Assembly (NCBI RefSeq): GCF_002706425.1
Contig: NZ_CP017713.1
Location: forward strand, 1,736,001 to 1,800,000
From: Loigolactobacillus coryniformis subsp. coryniformis KCTC 3167 = DSM 20001
Lineage (GTDB): Bacteria; Bacillota; Bacilli; Lactobacillales; Lactobacillaceae
Length of the DNA stretch: 64,000 bases
Reading direction: 5' to 3'
Shown here piece by piece: positions 1 to 64,000 of the stretch. How positions within the stretch are numbered: position 1 is the first letter of the stretch; the number at the start of each line of letters is the position of its first letter. The position numbers and the translations under genes are program-made. Under the pieces are notes generated by a model. That model was not told where the DNA came from. It ran no database searches and worked only from the letters and a program-made list of their open reading frames with translations.

Positions 1-155
1 GCGATCTGCTCAATTCCATTCACCGCACCAATAGCAACTGCCGAAACCGCAGCACAAACGATATCACTACCGTAAGGCCCCGAATCCGCGTGCCCAGTTA
101 GGCGAAAATAATGGATCACACCTGCCTGATCCCGTTCAAACTGCGCTTGGATCAT
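1..155 (-). CDS. prp: Ribosomal-processing cysteine protease Prp, N-terminal part
   Basis: Prp cleaves the N-terminal extension of ribosomal protein L27 in Firmicutes, a step needed for 50S assembly. The frame runs off the left edge of the window, so only about 51 codons are visible. The ATG follows an AGGTGG ribosome site. The catalytic pair of the family can be read: His22 in TGHADSG and Cys34 in DIVCAAVS. It lies 19 bp behind rplU; in Firmicutes the order is rplU-prp-rpmA, so rpmA is expected just outside the window. Identity is secure from motif plus position. Confidence 0.93.
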   Translation of the reverse strand, partial: MIQAQFERDQAGVIHYFRLTGHADSGPYGSDIVCAAVSAVAIGAVNGIEQI

Positions 156-174
156 ATAACCACCTATTCTTTAA

Positions 175-486
175 TTATGCGTTAACTGCGTTGATCAATA
201 CACGTGTGTATGGTTGACGATGGCCAACTTTGTTGTGGCTATGCTTCTTAGGCTTGTACTTGTAAGTAACAACTTTCTTTTCCTTGCCTTGTTTTTCAAC
301 CGTACCAATAACGGTAGCACCTGCTACTGTTGGTGTGCCGATTTTTGTTTCACCTTCACCACCAACTAAAACAACGTCGTCAAATGTAACTTCGTCGCCT
401 TCTTTAGCATCCAACTTTTCGATCCAGATCTTTTGACCTGCTTCAACCTTAAGTTGTTTACCACCAGTTTTGATAATTGCGTACAT
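175..486 (-). CDS. rplU: 50S ribosomal protein L21
   Basis: Binds 23S rRNA in the large subunit. The 103-residue product starts [11 protein letters not shown] and ends in the basic [17 protein letters not shown] region, normal for bacterial L21 in length and sequence. A GTG lies nine bases upstream in frame, but it overlaps the AGGAGG ribosome site. The ATG at 486 has a normal 8-base spacing and is the likely start. First gene of the rplU-prp-(rpmA) operon, with its own promoter and a structured leader upstream. Confidence 0.97.
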
Positions 487-590
487 ATGCTGCACCTCCT
501 CGTCTTAGACTCGCCGAAACCAAGTGCGGTTACCCGACTTAAACTCGTTCCGAGCGGTTGTAGCTGTGGCAGCCACAATTACAACGCTAA
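487..590 (-). ncRNA. L21 leader, probable autoregulatory 5' UTR of rplU
   Basis: The transcript between the rplU promoter and the ribosome site contains a strong stem-loop at 557-585 (GTTGTA ... TACAAC closing TGTGGC/GCCACA), followed by further G+C-rich sequence up to the AGGAGG. This position and size match the L21 leader described upstream of rplU in Bacilli, which is thought to bind L21 for feedback control. The hairpin is seen directly; the family assignment is by position and was not tested with a covariance model. Confidence 0.6.
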
Positions 591-591
591 T

Positions 592-620
592 ATCATACCA
601 ATAATTGCCGCAAGTTGCAA
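592..620 (-). promoter_or_regulatory. Promoter of rplU operon
   Basis: On the minus strand TTGCAA (620-615) and TATGAT (597-592) are separated by 17 bases. This is a good sigma-A promoter placed to transcribe the L21 leader and rplU. Confidence 0.75.
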
Positions 621-684
621 ACTATTTATCACATCTTATTAATTTATCCGATAACATAGCGAAAAACACGCATCACATTTGTTA

Positions 685-714
685 TTGACAGCAGTATTAA
701 GTTTACTTTATAAT
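685..714 (+). promoter_or_regulatory. Promoter of tRNA-Arg gene
   Basis: TTGACA (685-690) and TATAAT (709-714) match the sigma-A consensus exactly, with an 18-base spacer. The tRNA begins 14 bases after the -10 box. Confidence 0.85.
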
Positions 715-727
715 CAATACTGTTGTT

Positions 728-801
728 GTCTCGATAGCTCAGCTGGATAGAGCAACGGTCTTCTAAACCGTAGGCCGTGGGTTCGAATCCCACTCGGGGC
801 A
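728..801 (+). tRNA. tRNA-Arg (anticodon TCT)
   Basis: Full cloverleaf. The acceptor stem GTCTCGA pairs with TCGGGGC through two G-T wobbles. The D arm is TAGCTCAGCTGGATAGAGC, the anticodon stem ACGGT/ACCGT encloses loop CTTCTAA with anticodon TCT, and the T arm is GTGGGTTCGAATCCCAC. The discriminator is A801. CCA is not encoded. It reads the AGA/AGG arginine codons. Single gene with its own promoter and terminator. Confidence 0.97.
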
Positions 802-814
802 TAATTTTAATTCT

Positions 815-847
815 GCGTGTACCTAGATTCTAGGTACACGTTTTTTT
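815..847 (+). terminator. Terminator after tRNA-Arg
   Basis: Inverted repeat CGTGTACCTAGA / TCTAGGTACACG with a very short loop, followed by seven T. A strong intrinsic terminator. Confidence 0.9.
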
Positions 848-932
848 GCATTTAATTATATTTCAATTAGTATTAATATATGTTATTTTTAGTGACGGTA
901 TTGTTTTTTACCATCACAAGGAGGAGTTATTC

Positions 933-1247
933 ATGCGCGCTAATTTAACAAATCCACGAACCAACCAATTGAAACAAGTTAAGGTCGGCTTTTCGTGGAC
1001 AACATTTTTCTTTGGTTTTTGGCCAGCGTTATTTCGTGGCGATTGGTTATGGGCAGTAATCGGCTTAATTATCCAGCTCTTTATCGGTCTACCCTCATAC
1101 GGTATCGGCGCTAGTATTTATTCAATCATTTTCGCCTTTATTTATAATCGAATCTACATTAATAAGCTTTTAAGCCAAGGCTATCAAGCCGCTGACAGCG
1201 CATCAAAACAAATATTACTTAATCGTAATTTTACTTTACGCGATTAA
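933..1247 (+). CDS. DUF2628-like small membrane protein
   Basis: A 104-residue protein of unknown function. The N-terminus is basic and polar (NPRTNQLKQVKVGFSW), followed by two or three hydrophobic segments (FFFGFWPALFRGDWLWAVIG, and a later stretch around YSIIFAFIYNRIY). The VKVGFSWTTFFFGFWPALFRG stretch resembles DUF2628-type proteins common in lactobacilli, many of which carry a similar FRGDW motif. The ATG at 933 was chosen because AAGGAGGAG lies 7 bases upstream; an open frame continues to 846 without a ribosome site. Single gene with a terminator behind it. Confidence 0.7.
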   Translation: MRANLTNPRTNQLKQVKVGFSWTTFFFGFWPALFRGDWLWAVIGLIIQLFIGLPSYGIGASIYSIIFAFIYNRIYINKLLSQGYQAADSASKQILLNRNFTLRD

Positions 1248-1254
1248 TTCTAAT

Positions 1255-1283
1255 AAAAAAGCAGACTACGTGTCTGCTTTTTT
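1255..1283. terminator. Bidirectional terminator
   Basis: AAAAAAGCAGAC / GTCTGCTTTTTT hairpin between two convergent genes. It has T runs on both strands and touches the stop codon of the downstream minus-strand gene. Confidence 0.85.
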
Positions 1284-1672
1284 AGTCCTCCGGTGTCACC
1301 TTAAGTAATTTAAATACCTGCTCGACACTGCCAAATCGCGCTGCCAATAATGCATCGGTGATGCCGTATTGCTGCAGTGAAGTTAAGCTCACTGGATCAT
1401 CAGCGAAAATCTCGCTGGCCATATTCAGTAGCTCGCCCGCTGATAACGATTGTGGTGCAAATGCCAAACCCGCCCCACGTTTAAGATTGTACCAACTTTT
1501 ATTATAGTGCTGCATAATTTCTTGGCGCGTGGGAAAATCTTGCGCATAACGGTCAAAGTCATCAACAACCGTGGGATCAACTTCCCGATAAGTTGCCGCA
1601 AATTCTGGTAAAAACGCAGAGTACTCTGGCCAGTCCCACTGTCCATTTGCTAATTTTTGAATAAGTCATCAT
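1282..1672 (-). pseudogene. Hypothetical protein with apparent start-proximal frameshift
   Basis: I do not recognise the family. The protein-like frame starts near LANGQWDWPEYSAFLPEF and ends FKLLKVTPED, about 125 residues, but has no ATG, GTG or TTG start in its upstream part. The only ATGs near a ribosome site (AAAGGA, then ATG at 1672 and 1669) read MMTYSKIS in a frame that dies quickly. Deleting one A from the run CAAAAATT at about 1654-1658 would give MMTYSKLANGQWDWPEY and join start and body. So this is a one-base insertion, a phase-variable tract, an assembly error, or use of an ATT start at 1662. An internal ATG at 1515 could give a 77-residue product. Confidence 0.55.
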
Positions 1673-1794
1673 TCCTTTACTAAAACTTCCGGTTTAATTA
1701 TAACAGAATTCTCCTGAGATCCTTTATTTCATGTTTGTATTTTAGTGACACTTAATCAATAATAAAGGCAAACCTAATTTTGGGGGTCCTATTA

Positions 1795-4182
1795 TTGAAG
1801 ATCAATCAATTTGCACAAATTCATGTTGACGCCGAACAAGCGTTAGCTGAATTACAGACTATCGGCTTATTTACAGTCGGTGCAACAAAAAAACCGCTAG
1901 CCACCAATTTAGCGCACTTCCTACATTCGTGCTTTCCTGAAGCCACTACTAAAAGTGGTCAAGACGAAGCCATCGCTAAACTCTTACTTGATGGACAAAC
2001 CACTGTTAGTGACTTTTTAGCAGCACCAACTGCCCTTTCAGCAGCACAATTTTATAATCTAGCTTTACAATTACTTGGCTTTGAAGCTGGCACCGATTTT
2101 GACCTAGCTGACCCGCTTAAATTCATGCGCACCAGTCAGCTGGCCTTTGATGCCACTGATCCAGTGGATAATACGACCTTGTTGACCAACATCTACCTAT
2201 TATTAACGACTCATACCAAGTTAGGACTAACATTCTTGGATGATCTCGCTAACCGCGGCTTCTTTGCCAATTATACAGGCCCGCGGCCACTTTTCTTCAA
2301 CGGTAAAGCTCAGGCAGTTTTTGATACGCAAAATTTGATCAAAGAAGTCGTTTACGTTGAAGCGCCATTAGACACTGATCAAGATGATCAACGCGATCTA
2401 CTGGCCACCACGATTTTCCGGCCCCGAGTCACTGACGACTTAAAAATTCCGGCATTGTACACCGCTAATCCTTATTTTAAGGGTATCAACGACGTCGATG
2501 CGATGTTGCACGATGTCGATCAAGAATTAGCAGTCAAAACAGCGCCGGTTAAACCGCCGGTAACGCTGCAAAAACCGCTCCCCGCACCACGACAAGTTGC
2601 TGGTCAAGCCAATCAAACCGAAAAAACGGCCACTGATCTCAGTAGCTACGCTTTAAACGACTACATGCTCGCTCGTGGTTTTGCTAGTGTTTACGCTGGC
2701 GGAATCGGTACACGGGATTCCGATGGCATTCGTACTTGCGGTACCGTTGAAGAAACAATCTCCACGATTGCGATCATCGAATGGCTCAACGGTAAACGCC
2801 GTGCTTTCACTAACCGCACCGATAATATCGAAATCAAGGCTAGCTGGTGCAATGGTAACGTGGCCATGACCGGCAAGTCCTATCTTGGCACGCTGGCCAC
2901 TGCCGCAGCCACTACAGGCGTTCCTGGGTTAAAAACGATCATTGCTGAAGCGGCGATTTCCAGTTGGTACGATTATTATCGCGATAACGGTCTAGTGGTC
3001 GCCCCAGTTGATTGCCAAGGTGAAGATACAGACGTTTTAGCCAAGCTATGTTTTTCCCGCCAAAAAGACGCTGCCGACTACGCCAAAGTCAAACAAGTCT
3101 TCGCTAACGAACTTAACCAACTACAGATCAGCCAAGATCGTACTACCGGTAATTACAATGACTTTTGGGATGAACGTAACTATCGTAATCAAGCAGCTAA
3201 CGTTAAGGCTGACGTGGTGCTCGTTCACGGCCTCAACGATTGGAACGTTAAACCGCGTAACGCCGAAAAAATGTGGCAAGCCTTAAAGCAAACTAAGGTC
3301 CAACGGAAACTTATTTTACATCAAGGGCAACATATCTACATCAACAATATGCCCTCATTAGATTTCACTGATATGATGAATTTATGGCTAAGTTACGAGT
3401 TGTACGGCGTGGCAAATAACGCACCTGCGATATTGCCGAATGTGACGATCCAAGATAATTTACAGCCAGAAACTTGGCGCGGTCATCATGATTGGGCCCC
3501 CGCCGACCGAAAACGGCAGTTATACCATTTCACACCAGCTAGTTTGACTTTGGATGAACCAACTGATGCTGCTTTTGTGACTTTTAAAGACGATAACCGC
3601 CGTTTATTTGACCAACATGAGCGGAATGAAACCCGTTGGCTGCACGACTTCATTGCTGAACCAACCGCTTACCAGGCACAACAGTTCCGCTTAAAAACGG
3701 GCCCATTAACGCAACCATTAGTGATTGACGGTAATATTGTAGTGACCTTGCAAGCTGCCGTGGATCAACCGACTGGGATGCTCAGTGTATTGGTCGTTGA
3801 TTATGGTAAAGCACAGCATTTAGGTGAGGTACCAGCAATCATCGAACGTAACGGTTATCAACTTGATCCAGCTGGTAAAACGGATAATCTAGTTGAATTC
3901 AAATTACAAGCAGCCACCGATTTTAAATTGATCACCCGCGGCCACATCAACTTACAAAATCGTGTCAGCCGCAGCACTAGCTTGCCAGTTGAACCTGGTA
4001 GCTTCTATACAGTGAATTTTGAACTGCAACCAACTCATTTTCAGCTAGCTGCTGGTCACCAATTAGGCGTGATCGTCTATGCCAGTGATATGGGTATGAC
4101 TGTTCGGCCACAAACCGTTGCTAATTATCGGCTTGATCTCAACGCTTGTCAGTTGAGTGTACCATTTACCAAACGTTACTAA
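1795..4182 (+). CDS. pepX: Xaa-Pro dipeptidyl-peptidase
   Basis: Cytoplasmic serine peptidase (family S15) that releases X-Pro dipeptides, a key step in casein-peptide use by lactic acid bacteria. At 795 residues it is of normal size. The catalytic residues can be read: Ser362 in GKSYLG, Asp482 in GLNDWNV and His513 in GQHIY. The start is taken as TTG at 1795 (MKINQFAQ), 7 bases after GGGGGT; the frame is open to 1780. The last codon (Tyr) and the stop now lie partly inside the left inverted repeat of an IS4-family element. Before insertion the gene would have ended ...KR-stop, so the product gains only one residue and should be active. Confidence 0.96.
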   Translation: MKINQFAQIHVDAEQALAELQTIGLFTVGATKKPLATNLAHFLHSCFPEATTKSGQDEAIAKLLLDGQTTVSDFLAAPTALSAAQFYNLALQLLGFEAGTDFDLADPLKFMRTSQLAFDATDPVDNTTLLTNIYLLLTTHTKLGLTFLDDLANRGFFANYTGPRPLFFNGKAQAVFDTQNLIKEVVYVEAPLDTDQDDQRDLLATTIFRPRVTDDLKIPALYTANPYFKGINDVDAMLHDVDQELAVKTAPVKPPVTLQKPLPAPRQVAGQANQTEKTATDLSSYALNDYMLARGFASVYAGGIGTRDSDGIRTCGTVEETISTIAIIEWLNGKRRAFTNRTDNIEIKASWCNGNVAMTGKSYLGTLATAAATTGVPGLKTIIAEAAISSWYDYYRDNGLVVAPVDCQGEDTDVLAKLCFSRQKDAADYAKVKQVFANELNQLQISQDRTTGNYNDFWDERNYRNQAANVKADVVLVHGLNDWNVKPRNAEKMWQALKQTKVQRKLILHQGQHIYINNMPSLDFTDMMNLWLSYELYGVANNAPAILPNVTIQDNLQPETWRGHHDWAPADRKRQLYHFTPASLTLDEPTDAAFVTFKDDNRRLFDQHERNETRWLHDFIAEPTAYQAQQFRLKTGPLTQPLVIDGNIVVTLQAAVDQPTGMLSVLVVDYGKAQHLGEVPAIIERNGYQLDPAGKTDNLVEFKLQAATDFKLITRGHINLQNRVSRSTSLPVEPGSFYTVNFELQPTHFQLAAGHQLGVIVYASDMGMTVRPQTVANYRLDLNACQLSVPFTKRY

Positions 4183-4210
4183 AGGTTGAAAGTTAATATT
4201 CCCAATTGAG

Positions 4211-4234
4211 TCCCAATCTGTTGGGGCTTTTTTG
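4211..4234 (+). terminator. Terminator-like hairpin inside IS4 left end
   Basis: CCCAA-TCTG-TTGGG followed by GCTTTTTTG. It would stop pepX transcripts from reading into the transposase gene, a protection known in IS4-type elements, and incidentally replaces the displaced pepX terminator. Confidence 0.6.
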
Positions 4235-4315
4235 TTATAAAAATAGACACGAAACACTCCGTATCTGTATAATTGAGTCGTCTAAAAAACAAACATACAG
4301 AGGAGTTTTCGTGCC

Positions 4316-5665
4316 ATGTCTACTATACAACATTCTACCCCTAATATTCACCTAGCAATGCAACATTTTTCTAAATTGGTCCAGTTACCTGACGTTTTAC
4401 GTCGCGCTAATATCCATAAAACTCGTGGTATTCAGGTGCCAGTCCTGTTTGAATGGCTGATCACCACTATTTTTACGCGCTATTCCATCTTTCGTGCCGA
4501 ATCTGATCCACATTTTACTAAGAAAACCGCCCGCAACTGTCTCAATAATCGCCATACAAATTGGCAACGTCTAGTTATTTTACTCGCAGTGCGGCTAATT
4601 CAATATGTTAAACACTTTACGGATACCCGCCGTGCACAAGCGCTCATCCTAGATGATTCCTTATTCAAGCGTGAGTTCTCGCGTAAAACTGAGTTATTAG
4701 CTCGGGTTTTTGATCATAATCACCAGCGCTATTATCATGGCTTTCGTACGTTAACTTTAGGTTGGAGTGATGGGAATACTTTCTTGCCCGTTGATTTTGC
4801 GCTGATGTCATCTGGCAAAGCCAAAAATCAATTAGGTCCGATCAACCAATTTGATCCGCGTACATTAGCCGCACAGCGACGAGCACAAGCCAAACGAAAA
4901 ATGAATGAGGTTGCCTTAGAGCTAGTTGATTCGGCTTTAAGTGCTGGCATTAAAACTAAATACGTTCTGTTTGATAGCTGGTTTGCTTCACCAAGACTAT
5001 TTTTTGAGTTACTGCAACGCGGTCAGTTTGGTGTAGGTATGCTCAAACGCAGTGAGAAAGTTTATTTTCGTTATCGTGGTCGCCAAATGGATGTTAAATC
5101 GTTGTACGAGCGCCTTCGGCGGAGTAAATGGCCTCAGCATCAGAATTATCATTATAGTCCCATTGTCACTTTCGAAGTTGGAGGTCAGCCCATGAAAGTT
5201 AAATTAGTTTTCGTTCCTAACCGAACAGATCACAGTCAGTATCTGGTTTTAGGTACAACAAAAACGACCCTAGAACCTGACCAAATCATTCAACTTTATG
5301 GTCGTCGCTGGCAGATCGAGGGCTACTTCAAAGTAGCCAAACAATACCTGCGTTTTGATCAAACCCAAGTCCAAAGTTACGATGGACTGTGCGGCCATAT
5401 GGCCATGGTCATGATGAGTTACGATATTTTAGCGCTGCATCAACGCGAACAAGTTGATGAACGAACGCTTGGCGATTTATTTTATAATTTTGGCCGCCCG
5501 TTGCCGGATATTGAGATCGCAGTCGCTTTAGCTTGGTTGATGCGCCAATTAACTGGTCTAGGTGAAAAGTTAGGGCTCACAACAACCATCATTGATGAAC
5601 TCTTCGATCAATTTATCCGAACACTGCCCAATAATCTGGCCCAATTATTGGGCAATGGCGTGTAA
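4316..5665 (+). CDS. IS4-family DDE transposase
   Basis: A 449-residue transposase. The C-terminal half shows the IS4 signature exactly as Y-x2-R-x3-E-x6-K in YGRRWQIEGYFKVAKQYL. The acidic LILDDSLFKR and VLFDSWFASP segments probably carry the first two catalytic Asp residues. ATG at 4316 follows AGAGGAG with normal spacing. The frame is uninterrupted and ends about 80 bp before the right inverted repeat, so the element looks transposition-competent. No passenger gene is present. Confidence 0.93.
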   Translation: MSTIQHSTPNIHLAMQHFSKLVQLPDVLRRANIHKTRGIQVPVLFEWLITTIFTRYSIFRAESDPHFTKKTARNCLNNRHTNWQRLVILLAVRLIQYVKHFTDTRRAQALILDDSLFKREFSRKTELLARVFDHNHQRYYHGFRTLTLGWSDGNTFLPVDFALMSSGKAKNQLGPINQFDPRTLAAQRRAQAKRKMNEVALELVDSALSAGIKTKYVLFDSWFASPRLFFELLQRGQFGVGMLKRSEKVYFRYRGRQMDVKSLYERLRRSKWPQHQNYHYSPIVTFEVGGQPMKVKLVFVPNRTDHSQYLVLGTTKTTLEPDQIIQLYGRRWQIEGYFKVAKQYLRFDQTQVQSYDGLCGHMAMVMMSYDILALHQREQVDERTLGDLFYNFGRPLPDIEIAVALAWLMRQLTGLGEKLGLTTTIIDELFDQFIRTLPNNLAQLLGNGV

Positions 5666-5751
5666 TAACTGAATTAACTAATTTTTAGTCTTCAAACTCA
5701 GGACTAGCAGGAGTTTGAAGTTATTTGGGTACTTTCAACCTTTAGAACGTT

Positions 5752-5804
5752 AATCAAAAATGCGTCAAGCAGCTAAATTCAGCTGTTTGGCGCATTTTTG
5801 ATTA
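5752..5804. terminator. Bidirectional terminator, originally between pepX and glnA
   Basis: Long imperfect hairpin AATCAAAAATGCG...CGCATTTTTGATT with A and T runs on both sides. It serves glnA on the minus strand. It was probably also the pepX terminator before the IS insertion moved it 1.57 kb away. Confidence 0.85.
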
Positions 5805-5811
5805 CTTATAT

Positions 5812-7152
5812 TTAGTATAATTCTAAGTATTGATCGCGTTCCCATTGTGAAACAACTTGACGATATGAAGCCCATTCTAATCGTTTAGATTCCATAAAGC
5901 TTTGGTATAAATGACCGCCTAAAGCCGTCCGCAATACTTCGTCTTTTTGAAGGTCCTTCAAGGCATTATGCAAAGTAGAAGGCAAATCGGTAATGTGATT
6001 GGCTTTAAGCTCATCCTCATCCATCCGATAAATATTGCGATCAACCGCTGGCCGTGGTTCAACTTTGTTACGAATACCATCTAAGCCAGCCTCTAACATT
6101 GCAGCAACCACCAAATATGGATTAGCCGTTGGATCAACACTACGTAATTCCAACCGGGTCGATAAACCACGTGCTGCCGGAACACGAACTAACGGTGAAC
6201 GATTTTTACCAGACCAAGCTACATAAACTGGTGCTTCAAAACCAGGTACTAAACGCTTATACGAATTGACCGTTGGGTTGGCAATCGCTGTCAAACCGCG
6301 CGCATGGTTCAATAAACCAGCTAAGAAATAATAAGCTTCAGTAGATAATTGCATTTCACCTTTGGCGTCATAGAACGCATTACCTTTGTCATGGAACAAA
6401 GACATGTTCATATGCATCCCAGAACCGTTAATACCATCAAGTGGTTTCGGCATGAACGTTGCGTGCAGACCATGCTTACGGGCAACGGTTTTGACAACTA
6501 ACTTGAAGGTTTGGATATCATCAGCCGCTTCCAACGCATCCGCATATTTAAAGTCAATCTCGTGCTGGCCAGGAGCAACTTCATGGTGACTAGCTTCGAC
6601 TTCAAAGCCCATGTTTTCCAATTCTAACACGATATCACGACGGCAATTTTCACCAAGATCGACTGGCGCAAAGTCAAAATAGCTACCTTTATCGTTAAGC
6701 TGTAAGGTTGGTTCGCCTTTATCATCTAACTTGAATAAGAAGAATTCTGGTTCTGGCCCAATGTTAAAGTCCGTATAGCCAGCGGCCCGCATCTCATCGA
6801 GTACACGAATCAAATTATTCCGTGGATCGCCGCTAAATGGTGTACCGTCTGTATTATAGATCCGGCAGATCAAGCGGGCAACCTTACCGTGCTCAGAACC
6901 CCAAGGGAAGATCATCCAAGTATTGAGGTCTGGGTATAAATACATATCACTTTCTTCAATGCGGACAAAACCGTCAATTGAAGAACCGTCGAACATCACT
7001 TTGTTATCCAGCACTTTGTCCAGTTGATCAACGGGTACTTCCACGTTTTTGATCACACCACTGATATCAGTAAACATCAAACGGAGAAACTGAACGTTTT
7101 CATCTTGTGCAATTTTGCGGATCTCATCTTTAGTGTAGTTCTTTCTAGCCAT
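5812..7152 (-). CDS. glnA: Glutamine synthetase, type I
   Basis: Makes glutamine from glutamate, ammonia and ATP; in Firmicutes it also controls GlnR in its feedback-inhibited form. The 446-residue product has the family hallmarks: DGSSIDGF near the N-terminus, NGSGMHMN in the ammonia/glutamate site, and [10 protein letters not shown] with [10 protein letters not shown] in the C-terminal half. ATG at 7152 (MARKNYT) is preferred because AAGGAG is 8 bases upstream; an ATG six bases earlier sits too close to it. Second gene of the glnRA operon, 52 bp after glnR, ending at a strong terminator. Confidence 0.97.
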
Positions 7153-7204
7153 GGTCATCGCTCCTTCAATTTAGTAACCAAATCAATTCACCTGTGTAGT
7201 GTCC

Positions 7205-7606
7205 TTAAAGCAGCTTATGCGTATGAAAAAGTGTTGATGGCCCTTGTTCATCAGTATTGTTTAGCCGCCCCTGTTGCAGTAATTCGTCATGGAAAATCCG
7301 GCGAACATCTTCATCAGTTACTGGACGCTTCATGTCAGCTTGTTTCTTTTGCTTTGCCTGCTCTTGCATTTCATAGATATGTTTGATTCCAGCCATATTG
7401 ATGCCTTCAGCTAAGTAATCTTTGATCTCCAGCAGTACATCAATATCATTTAATGAGTACATTCGGCGATTACCGTCATTGCGTTGTGGCTGAATCAATT
7501 CTTGCTCTTCGTAATAACGAATTTGCCGAGCGGTCAGGTCAGTTAATTTCATTACTGTCCCGATTGGAAAAACCGATAATGAACGCCGTAATTCTTTCTC
7601 TTTCAT
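7205..7606 (-). CDS. glnR: Nitrogen regulator GlnR (MerR family)
   Basis: A 133-residue repressor of nitrogen genes. An N-terminal MerR-type winged helix is recognised in LTDLTARQIRYYEEQELIQPQRNDGNRRMYSLNDI. The short, lysine/glutamine-rich C-terminal tail is the part which in Bacillus GlnR senses feedback-inhibited glutamine synthetase. RBS GGAGGG just upstream. The operon with glnA and a perfect GlnR box above the promoter indicate autoregulation. Confidence 0.95.
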   Translation of the reverse strand: MKEKELRRSLSVFPIGTVMKLTDLTARQIRYYEEQELIQPQRNDGNRRMYSLNDIDVLLEIKDYLAEGINMAGIKHIYEMQEQAKQKKQADMKRPVTDEDVRRIFHDELLQQGRLNNTDEQGPSTLFHTHKLL

Positions 7607-7633
7607 AGCGACCCTCCTTTAAAAGACAAATTT

Positions 7634-7662
7634 ATCATAGCAAGCTAGAAAGCGTTTGTCAA
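7634..7662 (-). promoter_or_regulatory. glnRA promoter
   Basis: TTGACA (7662-7657), 17-base spacer, TATGAT (7639-7634). A near-perfect sigma-A promoter 28 bases before the glnR start. Confidence 0.9.
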
Positions 7663-7669
7663 CAGGATA

Positions 7670-7686
7670 TGTTATGTTTTATAACA
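7670..7686. promoter_or_regulatory. GlnR operator
   Basis: TGTTATGTTTTATAACA fits the GlnR/TnrA consensus TGTNA-N7-TNACA completely and is palindromic. It lies 7 bp above the -35 box of glnRA, as expected for an autoregulated operon. Confidence 0.88.
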
Positions 7687-7713
7687 TATATTTCGCTAAT
7701 TAACTGACATTTT

Positions 7714-8976
7714 CTATTTTTCGGCGAAAAAGACGGAATTGGCTGCTGCAGTGATCGCCAATTTAACGTGTTCAAACGTCAACCCACCTTGAATGTACAA
7801 TGTATACGGTGGCCGCAGTGGCCCATCAGCGGAAAGCTCCACACTGGCGCCCTGTACAAAGGTGCCCGCAGCCATAATGATCGGATCCTCATACCCAGCC
7901 ATTTCACTTGGAATTGGTGCGACAAAGGCATCGATCGGCGAAAACTGTTGAATCGCTTTCGCAAAAGTAACCATCGCATCCGCATTACCAAAGTTAACGG
8001 TTTGGATCAGATCCGTTCGCGGTGCTTGCCAAGTTGGTTGGACGTCTAAATTCAGTTGTGCTAATAAGGCCGCCGTAAAGATTGCACCTTTGATGGCTTC
8101 ACCAACTACATGGGGTGCTAAAAAGAAGCCTTGAAACATATCGCTTAAATTATTTAACGTGGCTGCTTCTTCAGCGCCAATACCAGGCACGGTCAGGGCA
8201 TAACCCACTTTTTCAACTAGGTCACGCCGACCAGCAATATAGCCACCCGTTTTAGCCAAACCGCCGCCAGGATTTTTAATCAGTGAGCCGGCCATTAAAT
8301 CAGCACCAACTGACAACGGTTCTTGTGTTTCCGAAAATTCACCGTAACAGTTGTCGACAAAAATCGTCACTTCTGGTGCTAGTTGCCGCACCGCTTTGAT
8401 CATTGCCGCAATTTCCGCCACCGTAAAGCTATCACGGCTGGCATAGCCGCGTGAACGCTGGATCGCAACGACTTTGGTTTGTGGCTTCAAATGCGCCGCA
8501 ATTTGATCAGTAGCCACTTTACCCGCAGCTGTCAACGGTACATAATCAAAACCGATTCCAAATTCTTTTAACGAGCCCACGCCGTCACCGGCAACGCCAA
8601 TGACCTCTTGTAACGTATCATAAGGCATCCCCGTCAAATATAATAGTTCATCACCAGGCCGTAACAAGCCAAAGAAGGCCGTTCCGATCGCATGGGTACC
8701 AGAAACAAACTGCGGCCGTACAATTGCAGCCTCGCCACCAAAAGCTTGCGCATAGACCGCATCGAGCTGATCACGGCCTTCATCGTCATAACCATAACCA
8801 GTTGTACCCGCAAAACTTGCAGTCGCTACCCGCTGATCACGAAATGCACGCAAAACTTTGTGTTGATTATATAGTACTCGTGCACTGATTTTAGCCAATT
8901 CTGGTTGAATTTGTTGATCAACTTGCGTGACCAATGCTGCTAATTTAGGATCAATTTGTTGCCAATTTTCTTCCAT
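7714..8976 (-). CDS. PLP-dependent enzyme of the aluminium-resistance / methionine gamma-lyase-like family
   Basis: A 420-residue fold-type I PLP enzyme like Bacillus YnbB, which also sits between miaA/hfq and glnRA. It is related to cystathionine beta/gamma-lyases but its substrate is not established. Visible are TTGYGYDDEGRD near residue 65, FVSGTHAIGTAFFGLLRPGD (aldehyde-binding region), IFVDNCYGEF (cofactor-ring Asp) and SLIKNPGGGLAKTGGYIAG with the candidate PLP lysine. ATG at 8976 has AGAGGAAG upstream. A copy of the intergenic repeat box directly precedes that ribosome site. Confidence 0.88.
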   Translation of the reverse strand: MEENWQQIDPKLAALVTQVDQQIQPELAKISARVLYNQHKVLRAFRDQRVATASFAGTTGYGYDDEGRDQLDAVYAQAFGGEAAIVRPQFVSGTHAIGTAFFGLLRPGDELLYLTGMPYDTLQEVIGVAGDGVGSLKEFGIGFDYVPLTAAGKVATDQIAAHLKPQTKVVAIQRSRGYASRDSFTVAEIAAMIKAVRQLAPEVTIFVDNCYGEFSETQEPLSVGADLMAGSLIKNPGGGLAKTGGYIAGRRDLVEKVGYALTVPGIGAEEAATLNNLSDMFQGFFLAPHVVGEAIKGAIFTAALLAQLNLDVQPTWQAPRTDLIQTVNFGNADAMVTFAKAIQQFSPIDAFVAPIPSEMAGYEDPIIMAAGTFVQGASVELSADGPLRPPYTLYIQGGLTFEHVKLAITAAANSVFFAEK

Positions 8977-8986
8977 GATGATCTTC

Positions 8987-9038
8987 CTCTACTCCACAAT
9001 AAGTGGTTAATTTTTCGTACCAAAAATTTCTGGTGCTA
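8987..9038 (-). repeat. Intergenic repeat family, 3' modules (ynbB-like copy)
   Basis: Read on the minus strand: hairpin AATTTTT-GGTAC-GAAAAATT, then tiny stem ACCAC-TTATT-GTGG, then AGTAGAGGAAG, the gene's ribosome site. This corresponds to the last two modules of the element described at 45799-46139. Confidence 0.7.
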
Positions 9039-9092
9039 TCGACGATACTATTTTGATCACTACAATCTTACCTATCAAAAACACGGCTTTGT

Positions 9093-10022
9093 CTATGGCG
9101 CCAAAAAATCAGCGACATCTGTTTTAATTTGCTCAAACTGTTCCGGCTGTGCAACTAAATCGTACCAGTGCGTGGCCATCTGATTACGGAAAAAGGTCAA
9201 CTGTCGTTTGGCAAAATGACGTGAATTCTGTTGTACCTTGGCGACAGCGGTTGCTAAGTCGATCTCCCCAGCAAAATATGGGAAAAATTCCTTATAGCCG
9301 ATTGCTTTACTCGCTTGTGGTGCTTGTTGGCGTTGACTGTAAACTAACTTAGCCTCTGTCAATAACCCTTCAGCCATCATTTGCGTTACCCGCTGATCGA
9401 TTCGCCGATAAAGTTGTTGCCGTTGCGTCGTTAAGCCAATAATAAACGGCTCATAGCGTTCATTTTGCTGATCGGTTTGCGCTGAGATCGGCTTACCCGT
9501 CAGCTCAAATACTTCCAACGCGCGGATCAAACGGCGACTATCACCGGCTGGAATTTTGCGTGCACTAATGGGATCTACTTGCATTAACGCTGCTTGTACG
9601 GCTGCAACCCCTTTGTCAGCCACAACTTGTTGCCATTTATCACGAATTGCTTGGCTAGCCGCACTAGCTGCACCCCCAAGTTGATAACCGCGTAACAGCG
9701 ACTGCAAATAAAAGCCAGTCCCGCCAACGACAAATGGCTGATGGCCGCGTTGGGTAATCTCGGTAATGGCTTGATCGGCCAAGTTTTGAAAATCAGCCAC
9801 CGTAAATGGCATGGTCATTGACTGAATATCCAATAAATGATGGGGCACGCCCTGCATTTCAGTTGGTCGAATCTTAGCCGTACCAATATCCAACTGGCGA
9901 TAAACCTGCATTGAATCACCAGATATAACTTCGCCCTTAAATTGATGCGCTAGTTCAATGCTCAAAGCAGTCTTGCCCACTGCAGTCGGTCCTACGATCA
10001 AAATAATTTTTTGCTTTTTCAT
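9093..10022 (-). CDS. miaA: tRNA dimethylallyltransferase
   Basis: Transfers dimethylallyl to A37 of tRNAs reading UNN codons. The 309-residue protein has the P-loop GPTAVGKTALS at residues 9-19, followed by SGDSMQVYRQLDIGTAK and the GVPHHLLD motif, and later GGTGFYLQSLL, all standard for MiaA. It lies 116 bp upstream of the PLP-enzyme gene and just after the terminator of the preceding operon. In Bacillus the same order (miaA, ynbB, glnRA) occurs with hfq between; no hfq is present here. Confidence 0.96.
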   Translation of the reverse strand: MKKQKIILIVGPTAVGKTALSIELAHQFKGEVISGDSMQVYRQLDIGTAKIRPTEMQGVPHHLLDIQSMTMPFTVADFQNLADQAITEITQRGHQPFVVGGTGFYLQSLLRGYQLGGAASAASQAIRDKWQQVVADKGVAAVQAALMQVDPISARKIPAGDSRRLIRALEVFELTGKPISAQTDQQNERYEPFIIGLTTQRQQLYRRIDQRVTQMMAEGLLTEAKLVYSQRQQAPQASKAIGYKEFFPYFAGEIDLATAVAKVQQNSRHFAKRQLTFFRNQMATHWYDLVAQPEQFEQIKTDVADFLAP

Positions 10023-10062
10023 CTATCAAACCGCCCTTCAACTACTTAACGTCAATTCATAG

Positions 10063-10103
10063 AAAAAAGGTTGACCACAATCTTTTGATTGAGCCAACCT
10101 TTT
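10063..10103 (-). terminator. Terminator of the rhodanese-glk operon
   Basis: Minus-strand hairpin AAAAGGTTGGCTCAATC / GATTGTGGTCAACCTTTTTT. It separates the five-gene operon from miaA. Confidence 0.85.
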
Positions 10104-10109
10104 AGCTTG

Positions 10110-10499
10110 CTATTTGCGCTTCGTCTTGCCGTTCCATTCCTGAAAGCCGCGTTTCAACCAGAAAATCTTTTGATAGCCTTTGCGGTGTAATTGAATGGCA
10201 GCCCGCGTACTTAGCGTGCGGCCCTGATCATACAAATAAACAGGTAGGTCAGGCCGGATCTCGCTGTAACGTTGTTTTAACTGTGAATAAGGTAAATTAC
10301 GCGCCCCTAAAATGTGGCCAGAATCAAAATACTTACTTTCACGTAAATCAATGATCTGCGCTTTACGCATTCCGGCGTTAAATTCTTCTTCGCTCAGTTC
10401 CGTTCCTACTCTTTTGCGTTGCACCATAAAATAGACTTGTTGCCCCACTATATAGAGTAATACAACGATAACAAAGATTTCTAAAATCAGATTCAACAT
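10110..10499 (-). CDS. Membrane-anchored rhodanese-like protein lacking the active-site cysteine
   Basis: 129 residues: one N-terminal membrane helix (LILEIFVIVVLLYIVGQQVYF) followed by a single rhodanese domain with IIDLRESKYFDSGHILGARNLPYSQL. In active rhodaneses the cysteine starts the loop after the central strand (YCxxGxRS). Here the loop reads YDQGRTLSTRAA and has no cysteine, and the protein has none elsewhere, so sulfurtransfer is unlikely. This resembles Bacillus YqgQ/glcK-neighbour rhodaneses of unknown role. ATG at 10499 chosen over a TTG six bases upstream that crowds the GGGAGG site. Last gene of the glk operon. Confidence 0.85.
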   Translation of the reverse strand: MLNLILEIFVIVVLLYIVGQQVYFMVQRKRVGTELSEEEFNAGMRKAQIIDLRESKYFDSGHILGARNLPYSQLKQRYSEIRPDLPVYLYDQGRTLSTRAAIQLHRKGYQKIFWLKRGFQEWNGKTKRK

Positions 10500-10529
10500 G
10501 ACCAACTAACCTCCCAATAAACGAACCGA

Positions 10530-11492
10530 CTAGACAAACTCTAAGGCTAACGAAGCTGCACCAATGACGCCAGCAACATTACCCAATTCAGCTAATTTAA
10601 GCTTAGTTGTCTCACGAACTTGTGGGAAGGTATATTCATCAAAGTAAGCCTGTACTTGGTCTAACAAGAACGTACCAGCGGCTGAAACACCACCACCGAT
10701 AACGATAAATGCTGGATTCAAAGTATTGCCGACATTACCTAAAGCGATACCTAAATACTTAGCTACTTTGTCAACGACCATTTTAGCCAACGGATCGCCT
10801 TGCTTAGCTAAATCAAACGTGATTTTAGAAGAAATTTCGTTACCATCATCTAAGATCTGTTTCAATTGTGAAGTACCAGCATACTCTTCCGCCATATCGC
10901 GGGCTACGCGGACAACACCAGTTGCTGAAGCAACGGTTTCTAAGCAGCCATGCTTGCCACAAGTACAAAGGTAACCCTTTGGATCAACTGTAATATGACC
11001 AATTTCACCAGCAGAACCGGCTGTTCCGTGTAGCAAGTGACCATCAGCGATGATCCCGCCACCGACACCAGTACCTAGTGTTACGAAAGCCACGTTATCA
11101 TCGTTTTCGCCAGCACCCTTCCAACGTTCACCTAAAGCCGCAACGTTGGCATCATTATCGATAGCAAACTCGATACCTGTACCGGCTTCGATTTCTTTCT
11201 TAGCTTGCTGTAAAGTCTTCCAGTTCAAGTTATAAGCCCCGATAACTGTGCCTAACTTACGATCAACCGTACCAGGTGAACCCATACCGATACCAGCAAA
11301 TTGGTCTGCCGTCATATCATATAACTTCATATGATGATTGATTGATTCGATGATATCAGGGATGATATGTGCCCCTTCATCCAAAACATTCGTATCAATA
11401 CTCCAACGTTGCTGAATGTCGCCTTCTACAGTTAGAATGGCAAATTTAGTGGTCGTGCCGCCTAAATCGACACCGATCAATTTTTTATCCAT
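10530..11492 (-). CDS. glk: Glucokinase (ROK family)
   Basis: Phosphorylates glucose to glucose-6-phosphate in the cytoplasm. 320 residues. The ATP phosphate-binding DLGGTTTKFAI is at residues 9-19 and FVTLGTGVGGG in the centre. ROK-type zinc motif CTCGKHGCLE and upstream EIGHITVDP (catalytic region) can be read. It starts 3 bp after yqgQ and forms an operon with the rhomboid and 5-FTHF ligase genes, the same cluster (yqgN-yqgP-yqgQ-glcK) as in Bacillus. Confidence 0.96.
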   Translation of the reverse strand: MDKKLIGVDLGGTTTKFAILTVEGDIQQRWSIDTNVLDEGAHIIPDIIESINHHMKLYDMTADQFAGIGMGSPGTVDRKLGTVIGAYNLNWKTLQQAKKEIEAGTGIEFAIDNDANVAALGERWKGAGENDDNVAFVTLGTGVGGGIIADGHLLHGTAGSAGEIGHITVDPKGYLCTCGKHGCLETVASATGVVRVARDMAEEYAGTSQLKQILDDGNEISSKITFDLAKQGDPLAKMVVDKVAKYLGIALGNVGNTLNPAFIVIGGGVSAAGTFLLDQVQAYFDEYTFPQVRETTKLKLAELGNVAGVIGAASLALEFV

Positions 11493-11495
11493 GAC

Positions 11496-11714
11496 TCACA
11501 TGCCTCCAGTTTGTTTTTCATGACGTTCTTCAATTCGATGCTCGTGCTCGAGTACCATTTTCGCACGCAGGTACGTGTCATGATCGACGACGGCTGCTTC
11601 GTACAAATGATCTAATTCGATTGCCATCAATTCAATATCCCATAGCCGTTTTCCGACGTACACGTAAATATTGTATTTCTTCAGCAATTGTTGAACATCA
11701 TATAATGTTTTCAT
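11496..11714 (-). CDS. YqgQ family protein (DUF910)
   Basis: A 72-residue cytoplasmic protein, all-helical by sequence (TLYDVQQLLKKYNIYVYVGKRLWDIELMAIELDHLY). The family is found almost only next to glucokinase in Firmicutes, with no established function. The stop codon lies 3 bp before the glk start, suggesting translational coupling. Length and sequence are typical. Confidence 0.88.
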   Translation of the reverse strand: MKTLYDVQQLLKKYNIYVYVGKRLWDIELMAIELDHLYEAAVVDHDTYLRAKMVLEHEHRIEERHEKQTGGM

Positions 11715-11747
11715 TTCGCAATAACCTCACAATTATACCGTGAAAGT

Positions 11748-12419
11748 TCAGTTAGTAAAACCCATATAGAGAAAAATTCCGCTAGCTAACACTAAAATTA
11801 TTAAAGTAATGATTCGCCGCAAGACAGAAACACTACGTATTCGCGGAACACCGACAATATTAGCTACTAAAAAACCGCCTAATAGACCACCAACGTGTCC
11901 AGCTAAGTCAATTCCCGGATTAAATAGATCAAAAGCTAAATTTAATACAATGAACAGCGCAAACTGCTGGCCCATTGCCCGAATCGCGGTATTTTGGCGA
12001 AAGGCCTCTACTAGCATGAAGAAAGCCCCAAATAAGCCAAACAGCGCCGTACTGGCACCAACTGAGATCCCCATATTAAACACAAAACTAGCAATATTGC
12101 CAACGATTCCGCTTAATAAATAAATCAGCGTAAAGCGCCAATGACCGAATAGCGATTCAATCTGCATACCGATAAAATACAAGGTTACTGAATTAACCGC
12201 GATATGCATCAAACCACTGTGCAAAAAGATCGGCATAATCAAGCGCCACCACTGACCTTGCTGAATCAAAATGTTGACCTTAGCGCCAAAGAAAACCAAT
12301 ACGTTACTATTTTGACTACCACCAAACAAGGTCATTACTAAGAATAACAGAATCTGTAAACCTAGAAAAAAGTACATCATATAGGGTTCGTCGCGCCATT
12401 GTCTTAATTTTCGTTGCAT
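11748..12419 (-). CDS. Rhomboid intramembrane serine protease
   Basis: 223 residues with about six membrane segments. The catalytic serine motif GASTALFGLFGAF and the catalytic His in DLAGHVGGLLGGFLVA can be read, along with the conserved loop before helix 2 (WWRLIMPIFLHSGLMHI with the HxxxxHxxxN-type pattern, LMHIAVNS). Cleaves transmembrane substrates; substrate unknown. It lacks the extra N-terminal domain of Bacillus YqgP, so it is a short GlpG-type form. Four bases after the 5-FTHF ligase gene. Confidence 0.93.
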   Translation of the reverse strand: MQRKLRQWRDEPYMMYFFLGLQILLFLVMTLFGGSQNSNVLVFFGAKVNILIQQGQWWRLIMPIFLHSGLMHIAVNSVTLYFIGMQIESLFGHWRFTLIYLLSGIVGNIASFVFNMGISVGASTALFGLFGAFFMLVEAFRQNTAIRAMGQQFALFIVLNLAFDLFNPGIDLAGHVGGLLGGFLVANIVGVPRIRSVSVLRRIITLIILVLASGIFLYMGFTN

Positions 12420-12423
12420 CTTA

Positions 12424-12963
12424 TCACCTACTTACCGTAATGACTTGATCAATTCTGATATCAAACGGTTCTACCGGCCAGTCTGCCACTGGGTAAAATT
12501 GCGGACTTAACGCCAAACCAAGCGTGGTTTGTGGATGCTGTGCTAAGAAACGATCATAGTAGCCACCACCAAAGCCTAAGCGTTGCCCTTTACCGGTAAA
12601 CGCTAAGCCCGGAACAATCAATAGATCAAATTTCGTTTGCACTAAATCAGCTTGATAAGCAGGTTCACACAAGCCAAACTTGCTTTTTATTAAACGAGTC
12701 GTTTTTGTATAAGGTAAAAAAGCAAGTTGCCGTTGAGGCATTACCTTAGGCACATACACGTTCTTACCAGCCGTCCAAGCCGCAGCAATCAACGGTTGTG
12801 AGTTGACCTCAATGGCCTGACTGATCGTCAACGCCACTGATTTTGCCTGTTGCCACTGCGGTAGCGCAAACAATTGTTGGTATAATTGCTGCTCCTCCAC
12901 AGTTTTAGTTGGCAATGTTGCAAGTTGTTTGATCAGTGCCTGTCGTAGGGCCGCTTTATCCAT
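12424..12963 (-). CDS. 5-formyltetrahydrofolate cyclo-ligase
   Basis: ATP-dependent conversion of 5-formyl-THF to 5,10-methenyl-THF (YqgN/YgfA family). The 179-residue product has the C-terminal signature LLIVPGLAFTGKGQRLGFGGGYYDRFL, the folate/ATP-binding glycine-rich loop, and QAIEVNSQPL in the N-terminal half. First gene of the operon leading to glk. Ribosome site GGGGAG upstream. Confidence 0.94.
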   Translation of the reverse strand: MDKAALRQALIKQLATLPTKTVEEQQLYQQLFALPQWQQAKSVALTISQAIEVNSQPLIAAAWTAGKNVYVPKVMPQRQLAFLPYTKTTRLIKSKFGLCEPAYQADLVQTKFDLLIVPGLAFTGKGQRLGFGGGYYDRFLAQHPQTTLGLALSPQFYPVADWPVEPFDIRIDQVITVSR

Positions 12964-13045
12964 TGAATCACTCCCCTATATAGAATGATCGTTTATCAGT
13001 TAAAATACTAACAAATGTTGCTATCACAGACACTAATTACTATTC

Positions 13046-13078
13046 CTAAAAAAATAAGCTCGGGGATTAGCCCGAACT
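13046..13078 (-). terminator. Terminator downstream of rpmG
   Basis: Minus-strand hairpin TTCGGGCTAATCCCCGA followed by GCTTATTTTTTT, about 87 bp after the rpmG stop. Confidence 0.75.
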
Positions 13079-13163
13079 TACTTACACGTTGATCACTACT
13101 CGGTGAGTAATGGTGGCCGTGCACACATTTACCCAGATACGCTAAGTAAACGCGCAATCGGTA

Positions 13164-13313
13164 TTACTTAGTTTCGCGATGTAACGTAACTTTCCGTTCG
13201 TTTGGGCAATATTTATTTAATTCCAACCGATCAGGATTGTTACGACGATTCTTGCTAGTTAAGTAGTTGCGATGATGACAATCTGTGCATTCCATCGTAA
13301 TGTTGACACGCAT
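13164..13313 (-). CDS. rpmG: 50S ribosomal protein L33
   Basis: A 49-residue protein found by reading the strand directly: [23 protein letters not shown] ... [16 protein letters not shown]. Matches L33 over its whole length. The first CxxC (C9, C12) is present but the second pair is reduced to a single Cys. ATG at 13313 follows AGGGAGG. Monocistronic, with a terminator behind and a 22-bp dyad upstream that is shared with the yceD-rpmF promoter. Confidence 0.95.
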
Positions 13314-13415
13314 ATTGAAATCCTCCCTGATATTTATATTTTTTTCGACCTTCGTCTCAAACGAGTATTAGTTTATCATTTTTTACTAACGCTGGCTAGT
13401 CCTTTTGACAAATAA

Positions 13416-13437
13416 TGTAAAGTTAATTTACTTTACA
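13416..13437 (-). promoter_or_regulatory. 22-bp dyad upstream of rpmG
   Basis: Perfect inverted repeat TGTAAAGT-N6-ACTTTACA, 103 bp before the rpmG start. Its left half and spacer (CTGTAAAGTAAATTA, 15 bases) are identical to a site overlapping the yceD-rpmF promoter at 41441-41462. Candidate operator; no regulator is known to me for it. Confidence 0.45.
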
Positions 13438-13596
13438 GCCAAAATAGCCGTGATTTGAGCTGGTAAGATCCAATTTTACCAGAAATTGCCTCTTTCAGCC
13501 ACTAGATTGTTTGGTTAGCCGAATATTTAGCGCTAATTGGTTGTACCAAAATTCAAAGTGATTTAGTATCATAAGTAGAGCGTTGGTTCTAGCAAA

Positions 13597-13721
13597 AATT
13601 GTTGGCACCAAAATCATCCACTACTGTGGCGTAATGCCATACCTTTGTTGTGCCTGGTTGCGGTCATTAAAATGGCGGCGCTCGGAACATCAAAATTATC
13701 CACTATATGGAGTAGAGAAGG
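13597..13721 (+). repeat. Intergenic repeat family, full copy upstream of the SMR gene
   Basis: Order on the plus strand: tiny stem CCAC-TACT-GTGG at 13618-13629, then GCCAT (13634-13638) pairing with ATGGC (13672-13676) around a variable hairpin, then CTCGGAACATC, then tiny stem TCCA-CTAT-ATGGA and GTAGAGAAGG as the ribosome site. The GCCAT/ATGGC pair replaces GGCCAT/ATGGTC of other copies with pairing kept. Upstream (13314-13596) I see only the rpmG dyad and decayed hairpins such as TTGGTTGTACCAA, no gene. Confidence 0.75.
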
Positions 13722-13728
13722 CATATTT

Positions 13729-14052
13729 ATGACAGGCTATATTTATTTAGGCATCGCAATCGTTGGTGAATTGATTGGAACAAACTTATTGAAAGTGTCG
13801 GCAGGTTTTAGCCACCTTTTGCCAACCATCGGAACCTTATTCGCCTATGGCTTATGTTTTTTCTTTCTATCTCTGTCGATCAAAACAGTGCCCCTTAATT
13901 TAGCCTACGCAAGTTGGGCTGGCCTAGGATTGATCTTAACTACATTGATCTCAATCTATCTGTGGCATGAACCATTAAATATGATCGGTGTTGTCGGTTT
14001 AATTTTGATCGTACTAGGCGTTATTTTATTGGACGGTTTTGGTACCGCCTAA
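13729..14052 (+). CDS. Small multidrug resistance (SMR) family transporter
   Basis: A 107-residue four-helix membrane protein of the EmrE/Sug type; proton-coupled export of cationic compounds, or guanidinium in some members. The essential Glu is in helix 1 (IAIVGELIGTNLLK) and the helix 3 segment AYASWAGLGLILTT carries the conserved Trp. ATG at 13729 was chosen because it follows AGAGAAGG; the open frame reaches back to 13645 through the repeat element and is not coding there. No partner SMR gene, so probably a homodimer. Confidence 0.93.
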   Translation: MTGYIYLGIAIVGELIGTNLLKVSAGFSHLLPTIGTLFAYGLCFFFLSLSIKTVPLNLAYASWAGLGLILTTLISIYLWHEPLNMIGVVGLILIVLGVILLDGFGTA

Positions 14053-14099
14053 TTGTTATTTTTGCAATCAAATTGAAATATTAAGTTTATGCCGCATCT

Positions 14100-14128
14100 T
14101 TGCGTTCGCTATTGTAGTCAGGTATGAT
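14100..14128 (+). promoter_or_regulatory. Promoter of the L,D-transpeptidase gene
   Basis: TTGCGT (14100-14105), 17-base spacer, TATGAT (14123-14128), 41 bases before the start codon. Confidence 0.65.
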
Positions 14129-14169
14129 AGTTCTAAAGTTAAGAATTAGTTTATTGGAGCGATTAATTC

Positions 14170-14796
14170 ATGAAGCGATTCATAAAAATGCAACAATTAG
14201 CGATCATTGTCGTGTTAGCCGTTATTTTACTGGGGTTAAGTTACCACCATATTGTTAGTGCCAAGCAAACCATGGCACCGCAAGTGACTTCGACCACTAA
14301 GTCTAAGCCGAAATCCACTCAAAAAGCGACCACCCAAAAGGCAACAGTACAGAAAAAAACGATTGATTGGCGCGCCCCATCAGAAAAGAAAGCTTATCCC
14401 GATTTAAAGCAGCATCCCCACGTTTGGTTGGACGTTTCTCAGGGCAAACAACGGGTTTACGTTAAAGACGGTAATACTGTACTTTACACCATGTATGCTT
14501 CAACTGGGATGAACAACACAACACCAAACGGTACTTTTACCATTGAAGCAGAGCGGGGCAAAAGTTTTTTTAATAAAAGCTTAAATGAAGGGGCTAATTA
14601 TTGGACCTCTTGGTCGGGTCACGGGGTTTATCTTTTCCATAGTGTCCCCACTGATGCCGCTGGTAATTACAATGTGACTGAAGCTGAAAAGTTGGGGCAC
14701 AAGGCCTCCCACGGCTGTGTCCGTTTAACGATTGCTGACGCGCAGTGGATCAATACCTATATCCCCTATGGCACTAAAGTTGTCGTTCATAATTAA
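14170..14796 (+). CDS. L,D-transpeptidase (YkuD domain)
   Basis: A 208-residue exported cell-wall enzyme. The N-terminus holds a signal anchor (MQQLAIIVVLAVILLGLSYHHI), followed by a Lys/Thr-rich linker (about residues 38-65), then the YkuD catalytic domain. The signature H...SHGCVRL is present with catalytic Cys183; the upstream HGVYLFHS supplies the conserved His. Forms or remodels 3-3 peptidoglycan links or attaches proteins. RBS TTGGAG upstream of ATG. Single gene between a promoter and a shared terminator. Confidence 0.93.
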   Translation: MKRFIKMQQLAIIVVLAVILLGLSYHHIVSAKQTMAPQVTSTTKSKPKSTQKATTQKATVQKKTIDWRAPSEKKAYPDLKQHPHVWLDVSQGKQRVYVKDGNTVLYTMYASTGMNNTTPNGTFTIEAERGKSFFNKSLNEGANYWTSWSGHGVYLFHSVPTDAAGNYNVTEAEKLGHKASHGCVRLTIADAQWINTYIPYGTKVVVHN

Positions 14797-14800
14797 AACA

Positions 14801-14839
14801 AAATAAAGACACCGGCAGTGATTGTCGGTGTCTTTATTT
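14801..14839. terminator. Bidirectional terminator
   Basis: ATAAAGACACCGGCA / TGTCGGTGTCTTTAT hairpin between the convergent L,D-transpeptidase and NdpA-like genes, with A/T runs on both sides. Confidence 0.88.
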
Positions 14840-14842
14840 CAC

Positions 14843-15829
14843 TTAAAATTTATTCTGGATCGTATTAATATTTTTCAATAAAACTGAGATCGTCCCATCA
14901 GGATTATTAACAAATTCAATTAAGTCCCGGTTTTGATAAATATCAACCGGCACGATCAATTCAATACCGTTATCTAACTTGAACTTTTGTTTGCTGACTT
15001 TGGCCTCAAATTTATGGGTCAAATCAGCCTTTTGACGCGGTACTTGCGCTTGCGTCACCTGCTGATCAAATTCTTGTTTAGCCGCTGGATTTTCTTTAAA
15101 AACTTGGTCACTGACGTAATCAACGTCCAGTGTGTTAGTTTCGTTCAAACTTTCATAAACGGCTTGCTTTAAATTAGCCGTGGTTTCAACCGGATCCTGA
15201 TTATACTTTTCTGCCACCGTATTAACCGCTTGTCTAACCTGCTTGACGCTAGAAGTCAAAGTTGGTTCCGCCGTTACCATTAAAAAGTCGCTAGCCACAT
15301 AAGGCCGCTTCTCACCATCAATTTGGTAAGCCTTATCAGCCAAAAAGTATTGGCCACTGGCTTGATCGATAATAACCCCTTCAGTAATTGCCTGACCCAC
15401 TGCCGGCAAGACTGCCTGATTAAGTACAATCTGATTAGCCACCGCTTGCTCAGTATAATTTAAATAGTGAATGAAATCTTGCCGCTGATTTAGTTTTAAA
15501 ACAGCAACATAGTCACGCTCGTTTTCCGTCAATTGTGCGATCAATAAGTCCCCACTTACAATATCACTTTGTGGTAGAACAAAGTTAAAGAAGCGTTGCG
15601 CTAATTGCTGACTAACTGGAACAAAATCACTGAGCTGCTGACATAACTGCAGAATTGGGTTGTCTGCTGGCAATGTTCCATTTTGGTTATCCCGCCGTAA
15701 AAAACGGGTACAGAGTTGTTCAATATACTGATTGATGCCCGCTTCACTTAAATCTAGTACCTGCTCAGAGTAATAAGCGGTTGCGGTTGCTGGATCAACA
15801 ATGTGTAAAATAGCTTGATTAATTTGCAT
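14843..15829 (-). CDS. Nucleoid-associated protein, NdpA/YejK family
   Basis: 328 residues of the 37-kDa nucleoid-associated protein family, best known from enterobacterial YejK, which binds the nucleoid; the role in Firmicutes is not settled. Recognised from the N-terminal INQAILHIVDPATATAYYSEQVLDLSE, the central YVAVLKLNQRQDFIHYLNY and the C-terminal ELIVPVDIYQNRDLIEFVNNPDGTISVLLKNI. ATG at 15829. Flanked by terminators on both sides, so transcribed alone. Confidence 0.82.
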   Translation of the reverse strand: MQINQAILHIVDPATATAYYSEQVLDLSEAGINQYIEQLCTRFLRRDNQNGTLPADNPILQLCQQLSDFVPVSQQLAQRFFNFVLPQSDIVSGDLLIAQLTENERDYVAVLKLNQRQDFIHYLNYTEQAVANQIVLNQAVLPAVGQAITEGVIIDQASGQYFLADKAYQIDGEKRPYVASDFLMVTAEPTLTSSVKQVRQAVNTVAEKYNQDPVETTANLKQAVYESLNETNTLDVDYVSDQVFKENPAAKQEFDQQVTQAQVPRQKADLTHKFEAKVSKQKFKLDNGIELIVPVDIYQNRDLIEFVNNPDGTISVLLKNINTIQNKF

Positions 15830-15858
15830 TTAATTATACCTCAATTTCTTACAAAGTG

Positions 15859-15904
15859 AATAAAGTCGCAGCCAACTTCGATCGCTGGCTGCGACTTTAT
15901 TTTA
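15859..15904. terminator. Terminator between the PBP and ndpA-like genes
   Basis: ATAAAGTCGCAGCCA / TGGCTGCGACTTTAT hairpin followed by T run on both strands. It ends the PBP transcript before the next gene. Confidence 0.88.
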
Positions 15905-18040
15905 GTTAGTCGTACTTGTGGTTGTTGTCGTACTCGTTCCACTTGATGTTTTTTGCCCAGTGTTCTTAAAGTAATTACTAAACATTTCCTGAGCTACTTG
16001 CGTATTATAGTGCGAGCTATCCGCATTGGTAGAGATGTTAGGGAAGACCACCGCAACCGCAATTTGTGGATCGTCCGCCGGTGCATAGCCCACGAAACTA
16101 GACGTTAATGTTGATGGTGGATTGGCATTATTCGGGTTATCTGAATCATAATAGAAGGTTTCAGCGGTCCCAGTTTTACCAGCAATCGCTGGTGTAAAGC
16201 CCTTCAACGTATGTGCAGTCCCCCAAGCCATACTACCATGTGTAACGTTATAGAAGCCCTCTTTGACTACATTGATCTCGTCTTGTGTTGCACCAATCTT
16301 ATTCAATACAGTTGGTGTGGTCGTTGATTCAACATTACCTAAAGTGCCATCACTATTGGTACTACGAATAGCTTGAACCAAGTACGGCTTCATTCGATAC
16401 CCATTATTGGCAATCGTGGAAACATATTGGCCTAACTGCATGACTGTATATTGATCATAGTTCCCGTAAGACAGATCCAAAGATTTAACAATATCCGTAG
16501 TTGGACCAGCATACCCACTGACTTCACCAGGAAGATCGACCCCAGTTTTAATGCCTAAACCAAATTGATTAAAGTAGCCGCGCTCCTTAGCAAAAATTGA
16601 TTTGTTCATGCTGAAGTATTGGTTGGCTTCGTATTTAGCGTTGCCTTCCTTCATTGCCAGTCGCATCATGTAAATATTAGAGGATACTTCCAACGCTTGA
16701 GCGGCATTTAGCGAACTATACGTACCAGCAGAATAAACCGCCTTTTTCACTAAACCACCAGAGAAATATAGCGGTGTATCCGAAAGTGTATTATCAGCCG
16801 GTGTGATCGCACCATCCATCATCCCACCAAGAACTGTGGCCCCTTTGACCACTGATCCCATGGTAAAGGTCTGATTAACAACACCAAGTGCATCATCAGT
16901 CGTTTCTCCAGTTTTCGGATCATAGCCCAAGCCGGCCATCGCCAAAATCGCGCCCGTCTTAGGATTCATCGCCACCGCATACGCGCCATCAGAATATTGG
17001 GTCATTCCGGCCGATTTGGCCGAACTGAATACACTTTTCAAGGTGGCCTCAACTTGTTTCTGATAATTCGAATCGATGGTTAAGACTAAATTACCACCCT
17101 TTTTACCAGCATAAAGTTTTTTACTGCTGACCACTTTATTATTGGCATCCATGGTGACCTGAGTTTGCGCTTTGGTCCCTTTAAGAATATTTTCGTATTG
17201 TTCTTCCAAATAACTAGTGCCGACACGATCATTACGCGAATAACCTTGGGCTAGATACTCATTGATCATATCGCTAGGCAAACCGGATTTCTCGGACGAA
17301 ACGCCACCAAAAATACTCCGCATTGAATCGCCATTGGGGTAGGAACGTTCCCAATCCGAAGCAATGTTGACCCCAGGCAACTCAGTTAAATGCTCACTGA
17401 CCTTGGCTACCTCAGCTTCAGTTACATCCGAGTTTTTAATGTAAACCGTTGATAACTGATAAGCACCACTCATTGTTTTAAAGATTTGCGCTGCCTGACG
17501 TTGCTTATCAGTAAATTTCAGGTCTTTTGCCGGGACAGCAGCCATTTCACGCTTATACAACACCTTTTGATCAACTTCATTGCCGTTAGCATCATACTTT
17601 TGACTACGGGGCAAATTATTGTAGATTCGTTTTAAATTCTGCGCATTAGCTAAATAATAATCCGCCTTATCCCGATGGGTTAGTCGATCAACATCAACAC
17701 TGATAAAGCCACTTAAACGATTGGCAATTTTATAAATATCTGTTGATAAAACATTCGCATCCTTGGTGTAACTAATCGCATTATTTGCTTTATTACCGAC
17801 CATGACCCGCCCATTGGCATCGTAGATCATCCCCCGCGGTACCGTATTGGTTACCGTCGTTTTATCAGTTCGCTCGACCTCGGCTTCAAATTTAGAACCA
17901 TAAAGGATCTGCAAATAACCTAATTGGGCGATCAATGCCGCAAATAAAATAAAAACAATGAATAACAAAAAATTCAGTCGAAACGGAATGCTCGACTGAT
18001 TTTTAGCTGGTCGATTAGATTTTTTTCGCAAAAATTTCAC
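15902..18040 (-). CDS. Class B penicillin-binding protein (transpeptidase)
   Basis: A 712-residue monofunctional D,D-transpeptidase of the cell-wall elongation/division type. One N-terminal membrane anchor (about residues 24-46) is followed by the dimerisation domain starting PRGMIYDANGRVMVGN and the transpeptidase domain. The catalytic triad motifs are readable: SVVK with Ser396, SSN in EVSSNIYMM, and KTGTAE near the C-terminus. There is no PASTA domain, which argues for a PBP2/PbpA-PbpH type. The tail is Ser/Thr-rich (SSGTSTTTTTSTTN). RBS AGAGGAG is preceded by an intergenic repeat module. Confidence 0.93.
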   Translation of the reverse strand: MKFLRKKSNRPAKNQSSIPFRLNFLLFIVFILFAALIAQLGYLQILYGSKFEAEVERTDKTTVTNTVPRGMIYDANGRVMVGNKANNAISYTKDANVLSTDIYKIANRLSGFISVDVDRLTHRDKADYYLANAQNLKRIYNNLPRSQKYDANGNEVDQKVLYKREMAAVPAKDLKFTDKQRQAAQIFKTMSGAYQLSTVYIKNSDVTEAEVAKVSEHLTELPGVNIASDWERSYPNGDSMRSIFGGVSSEKSGLPSDMINEYLAQGYSRNDRVGTSYLEEQYENILKGTKAQTQVTMDANNKVVSSKKLYAGKKGGNLVLTIDSNYQKQVEATLKSVFSSAKSAGMTQYSDGAYAVAMNPKTGAILAMAGLGYDPKTGETTDDALGVVNQTFTMGSVVKGATVLGGMMDGAITPADNTLSDTPLYFSGGLVKKAVYSAGTYSSLNAAQALEVSSNIYMMRLAMKEGNAKYEANQYFSMNKSIFAKERGYFNQFGLGIKTGVDLPGEVSGYAGPTTDIVKSLDLSYGNYDQYTVMQLGQYVSTIANNGYRMKPYLVQAIRSTNSDGTLGNVESTTTPTVLNKIGATQDEINVVKEGFYNVTHGSMAWGTAHTLKGFTPAIAGKTGTAETFYYDSDNPNNANPPSTLTSSFVGYAPADDPQIAVAVVFPNISTNADSSHYNTQVAQEMFSNYFKNTGQKTSSGTSTTTTTSTTN

Positions 18041-18050
18041 TGCCGATTTC

Positions 18051-18096
18051 TCCTCTATCTTAACTATTAAGGCTTACTTTTGTTGGCACAAAAGTT
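18051..18096 (-). repeat. Intergenic repeat family, 3' modules (PBP copy)
   Basis: Minus strand: hairpin ACTTTTGT-GCCA-ACAAAAGT, AAGC, tiny stem CTTAA-TAG-TTAAG, ATAGAGGAG ribosome site. Same order as elsewhere with a different hairpin sequence. The rest of the 18041-18403 gap shows no gene; TATAAT at 18208-18213 on the plus strand has no convincing -35. Confidence 0.65.
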
Positions 18097-18403
18097 GTAC
18101 TATTACGGTCGCTGTGACTTTGGCTTACCGATCACAAAAAACTAGGCACGACTTCATTAGTATGAATCACTTCCATAATATCAAAAACCATTATTTATGT
18201 ATTGCTTTATAATCAGACTGTGGCATAACTCTTATTAATACTAGCATATCGCCTACCGATTTTAAAGCGAGCAAAAACTAAGATTCATTTAATTATCACC
18301 GCTTAATTTTATAAACTCCGCTTAAAAATAGCGAAAAAACTTGCAGCCGGCAACGGGTTCACTTATGCTTTTAACCATAGAAGAAATTGTTGAGGTGGAA
18401 AGA

Positions 18404-21055
18404 TTGACACGAATGATTCGCTTTATTAAACGGCATTATCCACTATTACTTAGTTTCTGGATTCCCTTTCTATTAATGGGTGGCTATTTTGCCGCCCGCC
18501 AGATGTTTCCTTTTGGTCATAGTAGCCTGCTAACGGTTGACTTAGGCCAACAATATATTGATTTTTTTGCGTTCTATCGTGATACGTTGCTACATCATCC
18601 CAGTCAGATCTTGTATTCTTTTAGCAAGGCGATCGGTGGTGATATGCTTGGCGTTTGGGCTTACTATCTGTTCAGCCCCTTTAATTTATTACTACTGCTG
18701 ACCCCAGGCAAATGGTTGACCGCTGGTATCATGTTAATGACTTTAATGAAGTATGGCTGCGCTGGGTTGAGTTTTGCTTGGTTGCTGAAGAAAACTAAAA
18801 CCGCCAGTGGCTTATATATTCCAGCTTTAGCAACTAGCTATGCCTTAATGGGTTGGATGATCGCTAACCAACTAAACTTGATTTGGCTGGACGCAGTCGT
18901 GATCTTGCCATTGATCATTTTAGCAGTCGAACGTTTATTTACCGGCGCTAGCTATATAGGTTATAGTCTGATCTTGGCGGCGGCACTGATCATTAACTAT
19001 TACATGAGCTATATGATCTGTCTATTCTTAGCCACTTATATTTTATGGGCACTGACCCGCCACTTTAAAAATTGGCGCCAGACTGGGCAGGTTTTGGGAA
19101 AATTTGTACTCGGTTCGCTGCTGGGAGCCGCTGCGGCCGCCGTTGTATTGTTACCGACATTTTATTCGTTGACGCAAAGTAAGGCACAGTACACGGTAAC
19201 TAAGATCAATTGGAAGCTAGAGTACGCTCCGGTTAAAATGTTGTCTAAACTCGTCGTCGGCGCCTTTAATTTCGATCAAATGCCCACTGGTTTTCCCAAT
19301 TTATTTGTCGGTTCGCTAGTACTGTGCGGGTTCCTACTTTATTTTGGTTTAAAAACAATTCCGTGGCGCGAACGGATCGTTGCCGGACTTGTCACTTTAT
19401 TTCTAGGACTTTCGCTGTGCTTTGAACCACTTGACTTACTTTGGCACGCGATGCAATTCCCAATTTGGTATCCATACCGGTTTTCATTTGTAGTTTGTTT
19501 TTGGCTAGTTTGGCTGGCGGCAATTAGTTTAAATCACCTAACACAACTACGGTTACCAGCAGGCATTGTTCTAACCCTCCTATTTGGTGCCGGCTTGTAT
19601 TACGTTTGGACAAATTTAAAGCATTTCAATTACTTAAACCAAACGGCTGTCCGCTTAAGTCTATTATTCAGTATCATTGCTTTAGCTTTACTGGTTTTCA
19701 AAGCCGCCCCTTCGCCATTAGTTCCATTTACGTTTCTGGCTTTGGTGGTCGTCGAAATGGGTGCTAACGCAATCTTAAGCTTAAATCAAATCAGTTACGT
19801 TACACAGTCCGATTACGCTGACTACACGGCTGCTTTAGTCAAAGCAGTCGATAAAGTAAAGCAACGTACTTCGGCCACCGATTTTTACCGGCTAGAAAAG
19901 ACCTTTATGCGCACCAAAAATGATTCGATGGAAGCTAACTATAATAGTGCGTCGCATTTTAGTTCGACCTTTGAATCGCGGATTCCTAATTTCATGGGTG
20001 AACTGGGCCAGCCAGCTGGTGACGGCTTCATCGCCTATTCTAACGGAACTTTGTTTAGCGATGCTTTCTTAGGAATCAAATACTATCTCGCGCGCAACGC
20101 TAACTGGATCGAGCCTGCCGAACGGAACAATAATCCGTTACTACCACCACTTACTGACAAGCCTGATCTTAGTTACTACAATCAAGTGGCCCACACTAAA
20201 CAAGTGACGATCTATAAAAATCCGTACGCATTGAATCTGGGATTTGCCGCTTCAAATAAAATTTTGAAACCACAGACCAATACCAGTTATCCGACGATCT
20301 ATCAAGCCAATGTATTAAGTGCACTAACTGGCTCAGATCAATATGCAGCACTTTTTACACCACAGCTATTCGCAACGGTCACTTACGCTAACGTGAAGCA
20401 ACGCAAGGCACCACTGACCCAGACTTACCGGAAGATCAATAAAAAGAAAGCAGCGACGATTACTTATACCTTTACGCCGCAAACGAATGATCCGTATTAT
20501 CTGACTATCGGCTCTAATCTTAACAGTAAAGCCGTCAGCTTTAGCGTTAACGGTAAAGCTCTGCAACAATATGACACTTTCCGGGATACGGTCATCGTTA
20601 ATTTAGCCGCCGCCCAAAAAGGCCAGCCCATTAAATTAACGATCACATTGAATCAAAATGAAGTCTGGCTCAAAGATTTCCAACTTTATCACTTTGACAC
20701 AACTAGCTTTAGTCAAGCCATCCGCCAACTACAAGCCGAGCCGTGGCAATTAACTAAGAATCAAAATATTAACTTAAGTGGACAGATCAACATCACGAAA
20801 AGGCATCAAGTAATGATGACGACGATTCCTGCTGCGGCTGGTTGGCGAGCAACGATTGATCAAAAACCAGTTAAAATTAAACGTGCATTGGATACCTTTA
20901 TTGCCATTCCGTTGACTAAGGGTAGTCATACCGTCAGTCTTAGCTACTGGCCACCTTACTTAACGCTAGGCCTCGTGATCACTGGTGTAACCTTAAGTAT
21001 TGATGGTTTGTATTATTATTACCGTAAACGCTGTGCCCAACATCGACTGTTCTAA
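18404..21055 (+). CDS. YfhO family membrane protein
   Basis: An 883-residue polytopic membrane protein of the Bacillus YfhO family. The N-terminal two thirds carry about a dozen hydrophobic segments with the family motif LLTVDLGQQYIDFFAFYRD after the first helix. A long extracytoplasmic region follows from about residue 470, and a last membrane helix precedes a basic tail (YYYYRKRCAQHRLF). Members are linked to glycosylation of lipoteichoic acid or other envelope polymers (GT-C-like fold). TTG at 18404 is preferred (GAGGTGG 6 bases upstream); ATG at 18413 is the alternative, and the frame is open to 18341. Confidence 0.87.
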   Translation: MTRMIRFIKRHYPLLLSFWIPFLLMGGYFAARQMFPFGHSSLLTVDLGQQYIDFFAFYRDTLLHHPSQILYSFSKAIGGDMLGVWAYYLFSPFNLLLLLTPGKWLTAGIMLMTLMKYGCAGLSFAWLLKKTKTASGLYIPALATSYALMGWMIANQLNLIWLDAVVILPLIILAVERLFTGASYIGYSLILAAALIINYYMSYMICLFLATYILWALTRHFKNWRQTGQVLGKFVLGSLLGAAAAAVVLLPTFYSLTQSKAQYTVTKINWKLEYAPVKMLSKLVVGAFNFDQMPTGFPNLFVGSLVLCGFLLYFGLKTIPWRERIVAGLVTLFLGLSLCFEPLDLLWHAMQFPIWYPYRFSFVVCFWLVWLAAISLNHLTQLRLPAGIVLTLLFGAGLYYVWTNLKHFNYLNQTAVRLSLLFSIIALALLVFKAAPSPLVPFTFLALVVVEMGANAILSLNQISYVTQSDYADYTAALVKAVDKVKQRTSATDFYRLEKTFMRTKNDSMEANYNSASHFSSTFESRIPNFMGELGQPAGDGFIAYSNGTLFSDAFLGIKYYLARNANWIEPAERNNNPLLPPLTDKPDLSYYNQVAHTKQVTIYKNPYALNLGFAASNKILKPQTNTSYPTIYQANVLSALTGSDQYAALFTPQLFATVTYANVKQRKAPLTQTYRKINKKKAATITYTFTPQTNDPYYLTIGSNLNSKAVSFSVNGKALQQYDTFRDTVIVNLAAAQKGQPIKLTITLNQNEVWLKDFQLYHFDTTSFSQAIRQLQAEPWQLTKNQNINLSGQINITKRHQVMMTTIPAAAGWRATIDQKPVKIKRALDTFIAIPLTKGSHTVSLSYWPPYLTLGLVITGVTLSIDGLYYYYRKRCAQHRLF

Positions 21056-21057
21056 AA

Positions 21058-21088
21058 TTAAAAATGACCGCCAAGACGTGATTGTCTT
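21058..21088. terminator. Left arm of a terminator split by the IS3 element
   Basis: AAAAATGACCGCCAAGAC plus GTGATT and GTCTT at the left. The matching right arm, TTGGCGGTCATTTTTAATT, is at 22779-22798 beyond the IS. Removing the IS and one CTT rebuilds a perfect hairpin that ended both yfhO and liaR. Confidence 0.85.
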
Positions 21089-21158
21089 TGCGATAATCCC
21101 TTTATGGTTGTCAGATGAAATACAATAATTCATCTAACAACTATGGAGGGATTTTTGT

Positions 21159-21833
21159 ATGCCCAGATCTAAACATACGGTACTCGAAAAATTAGCAATC
21201 TTAAAGGAACTTACCCAATCAAAAACTGGACTACGGCCGGTGGCCAATCGTCATGGCATTGATCACAAGACGCTAGAACGTTGGCGAGATCGATACTCCC
21301 GTGATGGAATTAATTGTCTAAAGGAGGCTAAGAAAAACAAACACTATTCGAAAGAACTCAAACTTAAAGTAGTCCACGCATATCTTATAGGTGAAGGCAC
21401 CTTTGATGAACTTGCAAATAAGTTTGGACTTCGTGGATCGCAGCAAGTCGTAGACTGGGTGAACAAGTATAATGGGGATAAACCTTTGACGGCGTCGCCG
21501 TCCAGAAAGCAGGTTCCCACTATGAGTCGTAAAACAACCTTGGAAGAACGCATTGAAATTGTCGAGTATGTCACCAAGCTGAAGCATTCATACACAGAGG
21601 CCGCTGAACACTTCCAAGTCTCTTATCAACAAGCACGTTCATGGGTGATCAAGGCCGAACACGGCGGCTATGAGGCACTCGTGGACAACCGTGGCCATCA
21701 CAAAGAACAAGCTGAACTGACTGAACTCGATAAAGCCAATCTTGAAATCAGGCAGCTCAAAGCACAGCTCGCAGACAAAGAGCTTGTGGAGGCATTCGCA
21801 AAAAAATTGCTGGAACTCCAGCGCAGGGGGTGA
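21159..21833 (+). CDS. IS3-family transposase OrfA
   Basis: A 224-residue DNA-binding subunit with two helix-turn-helix segments: one in the N-terminal 60 residues (LRPVANRHGIDHKTLERWRDRY) and a second near residues 130-170 (YTEAAEHFQVSYQQARSWVIKA). A leucine-rich coiled coil follows (LDKANLEIRQLKAQLADKEL). Near the 3' end a run of seven A at 21800-21806, in phase A-AAA-AAA, is a classical -1 slip site; slipping leads into orfB as an OrfAB fusion. ATG follows GGAGGG. Confidence 0.92.
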   Translation: MPRSKHTVLEKLAILKELTQSKTGLRPVANRHGIDHKTLERWRDRYSRDGINCLKEAKKNKHYSKELKLKVVHAYLIGEGTFDELANKFGLRGSQQVVDWVNKYNGDKPLTASPSRKQVPTMSRKTTLEERIEIVEYVTKLKHSYTEAAEHFQVSYQQARSWVIKAEHGGYEALVDNRGHHKEQAELTELDKANLEIRQLKAQLADKELVEAFAKKLLELQRRG

Positions 21834-22723
21834 GTAAACAACATCGACTGTCTTACTTCGCAATTAATGAGGTCAGTCAAGGCAAGCGCGGTGCAGTATC
21901 TACGCTGTTGGCCGTTGTCGGTGTAAGCCGGCAGGCTTACTACAAAGGGTTAAATCGAGAAGAAACTGCTTGGGAAACCCGTAATTGTCAGCTCAAGGAA
22001 CGGACACAATACTGGTTTGATTTTCATCATCAAGGTATCGGTGCTGGGAATCTTTTAGTGAATCTTCAACATGATGAACTAATTGACTTCCCCGTTACTT
22101 TCAAGATGGTACGTCGTGTGATGCGGGAGCTTGGCTTGACATGTCAAATTCGGGTCAAGAAGCACAGTCGACATAAGGAGAACGAACAGCACATTCAAGA
22201 CAATGTGCTCAATCAGAACTTCGACGTCGACAGTCCTAATCAGGTCTGGTTATCCGATTCGACGGAACTGACTTACGGCGTAAATAATAAGTATAAGGTG
22301 CGCTTGAGTGGCGTCCTTGATCTCTACGGCCGACGTTTGTTGTCCTACAATTTGAGCGCTACTGAAACATCAGCAGCAGAAATCGAGGTTTTCCAACGAG
22401 CCTTTGAGGCTTCTGGTGACGTCCACCCATTGGTTCACACTGATCGAGGATCAGCCTACACCTCTGGTGCCTTCAACAACTTTCTTGGTCGTTACAACGT
22501 CACACGTAGCATGTCTCGACCAGGAACACCATACGACAATGCACCAATGGAGCGCTGGTGGAACGAATTCAAGTTACGGTGGATGGCTCGCCATCCACTA
22601 GCAAAGACTTGCGAAGAGCTTGTGAGACTGGTTGAGGAAGGAATCGAATATTTCAATCACCACAATCGCTCAGCACAAAGAAACGGCCTCACCCCAGATG
22701 AATACTGGAGTGAAGCCGCTTAG
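21830..22723 (+). CDS. IS3-family transposase OrfB (DDE integrase)
   Basis: A 297-residue catalytic part. HTH-like upstream region (GVSRQAYYK), then the rve-type core: first Asp in VWLSDSTELTYG, second in HTDRGSAYTS, and the Glu in NAPMERWWNEFKLRW, with the usual D...D-35-E order. GTG at 21830 overlaps the orfA stop in GTGA, but the normal product is probably the OrfAB frameshift fusion. Frame is intact, so the element may be active. Confidence 0.92.
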   Translation: MSKQHRLSYFAINEVSQGKRGAVSTLLAVVGVSRQAYYKGLNREETAWETRNCQLKERTQYWFDFHHQGIGAGNLLVNLQHDELIDFPVTFKMVRRVMRELGLTCQIRVKKHSRHKENEQHIQDNVLNQNFDVDSPNQVWLSDSTELTYGVNNKYKVRLSGVLDLYGRRLLSYNLSATETSAAEIEVFQRAFEASGDVHPLVHTDRGSAYTSGAFNNFLGRYNVTRSMSRPGTPYDNAPMERWWNEFKLRWMARHPLAKTCEELVRLVEEGIEYFNHHNRSAQRNGLTPDEYWSEAA

Positions 22724-22800
22724 AAACAGATTCAACTTTATATTATTTCATTTGTCAACTTGACAGGGCCTAGTGCACTTGGCGGTCATTTTTAATTACT

Positions 22801-23436
22801 TTATTCAGCTATTTTATGTTTCAATGCATAAATTGCAGCTTGAGTACGATCCTCCACCTGTAACTTCGAAAGAATGTTCGAAACGTGGGTTTTGACGGTT
22901 TTCAAGGTAATAAACAGTTCATCAGCAATTTCTTGATTACTTTTACCTTGGGCAATTAACTTAAGTACTTCGGTTTCCCGTTTCGTCAGATCTTCATATA
23001 AATTAGGCTCTGGTCGCTGCGTCAAACGATGCATCATTTTGGTCGTCACTTCTGGTTCCAGCACAGACTCGCCTTTGTTTGTTGCCCGAATGGCATCAGC
23101 AATTTCGGCAGCCGTTGACGTTTTAAGAATATAGCTTTTAGCACCTGCTTCGATTGCCGGATAAACCTTCTCGTCATCAATAAAGCTGGTTACGATCAAA
23201 ATTCGCGCTTCCGGCCAAGCGGCCATTATTTTTTTAGTCGATTCAATGCCATCCATCACATCCATGACTAAGTCCATCATGATCACATCTGGCCGCAATT
23301 CTAATGCTTTTTCAAAACCGACTTTGCCATTTTCTGCTTCGCCAATAACTTCAATGTCATCTTGAACAGCTAAATAACTGGCAACACCGATCCGCACCAT
23401 TTCATGATCATCTACCAACAATACTTTTATCAACAA
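22801..23436 (-). CDS. liaR: Response regulator LiaR (NarL family)
   Basis: A 211-residue cell-envelope stress regulator. Receiver domain with phosphoacceptor Asp55 in MMDLVMD and the C-terminal LuxR-type helix-turn-helix in [36 protein letters not shown]. Third gene of liaFSR, 50 bp after liaS. Its own terminator was split by the IS3 element, so readthrough into the IS on the antisense strand is possible. In Firmicutes the system answers cell-wall antibiotics acting on lipid II. Confidence 0.92.
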
Positions 23437-23486
23437 AATCCACTTCCTATTTCAGATTGAAGGTCAACCGCTATTTTGCAATACAT

Positions 23487-24563
23487 TTACACTTGGGGAG
23501 CCGTTATTTCTTCGGCACGAATTAACGGAACACGAATTTCTACACTAGTACCTTGATCAGGAAAACTGATGATCTTCGCGGTGCCACCAATACTAGCAGT
23601 CCGTTCGCGAATATTATTTAAACCGTAACTGCCGGCGTTATTACTTTTTTGCATATCAAAACCAACGCCATCATCGACTACCTTTAAGACCACCATCTGT
23701 TCAACTTGCTTTAAGTATACTTCAAGTGACTTGGCTTGGGAATGACGTAATGTGTTCGATAGCAATTCTTGAACGATCCGAAACAAATTATCTTCCACGC
23801 CACTGGAAAGCTGGACGTCACTAATATCCCATTGCATGTTCAATTGGATCTTCGTTTTTAATTCCTTAAGCAGTTGCACGATACCTTGGCGCAACGACTT
23901 GCCTTCCAAGCTGATCGGCCGCAAATGTAACAATAATGCCCGCATTTCAGATTGAGCTTCGTTGATAATTTTTTCAACTAATTTAAGTTGTTTATTCAAC
24001 TGAGCCGCTTTTTCTGGTTTACCCGCAATTTCGTTTAATGCTGAAAGCATCATCATGGCTGCAAATAACTGCTGACTGACTGAATCATGTAATTCACGCG
24101 CTAAACGATGCCGCTCTTGAGTCAAGATTTCTTCCTTATTAACACCATCCACTAACTGTGGCCGATCACTATAGGTTTGAATTTCTTGTTGTAAACTGAT
24201 CATTTTTTGCCGTAGTCGCTCAACACTAGCATCCAAATCAAACGCATTTGCCGTTGGGACGACCGTTTGAAAAACATCCGCCTCATACTGTCCGTTACCC
24301 AATAAAGCCAACTTGGATTCGATTCGCCGTAATTGTTGGTGCATCAGCAAATAAAAGATCATCGTGATCGCTGCACCGACCAGCAACGAACCTACGATCA
24401 AATAAACGTACAGGGGGATGTACATTAATTGCGCCGTAAATAATGTGATCAACCAATCCGATTGATCAACAGCATAGAAATAAGAGAAAAATAGTGCATT
24501 CAGCAAAATAAACGATAACAAACTTGTTATCGCAAATAAAAAGCTCTGTGACCACCTACTCAT
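23487..24563 (-). CDS. liaS: Sensor histidine kinase LiaS
   Basis: 358 residues. Two membrane helices close together at the N-terminus (about residues 10-30 and 45-75) with a very short outside loop, the intramembrane-sensing layout. A HisKA_3 dimerisation region follows with His159 in RHRLARELHDSVSQQL, and a C-terminal ATPase domain with NTLRHSQAKS and DDGVGFD. Its ATG overlaps the liaF stop by 4 bp. Partner of LiaR; LiaF is the expected inhibitor. Confidence 0.93.
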   Translation of the reverse strand: MSRWSQSFLFAITSLLSFILLNALFFSYFYAVDQSDWLITLFTAQLMYIPLYVYLIVGSLLVGAAITMIFYLLMHQQLRRIESKLALLGNGQYEADVFQTVVPTANAFDLDASVERLRQKMISLQQEIQTYSDRPQLVDGVNKEEILTQERHRLARELHDSVSQQLFAAMMMLSALNEIAGKPEKAAQLNKQLKLVEKIINEAQSEMRALLLHLRPISLEGKSLRQGIVQLLKELKTKIQLNMQWDISDVQLSSGVEDNLFRIVQELLSNTLRHSQAKSLEVYLKQVEQMVVLKVVDDGVGFDMQKSNNAGSYGLNNIRERTASIGGTAKIISFPDQGTSVEIRVPLIRAEEITAPQV

Positions 24564-25300
24564 ACAAAGATCACCTCTAAATCACCAATTAATACATTGG
24601 TCAGCAGTTTGATCCGCCGTGGATTTTCGTCATAATCTTTGCTATAAAGTTTCAGTGCAGTATTACCCATTTTATATTGTTTATTATTAAACGTCACACT
24701 ACCAACCAAGGCGGTGTGATCTAACATCACCGCCGTACCGATCGGCACTAAGATACGCGTGCGCCCGATACCCTTACGAATTACGATTGTATTATCAGCT
24801 TTCGGTAACAAAGTATTCCCTAGATCAACGATCGTATCACCAGCCGCTAACACAAGATTAATATCATTCCATTCAAAAACATCATTACCGATCGTTTGAT
24901 TACCGAACCAACTAGTTTGAGCCACATCACCGGCATGCATTTCAGGTTCGCAAGTCTTGACGGCATGGAATGCTTTTTTATGCCACGGTAACCAGCGTAA
25001 ATGTTTTTCCTGCGCGTGCCAATCATAACCTTGCGTCAGGGCAAAAAAGATTGCAACGATCACCATCAGCCAGATCGTTGGGTTAGTCAACAACGTGATT
25101 GCAATCGATAAAATACCGAACAACCCAAAAAAACTAGTTAAAAAGCGCCGCTGCTTGCTTTTAATCGCAATATGCAAGCTTAAACCGCCGAGAACTAAAA
25201 AAACCAGCGATGGCACATGGGAGAAAAGTTGCCAGCCCAAAGTGATCAATAAAATAGCTTCAACGATCAAGAAAATACGCCAAGGTCCAAGTCGTCGCAA
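24560..25300 (-). CDS. liaF: LiaF-like inhibitor of the LiaRS system
   Basis: 246 residues. Four short hydrophobic segments in the first 90 residues (FLIVEAILLITLGWQLF, LVFLVLGGLSLHIAI, two more), then a soluble C-terminal beta-rich domain (QTIGNDVFEWNDINLVLAAGDTIVDLGNTLLP) of the LiaF/DUF2154 type. In Bacillus LiaF keeps LiaS off without stress. Start is TTG at 25300 behind GGAGGG. Upstream lies a full copy of the intergenic repeat. First gene of liaFSR. Confidence 0.9.
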   Translation of the reverse strand: MRRLGPWRIFLIVEAILLITLGWQLFSHVPSLVFLVLGGLSLHIAIKSKQRRFLTSFFGLFGILSIAITLLTNPTIWLMVIVAIFFALTQGYDWHAQEKHLRWLPWHKKAFHAVKTCEPEMHAGDVAQTSWFGNQTIGNDVFEWNDINLVLAAGDTIVDLGNTLLPKADNTIVIRKGIGRTRILVPIGTAVMLDHTALVGSVTFNNKQYKMGNTALKLYSKDYDENPRRIKLLTNVLIGDLEVIFV

Positions 25301-25311
25301 ATTGCACCCTC

Positions 25312-25440
25312 CTACGCCACATATAGTGGATTATTTTTTGTTTCAAAAAATTTCTGATGTTCCGGACGGTGACCATTCTTGTGGCAAAATTCTGTCGCAA
25401 GAAACATGGCCCTACGCCACATATGGTGGATTATTTTTCT
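25312..25440 (-). repeat. Intergenic repeat family, full copy with doubled 3' box (liaF)
   Basis: Minus strand: a first tiny-stem box (TAATCCACCATATGTGGCG, 25436-25414), then GGCCAT/ATGGTC around a CTTG...CAAG hairpin, then ACCGTCCGGAACATC, hairpin ATTTTTTG-AAA-CAAAAAAT, and a second copy of the box (TAATCCACTATATGTGGCG) joined to GTAGGAGG, the liaF ribosome site. The two boxes are direct repeats about 101 bp apart. Between this element and greA (25441-25649) I see only a weak TATACT and no gene. Confidence 0.8.
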
Positions 25441-25649
25441 CTGCTTATCCGGGCGCATACTACCTACTAGAACAACGGTACTAAAAAGCCCGCCACCTTG
25501 GCACCAGAATTTTTTATTTTTATTGTCATTTATGTCGATCTGTTGGAATAAACTTAGTATACACGGAAATGATTATTTTAGCGCTTCGCTTTAGTCGCAA
25601 ATCCAATCAGTCTTTAGACTGAATTTCAGCTTTTCTCAAAATAAGCAAA

Positions 25650-25692
25650 CAAAAAAACGCGATGTGTGATAGTTGATACCACCGCATCGCGC
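25650..25692 (-). terminator. greA terminator
   Basis: Minus-strand hairpin CGCGATGCGG ... CACATCGCG followed by seven T, just after the greA stop. Confidence 0.85.
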
Positions 25693-25708
25693 CCTATTCA
25701 AACATCTA

Positions 25709-26185
25709 CTACTTAGTCACTTTAGTGATCTTAACCTGCATGTCGCCACCTGGTGTTGAGATCGTCACTTGATCACCGGTATGTTTGCCGATCAACGCTT
25801 TGGCAATTGGGGAATCGTTACTGATTTTGCCAGCAAATGGATCTGATTCGGCTGCACCAACGATCGTATAGCTTTCTTCTTCATCATCGCCAACTTCGAC
25901 GAACGAAACCGTCTTACCAACAGCGACTTCATCATCAGCGATTGCATTACTGTCAACCACAACTGCATAATGTAATTGATTTTCGATCGACGCAATTTGG
26001 CCTTCAAGTAAACTTTGTTCATCCTTAGCTGATTCATACTCAGAATTTTCTGATAAGTCACCAAAACCGCGGGCAATTTTGATACGCTCAACGATTTCAG
26101 GCCGTTTATTAACTTTTAGGTCTTCTAATTCTGCTTCAAGTTTTGCTTTACCTTCTGCAGTCATTTGAAATTCTTGTTCTGCCAT
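25709..26185 (-). CDS. greA: Transcription elongation factor GreA
   Basis: 158 residues. Stimulates transcript cleavage in backtracked RNA polymerase. The N-terminal coiled coil contains [19 protein letters not shown] and the tip residues near [20 protein letters not shown] (acidic Asp and Glu that reach the active site). The C-terminal FKBP-like domain includes the [16 protein letters not shown] motif. RBS AGGAGG before the ATG. Order mltG-udk-greA is the usual Firmicutes one. Confidence 0.96.
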
Positions 26186-26201
26186 GCTTTATTCCTCCTA
26201 A

Positions 26202-26273
26202 TTATCAGGTACCGGTAACGCAACGGTCCTGAATATTTGTCTGGTGCACTTCCCACAGACAAATTTTTTTACG
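26202..26273. other. Two hairpins in the greA upstream region
   Basis: TCAGG-TACCGG...CCGGT-CCTGA-type dyad at 26203-26232 directly before the greA ribosome site, and ATTTGTCTG / CAGACAAAT at 26236-26269. The second has its T run (TTTTTTT) only on the plus strand, where no gene needs a terminator. They do not match the repeat family. Confidence 0.4.
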
Positions 26274-26323
26274 CCAACAAGCGTACCACGCTACTTTCAA
26301 CTTGTAAATAACCTAACAGGAAA

Positions 26324-26968
26324 TTATTTACCGCGCTGCATCAAGATTGAACGTACTTTTGTCACTAACAGATCGATCGCCACTTGGTTTTCGCCGCCTT
26401 CAGGTACGATCAGATCGGCATACCGCTTAGTTGGCTCCACAAACTGATGATACATTGGTTTGACCGTCGTCAAATACTGTGTGATCACACTTTCTAAAGT
26501 ACGACCGCGCTCTTTGATATCTCGTTCGATCCGGCGGATAACCCGTACATCATCGTCAGTATCCACGAAGACCTTAATATCCATTAAATCACGCAACCGC
26601 GGATCATCTAAAATCAAAACTCCTTCAAGAATGATCACGTCTTTAGGTTCTTGTAGAATAGTTTCGCTGCTACGATTAAATAATTTATAGTCATAAACTG
26701 GCTTTTCAATCGATTGATACTGCAATAATTTCTTTAGATCACTGATCAAACGTGGTGTATCAAAAGCCAACGGATGGTCATAGTTGACCGCCTTACGCTG
26801 TGCCATAGTCATTTCCGACTGATCATTATAATAAGCATCCTGTTCTAATAATAAAACCGAATTATCCGCAAAATGATCAAAGATCGCATGAGAAACAGTG
26901 GTTTTGCCCGAGGCAGTTCCGCCGGTAACCCCAATAACGATCGGCTTAGCTGGTTGTGCTTCCGTCAT
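26324..26968 (-). CDS. udk: Uridine kinase
   Basis: 214 residues. Phosphorylates uridine and cytidine in pyrimidine salvage. P-loop [14 protein letters not shown] at about residues 13-26; then [24 protein letters not shown], the [10 protein letters not shown] strand and [21 protein letters not shown] with the lid arginines. Length and motifs standard. RBS TGGAGG before ATG. Separated from mltG by a terminator, so it probably has its own promoter. Confidence 0.96.
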
Positions 26969-27017
26969 TATTCATCCTCCAAAAAAGATTAATCTTAAAA
27001 TTTGCTCTAACTACGTT

Positions 27018-27052
27018 GCAAAAAACAGCCAAGAATATTCCTGACTGTTTTA
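27018..27052 (-). terminator. mltG terminator
   Basis: Minus-strand hairpin AAACAGTCAGGAATATTCTTGGCTGTTTTTT directly after the mltG stop. Confidence 0.8.
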
Positions 27053-27055
27053 AGC

Positions 27056-28234
27056 CTAATTATTATCGCCGTTTTTAGTCTGAATCCCACTATTGGTAGA
27101 AGTATGCTCTTCAAATGTTTGTGAGTAGTAAACTTTACCCGTCTTCAGATCCGCAACAAAGTAGAGATAATCTTGGGCCCGATCCGTCGGGTTCAAGACT
27201 GCTTGAATCGAATCCTTACTTGGATTATTAAACGGTCCAGGGCCATAACCTTTATTCTTATACAAGTTATACGGCGATTTAACCGCTAGATCCTTGTTAT
27301 ACAAATGTTTCTTATGCGTATTTAAAGCGTACATCACAGAAATATCTGATTGCAATGGCATCCCAGCATCGATCCGGTTGAAGAAGACCCCGGCGATTTT
27401 AGCCCGATCAGTTGAGTTATTACCTTCACGTTCAACCAATGAAGCCAGTGTCAAAACTTTTTGCACGGTGAGATCTTTGGCGTTGATCTGCTTATAGTAC
27501 GACTGCATGACCAAATCAGTCTTCTCGACCATCGCATTCACTAATTCCTTTAAGCTCATCCCTTGATAATAATCATAGGTTGCGGGATATAAGTAACCTT
27601 CTAAGTGGTACCGAACGTCCTTTTGCGCCATTGATGAGCTTAACAACTTCGGATATTTCTTTGCCAATTGCTTCATGTAAGTTTGATCTTTCATTAACTT
27701 AAGAAAATCCTGCTTAGAAAAATGTGTGGCTTTAGCCACTGCGGTCCCAACTTGCTCCACCGTTGCCCCTTCTTTGATCAGGACACGATATTGACTTGTT
27801 TGGCTCCCGCCGTCAGCCAACTTCTTAGTAACCTCGGCTAACGACATTGACGGTTTCAAATTATAAAAACCGGTTTGAAATTCGGAAAAATTGTGCGATT
27901 TAACATAATAGTTAAAGACCATGGCACTTTTGATCACTTTTTCATTGGCCAGAATTGCACCAATCTGCTTATTAGTCGCACCGATCGGAATTTTAACAAC
28001 TACCGTTTTATTATTATCTTTATCGTAAGGCTGTAGTGATGAATGGACGTAGTTAAAGCCCAATAAACCAATAATCACCACTAATAATACCAAAATACCA
28101 ACGATCCAATAAACGATTTTATCGACAACTTTTTTTTCAGCCACGCGTTCCTCCGCTAATTGTTCAGCGTCAGATTCGAGTTGCTGTTTATCTTTGCTTT
28201 GATGGTCAGGCTGATTCCCGCTACGTTTAGCCAA
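27056..28234 (-). CDS. mltG: Endolytic murein transglycosylase MltG (YceG)
   Basis: 392 residues. Cuts nascent glycan strands and so sets their length. A charged cytoplasmic N-terminus of about 70 residues, one membrane helix (VYWIVGILVLLVVIIGLLGF), a LysM-like region and the YceG catalytic domain with the conserved Glu in LASLVEREGNN. C-terminal signature PYNLYKNKGYGPGPFNNPS is also present. TTG at 28234 (MAKRSGN) was chosen because GGGAGG lies 7 bases upstream; the frame stays open to 28363 without a ribosome site. Confidence 0.94.
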   Translation of the reverse strand: MAKRSGNQPDHQSKDKQQLESDAEQLAEERVAEKKVVDKIVYWIVGILVLLVVIIGLLGFNYVHSSLQPYDKDNNKTVVVKIPIGATNKQIGAILANEKVIKSAMVFNYYVKSHNFSEFQTGFYNLKPSMSLAEVTKKLADGGSQTSQYRVLIKEGATVEQVGTAVAKATHFSKQDFLKLMKDQTYMKQLAKKYPKLLSSSMAQKDVRYHLEGYLYPATYDYYQGMSLKELVNAMVEKTDLVMQSYYKQINAKDLTVQKVLTLASLVEREGNNSTDRAKIAGVFFNRIDAGMPLQSDISVMYALNTHKKHLYNKDLAVKSPYNLYKNKGYGPGPFNNPSKDSIQAVLNPTDRAQDYLYFVADLKTGKVYYSQTFEEHTSTNSGIQTKNGDNN

Positions 28235-28448
28235 AGCAAAACCTCCCTTATTTACTAATACAAGCCTGATAAGTTGCTGGCTGTGCTTTCCGCGCAAACA
28301 AACTTGCCCGACATTTTTGTACAATGCCTTAAACATTATACAAAAAAATCTAGTTAAATGCACCTGTCCATCGTGAAATTAATAAAATCGTTAAATTTAG
28401 CGTGTGCTGGAAACTACCACCACATTAGCAATTACTACTAAGCTCCGC

Positions 28449-30863
28449 TTAACGAATTGTTGCATCATGTTCGTCTTGCAAGGCACTGACGACTTTGGCA
28501 AAAGCATCATTAACTTGATCATCGGTCAGTGTATCAGCCGGATTCTGATAAGTCAATGTGTAGGCCAATGACTTCTTGCCGGCTTCAATATGATGTCCAG
28601 CGTAAACATCAAATAGCTGAACCTTAGTCAAATAAGCCCCACCATGTGCTTGGATTGTCGCTTCTAGTGCTGCATTAGTCGTCGTTTCATTAACAACTAG
28701 CGCAACGTCACGGGTAATTGCTGGATAACGTGGGACTGGCTGGTAAACAACGGCTTGGCTATCTAAACCTAGTAATTGTTCTAAATCTAATTGGAAGACG
28801 TACGTGGCCGGTAAACGATATTGTTTAGCCACTCGTGGATGAATTTGACCTAAGAAACCAACGATTTGACTGCCAACCAAAATATCAGCCGTCCGTCCTG
28901 GATGCATATCTGAATGGCGTGCCGTGGCCACAAATTCTGGCCCTTCATTTAAATTAAATTCTGCTAATTCAGCTTCAACGATCCCTTTTAATTGATAAAA
29001 ATCAATTGGTTGCGCGGTTTGATTCCACGCTGCCGTTTGCCAATCACCGGTGATCGCTCCAGCCAAATACTCCAACTCGTGTGGGCGTACAGTGGTAGCA
29101 TGTTGCTTCAAGAACACACGACCTTGTTCGTATAACGCGACATTTTGTTGTTTGCGTGCAGCATTATAAGCTAAATTGTCCAACAAACCACTGACCAAGT
29201 TCATTCGCAATGTCGCGTGGTCAACCGTCATCGGCCAATCCACACTAGTCGGTTCACTATTAGTCAACCGGAACGCAGCCGCTTTATCGGCGGTGGTTAA
29301 CGCATAACTTAAGGCCTGACTTAACCCATTAGCTTCCAATTTACTTTCCAACCGGCGGATCAATTGCTGCCGTGGCGTTAATAAACCAGGAGTTGACGCA
29401 CTAGCCGTCAAAGTTTCTGGCAAACGATCATAGCCATAAAGACGGGCAACTTCCTCGATCAAATCTGCTTCGATAGCAATATCCCAACGCCGAGCTGGAA
29501 CACTAACCGTAAATTTACCGTCAGCTTCAGTGACCCCAAAACCGAGACGTACAAAAATTGCTTGCACTTCAGCAGTGCTGATTGTTGTTCCTAACACTTG
29601 ATTGATTCGCTGGGTCGATACATTAACCACTGTCTCCTTTGGTTCTAAAACCGTCGGCGATACGCGGCCGGCTAAAACAGTCGCATCAGCTAATTCAGCC
29701 ATCAAGTTTGCAGCTTCATCTAGCGCTGCTAACACAGCCCCAGTGTTGACACCTTTTTCAAAACGCGAAGAAGCTTCACTACGTAAATTAAAACGCTGCG
29801 CCGTTTTACGGATGTGCGTTGGTTCAAAAACAGCGGCTTCTAAGATCACGGTTTTAGTTTCAGTGGTAATCTCAGACTCTAAGCCACCCATGACCCCAGC
29901 TAAGTTCAATACATCAGCGCCATTGGTGATCACGATGTCATCCGTGGTCAAATCATGGTCATTACCATCTAGTGTTGTCAATGATTCGTCAGCTTGCGCC
30001 CGCCGCACTTCGATCGTTTGCCCACCAATTTTGGCGTAATCAAAAGCGTGTAGTGGCTGCCCATAATCGATCATGATCAAATTGGTAATATCAACTACGT
30101 TATTGATTGGCCGAATACCAGCATTCCATAATCGTCGTTGTAACCACAATGGGCTAGGTTTGATCGTCACATTTTCGATCACCCGTAGATTGTAACTAGG
30201 TGCATCAGTTGGATCAGCAACCTTCGCTTGTAAAACTGAACTAGCTTGCTTTTCACTTTCCTTTAAGTCAACCGCAGGAAAATGGACTGGTTCATCATAA
30301 ATAGCCGCAACTTCATAGGCAACCCCGCGCATGCTTAAAGCATCAGCCCGATTAGGCGTGATCTCCAAGTCTAAAATAGCGTCGTCCATACCCAAGTAAG
30401 CATAAACTGGCTGACCAACTTCAGCATCAGCGGGTAAAACGTAGATACCATCCGCGTACGCCTGTGGTGTCACATCATCGCTGAAACCAATTTCCTGTAA
30501 GGCACAGATCATACCGTTAGAAATTTCACCACGTAATTTACCTTTTTTAATTTTTTCATTGTTGGCGATTCGTGAACCAGGTAAGGCAACGATCACTTTT
30601 TGACCAGCAGCCACGTTAGGCGCACCACAAACGATCTGTACCGTTTCTTCTGGACTGATCTGAACTTGACACAACTGTAAATGATCAGAATCTGGATGTG
30701 GCTTAGTTGATTCAACATAACCAACCACAATTTTTTTCAAACCAGCATCAGGATGAATCACACCATCAACTTCGATCCCAGTTAAGGTGACTTTATTAGC
30801 CAGCTCTTCCGCCGACATATTTAGATCAACATATTCTTTTAACCAATTATATGAAATTTTCAT
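28449..30863 (-). CDS. pheT: Phenylalanyl-tRNA synthetase, beta subunit
   Basis: 804 residues; forms the alpha2-beta2 enzyme with PheS. Visible domains are the N-terminal MKISYNWLKEYV, the tRNA-binding (EMAP-like) region DHLQLCQVQI ... CGAPNVAAGQKV, the B3/B4 editing region (EITPNRADALSMRGVAYEVAA), B5, and the C-terminal anticodon-binding FDX-ACB domain (PRYPAITRDVALVVN). ATG at 30863 is preferred; the TTG nine bases upstream is too close to AAAGGA. A repeat-family tail module overlaps the ribosome site, 72 bp after pheS. Confidence 0.96.
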   Translation of the reverse strand: MKISYNWLKEYVDLNMSAEELANKVTLTGIEVDGVIHPDAGLKKIVVGYVESTKPHPDSDHLQLCQVQISPEETVQIVCGAPNVAAGQKVIVALPGSRIANNEKIKKGKLRGEISNGMICALQEIGFSDDVTPQAYADGIYVLPADAEVGQPVYAYLGMDDAILDLEITPNRADALSMRGVAYEVAAIYDEPVHFPAVDLKESEKQASSVLQAKVADPTDAPSYNLRVIENVTIKPSPLWLQRRLWNAGIRPINNVVDITNLIMIDYGQPLHAFDYAKIGGQTIEVRRAQADESLTTLDGNDHDLTTDDIVITNGADVLNLAGVMGGLESEITTETKTVILEAAVFEPTHIRKTAQRFNLRSEASSRFEKGVNTGAVLAALDEAANLMAELADATVLAGRVSPTVLEPKETVVNVSTQRINQVLGTTISTAEVQAIFVRLGFGVTEADGKFTVSVPARRWDIAIEADLIEEVARLYGYDRLPETLTASASTPGLLTPRQQLIRRLESKLEANGLSQALSYALTTADKAAAFRLTNSEPTSVDWPMTVDHATLRMNLVSGLLDNLAYNAARKQQNVALYEQGRVFLKQHATTVRPHELEYLAGAITGDWQTAAWNQTAQPIDFYQLKGIVEAELAEFNLNEGPEFVATARHSDMHPGRTADILVGSQIVGFLGQIHPRVAKQYRLPATYVFQLDLEQLLGLDSQAVVYQPVPRYPAITRDVALVVNETTTNAALEATIQAHGGAYLTKVQLFDVYAGHHIEAGKKSLAYTLTYQNPADTLTDDQVNDAFAKVVSALQDEHDATIR

Positions 30864-30874
30864 GAGGAGCAAAT

Positions 30875-30917
30875 TCCTTTCTACTTCACAATTAAGGATG
30901 GTTTCTAATAACTCGTG
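30875..30917 (-). repeat. Repeat-family tail module before pheT
   Basis: Minus strand CCTTAATTGTGAAGTAGAAAGGA is followed, with no further 5' domain, by the pheT start. The same 23 bases occur before yidC at 35535-35557. Tiny stem CTT-N7-AAG, or CCTT pairing with AAGG of the ribosome site. Confidence 0.7.
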
Positions 30918-30935
30918 TACTATTTTTAATAGCCG

Positions 30936-31982
30936 TTATGCTTCAGTAAATTGACTGAGGAAGCGAATATCATTTTGATAGAATTGCCGAATATCGTCGA
31001 TGCCGTATTTCAACATTGCAAAACGATCGATCCCCAGACCAAAAGCAAAACCGCCGTACTTAACTGGATCAACGCCCGCTGCCTTCAATACGTTCGGATG
31101 AGTCATACCCGCACCTAATACTTCGATCCAACCAGAATGTTTGCAGACATCACAGCCCACGCCGTTACATTTGAAGCAGGAAATATCAACTTCTACTGAT
31201 GGTTCCGTGAATGGGAAATAACTTGGTCGGAAACGAATTTTTCGTTCGGCACCAAAGAATTGGCGAATGGCAAAGGACAAAGTACCCTTCAAATCAGCCA
31301 TTGTCACATGTTCGCCAATATATTGGCCTTCCATTTGGAAGAATTGATGTGAATGGGTAGCATCATCAGTGTCGCGGCGGTAAACGCGCCCAGGGCCGAT
31401 CATTTTCATTGGGCCTGTACTGAAGTCATGTTGTTCCAACGTCCGCGCTTCATCTGGTGACATATGCGTCCGCATTAAAATATCTTTATTGATGTAGAAT
31501 GTATCTTGCATATCGCGAGCGGGATGATCTTTCGGCATATTCAGCTTTTCAAAATTATATTTTTCTTCTTCGACTTCATAACCTAAGACGACTTTAAAGC
31601 CCATCCCTAAGAAAACTGATTCCAAAGTTTCCACCGTTTGCATGATCACATGGTGCGTGCCTTGTTTAACTGGGGTACCTGGTAAAGTAACATCCAATTT
31701 TTCTTGAGCTAATTGATGTTCAATCTTGGCTGTTTCTAATGCTTGTTTGCGTGTTTCAATCGATTCAGTCAACGCATCGCGCACTTTATTAGCAAAACTA
31801 CCAACAGCAGGACGTTCTTCCTTAGCTAAATCACGCATACCGCGTAAAACTTCGGTGATTGGTCCTTTTTTACCAAGCAAATTAACCCGAATATCATTTA
31901 ATTGCTTTAAGTCGTCACTTTTTTCGATTTCTTTGATACCCTGCTTTTGCAAGGCAACTAACTTATCTTGTAAACTACTCAT
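30936..31982 (-). CDS. pheS: Phenylalanyl-tRNA synthetase, alpha subunit
   Basis: 348 residues. Class II catalytic subunit. N-terminal coiled coil (about residues 1-90), then motif 2 around [24 protein letters not shown], the Phe-site region [17 protein letters not shown] and motif 3 [18 protein letters not shown]. Cys-rich [17 protein letters not shown] is also typical. ATG at 31982 follows GAGGAG. Controlled by the T-box leader upstream. Confidence 0.97.
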
Positions 31983-31989
31983 AAATTAA

Positions 31990-32015
31990 ACTCCTCTACT
32001 CCACAAATAGTGGAT
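31990..32015 (-). repeat. Repeat-family tail module before pheS
   Basis: Minus strand TTATCCAC-TATTT-GTGGAGTAGAGGAG lies between the T-box terminator and the pheS start and contains the ribosome site. Matches the boxes before liaF, the SMR gene and the DUF1801 gene. Confidence 0.7.
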
Positions 32016-32033
32016 AATTTATATATTGGGGTA

Positions 32034-32285
32034 TAAAAAAAGCCCCATCCCTAAATTCAAGGGACGAGGCATCGCGTTACCACCCTAGTTCATAAGCAAT
32101 CGAAATCACTTATACACTCAGTCAGGGTAACGGTCTGTGCCGGAACTTTTTTTGTATTTACGCCCAAAGTCGACTCCGGAAGTGAATTCAACGTTTAGCC
32201 GTGATCGTTTTTCCAACATTTAAACGATTTTCTGTACTGAGCCGGAACGTTTACTATTTTCCATCAACGTCTTTCTTGGTATATT
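32034..32285 (-). ncRNA. T-box leader of pheST
   Basis: The T-box core AGGGTGGTAACGCG is at 32086-32073 on the minus strand, followed by the terminator hairpin GCCTCGTCCC ... GGGATGGGGC and seven T (32070-32034). About 190 bases of structured leader precede it. Uncharged tRNA-Phe should stabilise the antiterminator and allow pheST transcription. I could not fix the specifier codon with certainty. Confidence 0.9.
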
Positions 32286-32314
32286 CTAACATACCCGACT
32301 TTTTCGTCAATAGT

Positions 32315-32683
32315 TTAGGCTAATTCCTTAACGCATTCTTCTGCGTCCAACCAAGTATCCGCCCAGCCATGAACGGCATCCATCACTTGTTTAAGATCTT
32401 GACCTTGTTCGGTCAAAGCATATTCGATCAAAGCTGAATCAGCATAAGTTTGCCGCTCAACAATGCCTTCCAGTTCTAATTCTTTCAAGCGCTCAACTAG
32501 GACACGATCGGAACACTTTGGTACCTTTTGTGCCAAGTCCTTAAAGCGTTGCGTTCCCTCTTCTAACAAGACATCAACGATCAAACCATTCCATTTTTTG
32601 CCTAAAATTGTGAACGTCTTTTGAAATTTTGGACATAATTGAAATTGCTTGGTCTGACAGTCAGTTACCGCTTTTTCTGTCAT
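32315..32683 (-). CDS. HxlR family transcriptional regulator
   Basis: 122 residues, one winged helix-turn-helix domain. Family pattern CPKFQKTFTILGKKWNGLIVDVLL ... SDRVLVERLKELELEGIVERQTYAD is clear. The N-terminal Cys (LCPKF) is at the position used for redox sensing in YodB/HypR-type members. ATG at 32683 is used because the GTG at 32692 lies inside the GAGGTG ribosome site. A palindrome 29 bp upstream is a likely autoregulatory operator. Target genes unknown; the divergent neighbour is a Usp gene. Confidence 0.9.
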   Translation of the reverse strand: MTEKAVTDCQTKQFQLCPKFQKTFTILGKKWNGLIVDVLLEEGTQRFKDLAQKVPKCSDRVLVERLKELELEGIVERQTYADSALIEYALTEQGQDLKQVMDAVHGWADTWLDAEECVKELA

Positions 32684-32711
32684 AGTTCTCACCTCGCAGA
32701 TAGTTTAGCAC

Positions 32712-32728
32712 ACTTACTTGATGTAAGT
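32712..32728. promoter_or_regulatory. Candidate HxlR operator
   Basis: ACTTAC-TTGAT-GTAAGT, extended by CAC...GTG, lies in the divergent region between the HxlR and Usp genes, close to the HxlR start. Size and symmetry suit a dimeric winged-helix regulator. Confidence 0.55.
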
Positions 32729-32872
32729 AAAGTGAAAGAACAAGTCATGACAAAATTTTCGCTACTTTTCTGAAAAATGTTATACTTAAAACAAAATCAG
32801 CGACTATCTAATCAGTCAGGCTGCTTTATAAACTCATTTTATATTCTATTGCTTGCTAGGAGGGATATGTGA

Positions 32873-33340
32873 ATGTTACAAAATTATCATGATATTTTAG
32901 TTGCCGTCGATGGCTCTGCACAAGCACAACAGGCTTTTGCAAAGGCACTGCGAATCGCTAAACTTAACCACGGGCACCTACTACTGCTAAACGTGTTGGA
33001 TATTTGGAATAAAAATTATGATTTCCGGCCAATACCAGATGACGATGACTTTACCCAAAAAATTTTCGCTCAAACAGAAAATTATCTTAAAGTTTTACAG
33101 CAAGAGGCTAAACAACTTGGTGTCACCGACTGTGACATTCACATTCGTTTTGGCAATCCGCGCAAAATCATCGCTTACGAGTTTCAACGTGATCACCAAG
33201 TTGATTTGATTATTTTAGCCGCAACTGGTAAAAATGCACTGACGCGGACTTTGACTGGATCCGTTACCGACTACGTCACCCGTAATGCTAAAACCGATGT
33301 ACTTACGATCCGAACTGATTTGGGCAATCGACCACTTTAA
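32873..33340 (+). CDS. Universal stress protein family (UspA-like)
   Basis: 155 residues, single Usp domain. N-terminal DILVAVDGSAQAQQAFAKAL and the C-terminal nucleotide-loop region LIILAATGKNALTRTLTGSVTDYV are seen. The usual G-x2-G-x9-G-S/T pattern is altered: the second Gly is Ala, so ATP binding may be weak. ATG follows AGGAGGGAT. Role unknown beyond the general stress association of the family. Divergent from the HxlR gene. Confidence 0.9.
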   Translation: MLQNYHDILVAVDGSAQAQQAFAKALRIAKLNHGHLLLLNVLDIWNKNYDFRPIPDDDDFTQKIFAQTENYLKVLQQEAKQLGVTDCDIHIRFGNPRKIIAYEFQRDHQVDLIILAATGKNALTRTLTGSVTDYVTRNAKTDVLTIRTDLGNRPL

Positions 33341-33353
33341 TAATAACCAAAAT

Positions 33354-33388
33354 AAAAAAGTTATGACAATTATGCCATAACTTTTTTA
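33354..33388. terminator. Bidirectional terminator
   Basis: AAAAAAGTTATGACA / TGCCATAACTTTTTT hairpin between convergent usp and HD-domain genes. Confidence 0.9.
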
Positions 33389-33904
33389 TTCGCCAATTTT
33401 TGCGGTTAATTTCATGATTCGTTGCTTTAAACCATGGCTAGATTTTTGCAATTCTGGTAAAGCATATTCATCAATGGCGCAATAATCATCGACCAACGAC
33501 ACGATCATGCTTTCCATGTAGCGTGGTGGCGCAATAGTTGCTCCCCACATGTGCTTAATAATAATGTCTTTTTCTTTTTTAGATAATTCGGTTAATTTTT
33601 CAGCATTACGTAATGCAATCCGCGGATGAACATAGGCGTGCGTGCCCATATCGAACTTAGTCGTCCGCCAATCATAATAAAATAGATCATGCAGTAGCCC
33701 ACCACGTGCAGTCGCTCGCGTATCTAAATGCATTTTTTTTGCAATCAAATAGCTACGATAAGAAACATTCAACGAATGCTCCAAGCGATTGGAAAAATGG
33801 TGCTGCGTATAATCGGCTAAACGCTGAACCGCATCAGTTGCTAATAAATCCGCAATTTCATCAACGTAGGCTTGATCATCTTGCCAGTTAAGTTTTTTGG
33901 TCAT
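33386..33904 (-). CDS. HD-domain protein (putative phosphohydrolase)
   Basis: 172 residues. The HD metal-binding pattern is readable: His in RLEHSLNVSYRSYLIAKKM, the HD pair in GGLLHDLFYYDW, and later His in IIKHMWG plus Asp in SLVDDYCA. Family of small predicted metal-dependent phosphohydrolases; the substrate cannot be told from sequence. ATG at 33904 preceded by GAAAGG. Monocistronic. Confidence 0.85.
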   Translation of the reverse strand: MTKKLNWQDDQAYVDEIADLLATDAVQRLADYTQHHFSNRLEHSLNVSYRSYLIAKKMHLDTRATARGGLLHDLFYYDWRTTKFDMGTHAYVHPRIALRNAEKLTELSKKEKDIIIKHMWGATIAPPRYMESMIVSLVDDYCAIDEYALPELQKSSHGLKQRIMKLTAKIGE

Positions 33905-34060
33905 TCAATGGCTGCCTTTCTTATATAAAATCAGCTAAGTTAAGACTTAGCGTAACGACAGACTGACTAAACATTAAAATGTGATCTCAACTTCTAACAC
34001 CGCTAGCATAACCCATTTATTCCGTATTGGCTAGAAATTTACCTACAACGTAACCTATTC

Positions 34061-34816
34061 TTAATTTTTGAGTTGAAACAGTAATATACCGGCAGCAATC
34101 GCCACGTTTAGCGACTCAGCACGACCTTGGATCGGGATATACAAATTCTGATCGGTTTGCGCTAATAACTCAGCTTGCATCCCGTTGCCCTCATTGCCCA
34201 TGATCAAAGCAAAATTAGGCTGTGCGGGAATTTGATGAAAATCGACGGCCGCTGGATTGAGTTCACTGCCATAAACTGGCACTTGTGCTGCCTTTAATTC
34301 CGTGACCCAATCCGCTAAATCGCCTTGATAAATTGGAATATGGAAGTGGCTACCCTGCATTGAACGTAACACTTTGGCACTAAAAAGATCAGCGCTACCT
34401 TCGCCTAACACAACACCCGTTAAACCGGCAGCATCAGCCGTTCGTACCATCGTCCCGATATTGCCAGGATCTTGTACACCATCTAATAATAGCCAACTAC
34501 CAGTGAAGGTCTGAGGCAATTTAGCCTCAGGCAATGGCAGTACCGCAAAGATACCCTGAGTGGTCACAGTTGCGCTCAGTGTGTGGGCCACCTCTGGTTT
34601 TAACCAATAGGTCGGGACATCATTAGGTAGCCACGCTGCTGCTTGAAAATCCTCTGTGGCTAAAATCATAGTGATCTGCTGCTGAGCATTCAATGCTTCC
34701 CGCACTAAATGAACGCCCTCCAATAAATAGCGTTGCTGCTCTTCGCGATTTTTCTTACGGGTCAACTTACGTAATGTTTTGATCAAATCATTTTTTGAAC
34801 TGGTGATTAAGGTCAT
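34061..34816 (-). CDS. TrmH/SpoU-family RNA 2'-O-methyltransferase
   Basis: 251 residues. N-terminal substrate-binding domain (NREEQQRYLLEGVHLVREAL) and the C-terminal SPOUT knot with its three motifs: GVQDPGNIGTMVRTADAAG, FALIMGNEGNGMQ and YIPIQGRAESLNVAIAAGILLFQ. Resembles Bacillus YsgA; probable rRNA target not known. In Bacillus this gene lies next to pheST, and here it is about 3 kb away. Divergent from acyP. Confidence 0.92.
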   Translation of the reverse strand: MTLITSSKNDLIKTLRKLTRKKNREEQQRYLLEGVHLVREALNAQQQITMILATEDFQAAAWLPNDVPTYWLKPEVAHTLSATVTTQGIFAVLPLPEAKLPQTFTGSWLLLDGVQDPGNIGTMVRTADAAGLTGVVLGEGSADLFSAKVLRSMQGSHFHIPIYQGDLADWVTELKAAQVPVYGSELNPAAVDFHQIPAQPNFALIMGNEGNGMQAELLAQTDQNLYIPIQGRAESLNVAIAAGILLFQLKN

Positions 34817-35004
34817 GCTAGATCTCCTTTTACATCTAATTCTATTTTAATTAAGTATAGCACGCTTAACGTAGCGACACTGCGATAGACTGGTACTAGC
34901 CGCCAAAATTTCATATAATAAGTATGCGTCAGTACTTAACCATAACAAAATCAACATTAAAATAAAACACAAAAAACTATCATTTTGAGCTAGGAGGAAT
35001 CAAT

Positions 35005-35280
35005 ATGCGTCGAGTAAGTTTAACGGTCTTTGGTCGCGTACAAGGCGTCGGCTTTCGTTATGCCACCAAAATGGTCGCCGATAAAGTTGGGGTTACTGGT
35101 TTAGTACGTAATTTATTAGATGGCACAGTCTACATCGAAGCTCGTGGCACTGACCGCGAAGTGAGTGATTTCATTCAAGTCGTCAAAAAAGGCCCCTCAC
35201 CATACGCCAAAGTGACCCGCGTTGACTTAGTTGAACTAAGTGACGACAAAGTTTACCGCGATTTTGCGGTGACGAATTAA
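35005..35280 (+). CDS. acyP: Acylphosphatase
   Basis: 91 residues. Hydrolyses the carboxyl-phosphate bond of acyl phosphates. Signature GRVQGVGFRYATKMVADKVG with the catalytic Arg, and GLVRNLLDGTVYIEARG with the catalytic Asn. ATG follows AGGAGG. Commonly found between the trmH-like gene and yidC in lactobacilli, as here. TATAAT at about 34914 lies upstream without a good -35 box. Confidence 0.96.
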   Translation: MRRVSLTVFGRVQGVGFRYATKMVADKVGVTGLVRNLLDGTVYIEARGTDREVSDFIQVVKKGPSPYAKVTRVDLVELSDDKVYRDFAVTN

Positions 35281-35409
35281 ATAATCTAGTGATAACGCTC
35301 AAATCATTTGCTACACCAGTCCAAAGACTGATTGAAAAATACCGTCGCTTCAAGTATAGTAGTAAGAGGCTTTATTTGGTTTCGTCACGAATAAGGTCAG
35401 AAATCTTAA

Positions 35410-35557
35410 TATCAAGGCTTTTGTGTACCACAAAGGTAACTTTAGCCATGTTTCATCTTGGCGGGCTACGCCTTAGTTGAATGGTCAGCGCCCGTAACAT
35501 CAGCATTTATTAGCATCTTTTGCTAATAAATCAACCTTAATTGTGAAGTAGAAAGGA
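35410..35557 (+). repeat. Intergenic repeat family, full copy upstream of yidC
   Basis: Plus strand: an upstream hairpin CTTTTGTG-TAC-CACAAAGG with TAACTTTA, then GCCAT (35445-35449) pairing with ATGGT (35481-35485) around TCTTGGCG...CGCCTTAGTTGA, then CGTAACATC, hairpin ATTTATTAGC / GCTAATAAAT (35506-35531), AACC, and the tail CCTTAATTGTGAAGTAGAAAGG. Nothing gene-like in 35281-35409. Confidence 0.75.
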
Positions 35558-35571
35558 ACTAAACCACGAAC

Positions 35572-36504
35572 ATGAAGCGAATTAAACGTCTGCTCAGTTA
35601 TGGTGGACTTTTCACGGTATTAACGCTATTATTGTCTGCTTGTACGAACACACAAACCCATCGAACACCACCAACTGGCTTTCTTTATGGGCCAATCTAT
35701 CATTGGTTAGGCTTACCAATGCAACACTTGATCACTTGGATTGCTAAATTATTTGGTAATCCACCTAACTACGGTTGGGCGATTCTATTGATCACCTTGA
35801 TCGTGCGTTTAGTCTTATTACCACTGATGCTCAGCCAATCAAAGAGTACGTTAAGGCAGCAGCACCGGCGCGAAGCCATTAAGCCGCAATTAGATGATAT
35901 TCAAAAACGGCAAGCGGCGGCAACAACGCCCGAAGAAAAAGCTGCTTTAAGTCAAGAAATGATGACGACTATGAAAGAAAATGGCGTCAGCATGACTGGT
36001 GGTATTGGCTGTTTACCATTACTTATCCAGTTGCCTGTATTCTCGGCCTTGTATATGGCGATCCAATACAGTCCAGCCATTTTCAAAAGTACGTTCTTAG
36101 GAATTAGTTTGGGACATACCAACCTGATCATTGCCATTCTAGCTGGATTAACCTACGTCTTGCAGGGTTATCTCTCCTTAGTTGGCTTACCGGCTAGCCA
36201 GAAGAAGCAGATGCAAACAATGATGATGATGAGTCCCGTGATGACCTTCTTCATCGCATTAGTTTCCCCAGCTGGCTTAGGCCTCTACTTCTTTGCCGGT
36301 GGGATCTTGGCGATTTTCCAAACCCTGATCACCAACTTCTACTATATGCCACGGATCAAAGCTGAGGTGGCGGCAGATCTTAAGAAAAATCCGCCTAAGC
36401 CAGTAGCTAAGACCGTGATCACGCCGAAACCGAAACCTATTCAGGCAACTGAAAGCAAACCTAAACGCAATCGGAATGCCGGCAAGCAACAACATCATAA
36501 ATAA
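35572..36504 (+). CDS. yidC: Membrane protein insertase YidC/Oxa1
   Basis: 310 residues. Inserts membrane proteins, alone or with Sec. N-terminal lipoprotein signal with lipobox LLLSAC (Cys about residue 23), a short outside segment, then five membrane helices. Conserved insertase-groove Arg in LLITLIVRLVLLPLM, Gly-rich IGCLPLLIQLPVFSALYMAI, and a basic C-terminal tail (KPKRNRNAGKQQHHK) of the ribosome-binding YidC2 type. The ribosome site AAAGGA is part of the repeat-family tail and rather far (about 15 bases) from the ATG. Confidence 0.95.
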   Translation: MKRIKRLLSYGGLFTVLTLLLSACTNTQTHRTPPTGFLYGPIYHWLGLPMQHLITWIAKLFGNPPNYGWAILLITLIVRLVLLPLMLSQSKSTLRQQHRREAIKPQLDDIQKRQAAATTPEEKAALSQEMMTTMKENGVSMTGGIGCLPLLIQLPVFSALYMAIQYSPAIFKSTFLGISLGHTNLIIAILAGLTYVLQGYLSLVGLPASQKKQMQTMMMMSPVMTFFIALVSPAGLGLYFFAGGILAIFQTLITNFYYMPRIKAEVAADLKKNPPKPVAKTVITPKPKPIQATESKPKRNRNAGKQQHHK

Positions 36505-36509
36505 TAAAA

Positions 36510-36557
36510 TAAAAGCATTGCCAGTTGAGCGCTAAACTCAATTGACAATGCTTTTTA
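36510..36557. terminator. Bidirectional terminator
   Basis: AAAAGCATTGCCAGTTGAG / CTCAATTGACAATGCTTTTT hairpin between convergent yidC and the sensor-kinase gene. Confidence 0.9.
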
Positions 36558-36559
36558 AT

Positions 36560-38131
36560 TTACTCAGTTGGCGTAGTGGTCGCACCAGTTTTATTTTCTA
36601 GATCGAGCAATGACTCACCTGGCGCCAATGTTCTAACAATTGGGAACGTTACTCGAAAAATCGTCCCACTGCCAAGCACACTTTCGACACGAATGTCACC
36701 GTGATAGCTTTCAACTAAATGTTGAGCAATCGATAGGCCTAACCCGTTGCCGCCCTTGTCGCGACTACGAGCTTTGTCCACCCGGTAAAAGCGATTAAAG
36801 ACACGATCGATATTTTCCGGCGCGATTCCCTCACCAAAGTCCTGCACCGCAATTTCAACATTACGTTCATTGCGCGAGATCGATAAATGCACTTCCTGAC
36901 GCTTTTGTGAGTATTTCACCGCGTTATCCATCAAAATAATTAAGATCTGTTCAAAATGATCCCGATAAATTTTAATCACGGTGGGAGCCTTTAAATCATC
37001 ATCCAACGTAAAAGTAAACTCCGGATGGATCAGTTTAAAATTACCAAAAACCTGATTGGCGACTTCTTTAGCGTCCGTCAATGCGTTAGGATAATGAACA
37101 TCAACCTGTTCTGCCCGCGATAGATCCAGCATTTCCTGCACTAAACTCTTCATCCGCGTAATTTCCTGCAACGAGGCGCTGATCGACTCACTCAAAATTT
37201 CTGGGTCATCTTTCCCCCAGCGATTAAGCATTTGCATATGACCTTCAATAATCGCCACCGGTGTCCGCAATTCGTGAGAAACATCTTCAACGAATTCTTC
37301 TTGCTGCTCAATGTAGCGCTGCATGCGATCCAGCATATCATTGAATAGATCCGTTAAATCAGCTAGTTCATCGTTACGCTGCGTTTTCGCGATCCGTTCA
37401 ACCGATTGTGGTTCGCGATTGATAATATCAATCGTTTCTGTCATCGCCTTCAGTGGCTTCAAGAAATAAACCGCCAATAAATAGCCGATCAATCCACTAA
37501 CGAAAAAGGCAAACGCCCCTAAAATGTAAAAAGCGACTAATAACTGATGTTGATCTTTACGCAAAGTGCCAAGTTGGCTAGTTACTTGGACATAGCCGAT
37601 CACCCGACCACTAGTCCGGGAATGGATCGGCCGCCGCCCAATAAACCCATCCTGTGTGCCGACCTTTTCCCGTGAGATTTTGATTGCCGCTGTCCGTTTG
37701 AACTTAGTATTGATATTCCGGGAAGCATAAACTTCCTTGCCTTGCGGGTTATAAATACTAACGGTAACGTCTTCACGCGCTAATTTAACGATGATCGAAT
37801 CTGTATAGATATTATCTTTAGCGTTAGCATCGCGGTTCGGTACCGGATCCGAGGTCGTGGCTAGATCAGGCCGTAAATACGGTAAAACCGTTTTGCGTGT
37901 CAGTGTATTAGACTGATTATTCAGCCGTTCAACCACCAAAGTCATCGTATCTTTTAGATTAGTTTCCTCTTGATTCATCATGATCGCAGTAAAGCGACTA
38001 AATAATAGAATCGCAAACACCGCAAAGACAATGAATATACCAAAAGCGGCACCCAACGCCCACTTCAACTTTAAGGAGAAGCGTCGAGCCCGCTTTACTT
38101 GATTCGGATCACTTTCTTGGTTTGTCATCAC
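36560..38131 (-). CDS. Sensor histidine kinase (ArlS/LisK/CsrS type)
   Basis: 523 residues. Two membrane helices (about 25-50 and 195-220) enclose an outside sensor domain of about 145 residues. HAMP follows ([16 protein letters not shown]), then HisKA with His286 in [15 protein letters not shown], then the HATPase with N box [18 protein letters not shown] and [14 protein letters not shown]. Its start overlaps the regulator stop by 4 bp (ATGA). The pair resembles ArlRS of staphylococci and LisRK of Listeria/lactococci; which signal it reads is not visible. Confidence 0.92.
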
Positions 38132-38814
38132 GAGCGCATCACATACCCAGTGCCACGAACCGTCTGAATGTAACTTTCTTCACCTTTACGGTCGATCTTA
38201 TTACGCAAATAACGAATATAAACATCGACAACGTTGGTTTCAACTTCGCTTTCGTAGCCCCAAACTTTGTTAAGTAAAACGTCACGACCTAAGACCACGT
38301 TGACATTTTCCATCAAAGTCAAAAGTAATTCATATTCCCGCTTAGTCAAATCAATCGTTTCGTTACCCCGCTTAACCACACGATTTTCTTTTTCAATCGT
38401 TAAGTCACGGTAAGAAACAGTAGTTTGCTTTGCGTTATTTTGTTCGCCTTCGATATCGATGCGGCGTAATAAGGCCCGTAAACGTGCCAATAATTCTTCA
38501 ATTGCAAATGGTTTAACGATGTAATCATCAGCCCCATGATCAAGCCCAGAAACACGATCAATCACTGAATCACGGGCGGTCATCATGATGATCGGTGTGT
38601 TTTTGACTTGACGTACACGACGGCAGACTTCCAACCCATTTAATTCAGGCAACATTAAATCAAGTAAAATAGCATCCCAGTCACTACTTAAAGCAGCATC
38701 TAAACCAGTCCGACCATTATAGTGGACCGTTGTTTCGTAGCCCTCGTGTTTCAATTCAAGTTCAACGAAGCGGGCTAGATTTTTTTCATCTTCAATAATT
38801 AGAACTTTACTCAT
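38128..38814 (-). CDS. OmpR-family response regulator (ArlR/LisR type)
   Basis: 228 residues. Receiver domain with acidic pair ED at 8-9, phosphoacceptor Asp52 in [11 protein letters not shown], Thr in MMTARD and Lys in DDYIVKPF. C-terminal winged helix ending in [17 protein letters not shown] ... VRGTGYVMR. The whole N-terminal half ([44 protein letters not shown]) is close to ArlR. First gene of the two-gene operon, followed by the kinase. Confidence 0.93.
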
Positions 38815-38978
38815 TCAGTTTGACAACTCCTCAAAGAACATTTAGTTAATTCGCATTTAATTATATTTACACTTAAAATCGCCTAATAACAATACTCATA
38901 CAGCTAAGTATTTTACCATTCTTTTGTAAAAAAAGCTACTAATGCTTTCATCCCGCGCATTTAGCAAATTCTCATTAA

Positions 38979-39012
38979 TAAAAAAACACAAAGCCAAATC
39001 GACTTTGTGTTC
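38979..39012 (-). terminator. gnd terminator
   Basis: Minus-strand hairpin AACACAAAGTCGATTTGGCTTTGTGTT followed by a T run. Confidence 0.88.
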
Positions 39013-39023
39013 GTAAAAACCAA

Positions 39024-40448
39024 TTATTGTTCTTCATACCATGGGTAATGGAAACTACCTTCACGGTCAGTCCGTTCGTAAGTGTGGGCACCGAAGTAGT
39101 CACGCTCAGCTTGGATGATATTAGCAGGCAAGCGTTCGGAACGATAAGAATCGAAGTAAGAGATTGCAGCAGCAAAACCAGGGACAGGAACGCCGGCTTT
39201 AACCGCTAAACCAACTAAATCACGTACTGATTCTTGATATTGCTTAGTGATGTTCAAGAAATAATCATCTAACATCAAGTTTTGCAATTGGGGATCCTTT
39301 TCGTAAGCATCAGTGATGTTCTGCAAGAATTGCGCCCGAATGATACAACCCGCACGCCAGATCCGCGCAATATTAGCGTAGTCTAAATTCCAATCATAAT
39401 GATCAGAAGCGATCCGCATTTGTTCGAAACCTTGGGCGTAACTCATGATCTTACTGAAGTATAATGCCTTACGGATCATTTCAACAACTTCAGTTTTATC
39501 AAAGTCAACCTTGCCAACTGGTTTAGGTAATACTTTGCTAGCCTTGACCCGTTCGTCTTTCATCATAGAAATATAACGAGCATAAACGGATTCTGTGATC
39601 AAGGATTGCGGAATTTCTAATTCAAGGGCATTAGCAGAACTCCATTTACCAGTACCTTTGTTAGCTGTCCGATCTAAGATGACATCAACGATCGGCTTAC
39701 CAGTACCTAGATCGTCTTTACGCGTCAAAATATCCGCTGTAATGTCGATCAAGTAACTATCAAGTTCGCCTTTATTCCAGTCATCAAAAATGGCTGCAAT
39801 TTCATCAACGGACAGACCAACCAATTCATGCAAGACGTGGTAACTTTCAGCAATCAATTCTTCATCGCCGTATTCGATACCGTTATGAATCATCTTCACG
39901 TAATGGCCAGCACCGTTTGGCCCAATGTAAGTGACACAAGGTGCACCATCAGTAGCTTTAGCAGCCATTTGTTCGAAGATTGGTGCAACGAGATCATAAG
40001 CTTCTTTTTGACCACCAGGCATCATTGAAGGGCCTTGTAGCGCACCAAGTTCGCCACCAGAAACGCCCATACCAATGAAGTTGATGCCAGATTTATCTAA
40101 TTCAGCATTGCGCCGCATTGTATCTTTGAAGAAAGTATTCCCGCCGTCGATCAAGACATCACCTTTATCCAATAATGGCAATAATTCTTGAATGACTGCG
40201 TCAGTCCCAGCACCTGCTTTGACCATCAAAATGATCCGCCGTGGCTTTTCTAATGAAGCCACGAAATCTTGAATGCTGTAACTTGGCACTAATTTTTTAT
40301 CGGCGTGTTCCTTAGCCACCGTTTCGGTTTTAGAACTTGTCCGGTTGTAGATGGCGACGGTGTAACCACGGCTTTCAATGTTCAAAGCCAAGTTTTTGCC
40401 CATGACCGCCATACCAACGACACCAATTTGTGGTGTTTGCTTTTCCAT
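39024..40448 (-). CDS. gnd: 6-phosphogluconate dehydrogenase, decarboxylating
   Basis: 474 residues. Converts 6-phosphogluconate to ribulose-5-phosphate with NADPH, in the oxidative pentose-phosphate or phosphoketolase route. NADP site [20 protein letters not shown] near the N-terminus, catalytic region [38 protein letters not shown] with the catalytic Lys, and [13 protein letters not shown] at 40448 was chosen (GGGGG upstream); an in-frame extension to 40481 has no ribosome site. Confidence 0.97.
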
Positions 40449-40561
40449 ATTTCTTTGTGCCCCCTTGTATCTATTTAACAACTTCTATCCTATCAAAAAA
40501 ACTTACTAAATAAAAGGCAAACTGCTCTTGAATTATCCGCTATAAATAATTTTGAGTAAGC

Positions 40562-40598
40562 AAAAAGCATTAGCGCCATGGCCGCTAATGCTTTTTAA
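40562..40598. terminator. Terminator after rpmF
   Basis: AAAAAGCATTAGCG / CGCTAATGCTTTTT hairpin directly downstream of rpmF. Confidence 0.9.
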
Positions 40599-40609
40599 AC
40601 AGGTCTGTC

Positions 40610-40798
40610 TTAGTTTGCAGTGTTACCTGTATTGACAACTTGTTTGCCATCGTAGAAGCCACAGCTTGGGCAAACGTGATGAGATACGCGTAATTCACCA
40701 CAGTTTGGGCATGGGCTTAAGTTAGGCGTTGCTAATTTAATGTGTCCCCGACGCATACGTTTCTTCGTCTTTGAGGTTCTTCTTGCTGGTACAGCCAT
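40610..40798 (-). CDS. rpmF: 50S ribosomal protein L32
   Basis: 62 residues: [18 protein letters not shown], then a zinc ribbon with both CxxC pairs (CPNC and CPSC), so the zinc-binding form. Second gene of the yceD-rpmF operon, 35 bp after yceD, with GGAGG before the ATG. This pairing is very widely conserved in bacteria. Confidence 0.97.
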
Positions 40799-40833
40799 TA
40801 AATTCCACCTCCTTAAAATATTTTCGTTTTACA

Positions 40834-41388
40834 TTACTTATCGGTTGATTCGTCGAATAAACCTTTTAGTTGAGCAAAACGTGGATCAACTTGTTGTTTA
40901 CGCGCTTCCAGTAACTGATCGTAGGCATCTTCAGAGATAACCTGCCAATCATTACCTTTAGGCATATCCGCTTCATCCTCACGTTCATGAGGAGTCAACA
41001 CCTGCATTGGGATATTCAGCAAGATATTATCAACAATTGCCTGATCGAGATCTAAGGTCGCGTTCTCTAAAACGATCACGGTGTCCTCTTGATCAAGCTC
41101 TGCTCGCTTGCGCTGATCAGCTGGTACATAAAATTCCGTAAAGTCAAAATCTAATGGTAACGCAACTGGCTTAAGCGAACGTGTCGATGGCAATGTTAAT
41201 GTTCCCTTCATCTTGACGTAGGTCGTGATTGTTTCCTGATCCAATGAGATCAAACCAGAAACCTGAATCGGACTCACGTCGATGATCTGCGGATCACGTT
41301 CGATCAAAGTTGCCTTTAAATCAAGCGTGTCTGCAAGTGGTAAAGGCTCTTGCCGATACTTTTCTAATTCAAGTAAAGACCATTTCAT
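40834..41388 (-). CDS. YceD family protein (DUF177)
   Basis: 184 residues, cytoplasmic, almost always encoded before rpmF. It is linked to ribosomal RNA accumulation in plants and bacteria, but its molecular role is not established. Visible: MKWSLLELEKYRQEPLPL, the ISLDQETITTYVKMKGTLTLPSTRSLKPV strand-rich middle and the C-terminal ...DPRFAQLKGLFDE helix typical of the family. RBS AGGAGG before the ATG; consensus promoter 30 bp upstream. Confidence 0.92.
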   Translation of the reverse strand: MKWSLLELEKYRQEPLPLADTLDLKATLIERDPQIIDVSPIQVSGLISLDQETITTYVKMKGTLTLPSTRSLKPVALPLDFDFTEFYVPADQRKRAELDQEDTVIVLENATLDLDQAIVDNILLNIPMQVLTPHEREDEADMPKGNDWQVISEDAYDQLLEARKQQVDPRFAQLKGLFDESTDK

Positions 41389-41417
41389 TGAAGTTTCCTC
41401 CTAATGCAACGAGAATA

Positions 41418-41446
41418 ATTATAACTTTCCCGAAAATCTTTGTCAA
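41418..41446 (-). promoter_or_regulatory. yceD-rpmF promoter
   Basis: TTGACA (41446-41441), 17-base spacer, TATAAT (41423-41418): both boxes match the sigma-A consensus exactly. Confidence 0.93.
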
Positions 41447-41462
41447 CCTAATTTACTTTACA
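41441..41462 (-). promoter_or_regulatory. Dyad-like site overlapping the yceD -35 box
   Basis: TGTAAAGT-AAATTA-GGTTGACA. The first 14 bases equal the rpmG site at 13416-13437, and the right arm keeps five of eight bases while forming the -35 TTGACA. A bound protein would block or touch RNA polymerase. Confidence 0.45.
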
Positions 41463-41705
41463 GAAGTCAGCGCCGGTACGACGCGCTTTAACGAACTTAT
41501 GCTCACCTTTAAAATCACAAAACACTGCAATTAGGCGCAGAATTGATTATAGTCGATACCCGGCCAACTTACTAGCGATTTGTTAATTTTTTCTGAAAAA
41601 GTTTGCAATCAGAAAACTGGCGTCTAGCATAGCTGTTTTTATATAATAATTATAGTAACTAAATAAAGGAGTTGATCATCATGTTCACTAGGGTCCGTCT
41701 GAAAA

Positions 41706-42137
41706 CTACTTAAGTAAGATGCAAATTGAGGCAATGTAGACCGTAGCCAGATAAACATGAGCGAGCTTATCATAACGCGTTGCAATCCTACGAAAGTTCT
41801 TCAACTGATTGAAGAAGTTCTCAATCAAATGGCGCTCACAATAAACGTGGTAATCACAGGTCCACTTGTCTTTGGTATTTTCCTTTGGCGGAATGGTATA
41901 GACGCCTGCTTTATCTTCAATATACTGGCGAAGTTTCGCGGTGCCATAGGCTTTATCCGCGATAATATTTGATTGAGAAATATCGAAGCCTTCCAGCAAC
42001 TCACTGGCAACTTGGCTATCATGTACTTGACCACCTGTTAGGCGAAAACCCAAGGGATTCCCTAATCCGTCAACGAGTGCGTGAATCTTGGTCGTTCGGC
42101 CACCTCGACTTAGTCCAATAGCTTGATTTTCGACCAT
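41706..42137 (-). CDS. IS5-family transposase, C-terminal frame
   Basis: 143 residues with the second catalytic Asp in IIADKAYG and the Glu in CERHLIENFFNQLKNFRRIATRYDK, the usual DDE order when joined to the upstream frame. The joint is a run of eight A (42150-42157), where a -1 slip gives ...AKKNAECMVENQAIGLSRGG, a normal IS5 transposase sequence. Probably made only as the frameshift fusion. Confidence 0.88.
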   Translation of the reverse strand: MVENQAIGLSRGGRTTKIHALVDGLGNPLGFRLTGGQVHDSQVASELLEGFDISQSNIIADKAYGTAKLRQYIEDKAGVYTIPPKENTKDKWTCDYHVYCERHLIENFFNQLKNFRRIATRYDKLAHVYLATVYIASICILLK

Positions 42138-42481
42138 ACATTCGGCGTTTTTTTTGCCCCAGTGGCCTTTTGATGCGCTCGAACGATCGTTGAATCTAAG
42201 CTCAAGTTTTCCATGTCGGGATCGTCAATCAATTCGAGAAAAACCTGTTCGAACAAGCCTGAACTTACCCAGGCTCGGAAGCGACTATACACCGTTTTCC
42301 AAGAGCCATAGCGTTCAGGTAGATCACGCCAAGGAGCCCCGCTGCGCATGAGCCAGAGGATAGCGTTGAGGGCGGTACGGTTGTCTAGGCTTGATGGACG
42401 GCCAGTCCGGTATGGCGGGAAGTATCCTTTGATTCGGTCCCACTGAGCATCTTCCAGTTCGTATCGTTTAGGTGTTGTCAT
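42110..42481 (-). CDS. IS5-family transposase, N-terminal frame
   Basis: 123 residues. DUF4096-type N-terminus (YELEDAQWDRIKGYFPPYRTGRPSSLDNRTALNAILWLMRSG), followed by the first catalytic Asp in LSLDSTIVRAHQ. Frame ends soon after the A8 slip tract. ATG at 42481 lies about 60 bp inside the right end of the IS. Confidence 0.88.
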   Translation of the reverse strand: MTTPKRYELEDAQWDRIKGYFPPYRTGRPSSLDNRTALNAILWLMRSGAPWRDLPERYGSWKTVYSRFRAWVSSGLFEQVFLELIDDPDMENLSLDSTIVRAHQKATGAKKTPNVWSKIKLLD

Positions 42482-42967
42482 CGGAATGCCTCGATTCGTT
42501 TTTCCTCAGATTATACCTGAATTTTTAGTTTTCAGACAGTCCCTAGTTATCGTGAATTCTGGCAAAATATTCTGACTTGGAACAAAACAGCAACACGCCG
42601 GCAATATTGGTGGCCAGTCATCATAAATTATTTTCTAGGTATTATTTTAACGGCACTTTTACAAGTAATTCTTGGCCATCCGTGGTCGGAAATTTACACT
42701 TGGACTGATTTAGGCGCTAACACTGCTGGCAACGTGATCCTGCTACTAGTCTGGATCGCAACTTTCACTTTAAAAGCACGGCGGTTACATGATACCGACC
42801 GTAGTGCTGGCTGGATCTTGATCGAACTGATTCCAATCATTGGAACAATTTGGTTCTTTATCCTCACCTTACTGCCGTCACGTCCAAGTACACGGTGGCC
42901 TCAAAACCAAGCGGAATAACGACTGTTTCTTGCAGTGGTACTTGATTTCTAGCAAGCATGCGATATT

Positions 42968-43065
42968 GAACTTACTCAACAAAACGCCGGTAAGGCTAAG
43001 TTCCATCGCCTGTAGCAGCTGAGATTCTGGTTACAAATATTATCCACTATTATGGAGTAGAGGAG
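42968..43065 (+). repeat. Intergenic repeat family, variant copy upstream of the DUF1801 gene
   Basis: Starts GAACTTACTCAACAAAACG with CGCCGGTAAGGCTAAGTTCC, then the tail box TTATCCA-CTATTA-TGGAGTAGAGGAGC joined to the start region. GAACTTAC also begins the copies before nrdR and in the middle of the rsfS array, so this belongs to the second 5' subtype. Confidence 0.6.
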
Positions 43066-43072
43066 CTAAACC

Positions 43073-43447
43073 ATGACAACCGAAATTTTCACCGATCATC
43101 TGGCTAAAACCGCGCCGGAACAACGTGAACGCACACAAGAAGTCCTCACTTGGGTCAGCACGACTTTCCCTCAATTGGCTCCGCGGATCGCTTGGAATCA
43201 GCCAATGTTCACCGACCATGACACGTTTATTATCGGCTTCAGTAATTCTAAAAAGCATCTAGCCGTTGCCCCTGAAGCCGCCGGTATCAACCAATTTTCT
43301 GCGGCAATCAAAGCTGCCGGCTACCAGCACACCAAGCAACTGATCCAGCTGCCGTGGACGAGCCCAGTCAACTACACCCTTTTGGAACAGATCATCCGCT
43401 TTAACTTACAGGATAAAGCTAACACCACGAGTTTTTGGCGCAAATAA
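43073..43447 (+). CDS. DUF1801 / YdhG-like protein (iron-chaperone-like fold)
   Basis: 124 residues of the YdhG/DUF1801 family, which includes Bacillus Fra, proposed to be a frataxin-like iron chaperone. Recognised from APEQRERTQEVLTWVSTTFPQLAPRIAWNQPMF, FIIGFSNSKKHLAVAPEAAG and the C-terminal RFNLQDKANTTSFWRK. Function in this genus is inference only. ATG at 43073 follows the AGGAG of the repeat tail. Single gene. Confidence 0.82.
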   Translation: MTTEIFTDHLAKTAPEQRERTQEVLTWVSTTFPQLAPRIAWNQPMFTDHDTFIIGFSNSKKHLAVAPEAAGINQFSAAIKAAGYQHTKQLIQLPWTSPVNYTLLEQIIRFNLQDKANTTSFWRK

Positions 43448-43460
43448 ATGCCAGCAAACA

Positions 43461-43503
43461 AAATAAGGTCACGACAAGCTTACTTTTGTCGCGGCCTTTT
43501 ATT
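43461..43503. terminator. Bidirectional terminator
   Basis: AAAATAAGGTCACGACAA / TTGTCGCGGCCTTTTATTTT hairpin between convergent DUF1801 and tmcAL genes. Confidence 0.85.
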
Positions 43504-44656
43504 TTACCCGTAATGGCGGGCGATTAAAATTCTGCTCGTGCCCATTTAATTGGGCATAAATATCGTCCACTCGTACTTCCAAGCCTAATAAGCCCTGCTC
43601 GTGCCCAATTTTTTGACTGACCCGGGCGATTAGTGGCAAATCTAATTGTTCCTTGATCTGATGCAAATAAGCCTGCCCGCGCTGGCTAAAACCGAGTAAA
43701 TGAACGTACGGTTGCTGCTCAACTTGCCGAATAGCTGGTTCACGAATATTTAATAAAACATACAAGCATAAACGCTGCAGCCGCGTATACGTATAGCGTT
43801 TCGTCTTCAATGCCCGCAATAAGCTGGGAAAATCATTAACTTGCTTGATCACACTGTGAAAACGATGCTCTAAGCCTTCAGTCATTTGGTAGATCTGGCC
43901 CAGCTCAGCAAGTGGCGTACTTAAAATACGATAACGGAGATACGGAAAAAAATCTGCCCACGTCAACAATTTTTGCTGCTGCAGTGCCTGAAGAATATCC
44001 GCCGGTACTACGGTAGCCAAACTTTGCTCCGCCGTGGTTTGCCCCAAAGCTAAGCGCCGGATCGCAGTGGCACTGGCAATCGTTGAGCCATTCAGTTCTT
44101 GATCCTGATACTGAGCATTCTTACGCGCCAGCGGTAATAACCGCAGTGGTCGCTTTAATCGTGCATTAGCTGTTGCGTAGCTTAGCCCTAATAGTTGATT
44201 GGGTGCATCAATATTTAAGTGCAGAGTTTCTTGGTAAAAGTGATTTAGTTGGGTGGCGTAGGTTTGCTGATAATCGCGAAAATACTCATGCAGATCAGGT
44301 AATATCGCCAATTGACGGCCAACACTTTGATAATCGATCGTTGTATTTTCAGTACCAAAAACCAGACTATCACACTGCAAGGTCGCTAGTAAATTTAGGG
44401 CACCACTGGCAAAACGATCCGCCGGGGCGACCGCATTAGCAAACGGCAATTCGACGATCAAATCGACACCATGGGCTAATGCCGCCTGTGCCCGCGTCCA
44501 TTTATCGAGGATCGCCGGTTCACCGCGCTGCAAAAAATTACCACTCATCACCGCGACGACGACTTCAGCGCCTGAAAGCTGCCGTGCAGCCTGTAAATGG
44601 TATAAATGTCCATTGTGCAACGGATTATATTCAACCACTAATCCAACCGCGCGCAT
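43499..44656 (-). CDS. tmcAL: tRNA(Met) cytidine acetate ligase (YlbM)
   Basis: 385 residues. Forms N4-acetylcytidine at the wobble position of elongator tRNA-Met from acetate and ATP. Nucleotidyltransferase signature GLVVEYNPLHNGHLYHLQAAR at the N-terminus, AVMSGNFLQRGEPAILDKWTRAQAAL, and NALNLLATLQ-type GADSLVFGTE region (here LQCDSLVFGTEN). Length is normal. Distal part of the yqeG-to-tmcAL cluster, 43 bp after the methyltransferase gene. Confidence 0.93.
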   Translation of the reverse strand: MRAVGLVVEYNPLHNGHLYHLQAARQLSGAEVVVAVMSGNFLQRGEPAILDKWTRAQAALAHGVDLIVELPFANAVAPADRFASGALNLLATLQCDSLVFGTENTTIDYQSVGRQLAILPDLHEYFRDYQQTYATQLNHFYQETLHLNIDAPNQLLGLSYATANARLKRPLRLLPLARKNAQYQDQELNGSTIASATAIRRLALGQTTAEQSLATVVPADILQALQQQKLLTWADFFPYLRYRILSTPLAELGQIYQMTEGLEHRFHSVIKQVNDFPSLLRALKTKRYTYTRLQRLCLYVLLNIREPAIRQVEQQPYVHLLGFSQRGQAYLHQIKEQLDLPLIARVSQKIGHEQGLLGLEVRVDDIYAQLNGHEQNFNRPPLRVK

Positions 44657-44699
44657 TTACCTTACCTCCCACTTAATCGTTGCAACACCGCTTAATTGC

Positions 44700-45437
44700 T
44701 TAAGCTTTTTCTGCGGTAAAGAACCAGCGAACGCTGTCGGCCGCAACCGCACTTTTACCAAAATCAGCACTGACCTGTACGTTTTTAAAGCCGCTATCCT
44801 GCAGTGCCTGCTTGATATCAACCAATGGATAAGTCCGCTCGCGATGTAATTCGCTTAATGCTTGATAGCCTTGAATCGACTCATCCCAAACAAAGAACGT
44901 TAGATCATGTTCGATCGAATGCGGCTGTTCGCCTAAATAACTGGTCCACATAAACGCAGTCGTTTCATTTTTGTAATTGTACATATAGCCCGGGAATAGT
45001 TCATCCATTTGGTACAGTGAATGCATATCAAATAAAAAGCGGCCGCCGCTAACTAAATGTTGTGCGACTTGCTGAAAAACAGTTGTGACATCTGCCAAAT
45101 TAGGCATATAGCACAATGAATCGTCTAAGCAAGTCACCAATTCGTAATCGTCCAAGCCATCGAGTTCACGCATATCGCCTTGTACCAGAGCCATTGAGAC
45201 ATCCGCCTCAGTTGCATTTTGTTGCGCCACCGTTAACATATCCATTGATAAATCAAAACCGGTAACGTCATAACCGGCTTGGGCCAATTTAGTGGCTAAA
45301 ATCCCCGTACCGCAGGCTAACTCTAAGGTTCGCGGCTGCGGCCGGCCAGCATTCTGCGCAACAAAAGAAAGCCACTGATCATAAAGATCAGTGTCCATCA
45401 TTTCATCATATAAAGTGGCAAATGTTTGATAGATCAT
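44700..45437 (-). CDS. Class I SAM-dependent methyltransferase
   Basis: 245 residues. Motif I ELACGTGILATKLAQ, motif II GFDLSMDMLTVAQQ, GDMRELDGLDDYELVTCLDDSLCYM and a C-terminal beta region. Always found after rsfS in this Firmicutes cluster (YqeM type); substrate not known. Start ATG 45437 overlaps the rsfS stop as ATGA; an upstream in-frame ATG at 45449 lies within rsfS and is less likely. Confidence 0.92.
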   Translation of the reverse strand: MIYQTFATLYDEMMDTDLYDQWLSFVAQNAGRPQPRTLELACGTGILATKLAQAGYDVTGFDLSMDMLTVAQQNATEADVSMALVQGDMRELDGLDDYELVTCLDDSLCYMPNLADVTTVFQQVAQHLVSGGRFLFDMHSLYQMDELFPGYMYNYKNETTAFMWTSYLGEQPHSIEHDLTFFVWDESIQGYQALSELHRERTYPLVDIKQALQDSGFKNVQVSADFGKSAVAADSVRWFFTAEKA

Positions 45438-45790
45438 GCTTCGATCCACGCCGTTAAATCAACATTCTCAGCGTTGGCCCATAATTTTTCCAAATTATAA
45501 TAAGCCCGTTCTTCAGGATTGAAGATATTAACGACCACATCACCGAGGTCAAGCAGAACCCATTTATCGGAATTCTTACCTTCAACTCGTTTGACCGTGA
45601 TGCCCGCGTCCTCTTCTTTTTCCATAATTTCTTCTAAAATGGCGTCCATTTGGCGTTTGGACCCACCTTGCATGACAACAAAATAGTCAGCCAATAAACT
45701 GACCTCACGGACGTCTAAGGCAATAATATCTTCTGCGCGTTTACTATCTGCCGCACGGACAGCAATCTCTAAAATTTCTTTACTGTTCAA
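45434..45790 (-). CDS. rsfS: Ribosomal silencing factor RsfS
   Basis: 118 residues. Binds L14 and blocks subunit joining in starvation. Typical sequence IIALDVREVSLLADYFVVMQGGSKRQMDAI ... GKNSDKWVLLDLGDVVVNIFNPEERAYYNLEKLW. Start is TTG at 45790, 8 bases after AGGAG. The usual tight link to yqeK is broken by a 353-bp array of intergenic repeats, the last of which carries the ribosome site. Confidence 0.95.
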   Translation of the reverse strand: MNSKEILEIAVRAADSKRAEDIIALDVREVSLLADYFVVMQGGSKRQMDAILEEIMEKEEDAGITVKRVEGKNSDKWVLLDLGDVVVNIFNPEERAYYNLEKLWANAENVDLTAWIEA

Positions 45791-45798
45791 AATAGTGC

Positions 45799-46139
45799 TC
45801 CTATTCTACGATTAAGGTTATTTATTAGCATCAACCGCTAATAAATCCAGATGTTCCAGACGGTGACCATTCAACTATGGCTTAATTCGCCAAGTTGAAA
45901 CATGGCCCTATTCTACGATTAAGGTTATTTATTAGCATCAACCGCTAATAAATCCGGATGTTCCAGACGGTGCGACTTGGACTTGCCGGGTTATGGCTTA
46001 GTCCAATCAACATCGGTAGGGTAAGTTCTAGTTAGCAAATATTCTTAATATTAAATACTAACCTAATTAAGGTTGTCAAAAAATGAGTGACAGTGACTAT
46101 TCAACTATGGCCTAGTTCGCCAAGTTGAAACATGGCCCT
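45799..46139 (-). repeat. Tandem array of three intergenic repeat units (rsfS)
   Basis: Fills the whole gap between yqeK and rsfS. A 66-bp stretch is directly repeated with one mismatch (45800-45865 and 45907-45972), containing GGAACATC, hairpin TTTATTAGC / GCTAATAAA and CCTTAATCGTAGAATAGG. A 40-bp stretch with GGCCATGTTTCAACTTGGCG repeats with two mismatches (45870-45909 and 46100-46139). In the proximal unit GGCCAT (45907-45902) pairs with ATGGTC (45870-45865) around CAACTTGGC / GCCATAGTTG. The middle unit has the alternative GAACTTAC 5' domain, and the distal one is decayed (ATAGTC). Confidence 0.88.
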
Positions 46140-46144
46140 TTATC

Positions 46145-46747
46145 TTATGCTCGACCAGCGACCCAAGCGTTATAGGTATCGATAGTCTTGGGGTAAATAT
46201 TAACTTGTTTTGCAATTAAGAACTTCAGGGTATTAATGATCTCAAAACGTACACCGACGTCTAAACTTTCATTGGCAGCTGCACGCGCTTGTTCCACATT
46301 CGGAAAATCACGTCCTGGTTCAATAAAATCCGCTACAAAAATAATTTTATCTAAGGCAGTCATTTCAACGGCGCCAATCGTGTGACGGCGAACCGCATTG
46401 AGGACTTGCTGGTCATGAATACCGAGTTCGTGCTCGATTAGGTAAGCACCGACAACGCCGTGCCAGATACCGTTATTCGCCGTCAATAGTTCAGGATCAA
46501 ATTGCTGCTGGCGAATAATTTGCTTAAATTCGGCGTCTGAGCGTTGCTTGGCGTAATCGTGCACTAAACCAGCTAATCCTGCTCGCTGAACGTCAGCACC
46601 ATACTGCTGGGCTAATCTGATCGCCGTTTGTTCGACCCGCTGCACATGGGCAAAACGTCCGGCACTTAATTGTGCCTCCAGCCGTGCCAATAATTCATCC
46701 CGTGACAGCGCAACAAACGCTGAGTAATCTTGGTTAGTGTTTTTCAC
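46145..46747 (-). CDS. yqeK: HD-domain hydrolase YqeK (diadenosine tetraphosphatase family)
   Basis: 200 residues. HD pattern AHVQRVEQTAIRLAQQYG ... GLAGLVHDYAKQRSD ... NAVRRHTIG ... IIFVADFIEPGRD. Bacillus YqeK-type proteins hydrolyse Ap4A symmetrically. Start taken as GTG 46747 (MKNTNQDYSAF) with AAGG 8 bases upstream; the frame is open to 46768. It overlaps the nadD end by 14 bp. Followed at once by the repeat array. Confidence 0.92.
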   Translation of the reverse strand: MKNTNQDYSAFVALSRDELLARLEAQLSAGRFAHVQRVEQTAIRLAQQYGADVQRAGLAGLVHDYAKQRSDAEFKQIIRQQQFDPELLTANNGIWHGVVGAYLIEHELGIHDQQVLNAVRRHTIGAVEMTALDKIIFVADFIEPGRDFPNVEQARAAANESLDVGVRFEIINTLKFLIAKQVNIYPKTIDTYNAWVAGRA

Positions 46748-47375
46748 GGTACAGACCTTCTTCTTCAATATAATCTAAAACAGCGTCCGGCACCAGATAG
46801 CGCACGGAACAATTCTGGCTGATCCGCTGCCGAATCAACGATGAGCTGATATCTAGTAAGGGGGCGTCGACCCACAAAACAGGATAACGACTTTCTGCCG
46901 GAAATTCAGGCCGTTTCACGCCGACAAATTGAACTAACTTCAATAAATCGTCGATACGGTGCCAATTAGGCAAGTCCTTCACCATATCGGCGCCAATGAT
47001 AAAATAAAAATCAGTATCGGGATGCTGCTGTTTAAGCGTGACCATCGTATCATAGGTGTAACTGACACCACCACGATCGATCTCAGCACGTTCCAATTCA
47101 AAACGCGAATTGCCATCGATCGCGCGTTCCACCATGGCTAGCCGATGTTTAGCTGCAATAGTGGTTTTAGTTGCTTGATGTGGTGGTTGTGCATCCGGCA
47201 TAAATAAGACTTTTTCCAGACCTAACTGGGAACCGACTGATTCAGCCATCACTAAATGGCCTAAATGTGGCGGATTAAAGGTACCACCCATAATGCCAAC
47301 TTGCTTTTTATGCTGACTCCCGAGAATTTCTTCCTTCATTTCTACTGTGATCACTGGTTGCGTTAACGTTCTCAC
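46734..47375 (-). CDS. nadD: Nicotinate-nucleotide adenylyltransferase
   Basis: 213 residues. Makes deamido-NAD from nicotinate mononucleotide. Signature GIMGGTFNPPHLGHLVMAESV, then LFMPDAQPPHQ, DFYFIIGADMVKDLPNWHRIDDLL and the C-terminal ISSSLIRQRISQ. The start is uncertain: GTG at 47375 follows AGAGGTG at 11 bases, while ATG at 47339 (MKEEILG) has no clear ribosome site. Part of yqeG-yqeH-yhbY-nadD-yqeK. Confidence 0.95.
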   Translation of the reverse strand: MRTLTQPVITVEMKEEILGSQHKKQVGIMGGTFNPPHLGHLVMAESVGSQLGLEKVLFMPDAQPPHQATKTTIAAKHRLAMVERAIDGNSRFELERAEIDRGGVSYTYDTMVTLKQQHPDTDFYFIIGADMVKDLPNWHRIDDLLKLVQFVGVKRPEFPAESRYPVLWVDAPLLDISSSLIRQRISQNCSVRYLVPDAVLDYIEEEGLYREKH

Positions 47376-47398
47376 CGTTTCAATGTCACCTCTTTATT

Positions 47399-47713
47399 TT
47401 ACAACGCTGCCACTTGTAGCGATAACCGCCGGTATTTTTCTTTAAGTGCTGGCCGGTACAACAAGACTACACGGCCAATAATTTGCGGCACTTCTAATCC
47501 TGGAATTTGGCTGGTTAGTTCAGCTGCTACTTCAGCAGGTGTTAAATCTGTATTTTGTAATAAATTAATTTTCAATAACTCATGACGCGCAATACTATCA
47601 TCGATCTGCGTTAAAAAGGCAGTATTAATGCCGTTTTTACCAACATGGAACTCCGGACGAAGCCGATTAGCCCGCGCCCGTAAAAATCTTTTTTGTTTCC
47701 CAGTTAAAGTCAT
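47399..47713 (-). CDS. yhbY: YhbY family RNA-binding protein
   Basis: 104 residues, CRM-domain ribosome-assembly protein that associates with pre-50S particles. Motifs LTGKQKRFLRARANRLRPEFHVGKNGI and GRVVLLYRP are standard. ATG at 47713 with AAAGGA seven bases upstream was chosen over the frame extension to 47728. Lies between yqeH and nadD as in other Firmicutes. Confidence 0.95.
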   Translation of the reverse strand: MTLTGKQKRFLRARANRLRPEFHVGKNGINTAFLTQIDDSIARHELLKINLLQNTDLTPAEVAAELTSQIPGLEVPQIIGRVVLLYRPALKEKYRRLSLQVAAL

Positions 47714-47835
47714 AAAGTATCCTTTCAAATGTGCAACGTCCGTTGAAAAAGCTGCTTTTACAACGACGTCTAGGCTAAATTAACGCTAAAAGTTTATAAT
47801 CTACCCTTTTTAGCACGTTTCCCTAATTTTAAGTT

Positions 47836-48957
47836 CTAGATCAAAGCGGGCCGCATCGTAACGGCAACGCCTTCTGGTGCCCAGCCACTAACTGTGATAC
47901 CTGCTGGTACAGTGATCCAGCCTAAGCCAGCGAATACTAAGTCGCTTTTGACCTTAGGCGTAAATTGGATCCGTGCTAGTGGTGGGAAATCAGCCAATTC
48001 ATTAGGCCGCGGCGGCTGTAATAATTTACCAGCTTGGCGGTCATAAAAATCATCGGCGTTGCTTAACTTAGTACGGTGAACCAATAAATTATTATCCAAA
48101 TACAAAGTAAAGCCAGTGTGCGGACCGCGTTCATAATCAAAGCGGGCCAAACCACCTAAAAATAGTGTTTGTTCACTATTTAATTGGAACGTTTTCGGTT
48201 TGATCGGCTTTTGTGGTGCGACTAAGCGCAGATCTTTCGGGCCTAAATAATAAGCCATTTGTTCCCGGTGAATGATCCCTGGTGTGTCGATCAGCTGATG
48301 GCCATCATCTAATGGAATCTCGATCTTATCTAAGGTCGTGCCTGGAAAACGTGAAGTCGTGATCAAATCTTGAGTACCGGTAGTACGCTTGATGATCTGA
48401 TTGATCAACGTTGATTTCCCAACGTTAGTCACACCAACGACATAAACATCGCGACCAGCACGATATTTATCAATCGCCGCTAACAATTCATCCAGCTCGT
48501 AACCACTTTTAGCGCTGGTCAATAACACATCTAATGGCCGCAAACCAACGGCATGCGCCTGCTCTTGCAGCCAATGACGGACCTTACCACGTTTAACTGA
48601 CTTAGGTAAGACGTCGACCTTGTTACCGACCAATAGCACTGGATTTTTACCGACAAAACGGTGTAAGCCAGGAATAATACTACCGGAAAAATCGAAGATA
48701 TCGATCACGTTGACGATCAAAGCGTCAGTATCACCGATCTGGGTCAATAACTTCAAGAAATCATCGTCAGTTAAGCGGACGTCGGAGATCTCGTTATAAT
48801 GCCGTAACCGGAAACACCGCTGACAATAAACCTCGCCAGCCGCTAAACCTTTTTCTAATGCTGACGCTGGTGTATAGCCAGCAGCATCGGGGTCCGTCGT
48901 CTGAATCTGGGCCCCACAACCAATACAATATAATGGCTCTGTCTCTGTTTCAGCCAT
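47836..48957 (-). CDS. yqeH: Ribosome biogenesis GTPase YqeH
   Basis: 373 residues. Circularly permuted GTPase for 30S assembly. The N-terminal zinc finger CIGCGAQ ... YCQRCFRLRHYN comes first, then G4 VGNKVDVLPK, G5 LTSAKSGYE, then G1 GVTNVGKSTLINQ and G3 DTPGI in the permuted order. The C-terminal domain binds RNA or other partners. Start overlaps the yqeG end by 8 bp. Confidence 0.95.
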   Translation of the reverse strand: MAETETEPLYCIGCGAQIQTTDPDAAGYTPASALEKGLAAGEVYCQRCFRLRHYNEISDVRLTDDDFLKLLTQIGDTDALIVNVIDIFDFSGSIIPGLHRFVGKNPVLLVGNKVDVLPKSVKRGKVRHWLQEQAHAVGLRPLDVLLTSAKSGYELDELLAAIDKYRAGRDVYVVGVTNVGKSTLINQIIKRTTGTQDLITTSRFPGTTLDKIEIPLDDGHQLIDTPGIIHREQMAYYLGPKDLRLVAPQKPIKPKTFQLNSEQTLFLGGLARFDYERGPHTGFTLYLDNNLLVHRTKLSNADDFYDRQAGKLLQPPRPNELADFPPLARIQFTPKVKSDLVFAGLGWITVPAGITVSGWAPEGVAVTMRPALI

Positions 48958-49480
48958 CTAAACGCTCCTTCCACTGTAACTCAGGATGGCGCCGCCGTAA
49001 GCGACGCATTAAAAATTTTTCAAAAAAGCGATTGATCCGTGTATTCCACGCATCCGTCTCGATCAATGGCCGCACCAAAACAGTCCGGATATGACTGCTA
49101 TTAGCCGCGATCATATCGGTGATCAGTTGATCGCCCACCATGACTAGTTCATCACTGGATAGATTTAATTGTACCTTAGCCCGGCGAATGCCGATCGATA
49201 ATGGCTTCAACGCCCGCGCGATAAATGGTAGCTTCATACTAGCGACTGCCCGACTGATCCGCGCAGCACTATTATTGGAAACGACAACCACTGGCATACC
49301 GCTGTCCTGCATTGTCTTGATCCATGTACGCAGTTCTGGTGTCCCAGTAGGATTATCCCAAGCAATCAACGTATTATCCAAATCAGTTAGAATTGCCTTG
49401 ATTCCCTGACGCCGTAAATCGGCTGCTGTCAGCTGGGTGATTTTGGCCACCATCCAAGTCGGTTTATAGTTTAAAAACAT
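48950..49480 (-). CDS. YqeG family HAD-IIIA phosphatase
   Basis: 176 residues. HAD motif I LTDLDNTLIAW, motif II VVVSNNSAARI, and the motif III/IV region MVGDQLITDMIAANSSHIRTVLVRPL. First gene of the yqeGH cluster. Substrate uncertain; related to phosphatidylglycerophosphate phosphatases of the GEP4 type, a relation I infer only from family knowledge. ATG at 49480 follows GAGAGG. TATAAT on the minus strand at 49529-49524 is a likely -10 box. Confidence 0.88.
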   Translation of the reverse strand: MFLNYKPTWMVAKITQLTAADLRRQGIKAILTDLDNTLIAWDNPTGTPELRTWIKTMQDSGMPVVVVSNNSAARISRAVASMKLPFIARALKPLSIGIRRAKVQLNLSSDELVMVGDQLITDMIAANSSHIRTVLVRPLIETDAWNTRINRFFEKFLMRRLRRRHPELQWKERLDG

Positions 49481-49523
49481 AATAACCTCTCAACATCTAT
49501 ATCGTTTTACATCTCAACATTCC

Positions 49524-49529
49524 ATTATA
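49524..49529 (-). promoter_or_regulatory. Probable -10 box of yqeG operon
   Basis: Perfect TATAAT 44 bases before the start; the -35 (GTGCAA at 17 bases) is poor. Confidence 0.45.
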
Positions 49530-49572
49530 AGGGAAAGCCCGACAAATTGCACCCGCCTAGATCGTGTTTGAA

Positions 49573-49621
49573 AAAGTAATCTTAGCTTTTGCCACCATTT
49601 AGCCTAAAAGCCAATTACTTT
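49573..49621. other. Long nested hairpin in the yqeG / dehydrogenase divergent region
   Basis: AAAGTAAT (49573-49580) pairs perfectly with ATTACTTT (49614-49621) and GCTTTT with AAAAGC inside it. No T run. It is not one of the repeat-family modules. The rest of 49481-49827 shows a second dyad, TCATCTTGA / TCAAGATGA (about 49668-49734), but no gene. Confidence 0.5.
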
Positions 49622-49827
49622 GCAGTTAGCTAAATTTGCCGTATGCTACAACTAAAGTCTACGTGGTAATCATCTTGAAACCATTGTTCATCCCTGATTA
49701 TACTGACTATCGCTGCTCAATCGTCATCAAGATGAGACGTAACCCACCTACGCGCCTGGCCCATATAAAATTTAGGAGCAAGCCGCATAAAAATCATTTT
49801 TAACTGCTCGACGAAAGGACTGAGTTT

Positions 49828-50753
49828 ATGCAAAGTTTTGGTTTTAATCATTTTGGCGATGCCACTGTTTTCGAAACGATCGAACAGCCTACACCGACAT
49901 TGTCGCCGATTCGAGTTTTGCTCGATGTGGCCGGATTTGCCCTGAATCCTTATGATGCTGCACTACGTCGCGGCGAACATGCTGTAGATCGACCATTGGC
50001 CTTTCCAATCGTTCCCGGCACAGATGTCATTGGCACTATTCGTGCAGTTGGCGAACAAGTCACTGATTACGAAGTGGGTGATCTCGTCGTCGGTCACAGT
50101 AACTTAGGCGCTTATGCTGAGCAAGTGGCGCTCTCACATAATAAAATTGCCAAAGTGCCAAAGTGCCAGCTAACACACCGCTAAGTGCGCTCGTTGGTTT
50201 ACCTTCAGTCGGTATTACGGCTTATAATTTATTACTGGTGAAATTGCAATTACAGACCGGCCAAAGTCTGCTAGTTGAGGGCGCAGCTGGTGGTGTTGGC
50301 AGTATGCTGGTACAAATTGCTAAAGCACAAGGCGCCTACGTTACCGGCGTTGCCAGTGCAACAAATGCTGAGTACGTACAACAATTAGGCGTTGATCAAT
50401 TCATCAGTACGACCGATCTCGCTGCTAGTAACGTTCATGCTGATATCGTGATCAACGCCGTTAGTGGTGGTCGTGATCAGGCTCAGGGGCTAGCCCATGT
50501 TGCCGAAAATGGCCGTTACGTCAGTTTAAACGCGGTACCACCAACTAGCGACAACATCGAAGCCCTGGCTTTCCAACCAGAAAAAGGCTTCCGTGATCGC
50601 CCAGCACTAACCTATCTACTAGAACTTTATACCCACCAACAATTGCAGCTGCCAGTGGCAGCAAAATTTACCTTTGATGTGGCGGGCGTACGAGCCGCAC
50701 ATCAATTACTTGAACAACATCATCAACCTGGCAAAATTATCGTAATGAAATAA
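49828..50753 (+). pseudogene. Zinc-type alcohol dehydrogenase / quinone oxidoreductase, frameshifted
   Basis: MDR-superfamily NAD(P)H oxidoreductase of about 305 residues when read through. The first part (49828-50184) has the GroES-like domain (GFALNPYDAALRRGEH, PIVPGTDVIGTI) and the second (from about 50163) the Rossmann domain LLVEGAAGGVGSMLVQIAKAQG. The frames meet at an 8-bp tandem duplication AAAGTGCC-AAAGTGCC (50152-50167). With one copy removed the protein reads KIAKVPANTPLSALVG without a break. No zinc-ligand loop, so a quinone-reductase-like member. Likely inactive or phase-variable. Confidence 0.88.
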
Positions 50754-50787
50754 AAAAGTTGTGCTCGCGCTGAGCACAACTTTTTTT
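50752..50787. terminator. Bidirectional terminator
   Basis: AAAAAAGTTGTGCTC / GAGCACAACTTTTTT hairpin between the dehydrogenase gene and the infC-rpmI-rplT operon end. Confidence 0.92.
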
Positions 50788-50798
50788 AAACCAAATTA

Positions 50799-51158
50799 TT
50801 ATTTGGCAATAGCTGATTTTGCTTGTTCTGCTAAGTCAGAAAATGCTTTAGCGTCACTAACGGCAAGTTCTGCTAACATCTTGCGGTTAATGTCGATGCC
50901 AGCAACTTTCAAACCGTGCATCAATTTGCTGTAGCTAATGTCATTCAAACGTGCTGCTGCGTTAATACGAGCGATCCATAATTTACGGAAATCACGTTTA
51001 ACCTGACGACGATCACGGAAAGCATAACGGTATGAAACCATTACTTGAGTGTTTGCTGTTTTGAACAAACGATGTTTTGAACCGCGATAACCTTTAGCTA
51101 ATTTTAAAACCTTTTTACGACGTTTGCGCGTCACTGTTCCACCTTTAACACGTGGCAT
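50799..51158 (-). CDS. rplT: 50S ribosomal protein L20
   Basis: 119 residues. Essential for early 50S assembly and, in Firmicutes, represses the infC-rpmI-rplT operon through the leader RNA. Sequence [29 protein letters not shown] is standard. Third gene of the operon; GGAGG before the ATG. Confidence 0.98.
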
Positions 51159-51248
51159 TGAAATTCCTCCTCAAATACTTCGGCGTTTCACTATTGTGAA
51201 AACTTAGGAGCACGAAGTTACCTAAAAATTTAATCGATCGATGCTACC

Positions 51249-51449
51249 TTACTTCATTTGGGATAGCATTTGTTTGATCCGCTTCATATCGCTAGCGGAA
51301 ACCATGCCTGGCTTAGCCAAGAAACGACGTTGTTTCTTAGTTTTACCATGGAAACGGTGGCTCGTGTAAGCGTGATGACGTAACAATCCGCCGTTACCGG
51401 TTTTCTTGAAACGTTTTGCTGATGCACGATGTGTTTTTTGCTTTGGCAT
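51249..51449 (-). CDS. rpmI: 50S ribosomal protein L35
   Basis: 66 residues, [20 protein letters not shown], strongly basic. Second gene of infC-rpmI-rplT, with AGGGAGG upstream. About 90 bp separate it from rplT, and about 110 bp from infC. Confidence 0.97.
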
Positions 51450-51561
51450 AATTAATCTTCCTCCCTACAGAAGACTGTGGCGAAAAACTGCCGTCACAGT
51501 CTTTCCAAACAATATTAATGGTTGTGCGTTCATTACTGATCGCACCTTGTAGTATAAAATA

Positions 51562-52080
51562 CTACTGCTTCTCGGCGATTGGTTGTAACATCATCGACAT
51601 GCTACGCCCGTCCATCTTGGGTTGCGCGATAACCGTTGCAATGTCCTTAGTCTCATCGGCCAAGTGCTTGAGTACTTCACGGCCAATTTCCTTATGGGTA
51701 ATTGCCCGGCCACGGAAACGAATTGATGCTTTAACTTTGTCACCCTTAGCTAAAAACTTACGTGCATTCTTAAGCTTGGTATTAAAGTCATTTTCGTCGA
51801 TCGTAGGACTCAAACGGACTTCTTTGATGCTAACGATTTTTTGTTTCTTACGGGCATCACGTTGTTTCTTTTGCAATTCAAAGCGATACTTACCGTAATC
51901 CATGATCCGCGCTACCGGTGGCTTAGCGTTTGGGGCAACGAGAACAACATCCAAATTAGCTTGGTCAGCAATCCGCAATGCTTCAGTTTTACTCTGAACG
52001 CCTAATTGGTCACCATTTTCAGCGATCAAGCGAACCTCACGTGCGCGAATCCCATCATTGACCATCATGTCTTTTGCTAT
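51562..52080 (-). CDS. infC: Translation initiation factor IF-3
   Basis: About 172 residues. Checks the start codon-anticodon pairing and keeps subunits apart. N-terminal [12 protein letters not shown], linker [27 protein letters not shown] and C-terminal domain are seen. The first ATG (52068) has no ribosome site at the right distance. GGAGGTG at 52094-52088 is 7 bases before ATA at 52080, giving (M)[12 protein letters not shown], the usual IF-3 N-terminus. An AUA start fits the known use of rare starts by infC for self-control. Confidence 0.93.
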
Positions 52081-52116
52081 GGCTATTCACCTCCAAAAAT
52101 TTCGAGAAATTTGCAG

Positions 52117-52245
52117 AAAAAAACGGAGCCCGCTTCCGCAGACCCCGCCACAAACCAGTAACCTGGTTTGATCCGTTCATTATCTGCCCAGAGACATTTA
52201 GTCAGCTTAGGCGAGAAGCGGGCTGCTTCTGCTTTAATTCTCAAT
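52117..52245 (-). ncRNA. L20-type leader / attenuator of infC operon
   Basis: Transcript contains AGCCCGCTTC (52215-52224 on the plus strand as GAAGCGGGCT) pairing at long range with GAAGCGGGCT followed by CCGTTTTTTT (52134-52117), plus an inner hairpin AAACCAGGTTACTGGTTTG. The last structure is a terminator ahead of infC. This is the arrangement of the Bacillus L20 leader, where L20 binding favours termination. Assignment rests on position and structure. Confidence 0.7.
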
Positions 52246-52252
52246 ACGCTAA

Positions 52253-52281
52253 AGTATACGGTTATTTCTGATTCTTGTCAA
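52253..52281 (-). promoter_or_regulatory. Promoter of infC-rpmI-rplT
   Basis: TTGACA (52281-52276), 17-base spacer, TATACT (52258-52253). The -35 lies within the last codons of thrS, so the operon starts independently of the T-box-controlled thrS. Confidence 0.85.
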
Positions 52282-54256
52282 GCTTTTGGGCTACATTTGC
52301 TTCGGTACCCTTTAATTTACCGGTGCGACTGTAGTTACCAACTTCGGCAACCATGGCGTCAATATAAATATTGGCATCTTGGGCGATTCCTTTGTCCTCA
52401 CCGTAATGGCGGACAGAAATGCTGGCGTGACTCTTTTCTTCATCACCAATTACCAAGGTGTACGGAATTTTTTGCGTTTGGGCTTCACGGATCTTGTAGC
52501 CCATCTTTTCGTTACGATCATCGATCTCAACCCGCAAACCACGAGCAGCCATCCGTGACTTGATCTGTTCAGCATAGTCCAAATGCAATTCGTTCTTAAC
52601 TGGAATGATCACTGCTTGGACTGGGGCTAACCAAGTTGGGAAAGCACCTTTGTAAATTTCAGTCAAGTAAGCAGTGAAGCGTTCCATTGTTGAAACCAAA
52701 CCACGATGGATCATAACTGGCCGATGTTCTTCACCGTCGCTACCAACGTACTTCAAGTCAAAGCGTTCTGGTAACATGAAGTCTAATTGAATCGTTGATA
52801 GTGTTTCTTCGTTACCTAAAGCAGTCTTCGTTTGGACGTCCAACTTAGGACCATAGAAAGCAGCTTCGCCTTCTGCTTCAGTGTAGTCAAGGCCCATGTC
52901 ATCCATAGCCGCCTTCAACATCGTTTGCGCACGATTCCACATTTCGTTATCGTCAAAGTACTTTTCAGTATTTTGTGGATCACGATAGCTTAAGCGGAAG
53001 GAATAGTCGTTAATGTCAAAATCAGCGTAAACTTCGATCATCAACTTCAAGATGCGTTTAAATTCATCTTCAATTTGGTCTAACGTAACAAAGGTATGAC
53101 CATCGTTTAAAGTCATTTCCCGAACACGTTGTAACCCAGAAAGTGCACCAGATTTTTCATAACGATGCATCATCCCTAATTCAGCGATCCGCAATGGTAA
53201 TTCACGGTAGCTGCGGATATGATGATTGTAAATCTGAATATGGCTTGGGCAATTCATTGGCCGTAATTCCAATTGTTCGCCATCACCCATGTCCATTGGT
53301 GGGAACATGTCTTCACGATAATGATCCCAATGACCAGATGTCTTATAAGCATCTAAGTTCATCAGAACTGGTGTATAAACGTGTTTGTAACCATTTGCTA
53401 CTTCTTTATCGATAATATAACGTTCGATCGTCCGCCGAATCGTTGCCCCTTTTGGCATCCAGTAAGGTAAGCCAGCGCCAACTTTAGGATCAACGAAGAA
53501 TAGATCCAACTGGTTACCGATCACCCGATGATCACGATCATGGGCTTCTTGCCGCCGTGCATCGTCAGCATCCATTTCCTTTTGACTGAAGAAAGCTGTC
53601 CCGTAAACCCGTTGCAACATCTTGTTACTGGATTTACCTTGCCAGTATGCGCCGGCAACGGACAATAACTTGGAAACTTTCAATAATTTCGTATTTGGCA
53701 ACACGCCTTGTTCACCAAAATCAGTGAAGTCGCCTAAATGATAAAGCACGACTTCATCAGCATCTAAGTCATTTAACAAGCTAGTCTTGTAAGGATCAGC
53801 AGCAAATTTAGCCAAAGCATCCGCTTTAGAAACAACTTCGCGTTCGATCACATCACCGTCAGCGACGATTTTAGCCATATGATCATTGATCGCAACTAAG
53901 TCATCAACTGAAACTGGCTTAGCATCGTTATCAGTGTCGTAATAGAAACCGTGTTCCGTCAAAGCATGTTCGCCAAAAGTCATTGCTGGGAATAAATCGT
54001 GCAATGCGGCACCTAAAGCCAAGCTTGCGGTGTTCCACAAAACTTGTAATCCAGCTTCATCTTTAGCAGTCACGATTTCGATTTTACCGTCTTTAGTCAA
54101 TGGTGCAGTTAAATCAACTAATTGCCCATCTAACTTACCTGCAATTGCCTTCTTACCTAAACTCGTGCTGATTGATTTTGCCACATCAGCAACGGTTGTT
54201 CCTGCAGCGAAGTCTTTGACTGCGCCATCGGGGAACGTTAACTTGAGTTCTGCCAT
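52262..54256 (-). CDS. thrS: Threonyl-tRNA synthetase
   Basis: 664 residues. N-terminal TGS domain ([22 protein letters not shown]), editing domain with HxxxH-type zinc motif ([19 protein letters not shown]), class II core with motif 1 around [13 protein letters not shown], zinc Cys/His in [13 protein letters not shown], motif 2 [24 protein letters not shown] and motif 3 [14 protein letters not shown], then the anticodon-binding domain. ATG follows AAGGAGG. Controlled by the T-box upstream. The 3' end contains the infC promoter. Confidence 0.97.
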
Positions 54257-54287
54257 GAATTTGGCCTCCTTAAAATATTAACCGCAA

Positions 54288-54545
54288 ATAAAAAGTCCCT
54301 GAGATCAAATAGACCTCAGGGACGATAATTTCGCGGTTCCACCCAGATTTAAAGTGCATGCACACTTCCTCATTAGCGTTATTAACGGTAACGGACCGAC
54401 CCTACTTTGCATAGAGTTCTTGGAAAGTGGTCATCAACTATTGGCCTAGCAAGTCACAGCACCCTTGCCTCTCTGAAAAGCTAACTTAGTCGACGGTATC
54501 TTTCCGCTTCGATAACCCAATTGAACCATATCTCTAAGTAAAATT
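54288..54545 (-). ncRNA. T-box leader of thrS
   Basis: T-box core GGGTGGAACCGCG (54344-54332 on the minus strand), followed by terminator hairpin GTCCCTGAGGTCTATTTGATCTCAGGGAC and a T run (54322-54289). About 200 bases of structured leader precede it up to the dnaI stop. Reads uncharged tRNA-Thr. An ACC in AAGATACCGTC is a possible specifier, not proven. Confidence 0.92.
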
Positions 54546-54564
54546 CAAGTCGGATACTTAATTT

Positions 54565-55494
54565 TTACGGTTGTCGCCGCCGATTTTTTCCGAGTAATTC
54601 GACTTCACGACTGAGAAAACGCACACGTTCCATAATTCGTTTGGCTTTTAATGGTTCCTGCTCGCCACGTTGGGTCACGCTTAAATGCTCTCGCTCCAGT
54701 TGCTGCATAGAAAAATTCGACGAGAAGAACGTCGCTAATTCTTCCTGCATCCGGTATTGCAAGATCACGCCTAAAACGTCATCCCGGATCCAACTAGACA
54801 TTGAATCAGCGCCAATATCATCGATCATTAGAATTCGTGAGCGCTTAATGGCCTCCAATTTCGGCGTCAAATCATTTTGGCCGATGGCATTTTTCATTTC
54901 CACGGCAAAAGTTGGAAAATGCACTAACGTGGTTTGAAAACCGCGCACCGCTAATTCATGCGCCAATGCACCTAACAAATAAGTCTTGCCGACACCAAAA
55001 TTACCATACAGATATAACCCTTGATGGAATTTTTTTGGTGCTTTAGTGTAATCATCCAGAAAAAGGGTCACCGCATCTAACGCAGCGAAACGATCATCAT
55101 CTTGATAAAATTGACCCAAACGCGCCTCGCGAATATTTTTCGGCATATTGATCGAACGCACCCGTGATTGTAATGCCTTCGCTTCTTCTGCCGCAACTAA
55201 TTCAGCAGTCGGTTCGTAGGTCACATCAATAAAATGATGATTCAGGATCAGCCGTGGTTGGTAACCCGGTGCCAATGAAGTTTGTTTGGCCTGAAATTTA
55301 TGATTTTCGGTCACAAACTCGTATAGTTTAGCGGCACTACGATCCAGCATCGGTTGGTCAATGGCCGCACGATTGGCGGCAATAAACTGTTGAACCGCTG
55401 GATCGCGCATGACTTTGGCCATTAGTTCATCGTAGTGTTGATTTAAGTTGCGTTTATCCATCAGGATCCGCAGGTTTTTACCCATATCTTCCAT
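54565..55494 (-). CDS. dnaI: Primosomal protein DnaI (helicase loader)
   Basis: 309 residues. AAA+ loader of the replicative helicase DnaC. N-terminal helicase-binding domain, then Walker A GNFGVGKTYLLGALAHEL, Walker B SRILMIDDIGADSMSSW and sensor region FFSSNFSMQQLE. ATG at 55494 is 2 bp after the dnaB stop; ATG at 55485 is possible. Order nrdR-dnaB-dnaI is the Firmicutes norm. Confidence 0.95.
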   Translation of the reverse strand: MEDMGKNLRILMDKRNLNQHYDELMAKVMRDPAVQQFIAANRAAIDQPMLDRSAAKLYEFVTENHKFQAKQTSLAPGYQPRLILNHHFIDVTYEPTAELVAAEEAKALQSRVRSINMPKNIREARLGQFYQDDDRFAALDAVTLFLDDYTKAPKKFHQGLYLYGNFGVGKTYLLGALAHELAVRGFQTTLVHFPTFAVEMKNAIGQNDLTPKLEAIKRSRILMIDDIGADSMSSWIRDDVLGVILQYRMQEELATFFSSNFSMQQLEREHLSVTQRGEQEPLKAKRIMERVRFLSREVELLGKNRRRQP

Positions 55495-55496
55495 CG

Positions 55497-56873
55497 TTAC
55501 TCACCATCCTTATTGTCCTGCAATGCCGCTAAGCGCTTCTGTACCGCCGCTCGTTGTTCCGCAGTGACTTGCTGTTTCGGCGCTTTATAACCGTCTTTAG
55601 CCCAATCTGGCAATGTTTCTTTGCGAATTGGCTGTTTACTGCGCGTATTGCGCTTAGGCGTCTGCTTTTGCCGGTAAAATGACTTAACTTCCTGCATTGC
55701 CGCTTCTGGTGTCGTCACGTTATGCTGCAACCAACCATTGGCCACCCCATCGACATACGCTTGGGTCAAAGTCGGCATTTTGCGTACACTGATCACATAG
55801 TGGCTTAAAATATTGATGATACTGGCGTCAGCGAAAACATGACGACTCATCAGCCGCTCCAGCACCCGCTGTTCGCTATCAGTCACGTAGCCACCTTGTT
55901 GCTGCTTCAACTGCGTTAAAAAAGTCACCGGTGCTAATTGCTTACTGACAGCGATCAACTGCTGATCATTTTTCGACAGCGCTGCATCTTTAGTAGCCGT
56001 CGGCGGTGCTGGCGTTGGAACGGCCGTCGACGCTGTTGTTGGTGCTACTTTCGCTGGCTGCCGCGCTACCAAACGTTTCAACGCCGGAAAATCCAATTTA
56101 TTCGTCGTAATATTAATGCTTTCATTCACGTATTGCGCCAGTTCCAGCTCATTTAGGCCATATAATGCGTGTAACGTCAATAACTGATCATGATACTGAT
56201 CCAATTCACGCTCCGAAACAAAGCTAGCATGCAGTTGTTGCTTGAAAAATGGCCAATCGAAATCCGCGGTTGCCCGTTGATCCAACTGCGGTTGCGTTGT
56301 TTGTGGCTGCGTTTTAAATTCGGATTTAGCCTCCGCAATCGTTGCCGGTAAGTGATTCAACAACTGTGAATTCACATGGAAAACATCGAGGAAGTTCAGG
56401 CTGACCTCTTCTAAATCTGCACTAGGGTGAACTGGATGCAATCGGAACTGTGTTTTTAATTGGGTGAAACGATCCTCACCCACCGCATCGTACAACAATA
56501 AACTTAATAGATCATCATTGAAAAACGCATTAGGTGCCTGCGGTGCATATAATTCATAGGTAAAAGTTCGGCCAGCCGCATTAACCTGCTGATAAGTTTT
56601 GATCAGGCCTAAAGCTTCCAAACGAATTCGACTTTCATATAAAGTCGGCAAATCAACATTCAATAACGCTAATAACGTACTGTGCGGCTGTGCTTTTTGC
56701 GCCACTGACTGCTGCGTCCACAGTAACAAATACAAACTATAAGCGCCGGTCCCCATTAATGGCTGATATAAGTACGTTAGCACTTGCCGATCAAAATCAG
56801 AAAGATAATTGGCATCGGTGACCACAAACCCATCACGGGGATCTAATTTAAAAAATGCGTCTTGCATCATCAA
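55497..56873 (-). CDS. dnaB: Replication initiation and membrane attachment protein DnaB
   Basis: 458 residues. Firmicutes DnaB works with DnaD to bring DnaI-helicase to oriC. N-terminal winged-helix DDBH1-type region (FVVTDANYLSDFDRQVLTYLYQPLMGTGAYSLYLLLW), middle linker with Ala/Pro/Thr-rich stretch (about residues 275-300), and C-terminal DnaD-like domain (LLSHYVISVRKMPTLTQAYVDGVANGWLQHNVTTPEAA). Basic tail. Between nrdR and dnaI. Confidence 0.94.
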   Translation of the reverse strand: MMMQDAFFKLDPRDGFVVTDANYLSDFDRQVLTYLYQPLMGTGAYSLYLLLWTQQSVAQKAQPHSTLLALLNVDLPTLYESRIRLEALGLIKTYQQVNAAGRTFTYELYAPQAPNAFFNDDLLSLLLYDAVGEDRFTQLKTQFRLHPVHPSADLEEVSLNFLDVFHVNSQLLNHLPATIAEAKSEFKTQPQTTQPQLDQRATADFDWPFFKQQLHASFVSERELDQYHDQLLTLHALYGLNELELAQYVNESINITTNKLDFPALKRLVARQPAKVAPTTASTAVPTPAPPTATKDAALSKNDQQLIAVSKQLAPVTFLTQLKQQQGGYVTDSEQRVLERLMSRHVFADASIINILSHYVISVRKMPTLTQAYVDGVANGWLQHNVTTPEAAMQEVKSFYRQKQTPKRNTRSKQPIRKETLPDWAKDGYKAPKQQVTAEQRAAVQKRLAALQDNKDGE

Positions 56874-56951
56874 TACCTCCTTCTAAATGTACTTTTTTAG
56901 CCAAAATTGCAAAATTAACCGGATAGTCAAAATCATTCAAGCTGCTCGTCA

Positions 56952-57452
56952 CTATGATGGCTGCTCGTGATCAGACTTACCGGCACGTTTATCCCGGTCA
57001 ACCATATCATTTAATTCTTTCAAAAACACATTGACGTCTTTGAATTGCCGGTAAACACTGGCAAAACGAATATAGGTGATTTCATCGACATCCGCTAATA
57101 ACGTCATGACGTATTCACCGATGACCTGTGAAGCCACTTCATTTTCACCTAATGCCCGAATTTTATTTTCGACCTCATCAACGATTTGAGTCATTTGCTC
57201 CATCGTCACGGGCCGCTTTTCCGCCGAGCGAATCAAACCACGTAAAATTTTCTCGCGGTTAAATTCTTCACGGGTGCCATTTTTCTTAATGACTAATAGC
57301 GGTGTTTGTTCAACGCGTTCAAAGGTCGTAAAGCGAAAATTACAATTTTCGCATTCACGCCGCCGCCGAATAACGCGACCCTCATCAGTTGGGCGCGAAT
57401 CGACGACGCGGGAACCATTATGATGGCAACGCGGACATTGCATGTTAGACAC
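56952..57452 (-). CDS. nrdR: Transcriptional repressor NrdR
   Basis: 166 residues, slightly longer than usual. Zinc ribbon [15 protein letters not shown] ... CENC at residues 4-40, then the ATP-cone [49 protein letters not shown]. Represses ribonucleotide reductase genes, none of which is in the window. Start ATG 57452, with GGAG upstream in a repeat-family tail. Lies between coaE and dnaB as usual. Confidence 0.95.
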
Positions 57453-57454
57453 TC

Positions 57455-57564
57455 CATTTCACAATTAAAATTGTTTATTAGCACAAACTGCTAATAAATT
57501 TAGACGTTCCAGAGAACTTGCCGAATTATAGTTTGATCCAATCGACCTCGGCAAGTAAGTTCCA
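57455..57564 (-). repeat. Intergenic repeat family, second-subtype copy upstream of nrdR
   Basis: Minus strand: GGAACTTACTTGCCGAGGTCG ... CGGCAAGTTC stem, CTGGAACGTC, hairpin TTTATTAGC-AGTTTGT-GCTAATAAA, then TTTTAATTGTGAAATGGAG with the ribosome site. The 5' domain differs from GGCCAT copies but matches the middle unit of the rsfS array (GAACTTAC, GATTGGA, CCGGCAAGT). Further up, 57565-57780 holds a dyad AAACTAGG / CCTAGTTT (57618-57668) with a T run on the plus strand, and no gene. Confidence 0.78.
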
Positions 57565-57786
57565 AGTTTTATTTATCAAATTAAACATTGTATAGCGTTC
57601 AGATTTAAATTTAAGCGAAACTAGGCTAGCTAGATTCCATTCCGGTACGCGCGGACGAAACCTAGTTTTTTGTACCCATCAAAAAATCACGTAGTATCTC
57701 AGTGCAAGAATATACCAAACTGGACTACTTACAGAAATTATACCATTCAATTGATTAAAACGTGATCTTATCAATCAACTTCATAA

Positions 57787-57822
57787 AGAAATAAGGTCAG
57801 GCCAACGCCCCACCTTATTTCT
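57787..57822 (-). terminator. Terminator overlapping the coaE 3' end
   Basis: AGAAATAAGGT ... ACCTTATTTCT hairpin that begins in the last codons of coaE, followed by a weak T-rich stretch. Confidence 0.65.
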
Positions 57823-58417
57823 GTAAACCATATTGTGTTAAAAATTTTACCACTTGTTGCTTAGTTGCCGCAAGTGAATCGTTATTATCGATCACGATGT
57901 CAGCCATTTGCCGCTTAGCAATCAACGGCCATTGACTGGCGATGCGCTGTTTAGCCGCAACTTCATCTAAATGATTGCGAATCATCAGACGTTGTAACTG
58001 CGTGGAACCATCAACGTAGACCACCATAGTCAAATCAGCGTTTTGCTGATAGTGGCCTTCGAATAATAATGGAACATCTAAAACGATCAATTCTTTTTTA
58101 GCGTGCTTCAGCGCCACTAATTGGCGGTTGATCTCTTGGCGGATCAAGGGTCCCGTGATCGCCGTTAATTGTGCCAGCTGGCGGCGATCGGCGAACACGA
58201 TTCGACCTAACTTTTGCCGATCAAGTGCACCGTCAGCCGTTAAAATTGCCGGTGAAAATAGGGTGGCCAATTGGCGTAACCCGATCGTCCCTGGGGCAAC
58301 GACTTGCCGGGCGATCACATCTGCATCAACGATCGGATAACCATATTCAGCTAGCCAATGACTAACCGTCGATTTACCACTAGCGATTCCCCCAGTTAAA
58401 CCTAAAACTAGACTCAT
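57815..58417 (-). CDS. coaE: Dephospho-CoA kinase
   Basis: 200 residues. Last step of coenzyme A synthesis. P-loop GLTGGIASGKSTVSHWLAE at residues 6-24, then PIVDADVIARQVV, and VLDVPLLFEG with TMVVYVDGSTQLQRLMIRN lid region. ATG 58417 overlaps the mutM stop (ATGA); the frame upstream of it is inside mutM and was discarded. Third gene of polA-mutM-coaE. Confidence 0.96.
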   Translation of the reverse strand: MSLVLGLTGGIASGKSTVSHWLAEYGYPIVDADVIARQVVAPGTIGLRQLATLFSPAILTADGALDRQKLGRIVFADRRQLAQLTAITGPLIRQEINRQLVALKHAKKELIVLDVPLLFEGHYQQNADLTMVVYVDGSTQLQRLMIRNHLDEVAAKQRIASQWPLIAKRQMADIVIDNNDSLAATKQQVVKFLTQYGLQK

Positions 58418-59262
58418 GAGGCACTGACCTGGCTTTCCGGCAATACCTGACAGTGCGGGCAAAAATGGGTCCCGCGTTGGGCAACTTTGATTTTTTCGAT
58501 GGTCACACCACAACGTTCACAGGGCTCACCTTCGCGACCGTACGCATGCAATGACAATTGAAAACCGCCGGTAGCGCCATAGGCATCGGTATAACTGCGG
58601 ATCGTCGTGCCTTTGGCTTTGATTGCTTTAGCCAATTCGGCAATAATATTGTCGTGTAATGCCTGGATCTGTGCGCTAGTCAATGTGTTAGCTGGCTGTA
58701 ATGGGTGAATCTGGCTTAACCATAACACCTCATCCGCGTAAATATTGCCTAAACCAGCGACCACCTTTTGATCTAGCAAGGTTGGTTTGATCGCCTTTTT
58801 ATGCTTGCGTAACCGTTGCGTAAAATCAGCCACAGTGAAATCAGTTGCGGTCGGCTCAGGCCCCAACGTTTTCAAGCCGCCAACCTGATCTTCAGTGCCC
58901 GTTTTGATCAAGGTCATTCGGCCAAACTTACGCGTATCCAAATAGCGCAACGCAGTGCCATCAGTAAAATTGAAAATAACGTGAGTATGCTTGGTCACTT
59001 CTTGCGCTTGCGGCGTGACGCGGTACTTGCCCTCCATCCGCAAATGCGAAACGATCGTCAACTCGTCACTGAGCCGAAATAATAAATATTTGCCGCGACG
59101 GTCGATCTCCTGAAAAGTTAATCCAACTAAATCATTGGCAAACTGGGCACTATCACCATTGATGATCTTACCCCAGCGGACTTCCACGTTAGCGATTGTT
59201 TTATTTAAAATCAAGCCGCGCAATCCTTGGCGGACGGTTTCAACTTCTGGTAATTCTGGCAT
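58414..59262 (-). CDS. mutM: Formamidopyrimidine-DNA glycosylase
   Basis: 282 residues. Removes 8-oxoguanine and cuts the site. Catalytic N-terminal Pro and Glu in MPELPEVETVRQGL, Lys near MEGKYRV, H2TH region (VAGLGNIYADEVLW), and C-terminal zinc finger CERCGVTIEKIKVAQRGTHFCPHCQ. Eight bases after polA and overlapping coaE, so translationally linked. Confidence 0.97.
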   Translation of the reverse strand: MPELPEVETVRQGLRGLILNKTIANVEVRWGKIINGDSAQFANDLVGLTFQEIDRRGKYLLFRLSDELTIVSHLRMEGKYRVTPQAQEVTKHTHVIFNFTDGTALRYLDTRKFGRMTLIKTGTEDQVGGLKTLGPEPTATDFTVADFTQRLRKHKKAIKPTLLDQKVVAGLGNIYADEVLWLSQIHPLQPANTLTSAQIQALHDNIIAELAKAIKAKGTTIRSYTDAYGATGGFQLSLHAYGREGEPCERCGVTIEKIKVAQRGTHFCPHCQVLPESQVSAS

Positions 59263-59270
59263 GTGTTCAC

Positions 59271-61937
59271 CTAACCTTTTTTAACATCGTACCAAGTTGG
59301 GCCGCTGCCGTAGCCGACCTTCATTGGCACTTCCAACTTAACTGCGGCATCCATTACTTGTGGCACCAATTTTTCTAAAGTGGCGATCTCCGCTTCTGGT
59401 GCCTCAAAAATTAATTCATCATGGACCTGCAATAACATGGTTGCTTGTAACTGCTGTTCCTTTAACGCCTTTTGCATATTTAACATCGCCACTTTGATGA
59501 TATCAGCCGCGCTACCTTGAATCGGCGTATTCATCGCTGTCCGTTCAGCAAATGACCGTAAATTGAAATTCTTCGAGTGGATATCCGGTAAATAACGGCG
59601 CCGATGGAATAACGTTTCGACGTAACCATATTTTTTGGCCGCCGCCACAATATCTTCCATGTATTGCTTAACGTTGGGATATTCGCGGAAATAACTATCA
59701 ATATACGTTTTAGCTTGCTTACGGGTGATACCTAAGTTTTGCGACAAGCCGTAATCACTGATGCCATAGACGATCCCAAAATTGACCGCTTTAGCTTGCC
59801 GGCGCATATTAGGCGTTACTTCCGCCGCACTTTCTAGGCCAAAGATCCGCATTGCCGTGCTAGCATGAATATCCGCCCCTTCGCTAAAGGCCGCCTGTAA
59901 ATTCTGATCATGGGAAATGTGGGCTAAAACCCGCAATTCGATTTGTGAATAATCAGCGGCAAAGATTTGCCAACCGGCTTTCCGCGGCACAAAGGCTTGA
60001 CGAATTTGGCGGCCATCTTCATCACGAACTGGGATATTTTGTAAATTCGGATCAATTGACGATAAACGACCTGTAGCCGTCAAGGTCTGTAAATAAGTGG
60101 TGTGGATCTTACCATCATCTGGATGGATCACCTTCAATAAGCCATCAATGTAGGTTGATTGCAGCTTGGTCAAGCCACGATAATCAAGCACATCACTGGC
60201 GATCGGTGCGATCGCTTTTAATTGTTCCAACACGCCAACTGCCGTTGAATACCCGGTTTTCGTTTTCTTGATCACCGGCAGATTCATTTTTTCAAATAAA
60301 ATTTCGCCTAGTTGTTTGGACGAATTAATGTTAAATTCTTCTTCCGCTTCGGCGTAGATTTTTTTAGTTAGCTCATCGATGCGTTGGGCAAAGTTTTTAC
60401 GTAGCTGATTTAAGCGGTCAGGATCAACCCGAATACCGGCGATCTCCATTTGTGCTAAAACAATGGCCAAGGGTAGTTCCATTTCCTTGAATAAACCATC
60501 TTGTTCATTTTCAACTAATTGTTGGTCTAGCTTAGCCTGTAATTGTTCAATTGCTTGTGCCTTTTGGGCTAAATGCTGGAAAAAGACTGCCGAATCATCA
60601 GGAATTGCGCGTTTAACGCCTTTACCATAGACTTCTTCATCGGTGGCTACATCGCGATATTGGTGTAACTGGGCGATCTTACCTAAGTCGTTGCCGCTAT
60701 CGTTGGGGTTGAGCAAATAAGAAACCAGTAATAGATCAAAGCTGATCCCCGCCAAAGTGATGCCTAGCCGGTTCAGCCCAACATAGGTGCGCTTGGCATC
60801 GAAAACCAACTTAGCTCGCTGGGGGTCGGCAAAAAACTTAGTAAAAGCTGGTAACTTCAATAATTCAACCTCGCGGCTCACATACCACTGACCCTTTTGA
60901 CCGATCACAAAGCCAGCAAATGGTGCCGTATGGTAATTCGTATCCAGCATTTCTAAATAAAAAGTTACTGGGCCGGTGAAACTAGCCAGAACTGCTGGCA
61001 CCGCTTCTGCCGTCAGTTCCTGAAATTCGATGGCTGCCCGGGCCTGTTCCGTTTCTGGATCTGCCAATTTACTAAGAAATGAGTTGAAATCCATTTCCTG
61101 ATAAAATTCACGCAAAGCAGCGACATCACGCCCTTGATAAACTAGATCAGCCAAACCGATCGTCAGTGGTGCATCTTGACGAATCGTCGCTAAATCCTTA
61201 CTTAAAAAGGCCTGCGCGCGATCAGCAACTAAATGTTCCTTCATTTTGCTAGCTTTCAGCTGATCCAGATTTTCGTAGATGCCTTCGACGCTATCAAATT
61301 GTTTCAATAACTTGATCGCTGTTTTTTCACCAACTTTGGTGACCCCAGGATAATTATCAGAAGTATCACCAGCCAAGCCTTTCATGTCAATGATCTGCCG
61401 CGGCGTTAGTTCGTATTTTTCAGCAACGTGCGCCGGCGTGTAGGCTTCTAACTGGTTCACCCCTTTGACCGTCACGTTGACGGTGACGCTTTCGGTTGCC
61501 AGTTGCGTCAAATCGCGATCACCAGTGACCACATCGACTTTAAAACCCTGCGCTGCTGCCTCTTGCGCTAACGTCCCGATAATATCGTCGGCCTCATAGT
61601 TAGCCAATTCGTAAGAACGAATGCCGTAAGCCGTCAATAAATCGCGCAAATGCGGTAACTGTTCCGAAAGCTCACTAGGTGTTTTATCCCGTTGCCCCTT
61701 GTAATCATCAAATTTAGCCGTCCGAAAAGTCGTTTTACCGGCATCGAAAGCTACCAGCACATGGCTGGGGGCAAAGCTTTTTAACACAATATCTAACATC
61801 GTGTTGAAGGCATAGATGGCATTCGTGTGCAGCCCGTTGTGATTAACGAACGTGTTGATCTGTGAATGTAAGGCAAAAAACGCCCGAAAAGCGACGCTAT
61901 TACCGTCAATTAATAATAAATGTTTATCGTCGGCCAT
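59271..61937 (-). CDS. polA: DNA polymerase I
   Basis: 888 residues. N-terminal 5'-3' exonuclease/flap domain (LLLIDGNSVAFRAFFAL, VTGDRDLTQL, GVTKVGEKTAIKLL), a central exonuclease-like domain, and the polymerase domain with motif A AADYSQIELRVLAH, motif B RRQAKAVNFGIVYG and motif C LLQVHDELIFEAP. The central domain lacks the DxE metal motif (here FYLEMLDTN), so proofreading is probably absent, as in Bacillus. ATG 61937 follows AAGGAG; the frame upstream to 62000 has none. Confidence 0.96.
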   Translation of the reverse strand: MADDKHLLLIDGNSVAFRAFFALHSQINTFVNHNGLHTNAIYAFNTMLDIVLKSFAPSHVLVAFDAGKTTFRTAKFDDYKGQRDKTPSELSEQLPHLRDLLTAYGIRSYELANYEADDIIGTLAQEAAAQGFKVDVVTGDRDLTQLATESVTVNVTVKGVNQLEAYTPAHVAEKYELTPRQIIDMKGLAGDTSDNYPGVTKVGEKTAIKLLKQFDSVEGIYENLDQLKASKMKEHLVADRAQAFLSKDLATIRQDAPLTIGLADLVYQGRDVAALREFYQEMDFNSFLSKLADPETEQARAAIEFQELTAEAVPAVLASFTGPVTFYLEMLDTNYHTAPFAGFVIGQKGQWYVSREVELLKLPAFTKFFADPQRAKLVFDAKRTYVGLNRLGITLAGISFDLLLVSYLLNPNDSGNDLGKIAQLHQYRDVATDEEVYGKGVKRAIPDDSAVFFQHLAQKAQAIEQLQAKLDQQLVENEQDGLFKEMELPLAIVLAQMEIAGIRVDPDRLNQLRKNFAQRIDELTKKIYAEAEEEFNINSSKQLGEILFEKMNLPVIKKTKTGYSTAVGVLEQLKAIAPIASDVLDYRGLTKLQSTYIDGLLKVIHPDDGKIHTTYLQTLTATGRLSSIDPNLQNIPVRDEDGRQIRQAFVPRKAGWQIFAADYSQIELRVLAHISHDQNLQAAFSEGADIHASTAMRIFGLESAAEVTPNMRRQAKAVNFGIVYGISDYGLSQNLGITRKQAKTYIDSYFREYPNVKQYMEDIVAAAKKYGYVETLFHRRRYLPDIHSKNFNLRSFAERTAMNTPIQGSAADIIKVAMLNMQKALKEQQLQATMLLQVHDELIFEAPEAEIATLEKLVPQVMDAAVKLEVPMKVGYGSGPTWYDVKKG

Positions 61938-62437
61938 ATTAAGCTCCTTAAAATTAGCTATTAACAAATTAAATACGCAAATTACGCTTCCTGCAGCCAC
62001 AATTAATTTACGTTTACACTACCTTATATTCTAACAAAAAACGCAGCACTTTGCTTCAAACAAAGTGTCTTGGACACAAAAAGAAGCTTGCAACTGATCA
62101 GATTTATTTTGAAGTATGGTTATTGAGTGCATAGGAACAGTGCAAGGTTCCATTCCGACAATAACTGAACATTGAATCATTAGCACAGCTAAATACTCAG
62201 TTAGTGTGCTTGTAGCTGAATAATTCGCATTTTTAAGTAAACAAAATACCAGTAAAAACAGATTTCACTGTTTTTACTGGTATTTTTGTGTACAACTTAT
62301 ACTGTTTTGAGTGGTGCAATGACCCTAAATTCAGGGTGCACTACCGTGGCCAACTGGAATGGAATCTAACTTTTTCTGTTTAACTCTAACCCTGTTTCAG
62401 AAAGAACCATTGAACAGTCACAAGCCCCTACAAATTT
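61938..62437. other. 500-bp intergenic region between polA and the BI-1 gene
   Basis: No open frame of note. Contains a CACTTTG / CAAAGTG dyad (62048-62066) without T run, the strong terminator at 62243-62287, and an ACCCT-GAATTT-AGGGT hairpin (62310-62330 region). No match to the repeat family was recognised. Confidence 0.5.
62243..62287. terminator. Strong bidirectional terminator
   Basis: AAAATACCAGTAAAAACAG / CTGTTTTTACTGGTATTTTT with a short loop. It lies about 150 bp downstream of the BI-1 gene and separates it from polA. Confidence 0.9.
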
Positions 62438-63145
62438 TTAATCGTTACTGCTGCCGCCAATACCGAATATCCGTAAGAAGAATAAGAATAAGTTAACGAA
62501 ATCAAGGTACAGCTGTAAAGCACCCATGATTGCTAAACCATTTAGATCGGCACGACCAGCATTTTGCACGTACATCATTTTAATTCGTTGGCTATCCCAA
62601 GCGGTCAAACCGATGAAAATGATTACCCCAATAAAGGAGAAAATGTAATCAACCATCGGGTTACGCAGGAACAGATTAACTAGCGTGGCAACTAACAAGC
62701 CGATCAACGCAGCGAAAGCCATTTGGCCGATACCAGCCAAGTTACGCTTGGTTAGTGAGCCATATAGCGCCATCGCGCCAAACGTTCCGGTTGCGGCCAC
62801 AAAGGCAGTCGTGATATTGGCTACACTATAAAAGGATAACGTTAACGCCAACGTCAGCCCATTGATCACCGCAAAACCCATAAACAGCACAAATGACAAG
62901 GCACCACCGCGGCTGGCTTTAAAACTAGTCCCCATGACAAAAGCTAATTCAAGGAAAATCAGCGCGTACAACATGATCGGATTATTGCCGATCAAAGTGG
63001 CAAATTGAACCCGATAAATGGTCAACGCTAAAAACGAAACTAATGCGGAAACGGCTACGCCTAAGCTCATATAACCATAAACTTTAGTCAAATATTGACC
63101 GAGGCTAGCTTCATTAACAATCATATTTCTTGGTTGTTCTTGCAT
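62438..63145 (-). CDS. Bax inhibitor-1 (BI-1/YccA/YetJ) family membrane protein
   Basis: 235 residues with seven hydrophobic segments, the BI-1 layout. Bacillus YetJ of this family is a pH-sensitive calcium leak channel; the role here is inferred. N-terminal SLGQYLTKVYGYMSLGVAVSALVSF and the C-terminal DSQRIKMMYVQNAG ... ALQLYLDFVNLFLFFLRIFG with the conserved Asp residues are typical. RBS GGAGAGG before the ATG. Monocistronic. Confidence 0.92.
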   Translation of the reverse strand: MQEQPRNMIVNEASLGQYLTKVYGYMSLGVAVSALVSFLALTIYRVQFATLIGNNPIMLYALIFLELAFVMGTSFKASRGGALSFVLFMGFAVINGLTLALTLSFYSVANITTAFVAATGTFGAMALYGSLTKRNLAGIGQMAFAALIGLLVATLVNLFLRNPMVDYIFSFIGVIIFIGLTAWDSQRIKMMYVQNAGRADLNGLAIMGALQLYLDFVNLFLFFLRIFGIGGSSND

Positions 63146-63274
63146 TGTATACTTCCTCTCCTACTTCTACTTACTTCGTATTGTAACAAATTACCGGTAG
63201 TTGGCAACTATTTAGTCGTCAGCTTACATCCCGTTTTTTCCGGAGACTACCAGCTCACTTATTGGTGAGTAATG

Positions 63275-64000
63275 CTAGTTATTTTTCAAACTAGAATCAC
63301 TTAACAACGCTTCGTAAGCTTTTTCGTACTTTTGAACGTCACCAGCCCCCATAAACACGACCACGTCATTATGGTATTCCAACAAGGCCGACATATTATT
63401 TAAATGCAACACCGTGCCACCTTTGCTGATTTTAGCACCGAGGTCAGCGCTGGAAACTTTGCCGTCATGTTCACGGGCGGAGCTAAAGATCTCAGTCAAA
63501 TAAACCACATCAGCTAAGCTCAAGCTCTTTGCAAAATCGTCCATATAGGCGATCGTCCGTGAGAAGGTATGCGGTTGGAAGACGGCGATAATTTTCTTAT
63601 CGGGGTATTTCTGCCGTGCTGCATCCAAGGTCGCTTTGATTTCAGATGGATGATGGGCGTAATCGTCTATGATCGTCATATCAGCCATTTTCCGTTCGGA
63701 GAAGCGGCGTTTGACCCCTTGGAAAGTCAAAAGTTCACGCGCAACTTCGGCGTGAGGGATTTTTTCCATATGGCTAACTGCGATCACGGCTAAGCTATTC
63801 AGTACGTTATGTTCACCAAATAAATGGATCACATAGTGGCCTAAGTTTTCATCATGATAGTAAACGTCGAATTCAGAACCGTTGACCGTCCGCAAAATGT
63901 TGCGCGCTTGGAAATCATCACGGTCGCTGGTGCCATAATAATAAACAGGTACGTTGGCTTTTAATTTACGTAATTCAGGATCATCGCCCCAAGCGAAGAT
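63275..64000 (-). CDS. murC: UDP-N-acetylmuramate--L-alanine ligase, C-terminal part
   Basis: Adds L-Ala to UDP-MurNAc in peptidoglycan synthesis. The frame enters from the right edge ([23 protein letters not shown]), so about 241 C-terminal residues are seen and the ATP-binding N-terminal part is outside. Family motifs present: [56 protein letters not shown] and [16 protein letters not shown]. Confidence 0.96.

Follow-up and report, generated by a model that had tools for sequence, protein, structure and literature searches.

A hairpin-bearing repeat at ribosome sites of Loigolactobacillus coryniformis is probably a small mobile DNA element

What places the same folded segment directly in front of the ribosome sites of unrelated genes? 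The question is posed by an rsfS-like locus in a 64,000-nucleotide stretch of the Loigolactobacillus coryniformis subsp. coryniformis KCTC 3167 genome (hereafter the window), where units of about 107 nt (range about 98-113 nt) stand in tandem before the gene. An initial annotation had taken the segment for a structured element shared by about ten genes and had offered translational control and mobility as explanations. Here, copies of the unit were compared within the window, throughout the genome and across related bacteria, and the outcome fits a small mobile repeat better than a riboswitch-like leader.

Results

Units at the rsfS locus and elsewhere in the window

The complete unit nearest rsfS occupies positions 45800-45907 on the minus strand, with one flanking base on each side (108 bits, E 2.6e-20; all window units were scored with covariance model R1, filters off). 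It ends in ...GAATAG, followed directly by GAGCAC, the rsfS ribosome site, and the rsfS-like coding sequence downstream (45434-45790, minus) has orthologues of 74-86% identity in seven other genomes of the genus. A second tandem unit (45908-46137, minus) is split into a 3' half (about 45908-45972) and a 5' half (about 46087-46137) by a roughly 120-nt repeat of another family, M2, in opposite orientation. The previously described features, namely a 5' hairpin closed by GCCAT and ATGG, a variable AT-rich hairpin and a terminal TAG abutting the ribosome site, are all present at 45800-46137 (minus).

The proposed list of ten host genes held up in part. Besides the rsfS units, a single unit lies before a yidC-like gene (35572-36504) at 35444-35552 (plus, 102.9 bits), a unit with a different AT hairpin before a liaF-like gene at 25311-25411 (minus, 64.1 bits; a copy of the unit's 3' tail, repeat D2, stands immediately upstream) and a degenerate unit before an nrdR-like gene at 57453-57557 (minus, 39.5 bits, E 3.1e-6). 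A weak unit at 8988-9088 (minus, 36.8 bits, E 1.1e-5) precedes the gene at 7714-8976. The possible decayed unit before an smr-like gene (13635-13716, plus) scored 17.4 bits at a non-significant E of 0.11, and no match at E <= 0.01 corresponded to the PBP or DUF1801 copy. Before pheS and pheT, the 3' tail module stands alone, at 31978-32022 (minus, repeat family D2), between a T-box leader and the pheS ribosome site, and at 30874-30904 (minus, inverted repeat I2, 94%), respectively. The T-box leader itself (32057-32276, minus), an L21 leader (497-569, minus) and a tRNA-Arg (728-801, plus) were ordinary Rfam/ARAGORN matches.

Copy number and tandem arrays

The expectation of many further copies was borne out, in related genera too. 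A blastn search with one unit returned 51 matches in the whole 2.95-Mb genome, and model R1 recognised 133 units at E <= 0.001 among the best 150 of 1668 candidates scored. R1 was built from 90 diverse copies (alignment A2), picked by an 8-mer similarity filter after a row selection in which 179 full-length rows were kept of 258 matches; 171 of the 179 (ends GC...TAG) were used, and the internal base N, introduced below, was readable in 117. Within the same best 150 of 1668, the 133 units fall into 77 stretches, a total that includes the interrupted rsfS array twice. Of these, 43 hold one unit, 17 two, 13 three, 3 four and 1 five, which makes 34 tandem stretches; 70 of the 77 end in TAG.

Units resemble each other more closely within arrays (92% over 74 pairs) than between arrays (72% over 2211 pairs), as calculated for 116 of the 133 units. 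Copies farthest from the gene are somewhat more decayed, with 0.744 at the gene and 0.694 in fourth place, the cases being few. Many left flanks of arrays bear a copy of the tail, often a locus-specific one, which a duplication model explains equally well. Just upstream of the array before 437399 (L016), a region resembling a group II intron reverse transcriptase comes to its end, as recognised by eye.

Layout and fold of the unit

From 5' to 3', the unit consists of GCCATG, hairpin H1, ATGG-W-CA-N-CG, AACATC, the AT-rich hairpin H2 and a tail (for example, ACCTTAATTGTGAAGTAG), followed by the ribosome site. H1 comes in two sequence types, CAACT...AGTTG and CTTGC...CAAG; the latter carries a fixed C-A mismatch (34 rows, columns 15-36) in an otherwise perfect hairpin. 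Mutual information and pair counts on alignment A2 yielded H1, H2 and a long-range helix, P2, in which the strand after H1 (columns 48-59) pairs with the tail (columns 115-125), enclosing H2. Covarying P2 pairs include 53-121 (C-G 55, U-A 25) and 57-117 (A-U 49, G-C 32, G-U 6 of 90 copies), with further pairs at 49-124, 58-116 and 59-115. The terminal TAG pairs with the internal strand and is not left unpaired.

Helix P2 was missing from the fold first put forward, and its covariation alters that fold in two places. The tiny 3' hairpin drawn there is not the best-supported structure, the tail covarying with the internal strand (48-59/115-125) instead; the suggested two-base switch between ATGTTTC and GGAACAT shows no covariation, and covariation ties part of the segment to the tail instead (57-117). 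That pairing is under selection was supported: the covariation score was 0.262 versus 0.102 after shuffling and was reached by none of 500 shuffles, which ignore relatedness, in a test that leans towards structure, as the structure was partly derived from the same alignment. P2 was both discovered and counted on A2, except for a held-out check on 38 stretches described below; RNAalifold, run on 16 copies, recovered H2 and the base of H1 and not P2.

The pairs of H2 in A2 comprise 841 Watson-Crick, 10 G-U and 5 A-C pairs, as compared with 40 G-U in 490 pairs for tRNA. This scarcity of wobble pairs hints at selection on DNA rather than RNA without proving it, and the argument is weak, as few pairs vary, the alignment program trims sequence and A-C pairs cannot show up in the tRNA control. 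When all of the named structure is counted, A-C pairs (86) are more numerous than G-U pairs (40), an excess due mainly to one hairpin subfamily that is misaligned. Terminal inverted repeats are absent, with 2.14 of 12 terminal positions matching versus 3.18 after shuffling (116 of the 133 units). A small-peptide reading from GCCATG was rejected; by eye, reading frames vary among copies.

Position relative to ribosome sites

When stretches were classed by the base following the unit, a start codon lay 4-20 nt downstream in 62 of the 64 A/G-class stretches (A, n = 45; G, n = 19) and in 2 of the 13 T/C-class stretches, counting ORFs of at least 30 codons. The chance baseline in the same test, taken over all sites in the window, was 79 of 313 for TAGA and 68 of 246 for TAGG. 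One of the two A/G exceptions leads into another unit start and the other is the interrupted rsfS copy. A Shine-Dalgarno-like 4-mer was found in 59 of the 64 A/G stretches, the element's own AG counted. At rsfS, AAAG^GAG is the site interrupted, and the AG that ends the element restores the ribosome site sequence. Since the unit's 3' end reads ...RTAG, insertion into AAAG^GAG or before AGGAG leaves a ribosome site behind, which, judging by its letters, would still be working.

Genes behind units include typA, era, prfA, rbfA, smc, rsfS and yidC (named from translations) and have no evident common function. In the yidC leader, the unit lies downstream of a promoter-like sequence (read by eye) and is probably transcribed. 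The T/C-class stretches are oriented 5 plus and 8 minus; 8 of these 13 loci run with replication, taking the contig start as origin and a terminus at about 1.5 Mb (both assumed), which decides nothing. T-class copies sit in R3, a larger hairpin repeat that was also found in a copy lacking the unit.

Empty sites and exact insertion

At the rsfS site, three sister genomes read AAAAGGAGC with no insert, where the window's genome has ATAAAGG-unit-GAGC. Of the other sister genomes (seven in all), two have a different leader, one has another repeat and one site was not located. That other repeat (L154, genome G007) has a similar layout, with GCC, a hairpin, GGACATCCG, an AT hairpin and a tail, and is flanked by two CTTAATTATGAAAAGGAGC copies. 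The yidC site is empty in four of eight genomes (G001, G002, G004 and G006); G003 retains a 3' remnant, G005 has an unrecognised leader ending in GTAG, G007 a nested array and the window's genome one unit.

Further pairs came from other loci. The empty site CTCAGAACCTG of L. iwatensis (L085) corresponds to CTCAGA-unit-AACCTG in L. backii (L117), the flanks being about 91% identical; in L. iwatensis, the junction of CTGCGGT and TAGCTAC is present both with and without a unit (L139); and in P. parvulus, filled and empty copies of a host repeat are neighbours (L080). Together, filled and empty sites indicate that insertion is exact, and they support the mobile-element alternative that had been named for the position beside the ribosome site. 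In the empty sites read, target duplication does not exceed one base: the flanking base N' stands on both sides of filled units and once in empty sites, and the left flank base equals the right flank base in 158 of 171 units.

Complementarity between an internal base and the junction base

The outermost pair of P2 joins the internal base N to the first flanking base, N' (A2 column 125), which lies outside the unit. This pair (48-125) is A-U in 34, U-A in 30, C-G in 15, G-C in 1 and other in 10 of the 90 copies, so that N and its right-flank partner are complementary in 80 of them, compared with a mean of 30.7 and a maximum of 47 over 10,000 shuffles (relatedness ignored). The complementarity holds in both H1 types. 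It also holds in 34 of 38 stretches absent from A2 (shuffle maximum, 27); these are the scored portion of the 77 stretches, with 18 already represented in A2 and 21 not scorable. Copies that break the rule are 10 of the 90, along with loci L080, L060 and L064. Only one flanking base covaries, with the base 3' of H1, and left flanks vary.

Search for a mobilising enzyme

The Y1 transposase profile PF01797 had no match in the window's genome, with a positive E. coli control, and was unlinked to carriage of the unit (4 of 19 carriers versus 6 of 16 non-carriers). IS110 (PF02371) was found in 8 of 19 carriers versus 3 of 16 non-carriers, with two genes in the window's genome; no carrier link emerged, 11 of the 19 carriers having none. 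The Y2 transposase profile PF04986, typical of rolling-circle elements of the IS91/Helitron kind, matched none of 24 genomes, the control genomes being silent too. No autonomous copy was seen: all 63 matches to the 5'-end pattern listed for the window's genome lie inside model matches.

Occurrence across genomes

Carriers amount to 19 of 301 sampled Lactobacillaceae genomes, in 6 of 40 genera, three of the carriers having a best E of only 1.7e-5 to 1.2e-4. In the order-level sample, the window's genome alone matched at E <= 1e-4 (1 of 295). Among the matches listed, carriers in Loigolactobacillus are backii, iwatensis, rennini, jiayinensis, zhaoyuanensis, binensis and bifermentans, and carriers elsewhere are Lapidilactobacillus bayanensis and Pediococcus damnosus, parvulus and ethanolidurans. 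A pattern scan returned at least 120 stretches, six of those listed coming from unrelated phyla (L061, L075, L079, L107, L113 and L122); a profile search gave no match at L061 or L122. Plasmid and phage collections, queried with one or two unit types, gave no match.

The lack of an Rfam counterpart, suspected from the start, was confirmed at gathering scores over the window and at E <= 1 for five loci, where nothing fell on the element and one weak match lay elsewhere. A literature search of open-licence papers found no description of the family.

Nested units and other small repeats

Units are nested in other units at the same point of H1, between GCCT and TAGTTGAATGG (L137 4629-4734, L130, L037, L048 and L146). 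The M2 repeat (119-122 nt) runs from a flanking T through GCGACTTGGACTT...CGA(T/C)AG to a second flanking T, lies at approximately 45966-46088 (minus) in the window and occurs repeatedly inside the main unit near N, mostly in opposite orientation (also L023, L169, L179, L220, L221, L255 and L261). Its ends follow the rule T, GCGACTTGGACT...AG, T, with ten copies having a recognised end.

A third repeat, M3 (about 44 nt), runs from T and GCGAYTCGGACT to TCGACATCGTYAG and T, the right-hand T being present in 8 of 9 recognised copies (loci L139, L140, L145, L038, L059, L087, L109, L125 and L131). It is inserted in a larger hairpin repeat as GGCT, GCGA...TYAG, TAATCC, a copy without M3 reading GGCTAATCC. 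M2 and M3 fail the N rule, N often being T beside an N' of T; the rule belongs to the main family only. R3, the host of T-class units, is a larger interspersed repeat resembling a two-way terminator (...AAAAAGC...CTGCGGTTAGC...GCTTTTT...; L139, L049, L034, L072, L086 and L099), and in Pediococcus damnosus R3 and unit are repeated in tandem with a period of 198 nt.

Discussion

We consider the unit to be, more probably than not, a non-autonomous mobile DNA repeat with exact insertion and no terminal inverted repeats, whose A/G lineages lie in sense orientation at Shine-Dalgarno sites, and for which we propose a single-strand mechanism. The single-stranded element would fold into H1, H2 and P2, with the internal strand N-CG-x-C-Y-G-n-A-R-C-A paired to both the tail (TGYGRARTAG) and the flanking N'. 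Base N would thereby read the junction base, in the manner of guide bases at IS200/IS605 cleavage sites, and a trans-acting nuclease or recombinase would cut between TAG and N'. Tandem arrays could arise from repeated insertion at the self-like TAG-N' junction or from unequal recombination. It is by analogy with IS200/IS605 and REP systems that we infer a single-stranded fold guiding the cut.

These systems also supply the alternative that survives best, although we regard it as doubtful: the unit may be a REP- or IS200/IS605-derived miniature whose Y1 HUH transposase is divergent, lost or occasionally supplied by incoming elements. Hairpins at both ends, insertion without target duplication and a junction-reading internal base are consistent with such an origin, but PF01797 is without a match in the window's genome and without carrier association. 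The terminal GTAG resembles that of GTAG-tagged REPs (PMC8266576 and PMC3733652), and like REPs and BIMEs mobilised by TnpA-REP (RAYT), the unit is short, hairpin-forming, high-copy, intergenic and clustered, has GTAG beside a hairpin and is a repeat without a known gene of its own. However, REPs span 20-40 bp, bear their tag at the foot of the hairpin and lie for the most part 3' of coding regions (PMC3733652); they are single palindromes with an unpaired GTAG at one end, whereas the unit measures about 98-113 nt, has two hairpins and a long-range helix, and stands 5' of genes at the ribosome site; REP/RAYT systems rely on a Y1 transposase, and the window's genome has no PF01797 match. The text of PMC3733652 contains neither 'firmicutes' nor 'lactobacill'. 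IS200/IS605 elements and their palindrome-associated derivatives share with the unit the lack of target duplication, subterminal hairpins and complementarity between internal base and junction. Their guides, however, lie 5' of each palindrome (PMC8266576); these are tetranucleotides, combined with a fixed left target and a transposase, whereas here a single guide-like base is found on the 3' side of H1, the left hairpin, and no transposase was found.

A cis-regulatory RNA leader, acting on translation or on processing or stability of the mRNA 5' end and selected gene by gene with spread as a secondary matter, was the other explanation initially offered and appears unlikely. Units are nearly always in sense orientation and abut the ribosome site, pairing is maintained while sequence varies and the yidC-leader unit, behind its promoter-like sequence, is probably transcribed, all of which such a leader would predict. 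Yet the same genes do without the unit in several sister species, T-class copies sit in other repeats away from ribosome sites, the host genes lack an evident common function and H2 has few G-U pairs; moreover, the pairing reaches a flanking base that changes with the insertion site.

Distinctly unlikely, in our estimate, is that old leaders multiplied by tandem duplication and gene conversion under mainly vertical descent, with no present-day transposition. The greater likeness within arrays (92% versus 72%) and the common locus-specific tail copies in left flanks would follow from it; clean empty sites, nested insertions into other repeats and a scattered occurrence over genera argue against it. 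Finally, a minimal IS110 bridge-RNA derivative with the two hairpins as a shortened guide RNA is highly improbable, for although bridge-RNA IS110 elements likewise insert without duplication and read their site by base pairing, here with a core base, and two IS110 genes exist in the window's genome, 11 of the 19 carriers have no IS110 genes, no longer relative was seen, the known elements encode a recombinase, and the known core is a dinucleotide (PMC11208160) where the unit appears to have a core of one base of any kind.

Within the preferred reading as a mobile repeat, the unit is assigned to none of the named classes, since REP, IS200/IS605, DDE-MITE and BOX each have a defining feature that it lacked when tested. 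The pneumococcal BOX, RUP and SPRITE repeats are small and interspersed, have predicted RNA structure and nest in one another (PMC3049150), and as small Lactobacillales repeats with predicted structure and nesting they resemble the unit; the likeness to BOX drawn at first is one of style alone: BOX has a variable number of boxB modules between fixed ends, boxA and boxC, whereas here, comparing layouts, the whole unit of about 107 nt repeats. Terminal inverted repeats of the RUP type are absent. MITEs of DDE transposons have terminal inverted repeats and a target duplication of at least two bases, neither of which the unit has; the name does apply if MITE is taken loosely to mean any small mobile repeat that is non-autonomous. 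The Beggiatoaceae TAACTGA direct repeats stand in tandem, only a few bases ahead of the start codons of genes unrelated to one another (PMC4679880), much as the unit does; they are seven bases long and, unlike the unit, have neither hairpins nor an insertion signature.

More tentatively, and as a possibility that we would not favour over its negation, the repeats of about 44, 107 and 120 nt may together form a new class of miniature mobile DNA that follows a rule of 'G-hairpin ... AG, then N'', with a shared junction base and an unrecognised enzyme. In the 107-nt family, N-N' pairing would sort A/G lineages to Shine-Dalgarno sites and T lineages to hairpin repeats, and the rebuilding of the entered ribosome site would amount to a safe-harbour strategy, of which no description was found in the open-licence literature searched.

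If our reading is true, a mobile repeat targets ribosome-binding sites, those of core genes included, and leaves them usable, which would provide a simple system for studying how small repeats pick harmless targets. It would also offer a pairing rule, linking element and junction, that a one-letter change could test. For comparative genomics, the unit carries a warning that conserved structured leaders can be mobile DNA.
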